From a virus: a stretch of 26,105 nt of DNA. The stretch is from positions 1-26,105 of the IMG/VR virus record IMGVR_UViG_3300040807_002585; one strand, given 5' to 3'. A program made the position numbers and the translations under genes. Shown here piece after piece: positions 1 through 26,105 of the stretch (positions are counted from its first letter, which is position 1; each line of letters begins with the position of its first letter). The notes under the pieces were generated by a model. It was not told where the DNA came from and made no database searches. It saw only the letters and a list, made by a program, of their open reading frames with translations.

Positions 1-1059
1 GCTGTACAGTATCACGGCCGCCTGCGGAACTTCAAGGACGCTGAAACGGCCTACCGTTGCGGGCAGTTCCTTGCTGGCTATGTTCTCGGCAACAGCTCAG
101 CCCGCGATTGGTGCGAGCGGAACGACGTTTACACCCGAGCTATGGGCGGTGCGACCGGGAACGCTGGCGATGCTTTCGTTGACGACGTTCTGAGCCAGAC
201 CCTCATCCGCAATGTTGAGGAAAAGAACGAAGTATATACGGAAATGCAGCGGTTCCCGATGACCTCGGACACCCTGCTGATTCCGCGGCGTACTGGTGGT
301 TTCACTGGTGCCTGGGTGGCTGAGAACGCTGAGATTTCGACTAGCGATGCCAGTGCAAATCAGGTGCAGCTGGTGGCGTCGGCCTACGGCACGGGAGTCA
401 GGGTCAGCAACGCTCTTATTTCTGACTCAGTGATTGATCTCTCAGAGATGGTTGTGACTGAGTTCACCAGCACCTATACCGCAGCCCTGACTGAAGCCGT
501 TGTGAACGGGGACGGTTCCAGCAGCTTCGGAAGCATCACGGGCATCCTCGACAGCACCGGCGGCATTCTCGCTGCTGGTTCTGCCGGTTGCCTGCACACC
601 ACCGACGTGGGCAACAATCTGCCGACCGAGGTCACCGTGGACGACATCGTTTCAGTGCTTGCTAAGGCTAATCGGTACAGCCTGCCTAACGCTCGCTGGA
701 TCGTCTCGCCTTATGTCTTCCATACCGTGTTTCAGCGGTTGGATTTGGCGCAGGGCATCAGCTCGCTGCAAGAAGGTGCTGGGCCTAACTTCATGGGCTA
801 TCCAGTGGTGCTGTCGCAGGCGATGCCTGGTAGCTCCGCTGGTGCCGGTGATGTGATTGCCCTCTTTGGTGATTTCAGCCGGGCCGGTGCTTTCGGCATC
901 CGCCGCGACTTTGAAATCAAGAGCAGCACCGACAGGTACATGGAATACGATCAGACGCTTCTGATCGGGACACTTAGGGCAACCGCTAAGTGGTTTGACC
1001 TTGGCACCGCCAGCACCGCTGGCCCGGTTGTCGGCCTCAAGCTCGGCGCAGCCTCCTAG
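1..1059 (+). CDS. Major capsid protein, HK97 fold (5' end outside window)
   Basis: The frame is open from base 1 with no stop, so the first ATG inside the window (142) is internal; about 352 residues are visible. The protein shows the usual pattern of phage HK97-type capsid subunits: an N-terminal stretch with several Arg/Trp residues, then ARWIVSP, a conserved helix and beta-rich core, FMGYPVVLSQAMP near two thirds, GDFSRAGAFGIRRDFEIK, and a final TLRATAKWFDLG strand. It would form the icosahedral shell. The N-terminal scaffolding (delta) region and any protease site lie upstream. It is the first structural gene here, is followed by a strong hairpin, and leads into the head-tail connector genes, which is the normal siphovirus order. 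Family assignment is from motif memory; confidence is high. Confidence 0.9.
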   Translation, partial: AVQYHGRLRNFKDAETAYRCGQFLAGYVLGNSSARDWCERNDVYTRAMGGATGNAGDAFVDDVLSQTLIRNVEEKNEVYTEMQRFPMTSDTLLIPRRTGGFTGAWVAENAEISTSDASANQVQLVASAYGTGVRVSNALISDSVIDLSEMVVTEFTSTYTAALTEAVVNGDGSSSFGSITGILDSTGGILAAGSAGCLHTTDVGNNLPTEVTVDDIVSVLAKANRYSLPNARWIVSPYVFHTVFQRLDLAQGISSLQEGAGPNFMGYPVVLSQAMPGSSAGAGDVIALFGDFSRAGAFGIRRDFEIKSSTDRYMEYDQTLLIGTLRATAKWFDLGTASTAGPVVGLKLGAAS

Positions 1060-1080
1060 TGCCTGAGCTAATCAGTAGGC

Positions 1081-1113
1081 GGCCGGGCCGTAGCTAACCG
1101 CTGCGGCCCGGCC
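1081..1113 (+). promoter_or_regulatory. Strong RNA hairpin between capsid and next gene
   Basis: GGCCGGGCCG (1081-1090) pairs perfectly with CGGCCCGGCC (1104-1113). TAGC (1091-1094) continues the pairing with GCTG (1100-1103), giving about 14 pairs around a 5-nt loop. No T-run follows, so it is not a classical intrinsic terminator. It may stabilise the capsid mRNA or partly attenuate downstream transcription. Confidence 0.7.
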
Positions 1114-1142
1114 TGCCGGTGGCTCACGACACAGGAGGAATC

Positions 1143-1373
1143 ATGCGAGTTGAGTTTGTCAGAGATTGGAAGTGGTTCAAGAAGGGTCAGCACGCTGACT
1201 TGACCAAGGGCCGCGCCGATCTGCTCATCAAGCGGCGGCTGTGCAAGCTCGCACCGCTGCCAGTGAAGAAGCCGAAGCCGGTGGCATCTACTCCGGTCAA
1301 GGCAGAAGAAGCACCAGAACAGCCAAAGCGGAGGCGGAAGAGTGCGATACCGAAGCCTCAAGCGGCTGACTGA
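1143..1373 (+). CDS. Small basic phage protein, unknown function (head module)
   Basis: 76 residues. An upstream in-frame ATG exists at 1119, but AGGAGG at 1133-1138 lies just before the ATG at 1143, so 1143 is chosen. The first 45 residues have a compact mixed pattern (MRVEFVRDWKWFKKGQ, then a Leu-Ile-Lys-Arg-Arg segment). The last 30 are Pro/Lys/Ala-rich and look disordered. Similar small proteins sit between capsid and connector in many siphoviruses, but no family is recognised with confidence. The final 32 nt overlap the next gene, suggesting translational coupling. A minor head protein or assembly helper is only an inference. Confidence 0.65.
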   Translation: MRVEFVRDWKWFKKGQHADLTKGRADLLIKRRLCKLAPLPVKKPKPVASTPVKAEEAPEQPKRRRKSAIPKPQAAD

Positions 1374-1947
1374 TCCGGCCGCCGAGCCGATCACGCTGTC
1401 TGAGACCAAGACACATCTTCGCGTTGAGCACGACGCCGACGATGCCCTCATAGGTGCCGTGATCCAGGCATCGCGTGAGTACGCCGAGGAATACCTCGAC
1501 GTCACGCTGATCCACACTCAGTGGCAGATGACGTTTGACCTGTTCCCGCCACAGATCGAGCTGCCACGGCCGCCGCTTGCCGTTGCTGCTGGCTTCACCG
1601 ACGTCACGCTGACCTACACAACCGACACGCAAACTGGCGTCACGCTGCCAGCCAACGAGTACCGCGTGGATCGTGACAGCCGCCCTGGCGTTCTGCGGCC
1701 GCTTTACGGCGACAGCTGGCCCTCGCACTTGGCGGACTACAACTCAATCAGCGTGACTTGGTGGGCAGGGTTCGGTGCTGATGGTTCAGCGGTGCCGCGG
1801 AGAATCAGGCACGCGATCCTGATGCTCTGCACGCACCTCTACGAGCACCGTAGCAGCGTCCTGAGCGGCCAGGGCTTGATTGCTGTTGAAATGCCGCAAG
1901 GGCTGAAAATGCTGCTCGACTCTGCGAGATGGGGAGGGTACGTCTGA
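1342..1947 (+). CDS. Head-tail connector protein, gp6-like
   Basis: 201 residues from a GTG start at 1342 with GGAGG at 1330-1334 (7-nt spacer). The N-terminus has the connector signature: a short strand, then LSETKTHLRVEHDADDALI, then a helix AVIQASREYAEEYLDVTLI. A beta-rich middle follows (Pro-Arg-Pro-Pro-Leu, then YRVDRDSRPGVLRP), then a C-terminal helix with RHAILMLCTHLYEHRS. This is the arrangement of HK97 gp6 / SPP1 gp15-type ring proteins that sit under the portal. It overlaps the preceding gene by 32 nt and the following start by 1 nt. Family call is from motif recognition; confidence is good. Confidence 0.8.
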   Translation: MRYRSLKRLTDPAAEPITLSETKTHLRVEHDADDALIGAVIQASREYAEEYLDVTLIHTQWQMTFDLFPPQIELPRPPLAVAAGFTDVTLTYTTDTQTGVTLPANEYRVDRDSRPGVLRPLYGDSWPSHLADYNSISVTWWAGFGADGSAVPRRIRHAILMLCTHLYEHRSSVLSGQGLIAVEMPQGLKMLLDSARWGGYV

Positions 1948-2324
1948 TGGCACTCACTGGCTACGTCAACGTCGATTGCCTAATACACGACACCGCCTCT
2001 GGTGCGTTCAAAGCTGTTGACGTTGAAAGCAGCTTTTCGGTCTCTGGCAAGGTTGCCCGCGTCAGCGGACAGGCGACCGCTGACGGCGTTGAGATAGACC
2101 CGGCCGACTCTGGCTACCGGGACGCCACGGGAGCTGCCGTGAGCATGGCGAGCCTGTCAGCCGTTGTGGTGAAGGGCACCGCTGACCTGACGCTGGTTGC
2201 CGGTGACGTGCAGCTGTTCGCTCCTGCGGGGCAAGCCGCCTACAGCGGGCTGGATGACTACGCGGGAAACGTGACAGTGAGCGGCAGCGGAACCTTTGAC
2301 CTTGTGCTGATTGGGCCTGCCTAA
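1947..2324 (+). CDS. Hypothetical phage structural protein (head-tail module)
   Basis: 125 residues. An upstream start at 1929 is possible, but the ATG at 1947 overlaps the previous stop as TGATG and has GGGGAGGG at 1931-1938, so it is preferred. Composition is that of an all-beta protein: Gly/Ala/Ser/Val-rich, almost no Lys, no signal peptide or membrane segment. The first half ends near IDPADSGYRD and the second half is repetitive Val/Leu strands. No family recognised. Its place between connector and adaptor suggests a head-tail or capsid accessory protein; that is inference from position. Confidence 0.65.
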   Translation: MALTGYVNVDCLIHDTASGAFKAVDVESSFSVSGKVARVSGQATADGVEIDPADSGYRDATGAAVSMASLSAVVVKGTADLTLVAGDVQLFAPAGQAAYSGLDDYAGNVTVSGSGTFDLVLIGPA

Positions 2325-2638
2325 TGGAACCGGGCTTACTGCGGGAAGTTGTTGAGCTTCAGCAGCCGACTGAGACGCGGAACGCTCTTGGTGAGGTGAC
2401 GCAGAGCTGGGCGACCTATCAGACCCGGTACGCAATGGTAATGACACTGCGTAGCAGAGAAATGCTGTCTGCTCAGCAAAACGGGCTGCACATCACGCAC
2501 AAGGTGAAGATGCGTCACGTTGACGGGCTGAAGGCATCGCACCGCATCCGCTGGCGGTCTCGGTTGCTGGAGATTGTCAGCGTGCTTGAGCATGAGCAGT
2601 TCACCGTCCATGAGCTTCTATGCACGGAGAAGCAATAG
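2324..2638 (+). CDS. Phage head-tail adaptor (joining) protein
   Basis: 104 residues, ATG overlapping the previous stop (TAATG). Features match the small Phage_H_T_join / SPP1 gp16-type family: an N-terminal VELQQPTETRNALGEV strand pair, then WATYQTRYAMVMTLRSRE, a central HITHKVKMRH strand, and a C-terminal RIRWRSRLLEIVSV followed by a short tail. These proteins close the connector and provide the docking surface for the tail. Usual family length is 100-115 residues, so this one is full length. Directly followed by the gp10-like tail-completion gene, as in HK97-like modules. Confidence 0.8.
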   Translation: MEPGLLREVVELQQPTETRNALGEVTQSWATYQTRYAMVMTLRSREMLSAQQNGLHITHKVKMRHVDGLKASHRIRWRSRLLEIVSVLEHEQFTVHELLCTEKQ

Positions 2639-3339
2639 TGGGCCGGTTTACATTTGTTTTTAAGGGCAAGCAGGGCGTGGGCATCAAGTTTCGCAGCCCT
2701 GACATGGATGAGCTGAAAAGAGAACTAAAAAAGCTTGGAGACAATGGAATAGCTGCCAAGCACTTCGCAGCAGCAATGCGTAAGGCTCTTTTGCCAGCTA
2801 AAAAAGCTCTGATTGCACGCACTCCGCATGGACCGACGGGCAACCTGCGGCGGGCGATTCGGATCAAAACAAAAACCTACAAGAAGAACGGTGGTGCCTG
2901 GGGTGCGGTTGGATACACGATTAAAGGCAGCAACCCGTCGAAGGCATTGGCTGGAAGTGATTCAGTACGATTGGCGACAGATCGCGGCTTTCATGCTCAT
3001 CTCGTCGAGTTTGGTACAAAAAAAAGGTTTATTCGGAGAACTATAAAAAACCCTCAAGGCATTGCCAGCAGTTACAAAAAGCGTGGCTGGTTTACGCTCA
3101 ATAGTGTTGGCGCACGGGTGCAGACGTCGCCAAGCTATCCGGCAGCTTTTTTCAAGAAACCATCGCGTTTTGACGGGGCTACCGATGTTGGCCAGACGTT
3201 TGGCGTTGGTATGTTAAAGCGCACATATGGTGCGACAAAGGGGGCGGTAGCTGAGAGGATGCGGTCGGTAATGGCTGCAACTGTACGAAACGCCTGGAAA
3301 GACCTCGAAAAAAAGCTCCGGAAGGATAGAGGACTATGA
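2638..3339 (+). CDS. HK97 gp10-like tail-completion protein
   Basis: 233 residues if it starts at GTG 2638, which overlaps the previous stop (TAGTG) like its neighbours; ATG 2620 is an in-frame alternative. GGAG at 2626-2629 serves the 2638 start. Signature features: MDELKRELKKLGD helix, a run of Ala/Lys helix ending KKALIARTPHGPTGNLRRAI, HLVEFGTKKRF, PAAFFKKPSRFDG and a Lys-rich C-terminal helix. gp10-type proteins act in tail completion or head-tail joining. It is longer than the usual 120-150 residues because of an insert around residues 85-165. The DNA is visibly more A-rich than its neighbours (several A-runs near 3015-3050), hinting at separate ancestry. Confidence 0.75.
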   Translation: MGRFTFVFKGKQGVGIKFRSPDMDELKRELKKLGDNGIAAKHFAAAMRKALLPAKKALIARTPHGPTGNLRRAIRIKTKTYKKNGGAWGAVGYTIKGSNPSKALAGSDSVRLATDRGFHAHLVEFGTKKRFIRRTIKNPQGIASSYKKRGWFTLNSVGARVQTSPSYPAAFFKKPSRFDGATDVGQTFGVGMLKRTYGATKGAVAERMRSVMAATVRNAWKDLEKKLRKDRGL

Positions 3340-3749
3340 GATACCCAGAGCAGATCATCTGCCGGGCTGTCTCGGCTGCACCCGCCACGGCCCGCCATCT
3401 CGGCTTTCGGCTGTTCCCGATGATCGTGCCGACATCGGCAGAAATGCCGTTCGCAACCTATCAGCGGGTCGGTGTGACTAGGATAGCTAGCCTCGGCCCG
3501 GCTGTCGGCGTTCCTACGGTTTCAATGTCTTTGACGATTTACGCCGAGAGTTACAGCCAAGTGAGAGAGCTTGCTGACGCTATGCGTGAGCTTCTGGATC
3601 ACTTTAGCAGTAATACGCTCGGAGTTGAGATATCACAGGTTACAATAGAGGGAGAAGCAGAGGATATGGTGCAGCTTGAGGGCGGCGACTTGCCGCCAGC
3701 GTGGGTGGTAACTTTCAGCCTTTCGGTCGAATGGAAGGAAATCTCTTAA
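3336..3749 (+). CDS. Tail terminator / completion protein, DUF3168-like
   Basis: 137 residues, ATGA overlap with the previous gene. The pattern fits DUF3168 / gp17-like tail-completion proteins: an N-terminal helix with Ala-rich start, RLFPMIVPTSAEMPFATYQRVG strand pair, VSMSLTIYAESYSQVRELAD (beta strand then helix), a short helix with LLDHFSS, and a C-terminal VVTFSLSVEW strand. These cap the head-proximal end of the tail tube. The position, directly before the tube-like genes, matches. Confidence 0.7.
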   Translation: MRYPEQIICRAVSAAPATARHLGFRLFPMIVPTSAEMPFATYQRVGVTRIASLGPAVGVPTVSMSLTIYAESYSQVRELADAMRELLDHFSSNTLGVEISQVTIEGEAEDMVQLEGGDLPPAWVVTFSLSVEWKEIS

Positions 3750-3750
3750 A

Positions 3751-4068
3751 ATGGCAGACACCGCAGCAAACATCAGCATCGGAACAGGTACAGAGGTTTT
3801 TAGCTTTTCCGCCAGCGTGACTGGCCCTGACGTCATTGACGTGACACCAATTAGCCAAGTTTCTGGCAAGCGAGTTTTCCAGAAGGCACCTATCGGCGGC
3901 TCTCATGAAGCAACTGTGTCAGCATATGGCACTGTGCCCGCTGTAGGTGACAGCGTGACCATTTCGGCGGGAGGCCAGAGCCTCGCCTGTAAAGTGACCA
4001 GCGTGACGTCTACTGCGGCAGTTGGTGACGTTGCGAGATTTGAAGCCACGATGCGCGGCCCTGCATAA
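3751..4068 (+). CDS. Tail-tube-like protein, paralogue 1 of 3
   Basis: 105 residues, start one base after the previous stop. All-beta composition with no Cys cluster or signal. It contains ISIGTGTEVFSFSASVTG near the N-terminus, then VIDVTPISQVSGKR, VSAYGTVPAVGDSVTI, and ends VGDVARFEATMRGPA. The last motif recurs in the third gene of the set and more weakly in the second, showing common descent. Position between tail completion and the chaperone genes is where the major tail (tube) protein is expected. It is shorter than many tube proteins (140-250). Which of the three forms the tube is not decidable from sequence alone. Confidence 0.6.
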   Translation: MADTAANISIGTGTEVFSFSASVTGPDVIDVTPISQVSGKRVFQKAPIGGSHEATVSAYGTVPAVGDSVTISAGGQSLACKVTSVTSTAAVGDVARFEATMRGPA

Positions 4069-4083
4069 ATAAGGAGAAAACTT

Positions 4084-4431
4084 ATGGCGAATAGTTCACA
4101 CACAACCACCGTTACCGCTCCTGGCATTAGCACTGCACTGCTTACAAACGTGCAAATCAACGAGCAAGGCGACGACTTGCTGGATGCCTCGCACCTCGGC
4201 CAGGCCGATGATTCGGCGGCTAACTTAGTCGAAAGCCCGTTTGAGGGCTACACCGAGATAAGCATCAGCTTCATTGGCAACGAGCTGCCTGCCATTGGTG
4301 CGAATGGTACAGTGACAGTCACAGGTGCAGTTTCGGCCAGCCTGGCGAATGCGGTTTGTACCAGTGCGTCAGTTACCGGCACCGCAGGCGAGTTAATCAC
4401 AGGTGAAGCCACCTACCGCGAAGTCACCTAA
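4084..4431 (+). CDS. Tail-tube-like protein, paralogue 2 of 3
   Basis: 115 residues with a clear AAGGAG at 4071-4076. It has ISTALLTNVQINEQGDDLLD, then EISISFIGNELPAIG, GTVTVTGAVSASL, and ends AGELITGEATYREVT, which aligns with the Val-Gly-Asp-Val-x-Arg-(Phe/Tyr)-x-(Ala/Thr)-Thr-Met-Arg ending of the two flanking genes. It is the longest and most acidic of the set. A role as tube protein or as an external tube decoration is possible. Distance to neighbours is 10-15 nt, so the three are cotranscribed. Confidence 0.6.
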   Translation: MANSSHTTTVTAPGISTALLTNVQINEQGDDLLDASHLGQADDSAANLVESPFEGYTEISISFIGNELPAIGANGTVTVTGAVSASLANAVCTSASVTGTAGELITGEATYREVT

Positions 4432-4443
4432 TATGAGGCGACA

Positions 4444-4755
4444 ATGGCAAATGTCGCATCTGGCGTCACGGTAGCATTTCCTGGCGGCTCGTCTGGCGAG
4501 GTTGTCAGCTTGTCTGTCACCGAGGGTGCAGATAAGCCGATTGGCTTTTTCGGCCAATACAGTCCAAATGCCGGAACCGCCAGCGTCGTCACTCTTGACG
4601 GCGGCGGTAGTCAGGGCACCTATGGGCCGCTGAGTGTTAGCGGGGCGGGCATCAGCCTGAGCCTGCCGCTTGTGTACGTTGAAACAGTTGACACCTCAGC
4701 TAGCGTGGGCGATGTGGTGCGATACACGACCACCATGCGAATTATCCAGCAGTGA
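4444..4755 (+). CDS. Tail-tube-like protein, paralogue 3 of 3
   Basis: 103 residues. The N-terminus is GVTVAFPGGSSGEVVSLSV; the middle has LSVSGAGISLSLPLVYVE; the end is SVGDVVRYTTTMRIIQQ, very close to the ending of the first paralogue. Gly/Ser/Val-rich and all beta. The stop overlaps a possible GTG start for the following gene. Together with its two neighbours it forms a tandem family; function is probably tail tube or tube-surface, by position. Confidence 0.6.
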   Translation: MANVASGVTVAFPGGSSGEVVSLSVTEGADKPIGFFGQYSPNAGTASVVTLDGGGSQGTYGPLSVSGAGISLSLPLVYVETVDTSASVGDVVRYTTTMRIIQQ

Positions 4756-4766
4756 GGAAAAAGCAA

Positions 4767-5117
4767 ATGCCGAGCGAGTTGCTGAAGAAGATCAAGGCCG
4801 CCGACAAGCCAACTTTGACGCCTGTTGAGGTGCCAGAGTGGGGTCTAACTGTTTACCTGAAACAAATGACGGTCGGAGAGCGTGACAGCTTTGAGCAGGA
4901 GATGAGCCAGCGAGTGAAGGGGAGCCAACTCGACAACCCGCGGAGCCGGTTTCTGGTCCGCGTGCTGTGCGATGAGCACGGCAAGCCGCTCTGTAGCGTG
5001 GACGAGTTTGCAGAGTTGGCCAGCCTCGGCAGCAAGCCAATGGAAAGGCTCTTTGAGGCCGCCCAAAAAACCAACAGGATGGGCGACGACGACCTAGAGG
5101 AACTGGCAAAAAACTAA
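4767..5117 (+). CDS. Tail assembly chaperone, gpG-like
   Basis: 116 residues from ATG 4767, chosen because GAGGA (4754-4758) sits 8 nt upstream; GTG 4752 is an in-frame alternative. The protein has the usual gpG look: a strand pair VEVPEWGLTVYLKQMTVGERDSF, a helix, RFLVRVLCDEHGKPLCSVDE, and a C-terminal helix ending with acidic residues and Ala-Lys-Asn. Chaperones of this kind coat the tape measure before tube assembly. The last three codons are GCA AAA AAC followed by TAA, which is a slippery heptamer in the correct phase. It lies directly before the T-like extension and the tape measure, as in lambda and many siphoviruses. Confidence 0.8.
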   Translation: MPSELLKKIKAADKPTLTPVEVPEWGLTVYLKQMTVGERDSFEQEMSQRVKGSQLDNPRSRFLVRVLCDEHGKPLCSVDEFAELASLGSKPMERLFEAAQKTNRMGDDDLEELAKN

Positions 5118-5156
5118 AACGGCCCGGCCGCTTGTTTTTGTTCAAGCTGGCCGGGC
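5108..5156 (+). promoter_or_regulatory. Programmed -1 ribosomal frameshift signal
   Basis: The heptamer AAAAAAC (5108-5114) is read as A AAA AAC in the gpG-like frame and is followed immediately by its TAA stop. After a 7-nt spacer, GCCCGGCC (5122-5129) pairs with GGCCGGGC (5149-5156), and GCTTG (5130-5134) with CAAGC (5143-5147). The stem is 13 pairs with one bulged T (5148) and an 8-nt loop. A slip of -1 enters the frame of the gpT-like extension, which is open to 5434. Confidence 0.85.
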
Positions 5157-5434
5157 ATTTGAAAATGACTGTCGGTGAGCTGTGCGAGAGGATGACAAGT
5201 GCTGAGCTGAGTGAGTGGCAAGCGGTCGATATGTACTATGAGCCGCTTCCAAGCCCGTGGCGGCAAACAGGAACGATAGCATCAGCGACGATAGCCCCGC
5301 ACTGCAAGCGAGGACAGACACCAAAGCCCGATGATTTTGTGCCAGTAGTTAAACCGCCGCAGACGCCCGAGGAGATGGCCGCAGAGTTTGCAAAGCTCAA
5401 GGCACTAGCAAACGCGCGAAAGGCTGAAAAGTAA
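5117..5434 (+). CDS. gpT-like extension of the tail chaperone, made by -1 frameshift
   Basis: After the slip at 5108-5114 the frame runs AAA AAA CTA AAA CGG and stays open to the stop at 5432-5434, giving a fusion of about 222 residues with the upstream gpG-like part. The extension carries LAGHLKMTVGELCERM then SAELSEWQAVDMYYEPLP, the pattern of gpT-type proteins (DUF4035-like), which bind the tube subunit. It ends with a charged Lys/Ala-rich helix. Independent initiation at a TTG (5132) is possible on paper but has no ribosome binding site. The tape measure ATG follows its stop directly. Confidence 0.8.
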   Translation, partial: KRPGRLFLFKLAGHLKMTVGELCERMTSAELSEWQAVDMYYEPLPSPWRQTGTIASATIAPHCKRGQTPKPDDFVPVVKPPQTPEEMAAEFAKLKALANARKAEK

Positions 5435-7591
5435 ATGGCAACAACGGTCGGCTTAAAGTTCGATATGTCGGCCAGCATTGGCCGTTTTCAAAAGAGCATG
5501 GACCGCGTGGAGCGGCGGCTTGACTCGCTGGACCGTGCCAGTCGTAAGGCCGCCAGCGGCATCGGCTTGCTTGCTAAGTTGCAGATCGGCGGTGCTCTAA
5601 TCAAGGGCGTTGGGATGCTGGCTGGGGCTTTTCGGTCAGCAACGGGCTCGGCTCAGCAGTTTTTCGACGCAACCCTTGAGCGGGTGGACGCCCTCGGCAA
5701 GCTCAGCAGCTCTATCGGCGTGGCCGTTGAGCCTTTGCAAGTGCTCGGCAAGGCCGCCAGTGAGGCTGGCGTCGGGCAGGACAAGCTGGGCGAAGCGTTC
5801 AAGCGGATGAACAAGCGGATTGCCGAGGCCACTATGGGCTTTGGGGAAGCGTTACCCGCATTGCAGCGGCTCGGATTGAGTGCGGACGAGCTGAGCAAGA
5901 TGAGCCCAGATCAGGCTTTTCGGCGGATCGGCCAGGCTATCAGCGAGCTGCCCAGCAAAGGCTTGCAGGCAGCTACCGCGTTCAAGATTTTCAGTGACCA
6001 GGGCTTGAGCCTGATTCCGCTGTTTGAGGATTTCCCGGCCAAGATAAAAGCGACCGAGGACCGCTTCATCAGTCTTGGTCTCGGCGTCAATACCGTCCAG
6101 ACCAAAAACATTGAGGCACTCAACGACACGCTGGGCGAAGTGCAGAGTGTCATCGCGTCAATCGGCGGCAAGGTGATCGGCAACATCGCCCCAGCGGTTG
6201 ACGTTTTTCTGAACCAGATACTTGATTCTGTCGCAAATTTTGAGATGGGAGAGGCGACGGCGGCAAATGCGATTGCGGACTATCTCACCGAGGCAATTTT
6301 TAAGGGTGCGATAGTTCTCGGAGATTTTGCCGACAATATGATTTCTCGGCTCATGCAAGCCTTCACGTTCATGGCGAAGCTGGTGGAAAAGCTGGCGGCG
6401 ATTTTTAGCTTTTTCGCTCCTGACGCTATTTCTCCAGAAGGAAAAGAGACAGCAGCAAAGGCCGCTGCTGCGGAGAAAAAGACGCTTGAGCTTGTCAGGC
6501 AGGCGGGCCCGATGGTTTCCATCGAAGAGCAGGCCGCAATCGAACAACAGAGGGAGCGTGCTCAGCGGCTGAGAGCTAAGGCAAAACAGCAAGATGATGC
6601 GTTCATCCAAAGGAAGTACGGAATTGGAGATCCGGCCTCGTTGCCGAGCGTAGGAGTAGCGGCGAGGCTTGGTGCGCAACAATTCGCCACCGCAAAAATT
6701 GACGCTGCAACAACCACCAAGGAAATCGCAGCAGCAGCAGCAATGGCCGACAGGATTGGCGTCGGTGGAGTTGCTGTTAGGGATGCGACTTTCAGCCGCA
6801 CCAAAGACCTTCAGCGAGAGGCTGAACGAGCAGCCAAACAGCAGATGCAGCAGCAAGAACGCCGCCGAGCGGTTGAAGCGTTCGGCCCGCGTGAGACACA
6901 AAAGCTTCCTGGCATTGACGCAATGGAGCGAGGTCAGCAGCTAGCTGGTTTTGACTTGTTGCCGTTCTTGACCGGACAGAAAGGCCGGGCCGATCTTCCT
7001 GGCATCGCAGGCCGCGTCGAGCGTCAATTGCAAGCGGGCCTTTCTGCCGGTGCCGCTGCCGAAAACGACCCCTTTGCCCAACGGCAGGCCGCCATCGACA
7101 AGCTCAGGCGAGAGGGCGAGCTGGCTGCTGAGAATAATAAGAGAGCAGCGTCTGCGGGGCTGGAAATCTTCAAGCAGACAGCCGAGCGGAACATTGAGCA
7201 GTTTCGGGCCAATCCTATGGCGGCAAGAATCGCCGCATCTCAGGGCATGAGCGTCGATGATTTCATTGACAAGAAATCAAGCCAGGATATGGAGCGATTC
7301 CTTGCCAACCAGCGGCAGCAGCAGCAGCGGTTTGTTGCTCCTCAGTCGCTGGAAGCTGACCGTCTCCAAGCTCAGCTCGACGCCGATATCAAGCGAGCCG
7401 AGCAACGTGCGGCCGTCATGCGTGCCCGCGCGGCAGCACAAGCGGATGCTGCCGCTCGGCCAGGCGCAGCAGCAGCAGGGGCGGCACAGCCAGATGACAA
7501 GGTTGCCAGCAAGTTAGATCAGACCAACCGGCTGCTTGCTGAAGCAAACAGAAGCACAAGAAACTCATTTGTATTGGCAACAATAGGCTAG
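5435..7591 (+). CDS. Tail tape measure protein
   Basis: 718 residues, starting right after the chaperone stop. The N-terminus has the typical helix-rich start (GLKFDMSASIGRFQKSMDRV) followed by a hydrophobic segment near residues 45-67. The GVAVEPLQVLGKAASEAGVG and KMSPDQAFRRIGQAISELP segments are common in tape measures. Further hydrophobic helices lie around residues 280-335. The last 300 residues are Gln/Ala/Arg-rich coiled coil. It sets tail length and enters the cell with the DNA; at the usual rule of about 0.15 nm per residue the tail would be near 100 nm (inference). A minus-strand ORF of 247 codons inside it is a shadow. Confidence 0.9.
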   Translation: MATTVGLKFDMSASIGRFQKSMDRVERRLDSLDRASRKAASGIGLLAKLQIGGALIKGVGMLAGAFRSATGSAQQFFDATLERVDALGKLSSSIGVAVEPLQVLGKAASEAGVGQDKLGEAFKRMNKRIAEATMGFGEALPALQRLGLSADELSKMSPDQAFRRIGQAISELPSKGLQAATAFKIFSDQGLSLIPLFEDFPAKIKATEDRFISLGLGVNTVQTKNIEALNDTLGEVQSVIASIGGKVIGNIAPAVDVFLNQILDSVANFEMGEATAANAIADYLTEAIFKGAIVLGDFADNMISRLMQAFTFMAKLVEKLAAIFSFFAPDAISPEGKETAAKAAAAEKKTLELVRQAGPMVSIEEQAAIEQQRERAQRLRAKAKQQDDAFIQRKYGIGDPASLPSVGVAARLGAQQFATAKIDAATTTKEIAAAAAMADRIGVGGVAVRDATFSRTKDLQREAERAAKQQMQQQERRRAVEAFGPRETQKLPGIDAMERGQQLAGFDLLPFLTGQKGRADLPGIAGRVERQLQAGLSAGAAAENDPFAQRQAAIDKLRREGELAAENNKRAASAGLEIFKQTAERNIEQFRANPMAARIAASQGMSVDDFIDKKSSQDMERFLANQRQQQQRFVAPQSLEADRLQAQLDADIKRAEQRAAVMRARAAAQADAAARPGAAAAGAAQPDDKVASKLDQTNRLLAEANRSTRNSFVLATIG

Positions 7592-7594
7592 GCG

Positions 7595-8428
7595 ATGCCG
7601 ACAATCGAAATACACCCGCGGCGGTCAGTGACGATCCAGAACGGATCGCCAACAGCCGAGCGTTTGTTTCTCGACACTCCACATTCGATCGGACCTGCTG
7701 TATTTGTGCCGCCGATTGGATCGCCTCACCCTGACAATGCCAGCCTGATTGCGATTCAGGTCTCAAAAGAATCGCGTTATGACGGCGACCCAGAGCAAAC
7801 GCTTACGACCGTCACGTATGGTGTCGGGGCTGATTCGTGCGAGAACGCCCCGAATCCGCTGGACCGCTGCGACAGATGGAGCATGAGCAGCAGCCTCACA
7901 AGCATTCCTGTCTACCAATGGTACAACGAGGGAAGCTATGAGCCGCTTGTAAATACTGCTGGCGACTATCTGCCAGGGCATACCGGCCAATTTCCAACTG
8001 CGAGACTCCAGCTCACCGGAAATCGTGCCAGTTTTCCGTGGGCGTATCTGCTGCGTTCTGGATTTGTGAATGGTGACAGCTGGGCTACCGCAAACCCGCG
8101 GGCGTGGCTCTGCACAGGCATGCGGGCCGCACAAAAAAGCGAGCTTGTCGGCACTGTAGTTGTGAGTTACTACGAGGTGACAGTGGAATTTGCATACAAT
8201 GAGTTTTTGTGGCAGCTGCAAGTGCCTAACGTCGGGCTGTATTACCTTGAGTCAGGGATCAGGAAACGCTGCTACGTTGAGGATCACAACGGGAACTATA
8301 TACCGGCGACTTCTCCTGTGCCTTTAGATGATAGCGGCGGAATGAAGTCGGGCAGCCCTGACATACTTACGCGGCCGATATACCCAGAGGCTGCATTTAC
8401 TTCTGTTTTTGGAGCGGTGAACCTCTGA
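7595..8428 (+). CDS. Phage tail protein, distal tail-like, unknown family
   Basis: 277 residues, 3 nt after the tape measure. It begins with beta strands (MPTIEIHPRRSVTIQNGSP) and is rich in Tyr, Trp, Pro and Gly throughout, like tail-tip or baseplate proteins. No membrane segment or signal is seen. There is no family I recognise. Its slot directly after the tape measure is where Dit-type or minor tail proteins are encoded, so a tail-tip role is inferred from position only. The stop overlaps the next start (TGATG), so the two are translationally coupled. Confidence 0.6.
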   Translation: MPTIEIHPRRSVTIQNGSPTAERLFLDTPHSIGPAVFVPPIGSPHPDNASLIAIQVSKESRYDGDPEQTLTTVTYGVGADSCENAPNPLDRCDRWSMSSSLTSIPVYQWYNEGSYEPLVNTAGDYLPGHTGQFPTARLQLTGNRASFPWAYLLRSGFVNGDSWATANPRAWLCTGMRAAQKSELVGTVVVSYYEVTVEFAYNEFLWQLQVPNVGLYYLESGIRKRCYVEDHNGNYIPATSPVPLDDSGGMKSGSPDILTRPIYPEAAFTSVFGAVNL

Positions 8429-8793
8429 TGGCAACCTTTGAAATCTTACCCGCCGAGCTCAATTGCGTCATGGCAGTTGGTAATGAGTTTGGAATGTCGC
8501 TTGATTTTGATTCCGACCTCGCGGGCTTCACATGGACGTCGGAGGTTTTTGAGATCACGCGAACAGTTAGCACTGCATTTCCTGGCGGCCTAGATGTTCG
8601 CGGTGCTACTGCGGCAACGATTACAGTCAACGTCATTGACGATGCAGCAGGGCAGCTGAGCCTTAGCATGCAAGAGGCTGTCGTTTCCCAGCTAAGCGAA
8701 ACGCAAACGTACCGCTGGGAGCTGGTCGGCGTTGCCCCTGGTTCTGTCACGCGGACGTATGTCAGTGGTTCTTTTGCGGTGAGGACGCCGTGA
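8428..8793 (+). CDS. Small baseplate-type beta-sandwich protein
   Basis: 121 residues. The architecture fits a common prophage family resembling the N-terminal domain of upper-baseplate (BppU-like) proteins: an opening FEILPAELNCVMAVGNEFG, a strand-rich centre with an ITRTVSTAFPGG turn, then LSLSMQEAVVSQLSETQTYRWEL and a closing VTRTYVSGSFAVRTP strand. It would link the tail tip to the fibre encoded next. GTG of the fibre gene overlaps its stop by 4 nt. Assignment is by fold pattern from memory. Confidence 0.55.
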   Translation: MATFEILPAELNCVMAVGNEFGMSLDFDSDLAGFTWTSEVFEITRTVSTAFPGGLDVRGATAATITVNVIDDAAGQLSLSMQEAVVSQLSETQTYRWELVGVAPGSVTRTYVSGSFAVRTP

Positions 8794-10745
8794 GCATTTC
8801 TATCAACGTCTCGGCGAGTGCGGGCGGTTCGCTTGTTGTAACGCCAGTCGCCGCTGGCGGATCGTTTGACGTTGGCACAGTCGCGCAGGACGACATAAAT
8901 CTTAGTGTCACTGGAGGTGTCGGCCCGCCAGGCACTGGGGTGGCACTATCGGCTGGCACCGGAATTGCAATCACGCAGCTGAACAACACCGCGACGATCA
9001 GCAGCACGCTGGCAATTCCCGACAACCTAGCTGATCTTTCTGACGTGACGCTGGGCAACGTCACGACCGGGCAGGTGCTCGCGTACAACGGCACAGCATG
9101 GACGGCAGCGGCTGATAACGCACTGACGCTTTCCACGTCTGCGGCCTCAGACCTTGGCACTGCTGCTATTGGCACATCGGGCGAAGCCGCTCGTGCCGAT
9201 CACGTTCACAATCTGCCGACGTTCGCTGAGATCACCAACGGCACCGCGACCGTCACCGGCAACCTGACGCTAAACGCCAGCACGGGCAGTGTCACGCTCA
9301 ACGGTGGCACCGCTGGCAGTGCCAGCCTGACGCTCAACTGCGAGGCCAACACGCACGGCGTCACGATCCAAAGCCCGCCGCATTCGGCAGGGGCAACCTA
9401 CACGCTGACACTTCCAACGTCCGACGGTGCGGCCAATCAAGTGCTTCAGACTGACGGCAGCGGCCTGCTCTCGTGGGCAGATCAGTCTGCGGGTGGAGGC
9501 GGCATCACCTGGGCGACTGAGCCAGCGGCCAGCAACTCGACCGGCAGTGCCGGTCAGATTGCCTATGGCAGCGGCTTTTTCTACCTGCACGATGGCACAG
9601 AATGGCGTCGAGCCGCGTTGGCGACGTTTGGCGTCTCAACGCCGACAATCACCATCACGACGCAACCGCAAGACATGACGCTTGCCGATGGTGGCAGCGG
9701 AAACTTCACCATCGCGGCAACCGTCAGCGACGGCTCAGCGGCTTCGTATCAGTGGCAAAACAGCGACGACAGCGGTGCCACGTGGGATACGCTCACAGGC
9801 TCGACAGGCACGACCTACTCGCTTTCTGGCGTTTCGACGCTGGACAACGGCACGCAGTACCGGGCAATCGTCTCGGCTGCGGGGGCAGCCGACGTGACGA
9901 GCAGCGTGGCTACGCTGACGATTGGATCAGTGGCAACAGATGATTTGCTTGCCGAGAACGGCGACAGGCTGATGACCGAGGGTGGCGATTCACTTGACCA
10001 CGATGGCACTGGTGGCGGCTCTGCAACGCTTTCTTTTACGTCGCAGCCAACAGCTCAGACGGTTGATACTCAAGTGACCGCCGTGGTTACGTTCTCTGCT
10101 GCCGCGACACACAGCGAGGGGCAGACTGTCAGCTACCAGTGGCAGCGAGACGAGCGCGAGACAGGGGACAGCTGGGCAGACATTAGCGGAGAAACCTCGG
10201 CAACGCTGGACTTCGCGGCCTACCAAGGCGATACAGATGCAAGATTCCGGTGCGTTGCGTCTGCTGGTGGACTTACCGCCACAAGTACTGCCGCATCGCT
10301 AACAGTGAAAACCTATCTTACGAACTGGGGTTATACAGACCCGGAAAAATGCTACGTTGAGGGCACATTCGCTGAAAATTACTATTCTAACCAGAATCGC
10401 CTTGTACTCACATTGCCGCAGGGTAGCAGTGGGACGCTTGTAAATTACGACCAAAACGGTGCGGTAAGTATTTACCTTCCTTCATCCATAAAATTCACCG
10501 ACATTCGACTTTACTACAACGGCACCCTCTATTCTGGCACCGGTATAGGCTACACAGGGAATATATTTTACAACGGCAGCCAGTTTGTGTTTGAAGAACT
10601 CAGCGGATCGCAGCTGTCTGGAAGTGCATTCCCGTCTGGTCAGTACAGAGTCGAGGCCTTGCTTGAGATTGAGTCTGCTGGCCCAGCCGCATTGGGGCCA
10701 ACACAGCCAGGCTTACGGGTCAGTACAAGAGAATTTACTCTCTGA
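8790..10745 (+). CDS. Tail fibre with Ig-like domains
   Basis: 651 residues from GTG 8790 (GTGA overlap). The N-terminal third has a collagen-like VGPPGTG hinge, the LADLSDVTLG...GQVLAYNGTAW motif and ADHVHNLP, all frequent in phage fibres. A Gly/Thr/Asn repeat region with TLTLPTSDGAANQVLQTDG follows, as in trimeric fibre shafts. Two Ig-like domains come next: one near residues 290-378 and one near 412-505, each with a YQWQ core strand. Between them is an odd short repeat LLAENGDRLMTEGGDSL. The last 145 residues are Tyr/Gly-rich, perhaps a receptor-binding tip. The final 20 codons and the Ig domains may vary among relatives. Confidence 0.75.
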   Translation: MSISINVSASAGGSLVVTPVAAGGSFDVGTVAQDDINLSVTGGVGPPGTGVALSAGTGIAITQLNNTATISSTLAIPDNLADLSDVTLGNVTTGQVLAYNGTAWTAAADNALTLSTSAASDLGTAAIGTSGEAARADHVHNLPTFAEITNGTATVTGNLTLNASTGSVTLNGGTAGSASLTLNCEANTHGVTIQSPPHSAGATYTLTLPTSDGAANQVLQTDGSGLLSWADQSAGGGGITWATEPAASNSTGSAGQIAYGSGFFYLHDGTEWRRAALATFGVSTPTITITTQPQDMTLADGGSGNFTIAATVSDGSAASYQWQNSDDSGATWDTLTGSTGTTYSLSGVSTLDNGTQYRAIVSAAGAADVTSSVATLTIGSVATDDLLAENGDRLMTEGGDSLDHDGTGGGSATLSFTSQPTAQTVDTQVTAVVTFSAAATHSEGQTVSYQWQRDERETGDSWADISGETSATLDFAAYQGDTDARFRCVASAGGLTATSTAASLTVKTYLTNWGYTDPEKCYVEGTFAENYYSNQNRLVLTLPQGSSGTLVNYDQNGAVSIYLPSSIKFTDIRLYYNGTLYSGTGIGYTGNIFYNGSQFVFEELSGSQLSGSAFPSGQYRVEALLEIESAGPAALGPTQPGLRVSTREFTL

Positions 10746-10775
10746 TGATAAACTAAAAGCGTAGGAGAAAAGCAG

Positions 10776-11054
10776 ATGATTGCAGCCGTCACCGTCACAA
10801 CATCACCGACTGAGGTGCTGGCTGCACCAGTGGGCCGCCCGTATCAGTTCGTTGCCCTATCTAACAACGGGGCCGAAACTGTCTGGCTGAAGGTGGTCGC
10901 TGGCGGAGATGCTGTCAGCAGCTCAAACGGCATCCAGCTGGCCGCTGGTGCCTCGTTCGTGGTCGATCAGGACAATCAGGCCCGGATGTTCAAGGCTGGC
11001 GTCACAGCGATTGTGGCGAGCGGGACAACAACCCTCGGCGTGCAGGCGTTCTGA
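10776..11054 (+). CDS. Small beta-rich virion-associated protein
   Basis: 92 residues with TAGGAGA about 8 nt upstream of the ATG. Hydrophobic beta strands alternate with Gly/Asn/Ser turns; YQFVALSNNGAETVWLKVV and a closing TTTLGVQAF are the most regular parts. It looks like the small host-facing or decoration proteins found after fibre genes, but no named family is recognised. The next gene starts within its stop codon (TGATG). Confidence 0.6.
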   Translation: MIAAVTVTTSPTEVLAAPVGRPYQFVALSNNGAETVWLKVVAGGDAVSSSNGIQLAAGASFVVDQDNQARMFKAGVTAIVASGTTTLGVQAF

Positions 11055-11224
11055 TGGCGATTGGCTTCATCGGCAAAGGCCTGGGCATGGTCTCGGCAGT
11101 GGTGCCGCTGGGCGTTGTCACGCCAACGGCCATCCTGGCAGCAACTGCACGACTGCTGACCGAGACGGGAAACACGATCACGGGCGAGAATGGCAACGCA
11201 CTAAGGAGCGAACAGAATGGCTGA
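11054..11224 (+). CDS. Small hydrophobic phage protein (56 aa)
   Basis: Starts at ATG 11054, sharing its first base with the previous stop, and ends at TGA 11222-11224, overlapping the next gene by 8 nt. The first 33 residues are hydrophobic and Gly/Ala/Val-rich (start MAIGFIGKGLGMVSAVVPLG), consistent with one membrane or amphipathic segment; the tail is polar (ITGENGNALRSEQNG). The tight junctions on both sides argue that it is real. Function unknown: a fibre accessory or a small membrane protein are both possible. Confidence 0.55.
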   Translation: MAIGFIGKGLGMVSAVVPLGVVTPTAILAATARLLTETGNTITGENGNALRSEQNG

Positions 11225-11465
11225 TGTGAAGATTTCCGAGCTGACGGCAAACGCAAGCCCCGCGGCGGCTGACGTGGCGGCAGTGAGCAACAGCGGAGCA
11301 ACCGCGACAAACAAAGTCACGCTGCAAAACATTGCCCGGCTATTCAGTGACAACACCGGCATCACGGGTGCTGATCGTGTCACTAATGTTGTCAGCCTGA
11401 CCTCTGCTGAGTACACGGCCCTAGGCAGCTACGACGCAACAACCATCTACATCGTGACAGACTAA
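11217..11465 (+). CDS. Small upper-fibre / tail protein (82 aa)
   Basis: Starts at ATG 11217 with AAGGAG at 11202-11207. The N-terminal MADVKISELTANASPAAADV and the VTLQNIARLF segment follow a module often found at the start of phage fibre or tailspike proteins (I-S-E-L-T/P, then D-x-x-x-V, then K-V-T-L-x-x-I). Here that module stands alone with a short closing segment ending TIYIVTD. It may connect a further fibre element. The following small gene begins inside its stop (TAATG). Confidence 0.6.
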   Translation: MADVKISELTANASPAAADVAAVSNSGATATNKVTLQNIARLFSDNTGITGADRVTNVVSLTSAEYTALGSYDATTIYIVTD

Positions 11466-11584
11466 TGGCTATATATCTCGGCTCCACTAACATCGCCACG
11501 ATCTATCTCGGTGAGGCTGGCTATGGCCTGCCGAACATCACCGAGATATACCTCGGTTCGACGCTTGTCTGGCCTGCTGCATGA
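11465..11584 (+). CDS. IYLG-repeat micro-protein (39 aa)
   Basis: ATG 11465 shares a base with the previous stop and TGA 11582-11584 overlaps the next ATG (ATGA). The peptide holds three copies of an Ile/Thr-Ile-Tyr-Leu-Gly motif (residues about 3-6, 13-16 and 28-31), a repeat known from longer tail and fibre proteins with (K)IYLGST units. As a stand-alone gene it is unusually short. Coupling on both sides supports translation. A fibre-bound or beta-strand swapping role is a guess. Confidence 0.55.
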   Translation: MAIYLGSTNIATIYLGEAGYGLPNITEIYLGSTLVWPAA

Positions 11585-12471
11585 GCGTTGCCGTCGTGCT
11601 GGCCTTTTTTCAGCCGGTGGCTTTTGAGCTGCCGCGGCGGCACTTTCATGCAGTGGTTCAGACGCTGCACGCTCAAGGGGTGCCGCTGGTGGTGGCCCAG
11701 GCGGTCTACCCAGGGCAGCAGCCGCAGCCTGTGCCAGCGTGCATCCCGCAGCTCAATCTGCCGACTAGAAGCCTTCTGTTTCACAAGGAGCGGCTGTGGA
11801 ACATCGCAGCGACGATGCTCACCGATGCCGACCGGCTGATCTTCCTTGATGCCGACGTTGTGCCCAGCTCTACCGACTGGCTGGCTCGGTGCCTAGATGA
11901 GCTGGAGCAGTGCGACATCGTGCAACCATTCGCGGAGGCGATCTGGCTCGATGAGGCGGGCCGGGCCGATATGCACCGCGAGCCGATCACGGCAGCTTTC
12001 CGCAGCGGTCGGATGCCAAAGCTGACGCACTTTCACCCTGGCTTCGGGTGGGGCATGACGCGAAAGGCATACGAGGCACTGGGCGGCCTGTTCGATTGCT
12101 CAGTTGCTGGCAACAGCGATACGCTGCAAGCCTTCTCGCTCAGTGCCACCAAGTACACGTCCACAGTCGAGGCGTGGTTTCATCGCATTCAAGACCCCAG
12201 CATCGCTGCGGAATCCTACAAGCGTTACAAGGCTAACGCTTTGAGCCTCGGTCTGCGGATCGGGCACGTTGATGGCGTGACAATGACGCACCTCTGGCAC
12301 GGACACCGGAAGCACCGGCAATACGTCTCGCGTGGCAAGCTGTTCCCACGGCGACCCGACGGCGAGTATGCCGTACACACTGCCGCCACTGGCTTGCAGG
12401 AGTGGGACGACATCAGCGGTGCCAACCGAGCCGCTGAGGCGTATTTCGCTGGAAAGAAGGATGACGGATGA
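11581..12471 (+). CDS. GT-A family glycosyltransferase
   Basis: 296 residues, ATGA overlap upstream and 4-nt overlap downstream. It transfers a sugar from an activated donor. Seen: a hydrophobic first strand (MSVAVVLAFFQPV), RLWNIAATML, then RLIFLDADVVPSS with the metal-binding Asp-x-Asp at residues 90-92, and HPGFGWGMTRKAYEALGGLFD at 152-172, the acceptor-side motif of GT2-like enzymes, with Ser-Asp near 179-180. It lacks membrane segments, so it is probably cytoplasmic. Being coupled to a sulfotransferase among the fibre genes suggests modification of a virion glycan or host glycan; that is inference. Donor sugar cannot be told. Confidence 0.8.
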   Translation: MSVAVVLAFFQPVAFELPRRHFHAVVQTLHAQGVPLVVAQAVYPGQQPQPVPACIPQLNLPTRSLLFHKERLWNIAATMLTDADRLIFLDADVVPSSTDWLARCLDELEQCDIVQPFAEAIWLDEAGRADMHREPITAAFRSGRMPKLTHFHPGFGWGMTRKAYEALGGLFDCSVAGNSDTLQAFSLSATKYTSTVEAWFHRIQDPSIAAESYKRYKANALSLGLRIGHVDGVTMTHLWHGHRKHRQYVSRGKLFPRRPDGEYAVHTAATGLQEWDDISGANRAAEAYFAGKKDDG

Positions 12472-13034
12472 GACCGTGGCTCTTTGGCATCGGTATCGGC
12501 AAGACAGGAGGGCACAGCCTAGCTGAAGCTCTGCGGCAGATGGGCATCACCGCCAAGCATATCGGCCACGAGGTGTATCACGGCCGCACTGTCATCGGTG
12601 ACAAGATGCGATCAAACGCAAAGCTCGGCTGCAATCCGGTCGAGGGCATCACGGGCTTTGAGGCAGTTGTTGACGCACCGACTCACCAGTTTTTTCGGGA
12701 GCTAGACGAGCACAATAAAGACGCCCGCTTTATCTTGACCTATCGGCCGCCGGACGATTGTGCCCTGAGCTGGTGCCGGATGATTGCGGCCAATCATCAA
12801 AGCGTGATGCCAGGCTGGCCGTCATCGTACAATGAATACTATAAGCAAGCGGTCGATCACGTTGACGCTGTGCTTCGGCATTTTTTTGGCCGCCCGCAGA
12901 AGCTGCTAATCCTAGACGTGCGTGATAACGATGAGACTAAGTGGAGGCTGCTTGCAAAGTTTTTGCAGCGGCCCGCACCTTACCACCGGGAATACCCGCG
13001 ACAATTCGATCATCAAACTTGGCAAACTAAATGA
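12468..13034 (+). CDS. Sulfotransferase-family protein
   Basis: 188 residues. The N-terminus WLFGIGIGKTGGHSLAEAL matches the PAPS 5'-phosphosulfate-binding loop of sulfotransferases (Gly-rich, Lys-Thr-Gly, His/Ser). Residues 88-105 (RFILTYRPPDDCALSWCR) match the 3'-phosphate-binding strand and helix, with Arg93 and Ser101 in the expected places. A C-terminal LLILDVRDNDETKWRLLAKFL segment resembles the family's end motif. It would move sulfate from PAPS to a hydroxyl, here perhaps to the sugar added by the coupled glycosyltransferase. It is somewhat shorter than typical (200-300). Function inferred from motifs, not shown. Confidence 0.75.
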   Translation: MRPWLFGIGIGKTGGHSLAEALRQMGITAKHIGHEVYHGRTVIGDKMRSNAKLGCNPVEGITGFEAVVDAPTHQFFRELDEHNKDARFILTYRPPDDCALSWCRMIAANHQSVMPGWPSSYNEYYKQAVDHVDAVLRHFFGRPQKLLILDVRDNDETKWRLLAKFLQRPAPYHREYPRQFDHQTWQTK

Positions 13035-13147
13035 GAGCCCTATGGATTATCGGTGCGACGATAGCCGCCTTCGTCGCAACAACGATGATGAGGGACGAGG
13101 ACCGCGACAAGCTCCCGCCGTGGGTGCTGAAGCTCCTCGGCCGCTGA
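13031..13147 (+). CDS. Small single-span membrane protein (38 aa)
   Basis: ATG 13031 overlaps the sulfotransferase stop (ATGA); TGA is at 13145-13147. Residues 3-20 (ALWIIGATIAAFVATTMM) form one plausible transmembrane helix, followed by a charged segment MRDEDRDKLPPW and a short basic end. No family recognised. Small membrane proteins near late genes can be holins or lysis regulators, but nothing here proves that. Confidence 0.5.
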   Translation: MRALWIIGATIAAFVATTMMRDEDRDKLPPWVLKLLGR

Positions 13148-13215
13148 CACGCAAGCAGCTGCTGGCCCTCGGCCGCTGCTGCCACCTCGGATGCAAAGAG
13201 TGCCCCTATGGCTGA
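13042..13215 (+). CDS. Cys-cluster protein, DUF5522-like C-terminus
   Basis: The start is uncertain: ATG 13042 gives 57 residues, GTG 13120 gives 31. Most of the first half overlaps the small membrane gene in another frame. The last 23 residues, LTRKQLLALGRCCHLGCKEC followed by Pro-Tyr-Gly, closely resemble the DUF5522 signature (Cys-Cys-x(2)-Gly-Cys-x(2)-Cys-Pro-Tyr), probably a metal site. The stop overlaps the next ATG by 8 nt. That junction plus the conserved cluster argue for a real short gene; the N-terminal part may not be coding. Confidence 0.45.
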   Translation: MDYRCDDSRLRRNNDDEGRGPRQAPAVGAEAPRPLTRKQLLALGRCCHLGCKECPYG

Positions 13216-13543
13216 GCTTTACGGATTCTCTGGTCAGTCAGCTCAACGCATCGCAGCGGCCGTCAAGAAGATCGAGAGCATGGCTGGCGATAGCCAGCAG
13301 CCTGCCTATGAGCCAGAGACAACAAGCACGGAGTCTTTTATTGATCGGCACGTCGGCACCTTCACTGGCGTCTGGGCAAAGGGCTCGACCGCCGATGTGA
13401 CGGTGACGGCTGACAATGGCAGCACCTACACCGAGACGGCCACAAATTACTTCGCTGACGTTGGCGAGAGCGGCGTGACGTCGGACTGCTTTATCATCCA
13501 GGCGGGCAGCGAGTGGGTTCTCATCGCAGCGGAGTGCGGATGA
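13208..13543 (+). CDS. Hypothetical phage protein, likely virion-associated
   Basis: 111 residues. An N-terminal helix (YGFSGQSAQRIAAAVKKIES) is followed by an acidic linker and a C-terminal beta domain with FTGVWAKGSTADVTVTADNG and a closing WVLIAAECG strand. No signal peptide. Placed between fibre-type genes and overlapping its neighbours by 8 and 4 nt, it most likely belongs to the late virion set. No named family is recognised. Confidence 0.6.
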   Translation: MAELYGFSGQSAQRIAAAVKKIESMAGDSQQPAYEPETTSTESFIDRHVGTFTGVWAKGSTADVTVTADNGSTYTETATNYFADVGESGVTSDCFIIQAGSEWVLIAAECG

Positions 13544-14367
13544 TGTTCTTTGGTTGTTTGCCGTGCTGTGGGGGCGGTGGCGGGGCGTGCCCTAAGTTAG
13601 ACGAGTTGCTGGCCCTTGACACTTTAACCGTTCATTACAAAATTTCGACTACGATAACAAATTACGTTAATGGAATCCTGAACATTAGCAGCACAAGCGA
13701 GCGTGAAGAGACTGTGCAGCTGCCCATAAATGGCCCCGGGGGGACTGTCGGCGGGTTAATGACTATCACTGACTCATTTAATACCGACCCGATTCCACGA
13801 TACTGCGCTTTGGACGTTGCTACGAATCGCGTGGAAGGGGTAAGTTTTCCTAGCCATCCAGGGCTTCAGAAAAACAGCGAATACGCACTGCGGTTCCTGT
13901 GGAGTGTGAGCGGGGGAAGGCAAAATAGAGACCCAATTTTTAACGCGGAAGTTTTTGTTATACCGTGCGGTGCGGTAATTGGTGCGGCTGCACAGTCCAC
14001 ACTGCATGGGTTTTTTATCGGCACACAGCGTGGCTGGGATGGTTTTACATTGCCGCTGTGGGGGCAATCTCATAACTACAGTTACGGGGAGTACGGAAGC
14101 TCTTCGTTTTCTGGCGCAAGGCCACAGATTTCATCCTGCCTTATCAGCTCGGGCTCTTTAAGCGGACTACCTGTACCGCATAACTTAACGCCTCCCACAT
14201 TGCGACTTAGCCTGTTGCGTTCTCGCGGTGATCTCTCAAGCTATTTCTATGAACAACAGACCGTGAGCTTAGAGCTGTATAACTACTATGGTTCAGACGG
14301 CAGCTATCTTCCCGTACCTAGCGATGAAAACTCAAGCCTTATTTCACAGAATTGGGCTCTGGTGTAG
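13540..14367 (+). CDS. Hypothetical phage protein with Cys/Gly-rich N-terminus
   Basis: 275 residues from ATG 13540 (ATGA overlap); a longer in-frame start at 13513 is less likely. It begins MMFFGCLPCCGGGGGACPKL: four cysteines and five glycines in the first 17 residues, unusual for a virion protein and not a standard lipobox. The rest is beta-rich with many Ser, Tyr and Asn (SYGEYGSSSFSGARPQIS; YEQQTVSLELYNYYGSDG), like a fibre or receptor-binding domain. Base composition is clearly more A/T-rich than the neighbours, suggesting transfer. Function unknown. Confidence 0.55.
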   Translation: MMFFGCLPCCGGGGGACPKLDELLALDTLTVHYKISTTITNYVNGILNISSTSEREETVQLPINGPGGTVGGLMTITDSFNTDPIPRYCALDVATNRVEGVSFPSHPGLQKNSEYALRFLWSVSGGRQNRDPIFNAEVFVIPCGAVIGAAAQSTLHGFFIGTQRGWDGFTLPLWGQSHNYSYGEYGSSSFSGARPQISSCLISSGSLSGLPVPHNLTPPTLRLSLLRSRGDLSSYFYEQQTVSLELYNYYGSDGSYLPVPSDENSSLISQNWALV

Positions 14368-14577
14368 ATGAACATTGGCGACCATTTAGAACGCGGCCTG
14401 TCCGCTGTCGGGATAACAAAGCAGCGAGTCTCTCGCCTGCTTGGCCGACCGTGTAAATGTAAAGAACGGCAGCGACGACTCAACGAGCTGGGCCAGCAGG
14501 CGGCCGCGGCGGTGCGAAAACTCACCGGACAGGAGCCAGCAGCGGATGGCAAAAAACTGGACGATCAAGCGGATTGA
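14368..14577 (+). CDS. Small phage protein with CKC motif (69 aa)
   Basis: Begins directly after the previous stop. MNIGDHLERGLSAVGITKQR then VSRLLGRPCKCKERQRRLNE: an N-terminal helix, a Cys-Lys-Cys pair and a basic helix. Similar short proteins (...GITKxRVSxxLG.PCxCxxRQxxLNxLG) occur in other phages from memory, without known role. It overlaps the metallophosphoesterase start by 32 nt. May bind metal or nucleic acid; not shown. Confidence 0.55.
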   Translation: MNIGDHLERGLSAVGITKQRVSRLLGRPCKCKERQRRLNELGQQAAAAVRKLTGQEPAADGKKLDDQAD

Positions 14578-15562
14578 GCCTGGCGTGCATCGCGTCGAGT
14601 TCGGCGGTGCTCATTACCCGCAGCTGTGGGCCTTCCTGAGCAGCGACTGGCACTGGGATAATCCCAAGGCCAGGCTTGATCTTATCGAGCGTGACCTGCG
14701 GCAAGCCAAGAAGGTCGGCGGGTGCGTTATCTCGGCGGGTGATTTCTTTTGTGCCATGCAGGGCAAATATGACAAGCGAAGCAGCAAGGACGACCTGCGG
14801 CCTGAGCACGCTGGCGGCAGCTATCTTGATCGGCTTGTTGACACCGCGGCTGAGTTCCTGACGCCCTATGCTGACGTCATGGGCCTGATGACTTTGGGCA
14901 ACCATGAAACGGCGATATACGGCCGACATGAGACGTGCCTAATCACTCGCCTGGTGGAGCGGCTGCGGCTCGCGGGCAGCGACTGCAAAGTGGGCGGCTA
15001 CAACGGGTGGGTGCAGTTCATGGGCCGCAGCAAGAGCGGCACCGCGTCAGCCTGCTGGAAGCTCTACTACCATCACGGCAGCGGCGGTGACTCGCCAGTC
15101 ACCCAGGGGCTGCTCGGGATGAATCGAGTGAGTCAATACGTTGACGCCGACGGCATCCTTAGCGGACACATTCACGCCCGCAATCTCAGCACCGTCTGCC
15201 GTGAGCGTCTTAGCGTGCAGGGGCATCGCAAGGTAGGAGAGACGGCACTGATCCGCACTAGCACCTATAAGGACGAGTACGCACCGCTCAACGGTTTCCA
15301 CGTCGAGAAGGGCCGCGGGCCTCGCCCGGTGATGCGGCCGGGCTACTGGCTTAGCCTGAAACTTGACAGAACGAAGACATTTTTGGAAACGAGCTTCCAT
15401 GACGTGCCCCCAGGAGTGACCGACGATGCAGACAGTGACAGTGACCGAGACCCCGAGCCAGGACCAGTACGCAGACGATCTGGAAACGGCAAACAACGAT
15501 CTAAGGCGAGCGGTAGCCGAAAGGCACGCAAGGCAGGCAATCGCACCGCCGCCGGTCGCTGA
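14546..15562 (+). CDS. Calcineurin-like metallophosphoesterase
   Basis: 338 residues from ATG 14546, chosen over an upstream in-frame start because AGGAG (14531-14535) precedes it. Catalytic motifs of the family appear in order: Asp34-x-His36 (SDWHWDN), Gly-Asp66, GNHE at 118-121, His-His176-177, and GHIH at 207-210. These bind a two-metal centre that hydrolyses phosphoesters. The C-terminal 45 residues are low-complexity (Asp/Ser, then Arg/Lys/Gly) and are encoded where the gene overlaps the next one by 137 nt. Substrate unknown; phage relatives are linked to DNA or nucleotide processing. Confidence 0.85.
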   Translation: MAKNWTIKRIEPGVHRVEFGGAHYPQLWAFLSSDWHWDNPKARLDLIERDLRQAKKVGGCVISAGDFFCAMQGKYDKRSSKDDLRPEHAGGSYLDRLVDTAAEFLTPYADVMGLMTLGNHETAIYGRHETCLITRLVERLRLAGSDCKVGGYNGWVQFMGRSKSGTASACWKLYYHHGSGGDSPVTQGLLGMNRVSQYVDADGILSGHIHARNLSTVCRERLSVQGHRKVGETALIRTSTYKDEYAPLNGFHVEKGRGPRPVMRPGYWLSLKLDRTKTFLETSFHDVPPGVTDDADSDSDRDPEPGPVRRRSGNGKQRSKASGSRKARKAGNRTAAGR

Positions 15563-15938
15563 GGCGGCCTGTGACGTCACAGCACAGGATTGTTGCCAGG
15601 GCTCAAGAATGCCGACATTGACCAAAGCTGACCAAGCACCGCGGCCCGGCTCAGGCGAGTTCCTGGCGGTGCTGGACGAGGTAGCCCAGCTGCACCGCCG
15701 CAAGACCCTCGACTACGGCACCGATCAGGATGCTTTGAGCAACATCCGGCAGTCAGCCGACGTCATCGGCTCGCCTGCCTGGGCCGGTGCGATCCTTCGC
15801 ATCAGCGACAAGATGCACCGGCTCAGGAGTTTTTTCCACCGCGGGGCGGTCGAGTTCGACGGCGTGGAGGATACGCTGCTGGACATCACCGCGTATGCGG
15901 CGATTGCTCTTGTGCTGTACCGGGAAGGGCAAACCTGA
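15426..15938 (+). CDS. MazG/Nmad1-like all-alpha protein (DUF1599-like)
   Basis: 170 residues from ATG 15426 with AGGAG at 15412-15416; ATG 15609 is an in-frame alternative that would drop a Thr/Asp/Ala-rich N-terminus of 61 residues. The core (about 78-168) has LHRRKTLDYG, ISDKMHRLRSF and EDTLLDITAYAAIALVLY, the pattern of DUF1599 (Nmad1), an all-alpha relative of NTP pyrophosphatases. Such domains occur near phage base-modification genes. The end overlaps the convergent integrase by 53 nt. Enzyme activity and substrate are not determined. Confidence 0.65.
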   Translation: MQTVTVTETPSQDQYADDLETANNDLRRAVAERHARQAIAPPPVAEAACDVTAQDCCQGSRMPTLTKADQAPRPGSGEFLAVLDEVAQLHRRKTLDYGTDQDALSNIRQSADVIGSPAWAGAILRISDKMHRLRSFFHRGAVEFDGVEDTLLDITAYAAIALVLYREGQT

Positions 15939-16794
15939 GGCCGAGGGCTTCAGCAGCAGACACCCGGCGGCCGACGATGCGATTGTCGAGGTAATGACGC
16001 TCTGACGTGCTGGCCCGGTCATGGTCGAGAAGTTGCTGGGCCGAGCCGCCCTGAGCGGCGACCACCGACGCGGCGGTTTTGCGGAAGGCGTGAAAGCCGC
16101 GATAGGTGACACCAGCCTTTTTGCAGAGCTGCCGCAGCCGGTGGTATCGCATCTCATTTCCCAGTACCCAAGGCCAGACGGGAGCCTCTGGTGCCCCTCG
16201 GTGCTGCTCGAGCAACTCAGCCAGGCCGCTGCTGATGCCCCTTTCGATATCTCGTGTTTTTCCCTTTCTGCTTTCAGCCTCATACAGCACCACCTGCCGG
16301 TCGCGGTCAACGTGCCGCCAGCACAGCACCTTGATTTCGCCAATGCGGCCCGCGGTCTCGACAAACACTCCGAGGTGAGTTGACCACCACCAGGCACGCG
16401 GCAAGCCCGCTTCAAGCCCTGGGAGCTGGCGGCAGACGTCAAGAAGCCGGTGGACGTCATCGGGCATATATGCCTGCGGAAGCCGCCCGGCCGCCCGCAT
16501 GGGCTTCAGCGTCAGGAACTCAGGGATCAGCCGCTTTTTGGCTGCGTAGTTGGCGATGGCGAGCAACTGCACGCGATCCTTCAGCACGGTTGTTCGCCTG
16601 ACCGGACGCTTCGGATCAGTCAGCCGGTGGGCCAGGAACTGGCTCACCACAACGTCGTCTAGGTCGTCCAGCGTGCCGGGACGGCCCAGAAACTCATCAA
16701 AGCGGTCGAGCGTGTGCCCGTACAGCACCTTCGTACGGTCTGAAAGCTGATAGAGCGGGGCGTACCGCTCCATGAGTAGTTGGCGAATGAGCAT
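15886..16794 (-). CDS. int: Tyrosine site-specific integrase
   Basis: 302 residues from ATG (16794 on this strand), chosen over a longer start at 16863 because GAGGAG (16801-16806) lies 6 nt upstream. Catalytic set: Arg150 (ETAGRIGEI), Lys177 (SRKGKT), His235-x-x-Arg238 (FHAFRKT), His258 (LLDHDR), and the nucleophile Tyr268 (TSERHYLDNR). The N-terminal 100 residues form the core-binding region. It would recombine attP with a host attB. It is the only minus-strand gene and converges on the Nmad1-like gene with a 53-nt overlap, so attP is unlikely downstream. Full length for a compact phage integrase. Confidence 0.9.
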   Translation of the reverse strand: MLIRQLLMERYAPLYQLSDRTKVLYGHTLDRFDEFLGRPGTLDDLDDVVVSQFLAHRLTDPKRPVRRTTVLKDRVQLLAIANYAAKKRLIPEFLTLKPMRAAGRLPQAYMPDDVHRLLDVCRQLPGLEAGLPRAWWWSTHLGVFVETAGRIGEIKVLCWRHVDRDRQVVLYEAESRKGKTRDIERGISSGLAELLEQHRGAPEAPVWPWVLGNEMRYHRLRQLCKKAGVTYRGFHAFRKTAASVVAAQGGSAQQLLDHDRASTSERHYLDNRIVGRRVSAAEALGLRFALPGTAQEQSPHTR

Positions 16795-16861
16795 TTCTGT
16801 CTCCTCTTGTTGCGGCCCGCGCCCTGGCCTGACTTGTGTTTGATTGGCGAGGGGGCCGACC

Positions 16862-16889
16862 ATTCTGAGAGGTAGTGTACATATGTCAA
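16862..16889 (-). promoter_or_regulatory. Predicted integrase promoter
   Basis: On the minus strand TTGACA (16889-16884) and CAGAAT (16867-16862) are separated by 16 nt, and the integrase start lies about 70 nt further on. The -35 matches consensus; the -10 matches 4 of 6. No experimental support. Confidence 0.5.
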
Positions 16890-17007
16890 TCCCTTGCCCT
16901 CCGCTGAAATGGTGCGGCCCGAGAGCATTCTACGGGGTGCTTTCGTGGCCCGCCGTTTCAATCCCCACGTTTTAGGTTTTGTTGCCAAGACTCCATCTGC
17001 GTCAGCT

Positions 17008-17035
17008 TTGACTTCGCTTCCCCTATCGGTATCAT
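17008..17035 (+). promoter_or_regulatory. Predicted promoter of the excisionase-like gene with operator half-site
   Basis: TTGACT (17008-17013), 16-nt spacer, TATCAT (17030-17035). The right part ATCGGTATCATT (17025-17036) is identical to one half of the palindromic operator at 17352-17375. The left part does not match, so this is a half-site. The expected start of transcription is at or next to ATG 17043. Confidence 0.6.
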
Positions 17036-17051
17036 TGGAGGGATGATTGCG

Positions 17052-17282
17052 ATGCCACCACTCACCGACGAAACCGGCCGCGTGCTGATTTCTTGCCGCG
17101 AAGCTGCCGAAATCTACGGCTGTGGGATGCGGTACATCCGCCGCCTGGTGACTGATGGACGCCTGCACTGCGTCGAGGTTGGCCGCACCTACATGGTAGA
17201 CGAGGCCGAGGTCAGGGAACTGGCTGGCCGGGATGCTGAGGGCCGCCAGCGGAAGCGTTCCGAGGGATTCCGCCCAGGCTGA
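17052..17282 (+). CDS. Excisionase-like / MerR-type helix-turn-helix protein
   Basis: 76 residues from ATG 17052, preferred because GGAGGG (17037-17042) is 9 nt upstream; ATG 17043 is also in frame and would fit a leaderless mRNA. Residues 12-60 show the excisionase-family winged helix pattern: VLISCREAAEIYGCG, then YIRRLVTDGRLHCVEVGRTY and a closing VDEAEVRELAG. The basic C-terminus (GRQRKRSEGF) may bind DNA. It lies divergent from the integrase across about 260 nt of control DNA, the usual place for a directionality factor or a regulator of the lysis/lysogeny switch. Confidence 0.7.
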   Translation: MPPLTDETGRVLISCREAAEIYGCGMRYIRRLVTDGRLHCVEVGRTYMVDEAEVRELAGRDAEGRQRKRSEGFRPG

Positions 17283-17315
17283 AACCCGCGTTTTCCCGCT
17301 GAAAACCGGCCTCTG

Positions 17316-17333
17316 AAAAAAATCCGAAAAAAA
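17316..17333 (+). promoter_or_regulatory. A-tract UP-element-like sequence
   Basis: Two seven-A runs (17316-17322 and 17327-17333) lie 11 nt apart, just upstream of the -35 hexamer at 17347, at the position where RNA polymerase alpha subunits contact UP elements. Confidence 0.45.
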
Positions 17334-17346
17334 TTCTCATTCTCGC

Positions 17347-17374
17347 TTGACAATGGTACCGATATCGGTATCAT
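17347..17374 (+). promoter_or_regulatory. Strong predicted early promoter
   Basis: TTGACA (17347-17352), 16-nt spacer, TATCAT (17369-17374): 6 of 6 and 5 of 6 matches to sigma70 consensus. The spacer is filled by an operator-like palindrome. The downstream gene starts at 17440, leaving a leader of roughly 60 nt. Confidence 0.75.
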
Positions 17375-17375
17375 T
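17352..17375 (+). promoter_or_regulatory. 24-bp near-perfect palindrome: repressor operator
   Basis: The centre TACCGATATCGGTA (17357-17370) is a perfect 14-bp palindrome, and the arms AATG / CATT (17352-17355, 17372-17375) also match, with one mismatched pair between. It spans the -35 end, spacer and -10 of the promoter, so a bound dimer would block transcription. No CI-like repressor gene was seen in the window. Confidence 0.7.
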
Positions 17376-17439
17376 AGGGCAGACGCGGGCAACTGAGCCG
17401 CGAGACACTATGGAACACCAACAACAAAGGAATGGAACG

Positions 17440-17754
17440 ATGAACAGGCTAGTGCAATCTCACAAAAAGCGATTTCCGATTGGTTGCCAAGTGGTATCAC
17501 AAGCAGGCTGGACGGGGCTAATCGTCGGAATCAACGACAACAACCCATCTGCTCCGCTGCGGGTTCAGTGGGACAAGAACGGAAGGATTTCGTCAGCGAA
17601 CTCCGGGACGGTCAAACGAGCCAACGTCGGCACGGGGCCGGGGGCAGGAACAACAACAAAGGGAGACGAACAAGCCCGACGCATAGCCTGCGAGCGTGGA
17701 GAATCCACCGACTGCCCCGACCAGCACCTCTGCCGCCACGGAATTGACAACTGA
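17440..17754 (+). CDS. Small early protein with SH3/KOW-like domain
   Basis: 104 residues from ATG 17440 (AAGGA at 17427-17431); earlier in-frame ATG at 17410 is less likely. The first 65 residues have the look of a small beta barrel: RFPIGCQVVSQAGWTGLIVG then PLRVQWDKNGRISSANSG. The remainder is polar, with a cysteine-rich end (CERGESTDCPDQHLCRHG). It is the first gene after the operator-controlled promoter, so it should be expressed early and repressed in the lysogen. A relative in shape, not clearly in sequence, is the second barrel-like gene at 18164. Function unknown. Confidence 0.55.
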   Translation: MNRLVQSHKKRFPIGCQVVSQAGWTGLIVGINDNNPSAPLRVQWDKNGRISSANSGTVKRANVGTGPGAGTTTKGDEQARRIACERGESTDCPDQHLCRHGIDN

Positions 17755-17786
17755 CCACCAACACCACCAGCCAGGGAGGGCTACTG

Positions 17787-17867
17787 ATGACCGCTGAAAC
17801 ATTTGAAATGATTCTGCAAGTTTTTGTTCTGGTCGCTCGCATCATCGCGGCCGGGCAATGGGGTTGA
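17787..17867 (+). CDS. Very small membrane peptide (26 aa)
   Basis: ATG 17787 with a strong GGGAGGG at 17774-17780 and 6-nt spacer; TGA at 17865-17867. The peptide is mostly hydrophobic (EMILQVFVLVARIIAAG), consistent with a single short membrane helix. Nothing is known of the function; the good ribosome site is the main evidence. Confidence 0.4.
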   Translation: MTAETFEMILQVFVLVARIIAAGQWG

Positions 17868-18163
17868 CGACATGGCCCGCAATCGGTACCAATGGGGCCG
17901 CCTTAACCGGCTTTTTTATTTCCCTAAATGGTACCGCTACCGGCCCCAGTCCAATCCCCTCGATTTCACCCCCCCCTTGATCGTTTTTTTTTTTTCAATA
18001 CGGTACGCCTGACCATGCCCCCACAGGCGACCCCCGAATGGGAGAGAACCCCAGTAGTAATGAGGCCGCATCACCGACCCTTCTAATCCCCTCGCTTTTT
18101 GATTTGACGACTTTGTTTTTCCCAGTACGGTACACCCGTCCACTACCCACTAGGAGACCCCCA
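17868..18163 (+). promoter_or_regulatory. Regulatory stretch with repeated GGTAC sites and duplicated leader unit
   Basis: No convincing gene. GGTAC occurs at 17885, 17930, 18002 and 18129; the first two sit in half-operator-like contexts (ATCGGTACCAAT at 17883-17894; AATGGTACCGCT at 17927-17938). A unit of AATCCCCTCG, TTGA(T/C)(C/G), 16 nt, TACGGTAC, then AGG(C/A)GACCCCC and ATG occurs twice: 17953-18040 and 18085-18166. A 47-codon ORF (17872-18012) runs through it but has no ribosome site and is not believed. Confidence 0.55.
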
Positions 18164-18427
18164 ATGACATGGCAACCCGGAGACAACGAGGCCGCCGCTG
18201 CTATCAGCGGCATGAATGAGACCTACGGCAGCAGCTACGGCCCGCCCAGCGGCTTCGCGGTAGGCGAGCGAGTGACCTACCGCTCAGCGACCACCGACGA
18301 GGAGGCCCGCGGCGTTGTGGTGGAGGTGCTCGACCAGCTGAGCGGCAGCTACCACATCAAGATCAAGGTTCCCGGCAGCGAGCCGGTTCACCGCTTCGCC
18401 AGCGATTCAGAGCTGGCTTATTTCTGA
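18164..18427 (+). CDS. Small early protein, SH3-like barrel
   Basis: 87 residues from ATG 18164 with AGGAG at 18152-18156. The frame is open upstream to 18038, but that extension lacks protein-like character and matches the duplicated leader. The N-terminal 28 residues are Ala/Gly/Ser-rich. The rest, FAVGERVTYRSATTDEEARG, VVVEVLDQLSGSYHIKI and a closing strand with SELAYF, resembles a small beta barrel often found in DNA- or RNA-associated phage proteins. It is directly upstream of the methyltransferase (12-nt gap). Confidence 0.55.
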   Translation: MTWQPGDNEAAAAISGMNETYGSSYGPPSGFAVGERVTYRSATTDEEARGVVVEVLDQLSGSYHIKIKVPGSEPVHRFASDSELAYF

Positions 18428-18439
18428 GGAGCGGCACTG

Positions 18440-19594
18440 ATGAACTACGCAAGCGTCTGCGACGGCATCGGGGCGGCTCATGTGGCATGGGAGCCGCTTG
18501 GATGGGCTTGCCAATGGACCAGCGAGATTGAGCCGTTCCCGGCTGCGGTTGTCGAGCACCACTACGGATTTCGCAATCTCGGGGACATGACGGCGATCAC
18601 GGAGGTAATGCTTGATGCGGCAGTTGAACTTCTTGTCGGAGGCACACCTTGCCAATCATTCTCAGTCGCTGGCCTGCGAAGAGGATTGGCAGACCCGCGT
18701 GGAAACCTGGCCCTCCGATTCATACAGCTTGCTGCTGTCATGCAGCCCGAGTGGATCGTTTGGGAAAACGTGCCAGGCGTGCTTAGTAGCGGCAAAGGAC
18801 GGGATTTTGGAACCTTCCTCGGAGCGTTGGCAAAACTCGGGTATGGGTTCGCCTACCGAGTTCTTGACGCTCAATGGTTTGGAGTCGCCCAGCGACGTCG
18901 CCGTGTGTTTGTTGTCGGCCACCTTGGAGACTGGCGACGTGCCGCAGCGGTACTTTTTGAGCGCGAAAGCGTGTTCGGGAATCCTCCGACGCGCGGAGCG
19001 GCGGGGGAAGAAGCTACCGGCACAATTGCTGGCTGCTCTAACGGCGGCGGCGCAAATGGGCCCGGCAGAACAGCAGACGATGCCGACACGCTCGTATGGC
19101 GCGGCGGCGACCAATCAAACAGCGAGCACTGCATTGACCACGCCGGGACGCTCAACTGCGACAAGGGGCAGCAAGGCGGCATCGTAGGCTTTCACCCCGT
19201 TCAAGACCCGATCAGCAGCACCGACGGTTCGACGCATTCAATGGGCTGCGGCTCCAAGCAGGGCTGCTGTACGCAGGCGGTGGCGTTCAAGGAATCCCAG
19301 AGCGGATGCCGCACTGGCTCAGTCCACGCCACTCTTGACGCAAACAAAGGCAGTCGCCGCATGGAAGGCGTGCTGTCAGCAATGGCTGTCCGCCGCCTGA
19401 CGCCCCGAGAGTGTGAGCGGCTCCAAGGCTTTCCCGACGACTACACGCTCGTCACCTACCGCAACAAGCCAGCCGCAGACAGTCCGCGATACAAGGCGCT
19501 CGGCAACTCAATGGCGGTGCCGGTCATGCGATGGATCGGCCAAAGAATCGCGCAAGTTAGGAGGCCAGCGGCGGAGCCGCTGCGTCAAGGATGA
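18440..19594 (+). CDS. dcm: DNA (cytosine-5) methyltransferase
   Basis: 384 residues; GAGGAG (18426-18431) precedes the ATG. It methylates cytosine C5 in DNA using SAM. Motif I is SVCDGIGAAHVAWEPLG (residues 5-21); motif IV GGTPCQSFSVAG has the catalytic Cys71; motif VI is ENVPG (109-113); motif VIII QRRRR (151-155); motif IX RRLTPRECERLQGFP (318-332); motif X GNSM (355-358). Residues about 180-310 are the variable target-recognition region. It may protect phage DNA from host restriction. A second reading frame of 190 codons is nested inside (18615-19187). A terminator follows. Confidence 0.9.
   Translation: MNYASVCDGIGAAHVAWEPLGWACQWTSEIEPFPAAVVEHHYGFRNLGDMTAITEVMLDAAVELLVGGTPCQSFSVAGLRRGLADPRGNLALRFIQLAAVMQPEWIVWENVPGVLSSGKGRDFGTFLGALAKLGYGFAYRVLDAQWFGVAQRRRRVFVVGHLGDWRRAAAVLFERESVFGNPPTRGAAGEEATGTIAGCSNGGGANGPGRTADDADTLVWRGGDQSNSEHCIDHAGTLNCDKGQQGGIVGFHPVQDPISSTDGSTHSMGCGSKQGCCTQAVAFKESQSGCRTGSVHATLDANKGSRRMEGVLSAMAVRRLTPRECERLQGFPDDYTLVTYRNKPAADSPRYKALGNSMAVPVMRWIGQRIAQVRRPAAEPLRQG
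18615..19187 (+). CDS. ORF nested inside dcm in another frame, conserved-looking
   Basis: 190 residues in the +1 frame of dcm, from ATG 18615 with a perfect GGAGGT at 18601-18606 (8-nt spacer) that lies within the dcm coding sequence. The product looks like a protein rather than noise: WQTRVETWPSDSYSLLLSCS, then GKTCQACLVAA, ILEPSSERWQNSGMGSP, TLETGDVPQRYFLSAKAC and SGILRRAERRGKKLP. From memory, the (Tyr/Phe)-Leu-Ser-x-Lys-Ala...Gly-Ile-Leu-Arg-Arg-Ala...Arg-Gly-Lys signature occurs in many phage hypothetical proteins linked to methyltransferases. Its function is unknown. Whether it is translated needs proof. Confidence 0.5.
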   Translation: MRQLNFLSEAHLANHSQSLACEEDWQTRVETWPSDSYSLLLSCSPSGSFGKTCQACLVAAKDGILEPSSERWQNSGMGSPTEFLTLNGLESPSDVAVCLLSATLETGDVPQRYFLSAKACSGILRRAERRGKKLPAQLLAALTAAAQMGPAEQQTMPTRSYGAAATNQTASTALTTPGRSTATRGSKAAS

Positions 19595-19598
19595 CACG

Positions 19599-19637
19599 CC
19601 CGGCTAGGGCAGGAGGCCCAGCGGCCGGGACTTTTTT
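19599..19637 (+). terminator. Intrinsic terminator after dcm
   Basis: CCCGGC (19599-19604) pairs with GCCGGG (19624-19629). An inner stem GGGC (19607-19610) / GCCC (19616-19619) lies inside the loop. Six T's follow at 19632-19637. It would end transcription from the leader/dcm unit before the RecT-like gene. Confidence 0.7.
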
Positions 19638-19664
19638 CACTTTTCAGAAATCGAAAGGAATCAG

Positions 19665-20480
19665 ATGACAACAGCACTTTCAACAACGCAGCCGCGGGGG
19701 CTGGCACTTCAGACGATCAGCGAGGCGATGACGTTCGGCAAGATGCTTGCCGAGTCGAGCTTCGTCCCGAAGGACTTCCGCGGCAAGCCTGCCGACTGCG
19801 TTCTGGCCGTCCAGCACGGTGCAGAGTTGGGCCTCGGCCCGATGCAGAGCGTTCAGAGCATCGCAGTGGTCAACGGTCGCCCGTCGATCTATGGCGATGC
19901 CGCCATTGCACTCGCCAAGGGCTCGCCGGTCTGCGAGTACATCAGCGAGCGGATCGAGGGCGACGGCGACCAGATGGCCGCAGTCTGCGAGGCGAAACGC
20001 CGCGGCGATCCGCAGCCGACCGTCAGCACGTTTAGCGTTGCCGACGCCAAGAAAGCGGGGCTGTGGGGCAAGTCTGGCCCGTGGCAGCAGTACCCGAAGC
20101 GGATGCTCCAGATGCGAGCCCGAGGCTTCGCACTGCGTGACGCTTTTCCTGACGTTCTCCGCGGCCTGGTGACCGCCGAAGAGGCCCAAGACTACACGCA
20201 CGTCGAGCCCGTCAGGAGCGAGCCACGGCCGCCGGTCGAGGTGCGGCCAAAGTTTGATCGTGAAGACCCGACGCCGCGGCCGCTGGAGGAGACCGATCCT
20301 CTTGCCCGTGCCCGCCTGGCGGTCAGCAACGCAAAGACCATCGCTGACTGCGACCGCATCAGGGCCAGGGCAATCGAGCTGGCCGAGGCTGGCGAGTGGA
20401 CCGAGGAGCAGGCCGACGAGATCAAGAAGCTGCTGTTTCACAAAGCCGAGATGTTGATCGGTGAGGAGGTGCCAGCATGA
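19665..20480 (+). CDS. RecT-like single-strand annealing protein
   Basis: 271 residues with AAAGGA upstream. Features of phage RecT/Bet-type recombinases: ALQTISEAMTFGKMLAESSF, VPKDFRGKPADCVLAVQHGA, LGLGPMQSVQSIAVVNGRPS (residues 56-75), then GPWQQYPKRMLQMRARGFAL (138-157) and RDAFPDVLRGLVTAEEAQDY. These proteins anneal complementary single strands in phage recombination and replication. The C-terminal third is a charged, helix-rich tail. No exonuclease partner is obvious next to it; the PD-(D/E)XK-like protein at 23705 could be one, but that is speculative. Confidence 0.8.
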   Translation: MTTALSTTQPRGLALQTISEAMTFGKMLAESSFVPKDFRGKPADCVLAVQHGAELGLGPMQSVQSIAVVNGRPSIYGDAAIALAKGSPVCEYISERIEGDGDQMAAVCEAKRRGDPQPTVSTFSVADAKKAGLWGKSGPWQQYPKRMLQMRARGFALRDAFPDVLRGLVTAEEAQDYTHVEPVRSEPRPPVEVRPKFDREDPTPRPLEETDPLARARLAVSNAKTIADCDRIRARAIELAEAGEWTEEQADEIKKLLFHKAEMLIGEEVPA

Positions 20481-20737
20481 ACGGGATTACCTACACCGAG
20501 CCCGGCTTCGTCCGCGTCTACAACGAGGCCAGAGGTTGCCACGATTGGGAAGCGGTGACGGCCCTAGAGACCATCGACAGGCAGCTTCGATACGCACTGG
20601 AAGATGCTCAAAAGTATTGCCGCCTGTGGGAATCAACAGCCGAGTACCGAGCCAAAAAGGCAGCTGCGGCAGAGGCCGCGGCAGCGATGCGGACACGCCC
20701 GGCCGACCACCGGGCACCGGCTGAGAGCGACGGATGA
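20477..20737 (+). CDS. Small early hypothetical protein (86 aa)
   Basis: ATGA overlap with the RecT-like gene. N-terminal half: YTEPGFVRVYNEARGCHDWE and a helix ETIDRQLRYALEDAQKY; C-terminal half is Ala/Arg-rich and probably disordered. Nothing in it identifies a family. The next gene starts inside its stop (ATGA). Confidence 0.6.
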   Translation: MNGITYTEPGFVRVYNEARGCHDWEAVTALETIDRQLRYALEDAQKYCRLWESTAEYRAKKAAAAEAAAAMRTRPADHRAPAESDG

Positions 20738-20976
20738 CCAACCGCACCCCAGCGGCCGCAGCTGAAGCCACGCGGACAGGGGAGCCCAGCGGGCGGTGGC
20801 TAGTAACACCCGCAGCAGCGGCCGATGACGTCTCCCTTGCAATCGGTGACGCTGCCGCTTGCCCAGCGTTACAGGGCCAACACAATTACAAGGAGGTGTC
20901 AAGTGCAACAACTTTGCTTGGAGACAGGATCAATGAAAAAACGTGCTGCAAACAAGCTCGCCTCTTTGTGCGATGA
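20734..20976 (+). CDS. Possible small early protein (80 aa), uncertain
   Basis: ATGA overlap with the previous gene is the main evidence. The product is Ala/Thr-rich (MTNRTPAAAAEATRTGEPSG) with no recognised motif, and its last 74 nt overlap the ParB-like gene in another frame. It could be a spurious extension of the operon or a real short protein. Codon use is similar to the neighbours in the first 150 nt. Confidence 0.4.
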   Translation: MTNRTPAAAAEATRTGEPSGRWLVTPAAAADDVSLAIGDAAACPALQGQHNYKEVSSATTLLGDRINEKTCCKQARLFVR

Positions 20977-21592
20977 GCTTAGGCAAATGGACTTGGAAGA
21001 TCAGGTCAGCTTCCTTAACGAAGCCAGAGCGATGCTTCACAAGGCAGGGCCATTTGCGGCAGAGCCGGTGGACTGTGTGACGTGGGTGCCTGCCGAAACG
21101 GTTGCGGCTAACGACTACAACCCAAACAGCGTTGCGCCGCCAGAAATGAAATTGCTGGAGCGGTCTATTGATGCGGACGGATACACGCAACCAATAGTTT
21201 CTTGGCAAAGAGACGACGCAAGGGAAGTGGTTGATGGATTTCACCGGCATCGAGTCGGGAAAGAATCGAAAAGCGTCCGCGCTCGCGTTCACGGATATTT
21301 GCCGGTCGTCACGATCAACGCTGAGCGGGAAGACAAAGGCGACCGAATGGCCGCCACGATCCGGCACAACAGGGCTCGGGGGAAGCATCGCGTCGATGCC
21401 ATGTCAGAGATTGTCATCGAACTGAAACGTCGTCGATGGTCTGACGAGAAGATCGGCAAAGAGCTTGGCATGGACCCAGACGAGGTGCTGCGATTAACGC
21501 AGGTCAGCGGGCTTGCCGAGATGTTTGCAGACAAGGAGTTTTCCGAGGCGTGGGAAGCCGACCGAATGGAGGAAATGCTAGATGAAACCTGA
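20903..21592 (+). CDS. ParB-like nuclease-domain protein, IbrB type
   Basis: 229 residues from GTG 20903 with AAGGAGG at 20890-20896; ATG 20933 is an alternative. The ParB/sulfiredoxin core spans about 55-140: VTWVPAETVAANDYNPN, SIDADGYTQPIV and VVDGFHRHRVGK. A helix-turn-helix region (178-205) has RRRWSDEKIGKELGMDPDEV then LRLTQVSGLAEMFA. This matches IbrB, the partner of IbrA in E. coli, whose pair affects immunoglobulin-binding gene expression. An IbrA-like gene lies 760 nt downstream. Role here unknown: DNA-binding partner or DNA modification are options. Confidence 0.8.
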   Translation: MQQLCLETGSMKKRAANKLASLCDELRQMDLEDQVSFLNEARAMLHKAGPFAAEPVDCVTWVPAETVAANDYNPNSVAPPEMKLLERSIDADGYTQPIVSWQRDDAREVVDGFHRHRVGKESKSVRARVHGYLPVVTINAEREDKGDRMAATIRHNRARGKHRVDAMSEIVIELKRRRWSDEKIGKELGMDPDEVLRLTQVSGLAEMFADKEFSEAWEADRMEEMLDET

Positions 21593-21974
21593 CTTCCGCC
21601 CATACACCGAATGGGAAGATTACAAGGCAGGGATGTACGGCGACGCCAGCTCATCCGACCGTGAGCATCTGACTAAAGCCGCCGTGGCCTTGCTGGCAGA
21701 CCAGCACCGGCTAGTGGCTGCAATGCGGTCAGTCACTACCGAGTGGCGGCTTGCTGCAGAAGCAAACCTTCATGAACTGCCTAATAACCGAGCATGGCTA
21801 GGGCAGGCGGCTTGCTGCTATGTCGCTGGTGTGCCGGAAGCGCTGACCCGCTCGGCCTGGGGCAACCTAGATGACGCGGAGCGTGCGGCGGCGAATCGGG
21901 TTGCGGACCAAGTGATTGACGAGTGGCGGTATCGCACTCGCCGCAACCCGCAAAAGGAACTGTTCCATGATTGA
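21582..21974 (+). CDS. Small early hypothetical protein (130 aa)
   Basis: ATG 21582 with GGAGG at 21568-21572, overlapping the ParB-like gene by 11 nt. All-helical composition; the C-terminal part, ACCYVAGVPEALTRSAWGNL then AAANRVADQVIDEW, resembles a family of uncharacterised phage proteins from memory. Overlaps the GNAT gene by 8 nt, so it belongs to the same cassette. Function unknown. Confidence 0.6.
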   Translation: MKPDFRPYTEWEDYKAGMYGDASSSDREHLTKAAVALLADQHRLVAAMRSVTTEWRLAAEANLHELPNNRAWLGQAACCYVAGVPEALTRSAWGNLDDAERAAANRVADQVIDEWRYRTRRNPQKELFHD

Positions 21975-22359
21975 CCCCATTCGGATTGAAAGTCTCGATC
22001 GCAAAAACAAGCGGTTCTACGGCCTTTTCGGCCCTGTGTTTGGCAGCCGTGCGATTGCCAAGCAAGTAGGCATACCGGCTTATGACGATGCGGACAAGGT
22101 TTGGCTCGCTGCTTTTTCTGGTGATGTGATGGTTGGGTGGCTGTCTGTTCGCGGTCGCGTTGTCTCGGATTGCTACGTCACAGAAGAGCACCGCAATCTC
22201 GGCGTTCTTAGCAAGCTTCTTGCCACGGCTATCGCATCATTCGATGGCCCATTGCGTGCGACATGCACAGCCGCAAGCGTTGGCGTGTTTCGCAAAGCAG
22301 GATTTAAGGTGGTTCGCAGAACCAAGAATTTCACAGTTATGGAGTTACACAATGCCTAA
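21967..22359 (+). CDS. GNAT-family acetyltransferase
   Basis: 130 residues from ATG 21967. The central VWLAAFSGDVMVGWLSVRGR and VVSDCYVTEEHRNLGVLSKL segments show the GNAT strand 4 and acetyl-CoA pyrophosphate loop (here EEHRNLGVLSKLL rather than the usual RxxGxG/A), followed by a helix and SVGVFRKAGFKVVRR, the family's last motif. It could acetylate a nucleotide, protein or sugar. Phage GNATs are also known in DNA base modification (Mom-like). The 8-nt overlaps on both sides place it inside the ParB-like / PAPS-reductase-like cassette. Confidence 0.75.
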   Translation: MIDPIRIESLDRKNKRFYGLFGPVFGSRAIAKQVGIPAYDDADKVWLAAFSGDVMVGWLSVRGRVVSDCYVTEEHRNLGVLSKLLATAIASFDGPLRATCTAASVGVFRKAGFKVVRRTKNFTVMELHNA

Positions 22360-23566
22360 GAAACCTCTTGGTATTAACGTGCTTGAGGCTGCGCGGCAAC
22401 GAATAGCGTGGACCTTCGACACGTTTGAAAGAGTGTATTGCTCTTTCAGTGCGGGCAAGGACTCGACCGCGATGATGCACTTAATCATGGATGAGGCCCG
22501 CAATCGCGACAAAAAGATTGGTGTTCTTTTCATTGATTGGGAGTGCCAGTTTTCTATGACAATCAGGCACGCTCGTCGGATGTTTGACGAGTACGCTGAC
22601 CATATTGATCCGTACTGGGTTGCCGTTCCTATGACAACGTGGAACGGATGCAGCCAGCATGAGCCGGAATGGATCGCTTGGGAGGAAGGCAAGCAGTGGG
22701 TTCGCGAGAAAGAGGATATTTCAATCAAGGATGGAAAGTTTTTCGACTTCTATCTGCCCAACATGATGTTCGAGGAATTCGTGCCGTTGTTTGCGCAGTG
22801 GTACGGTCGTGGTGAAAAGACCGCCTGTTTCGTCGGCATCCGCACACAAGAGAGCCTCAACAGGTTTCGCACCGTTGCGAGGCGAAAAGAAATGGCGGAC
22901 GGGCGGCCGTTCACAACCCGCGTTGTCGATGACTGTTGGAACGTATACCCGATTTACGATTGGCAAACAGAAGACATCTGGGCATACGCGGGAAAGACCG
23001 GGAAGTTTTACAACCCGCTGTATGACCGGATGCACCAAGCGGGCATGACGATTCATCAGATGCGAATCTGCGAGCCCTTTGGGGACACTCAGCGTCAAAG
23101 CCTGTGGCTTTACCAAGTAGTTGAGCCTGAGATGTGGTCAAAGCTGGTTTATCGCGTGGCAGGTGCAAACACAGGCGCATTGTACGGGAATGAACGAGGC
23201 AACGTGCTCGGCAACCGAGACATCACTTGCCCGGCCGGGCATACATGGAAGTCTTACGTGATGTTTTTGTTGCGGTCGATGCCGCCGAAAACAGGCGAGC
23301 ACTACCGCAACAAGATTGCCGTGTACCTGAGGTGGTGGAAAGAACGCGGATACCCCGAAGACATACCGCACGAGGCAGACAAAAAACTTGAGACGATGGG
23401 CAAGGCTCCTAGCTGGCGGAAGGTCGCTAAGTCGATTTTGCGAAACGACTACTGGTGCCGATGGCTTGGGTTCTCTCCAACAAAAACTTCTGCCTATCAG
23501 AAATATACGGAGCTGATGCGAAGGCGTCGGAAGGAATGGCAGATTTTCGATGGGGCAGACGCGTGA
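22352..23566 (+). CDS. PAPS reductase-like PP-loop protein, IbrA / DUF3440 type
   Basis: 404 residues from ATG 22352 (GGAG at 22341-22344); a longer in-frame start at 22133 lies inside GNAT and is rejected. The PP-loop CSFSAGKDSTAMMHL (residues 30-44) is that of PAPS reductase / ATP pyrophosphatases. Next come LFIDWECQFSMTIRHARRMF, CFVGIRTQESLNRFR and VYPIYDWQTEDIWAYAG. The C-terminal part has CPAGHTWKSYVMFLLRSMPP and a Trp-rich region, matching DUF3440. With the ParB-like gene this is an IbrB/IbrA-like pair. It binds ATP or PAPS; what it modifies is unknown. Confidence 0.8.
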   Translation: MPKKPLGINVLEAARQRIAWTFDTFERVYCSFSAGKDSTAMMHLIMDEARNRDKKIGVLFIDWECQFSMTIRHARRMFDEYADHIDPYWVAVPMTTWNGCSQHEPEWIAWEEGKQWVREKEDISIKDGKFFDFYLPNMMFEEFVPLFAQWYGRGEKTACFVGIRTQESLNRFRTVARRKEMADGRPFTTRVVDDCWNVYPIYDWQTEDIWAYAGKTGKFYNPLYDRMHQAGMTIHQMRICEPFGDTQRQSLWLYQVVEPEMWSKLVYRVAGANTGALYGNERGNVLGNRDITCPAGHTWKSYVMFLLRSMPPKTGEHYRNKIAVYLRWWKERGYPEDIPHEADKKLETMGKAPSWRKVAKSILRNDYWCRWLGFSPTKTSAYQKYTELMRRRRKEWQIFDGADA

Positions 23567-23733
23567 CACCCGCAGAACGCCAAGAGGCCGAGCAGCTCGC
23601 ACGCCGATACGGCTCGGCCAACTGCTGGACCGGCACCAGCGGCACGCTAGCGGCCTGGTTGCTGCGAGCACTCAAAGAGATTGACCGACTACGGGAGGCC
23701 AAGGATGGCACAAATAACCCTGACGCTACCTGA
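23563..23733 (+). CDS. Small early hypothetical protein (56 aa)
   Basis: GTG 23563 overlaps the previous stop (GTGA); longer in-frame starts lie inside the PAPS-reductase-like gene. Mostly helical with RQEAEQLARRYGSANCWTGT then LAAWLLRALKEIDRLREA. It overlaps the next gene by 29 nt. Similar small helical phage proteins are common; function unknown. Confidence 0.5.
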   Translation: MTPAERQEAEQLARRYGSANCWTGTSGTLAAWLLRALKEIDRLREAKDGTNNPDAT

Positions 23734-24178
23734 GTGGTCGGCAATCGTAGACGCGGCCTGGCTGCGGATCGTGGCATCCGCTGCCCAGCGGCTGGACGCT
23801 GCGACGACCTACCGCCGCAGCATGGTGGAGCGAGTCACAGAGGAAATCACCGGGGCCGCGGGCGAGATGGCCGTGGCGAAGTGGAGCGGCCGGTTTTTTG
23901 TGCCGAGCGTGAACACCTACCACCGGGTGCCCGACTGCCTGGGCAATGTCGAGGTCCGCAGCACCAGGCACAGCGACGGGCATCTGATCGTGCGGGACAA
24001 CGACGCACCAGACCGCCGCTATGTGCTGGCCATCGTGGGCGACGACAGCGTGAGGCTGGCCGGTTGGATAGTCGGCACCGAGGCCAGGCGGCAGGAGTGG
24101 CGACGGGCAAGCCAGCGGAGCGACCGGCTGGCGTGGTGGGTGCCGCAGAGTGAGCTGAGAAGCATGGAGGAATGGTAG
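23705..24178 (+). CDS. PD-(D/E)XK-like nuclease-fold protein
   Basis: 157 residues from ATG 23705 (AAGG just upstream). After an N-terminal helical region, the core fits a PD-(D/E)XK pattern: Gly-Glu54 in ITGAAGEMAVAKWSG, then VPDCLGNVEVRSTRHS with Asp77 and Glu83-Val-Arg85, then strands and LAGWIVGTEARRQEW. Arg85 stands where Lys is usual. Members of this fold include phage resolvases and exonucleases. Close relatives in phages are uncharacterised. It could act with the RecT-like protein; this is not established. Confidence 0.6.
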   Translation: MAQITLTLPEWSAIVDAAWLRIVASAAQRLDAATTYRRSMVERVTEEITGAAGEMAVAKWSGRFFVPSVNTYHRVPDCLGNVEVRSTRHSDGHLIVRDNDAPDRRYVLAIVGDDSVRLAGWIVGTEARRQEWRRASQRSDRLAWWVPQSELRSMEEW

Positions 24179-24259
24179 ATGGCAAAACGATGCACCTGCT
24201 GGTCGCATTTCCGCGACTTGGTTTTGGACTATTTGTACCGCGAAGAGGAGGCTAGCTGA
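24179..24259 (+). CDS. Micro-protein (26 aa) upstream of replication initiator
   Basis: ATG 24179 right after the previous stop, with GGAGG at 24166-24170; TGA overlaps the next ATG (TGATG). Sequence MAKRCTCWSHFRDLVLDYLY: a Cys-x-Cys pair and a hydrophobic helix. It may be a real short gene or a coupling device for the initiator. Confidence 0.45.
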   Translation: MAKRCTCWSHFRDLVLDYLYREEEAS

Positions 24260-25149
24260 TGGCACGCACGCGAAACCTCAAACCGGCTTTCTTCAAAAAC
24301 GAAGACCTAGCCGAGTGCGATCCGGTGGTCCGCCTGCTGTTCGCTGGCCTGTGGACGCTGGCAGACCGGGAGGGCCGCCTGGAGTACCGCCCGAAGCGGA
24401 TCAGGGCCGAGCTTTTCCCCTACGACAACTTCGACGTTGCCGGGATGCTCGACCAGCTTGCAGCCCGTGGCTTTATTCGGCTCTACGAGGTGGACGGGCA
24501 GAAATACCTAGAAATCCCGACGTTTTTGACGCATCAGCACCCTCACCCGAGCGAAAAAACAAGCTGCCCGCACCCCCCAGAGGTGGCGACAGCCGTGAAA
24601 AATAATTGCAAGTCAGTGACAAGCCGTGAAAATTCACGGCAAGTAAGTGAGGAGCAAGGTACTAAACCGTCCTTATACCTAGTACCTAGTACCTCACACC
24701 TTGCACCTAGTGAATCGCAGAGCCGCCCCGCTGACGCGGGCCGCTCAGCGACGGCAGACGCTATCTGCTGGGATTCTTCCGAAGGCTGGCAGGGCATCAC
24801 TGACAGCGACCGCGAAGCGTGGCGGATTGCCTACCCGGCCTGCGACATCGCCCAGGAGCTGGCCCGAGCCGATCAGTGGCTCCGCGGCAACCCCACCAAG
24901 GCCAAACGCAAAGCGTGGCGGCGGTTCGTGACCGGCTGGCTCAGCCGCACGCAAGACCGCGGCGGCAGCAAGACCGGCCAAGCGGCAGCACCGACGTCGA
25001 AGGCCGCCCGCCGTTTCTGGCGTTCTGAGTTCGACCGGCAGATGACCGACGCTGAGTATGCCGCAGCTATGCGGCAGCGCAAGACTGCCGGGGGCGTCGC
25101 GCTTGACTTGGCCCGCACACTGACGGCCGAGGTGCGAAATGCGAATTGA
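24259..25149 (+). CDS. Phage replication initiator-like protein
   Basis: 296 residues. The N-terminal domain (about 1-100) has the winged-helix pattern of phage replication proteins: NLKPAFFKNEDLAECDPVVR, LLFAGLWTLADREGRLEYRP, KRIRAELFPYDNF, LAARGFIRLYEVDGQKYLEI and HQHPHPSEKT. A linker of about 60 residues (polar, Ser/Thr/Asn-rich) follows, encoded by an AT-richer, repeat-rich DNA. The C-terminal domain (about 175-296) is helical with Trp/Arg repeats (WRIAYPACDIAQELARADQW; RKAWRRFVTGWLSRTQ). The arrangement recalls lambda O, with the origin in the linker region. The sliding clamp follows. Confidence 0.75.
   Translation: MARTRNLKPAFFKNEDLAECDPVVRLLFAGLWTLADREGRLEYRPKRIRAELFPYDNFDVAGMLDQLAARGFIRLYEVDGQKYLEIPTFLTHQHPHPSEKTSCPHPPEVATAVKNNCKSVTSRENSRQVSEEQGTKPSLYLVPSTSHLAPSESQSRPADAGRSATADAICWDSSEGWQGITDSDREAWRIAYPACDIAQELARADQWLRGNPTKAKRKAWRRFVTGWLSRTQDRGGSKTGQAAAPTSKAARRFWRSEFDRQMTDAEYAAAMRQRKTAGGVALDLARTLTAEVRNAN
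24592..24712 (+). other. Candidate replication origin inside the initiator gene
   Basis: The repeat GCCGTGAAAA occurs at 24592-24601 and 24623-24632, the second forming an inverted repeat with TTCACGGC (24633-24640). Two TACCTAG units (24676-24682, 24683-24689) plus TACCT follow, with CACCTAG at 24704-24710. GCAAGGT (24654-24660) is inverted as ACCTTGC (24698-24704). The stretch is A/T-richer than the flanks and lies in the protein's linker, as lambda ori lies in gene O. Inference only. Confidence 0.45.
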
Positions 25150-25336
25150 CACGCTGACTAGGCGACTGCTGCGGCGGGCCTGGGACGACAACATCAACGA
25201 CGGCGACCGGCTTCTGCTGGAGCAGGCCGCCACCATGATTGACCGATTGGCCCGTCGATGCCTGCGAGTGTCGCAGGAACTGGAGCGGGTGGAATTTCTC
25301 AAGGAGGAGGGTAGAGAACATGACAGCGGTTTGTGA
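25139..25336 (+). CDS. Small early hypothetical protein (65 aa)
   Basis: ATG 25139 overlaps the initiator end by 11 nt. Highly helical and charged (MRIDTLTRRLLRRAWDDNIN, then LLEQAATMIDRLARRCLRVS). It ends inside the start of the sliding clamp gene (17-nt overlap). Resembles small coiled proteins seen between phage replication genes; function unknown. Confidence 0.55.
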   Translation: MRIDTLTRRLLRRAWDDNINDGDRLLLEQAATMIDRLARRCLRVSQELERVEFLKEEGREHDSGL

Positions 25337-26105
25337 ACAAATCAGCCGCCGCGACTTGGCGGCGGCCCTGAGCATCTGCGGGCGAGTTGTGCCACGGCGG
25401 GCACTGGCCGAGGTTTACCAGAGCGTGAGCCTGGCGGCCGGGGCCGCAGAGGCGACCGATGGCGAGCTGCGGGTTTCGGTGCCGATTCCCTACGACGGCG
25501 ACCCGATTCTGCTGCCGTTTGCCCGCCTGGAAGCCCTGACGAGGGCCTGTACGGGCGAACAGCTAGAAATCGACTCCGAGGACGGGCAGGCGACGATACG
25601 GGCTGGAGGCGGCCGCTGGCGGCTTCCTACGGTGGCACACTCTGAGTGGCCCGAGGTTGCTGAGTCTACTGCCGTGCCGGTGGCACGCATCCCAGGCGAC
25701 CAGCTGCGGCGTGCCCTCGATGCCGTTCTGGATGCTGCTGACAGCGAATCGAGCCGGTACGCACTGGCTGGCGTTCGGCTTGAAGTCGAGGACGGCGTTG
25801 TGCATGTGGTGGCGACCGATGGCCGCCGCCTTCACGTCTGCGAAGTGGAGATCGACCAGGCCGTGGATGACTGCCAGCTTCTGATCCCAGTCCGGGCCGC
25901 GGGGCTGATCGCTACGTTGTGCCGCCAGACCGACGATGAGGTGCAGCTGGAGCGATCCGGCGAAGAGGTGCGGGCGACTTGGGGCGAAAGCGGCCTGTGG
26001 TTGCGATGCCGACAATTGGCTGGCAACTACCCGCGATGGCGTGATGCCATCCCAGAGCGGCCCGAAGCAACGCGGGTGGTTGTGCGGGCCGACCATCTTG
26101 CCCAA
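25320..26105 (+). CDS. dnaN: DNA polymerase III beta sliding clamp (3' end outside window)
   Basis: 262 residues visible from ATG 25320, with GGAGGAGG upstream at 25303-25310; open to the right edge. The beta-clamp hallmarks are present: a first domain starting ISRRDLAAALSICGRVVPRR with TDGELRVSVPI, WRLPTVAHSEWPEV, and a second domain with SSRYALAGVRLEVEDGVVHV then VATDGRRLHVCEVEI and a later LAGNYPRWRDAIPE. It forms the ring that holds replicative polymerase on DNA. A phage-carried copy, next to an initiator, suggests the phage adapts the host replisome. The third domain is beyond the window. Confidence 0.85.
   Translation, partial: MTAVCEQISRRDLAAALSICGRVVPRRALAEVYQSVSLAAGAAEATDGELRVSVPIPYDGDPILLPFARLEALTRACTGEQLEIDSEDGQATIRAGGGRWRLPTVAHSEWPEVAESTAVPVARIPGDQLRRALDAVLDAADSESSRYALAGVRLEVEDGVVHVVATDGRRLHVCEVEIDQAVDDCQLLIPVRAAGLIATLCRQTDDEVQLERSGEEVRATWGESGLWLRCRQLAGNYPRWRDAIPERPEATRVVVRADHLAQ

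Follow-up and report, generated by a model that had tools for sequence, protein, structure and literature searches.

The small-subunit gene of the C5-cytosine methyltransferase M.EcoHK31I lies nested within its large-subunit gene. M.EcoHK31I (YGGCCR; Lee, Kam and Shaw 1995) is a two-polypeptide enzyme in which the large chain carries motifs I to VIII, motif X and the TRD, and the small chain carries motif IX (PMC3404938). M.AquI (CYCGRG) is a split C5 methyltransferase with two subunits divided after motif VIII (PMC3404938). The ShiLan element is an out-of-frame HNH endonuclease found in a phage methylase (PMC11855218). Two-polypeptide C5 methyltransferases have been described before, and in a few records the second frame carries an annotation (ORF14 of the streptococcal phage MM1 and gp77 of mycobacteriophage Medusa). 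In the open literature we found no description of the nested family reported here, of its breadth, of its selection signature or of the variant in which the main chain retains all motifs.

The window analysed is a 26,105-nucleotide stretch of viral DNA (IMG/VR record IMGVR_UViG_3300040807_002585) in which a second reading frame lies wholly within a dcm gene. The features are as follows.

18440..19594, + strand: dcm, the alpha chain, a C5-cytosine methyltransferase of 384 aa
Within dcm, by inspection: motifs I, IV (PCQ), VI (ENV), VIII (QRRRR), IX (RRLTPRECERLQGFP) and X (GNSMAVP)
18601..18606, + strand: Shine-Dalgarno sequence GGAGGT of the nested gene, 8 nt before the ATG at 18615
18615..19187, + strand: nested gene, proposed beta subunit, +1 frame of dcm, 190 codons plus the stop codon TAG at 19185-19187
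18615..18902, + strand: N-terminal and middle part of the nested protein (QLTF.SE..A..S ... TSPASC ... SGMGSPTEFLTLN), with homology to class-2 and streptococcal-phage nested ORFs
18903..18962, + strand: hinge or TRD-start-like segment of the nested protein, VCLLSATLETGDVPQRYFLS, overlapping the end of motif VIII and the next dcm codons
18963..19064, + strand: C-terminal helical hairpin of the nested protein, AKACSGILRRAERRGKKLPAQLLAALTAAA, assigned from AF2 confidence
19065..19187, + strand: C-terminal tail of the nested ORF, poorly conserved

The dcm protein matches the Pfam DNA_methylase model (1.1e-53), and its AF2 model, in which the catalytic domain has high confidence and residues 180-307 have none, resembles M.HhaI and M.HaeIII (E 1e-15 to 1e-16). 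A RecT recombinase gene (window 19665-20480) lies directly 3' of dcm. In phage MM1 the Erf and SSB genes lie upstream, placing the methyltransferase/nested pair within an early recombination module. Downstream of RecT (window 20825-23566) a ParB-like gene, recognized by inspection, adjoins a PAPS-reductase plus DUF3440 gene, and we likened these to the IbrB/IbrA pair.

The sequence-only reading proposed that the nested frame begins at an ATG (18615-18617) with GGAGGT 8 nt upstream and runs for 190 open codons in the +1 frame of dcm, and the sequence bears this out. It also placed methyltransferase motifs IV, VI and VIII within the overlap, and all three (PCQ, ENV and QRRRR) are found there. 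Taken in this window alone the length of the nested frame is unremarkable: upon shuffling of the codons of this single gene (61% GC) with preservation of its protein, 33% of the shuffles left the +1 frame open for 192 codons or more. An equally long frame in a third of the shuffles of this one gene is what would be seen if the frame were open merely through the dcm protein sequence and codon usage. The start signal is less readily produced by chance, as the arrangement GGAGGW-5..9-ATG was seen once in the nested frame versus an expected 0.07 per gene. In most relatives the nested ORF has only 140-160 codons and stops at residues 147-170, and because of this the last 40 or so residues in the window are regarded as a poorly conserved tail.

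Stronger evidence came from relatives, which for the main test were picked by the dcm protein alone in order to avoid circularity (80 loci, reduced to 71 by removal of near-copies). Stops in the nested frame of dcm relatives had been named beforehand as one observation that would count against a gene. The +1 frame was free of stops across the overlap in 70 of the 71 relatives, versus 3.2 expected from synonymous codon shuffling, and the controls (the +2 frame and both flanks of the same relatives) behaved as expected. The synonymous-site comparison of aligned dcm homologues that had been suggested gave an observed/expected ratio of synonymous change of 0.92 in the upstream flank, 0.52 in the overlap and 0.89 in the downstream flank, and thus constraint exactly where the frames coincide. 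The lowest rate, 0.19, fell at dcm codons 177-192, at the end of the overlap in the hinge segment. Over dcm codons 161-204 the most variable base was codon position 1 (0.43 versus 0.25 and 0.25), which is the third (wobble) base of the nested codons. Identity of the nested proteins over the overlap was 0.582, versus 0.288 +/- 0.002 in simulations that preserved the Dcm proteins, and over dcm codons 166-196 the nested protein was more conserved than Dcm itself (0.742 versus 0.561). Stop depletion, synonymous constraint and the wobble-phase switch, all in sets chosen by the dcm frame only, refute the view that the frame is a by-product of dcm composition, an explanation we regard as having almost no chance of being correct. 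A nucleotide-level element (RNA structure, or a packaging or replication signal) with no second protein would account for synonymous constraint by itself. However, such an element should not make variation peak at the wobble base of the nested codons, the constraint extends over about 145 codons and the amino acids are conserved across phyla; hence this explanation is exceedingly improbable.

The same behavior was seen in sets built from other enzymes. When relatives of the MM1 enzyme were collected through their methyltransferase frame, the nested frame was open in 62 of 63 (0.12 expected) with synonymous constraint limited to codons ~41-180. In a second methyltransferase class it was open in 59 of 65 (5.8 expected), likewise with synonymous constraint. 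Where the nested start could be aligned among 136 non-redundant relatives it was ATG in 108 and TTG in 17, and an SD-like tetramer preceded 106 of these 125 assigned starts. Because of the stop depletion, synonymous constraint and wobble-phase switch in relatives, the nested product is under selection as a protein, and we consider it close to certain from these comparisons that the frame is a true overprinted gene with protein-level selection in both frames. The proposal of true overprinting in preference to a shadow ORF thus stands.

The nested frame is found in phages and prophages of Proteobacteria, Acidobacteria, Planctomycetes, Verrucomicrobia and Actinobacteria, in elements of Streptococcus, Lactococcus, Ruminococcus and Bifidobacterium, and in phage P1 dmt, Omega-type mycobacteriophages, jumbo Caulobacter phages, Vibrio phages and S. 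thermophilus phage 5093 (L251). The C-terminal part of the P1 nested protein includes RYFLSSKACAGILR. P1 dmt (L001) and the enzyme of Enterobacter phage CobraSix (L002; putative N6-adenine methyltransferase) are large methyltransferases with the nested ORF in the C5 part. In Escherichia phage vB_EcoM-813R1 (L007, 1658-2255) a P1-like dmt frame is interrupted, and the nested frame is annotated as a hypothetical protein. The sequence-only reading had ascribed the signature of the nested protein to separate phage proteins. That view finds no support here: all of the homologues located, at 168 viral/phage loci and 80 bacterial-genome loci as well as in further sets, are read in the +1 frame of a C5 methyltransferase, and the checked matches from viral contigs, bacterial genomes, phages and plasmids included no stand-alone homologue. 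The database entries MM1 ORF14 and phrog_16143 are nested frames themselves, and phrog_1008, considered as a stand-alone relative, turned out to be nested in the second methyltransferase class. The sole displaced case is gp104 of mycobacteriophage Thibault, an 81-aa protein consisting of the C-terminal module only, which overlaps a dcm frame bearing an HNH insertion (L255, Mycobacterium phage Thibault 1320-2844; the HNH gene is annotated). The split pair of Medusa comes closest to a detached version of the nested frame. Ordinary C5 methyltransferases of the same bacterial genomes have no counterpart of the nested frame. A 70-enzyme tree accounts for the trait with two changes of state at most, and would also allow a single origin of the frame.

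The nested protein gave no convincing match in Pfam, NCBIfam, PADLOC or PDB, and Foldseek with the beta model gave no match. AF2 assigned pLDDT >90 over most of residues 117-150, the C-terminal hairpin, which was the sole confident part and is degenerate or absent in streptococcal phages. The AF2 models of alpha and beta neither prove nor exclude a heterodimer. The phrog_16143 profile matched the window protein (9.6e-9) and 109 of 114 nested relatives, and MM1 ORF14 matched phrog_16143 end to end (273 bits). A homing endonuclease was considered and rejected: there is no HNH motif and no Pfam match, and the frame is present in every class-1 relative and is not inserted.

The second methyltransferase class gave one indication of function. 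The phrog_1008 profile matches the N-terminal part of the nested proteins, and its members in bacterial genomes are +1 ORFs within this other class of C5 methyltransferase. We assembled 65 non-redundant viral members of the class, selected by the main frame. Their main frames had motif X in all 65 and motif IX in none, and in 56 of the 65 the nested ORF contained the motif IX-like sequence LNPxWVEWLMGF. In class-1 relatives motif IX is in the large chain of 69 of 71, the window included. The Pfam DNA_methylase model gives no match to LNPxWVEWLMGF in the class-2 nested ORFs, and for this reason assignment of motif IX there rests on pattern, position and Medusa. These class-2 ORFs (L465-L544, L445-L464) are long, have WPTPT repeats and end in LNPxWVEWLMGFPxGWT, and PHROGs labels phrog_1008 a DNA methyltransferase. 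The nested proteins of the classes are homologous by hhalign (class 2 versus class 1, E=1.3e-8; class 2 versus the streptococcal-phage nested family, 9.9e-11), and class 1 matched four streptococcal/lactococcal-phage nested ORFs with E=1.9e-18. In Medusa (L545, 813-1908) gp78 contains motifs I to VIII, and gp77, in the +1 frame, contains a TRD-like region with IX-like and X sequences after it. The two genes are each annotated as DNA methylase, and the same adjacent pair is annotated in other mycobacteriophages.

Another indication came from the hinge, where the family consensus is SLSDxLETGDVPQRYFLS, the best conserved part being SLSDxLE..V..RYFLS. The main frame in the window's class lacks this hinge/TRD-start segment. 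Similar segments lie in frame after motif VIII in three one-chain phage enzymes, L547 (LLRDILEKEVDEKYFLS), L548 (RLKDILEDSVDEKYYLS) and L549 (RLVDILEKDVDESYYLS). The streptococcal nested profile gave these segments 29-36 bits, versus at best 6.8 bits among ~900 shuffled decoys and at most 4.3 for the main frames of nested genes, although the match is short (~26 aa) and the three enzymes were picked by a permissive search (E 0.005-0.3, full phage set), so that profile E-values overstate the case. The stronger point is that all three segments are in frame, in the right place and within a methyltransferase. A further 25 one-chain enzymes gave no match to the hinge pattern. Motif VIII and the hinge were always separated by exactly 8 codons in the 66 nested cases measured, versus 26-36 codons in frame in the one-chain enzymes, such as would be left by a deletion with a change of frame. 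The main chains of L549 and MM1 align closely through motif VIII and diverge there.

The invariable +1 shift and the placing of the hinge immediately beyond motif VIII, so that a fusion there would bring back the canonical order, could also be read as programmed +1 ribosomal frameshifting to give a Dcm-beta fusion and no free nested protein. However, the nested frame has its own start (ATG in 108 of the 136 relatives, with an SD-like sequence in 106) and is constrained well upstream of motif VIII, which makes frameshifting improbable.

We infer a subunit role for the nested protein because the homologous class-2 ORF has the motif IX that its main frame lacks, and because the hinge segment resembles in-frame methyltransferase sequence after motif VIII. 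Against a need for a subunit, the alpha chain of the window's class has all of the conserved motifs and, judged by these, could be active alone. This completeness would also fit an independent small protein (a methyltransferase regulator, anti-restriction factor or DNA-binding protein) that arose in dcm and remains linked because the two genes are inseparable. So would the lack of any counterpart of the N-terminal two thirds of beta in one-chain enzymes, and the basic and confidently helical C-terminal hairpin, which in the model could bind DNA or RNA. However, an independent protein would not be expected to occur only within C5 methyltransferases, to bear in class 2 the motif IX missing from the main frame, to encode IX and X in Medusa and to have a hinge homologous to in-frame methyltransferase sequence. 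We therefore view an independent protein as unlikely, though as a possibility to be taken seriously. It is probable, in our judgment, that the ORF is a real and ancient overprinted gene whose product is most likely the beta subunit of the surrounding methyltransferase.

The course of events for such a subunit might be as follows. A frameshifting deletion just after motif VIII would have split an ancestral one-chain enzyme into alpha, read in frame 0 with motifs I to VIII, and beta, read in the +1 frame from an internal SD/ATG. In M.EcoHK31I-like and Medusa-like enzymes motif IX would still come from beta, and in Medusa beta would supply motif X too. In the window's class the main frame would have regained the TRD, IX and X such that alpha has its own copies, and beta would have been reduced to ~150 aa, still providing the hinge segment along with, in this phage, a basic helical hairpin. 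One mRNA would then give both alpha and beta, which would assemble into an active enzyme for methylation of phage DNA, plausibly as protection from host restriction. We lean, with some reserve, to the broader reading that a superfamily of phage C5 methyltransferases spanning many bacterial phyla is encoded twice over, with an essential +1 subunit keeping the hinge/TRD-start (and in some lineages motif IX) and the main frame having re-invented the part lost.

To our knowledge long nested genes of bacteria or phages with more than one line of evidence are rare, and that of the window has three: stop depletion, synonymous constraint and the wobble-phase switch. The phages spanned range from those of Streptococcus and Lactococcus to those of Mycobacterium, Caulobacter and Vibrio and E. 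coli P1, mostly with one frame annotated. If the double-encoding reading is true, phage Dcm proteins annotated in their thousands as "monomeric" would really be heterodimers whose second subunit has escaped annotation, and codon-optimised versions of them would have no activity. If beta is required, workers using codon-optimised phage methyltransferases would have missed half of the enzyme, and phage anti-restriction methylation would need re-examination. In pneumophage SpSL1 the m5C enzyme shows activity in the native genome (PMC6755750), and that genome carries the nested frame. Past work on native genes would not have noticed a missing subunit because both frames are present there. With a frame shift after motif VIII, the origin of a new protein segment through overprinting would also become something that can be dated and tested.

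Comparison with described systems places the nested ORF as follows. It belongs to the same family as phrog_16143 ("DNA methyltransferase", 139 aa, MM1 ORF14 type), a misleading label since there is no catalytic motif; that profile describes the streptococcal-phage proteins and has no C-terminal hairpin. The N-terminal third of phrog_1008 ("DNA methyltransferase", 329 aa) is homologous to the window's nested protein, but phrog_1008 is nested in the second class, is about 200-300 aa and ends with the motif IX-like sequence. The ShiLan element is likewise an out-of-frame ORF hidden within a phage methylase gene, but is a homing insertion in the third frame with a patchy distribution, whereas the window's ORF has no HNH motif, overlaps the catalytic core and is inherited with it. 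Medusa gp78/gp77 looks similar to M.AquI in being split after motif VIII; in the window, unlike M.AquI, the second frame is enclosed completely by the first gene and stops short of motif IX. Finally, M.EcoHK31I as described has the same division of motifs as the class-2 relatives, and differs from the window's class, in which the large chain retains motif IX and the nested chain is without it.
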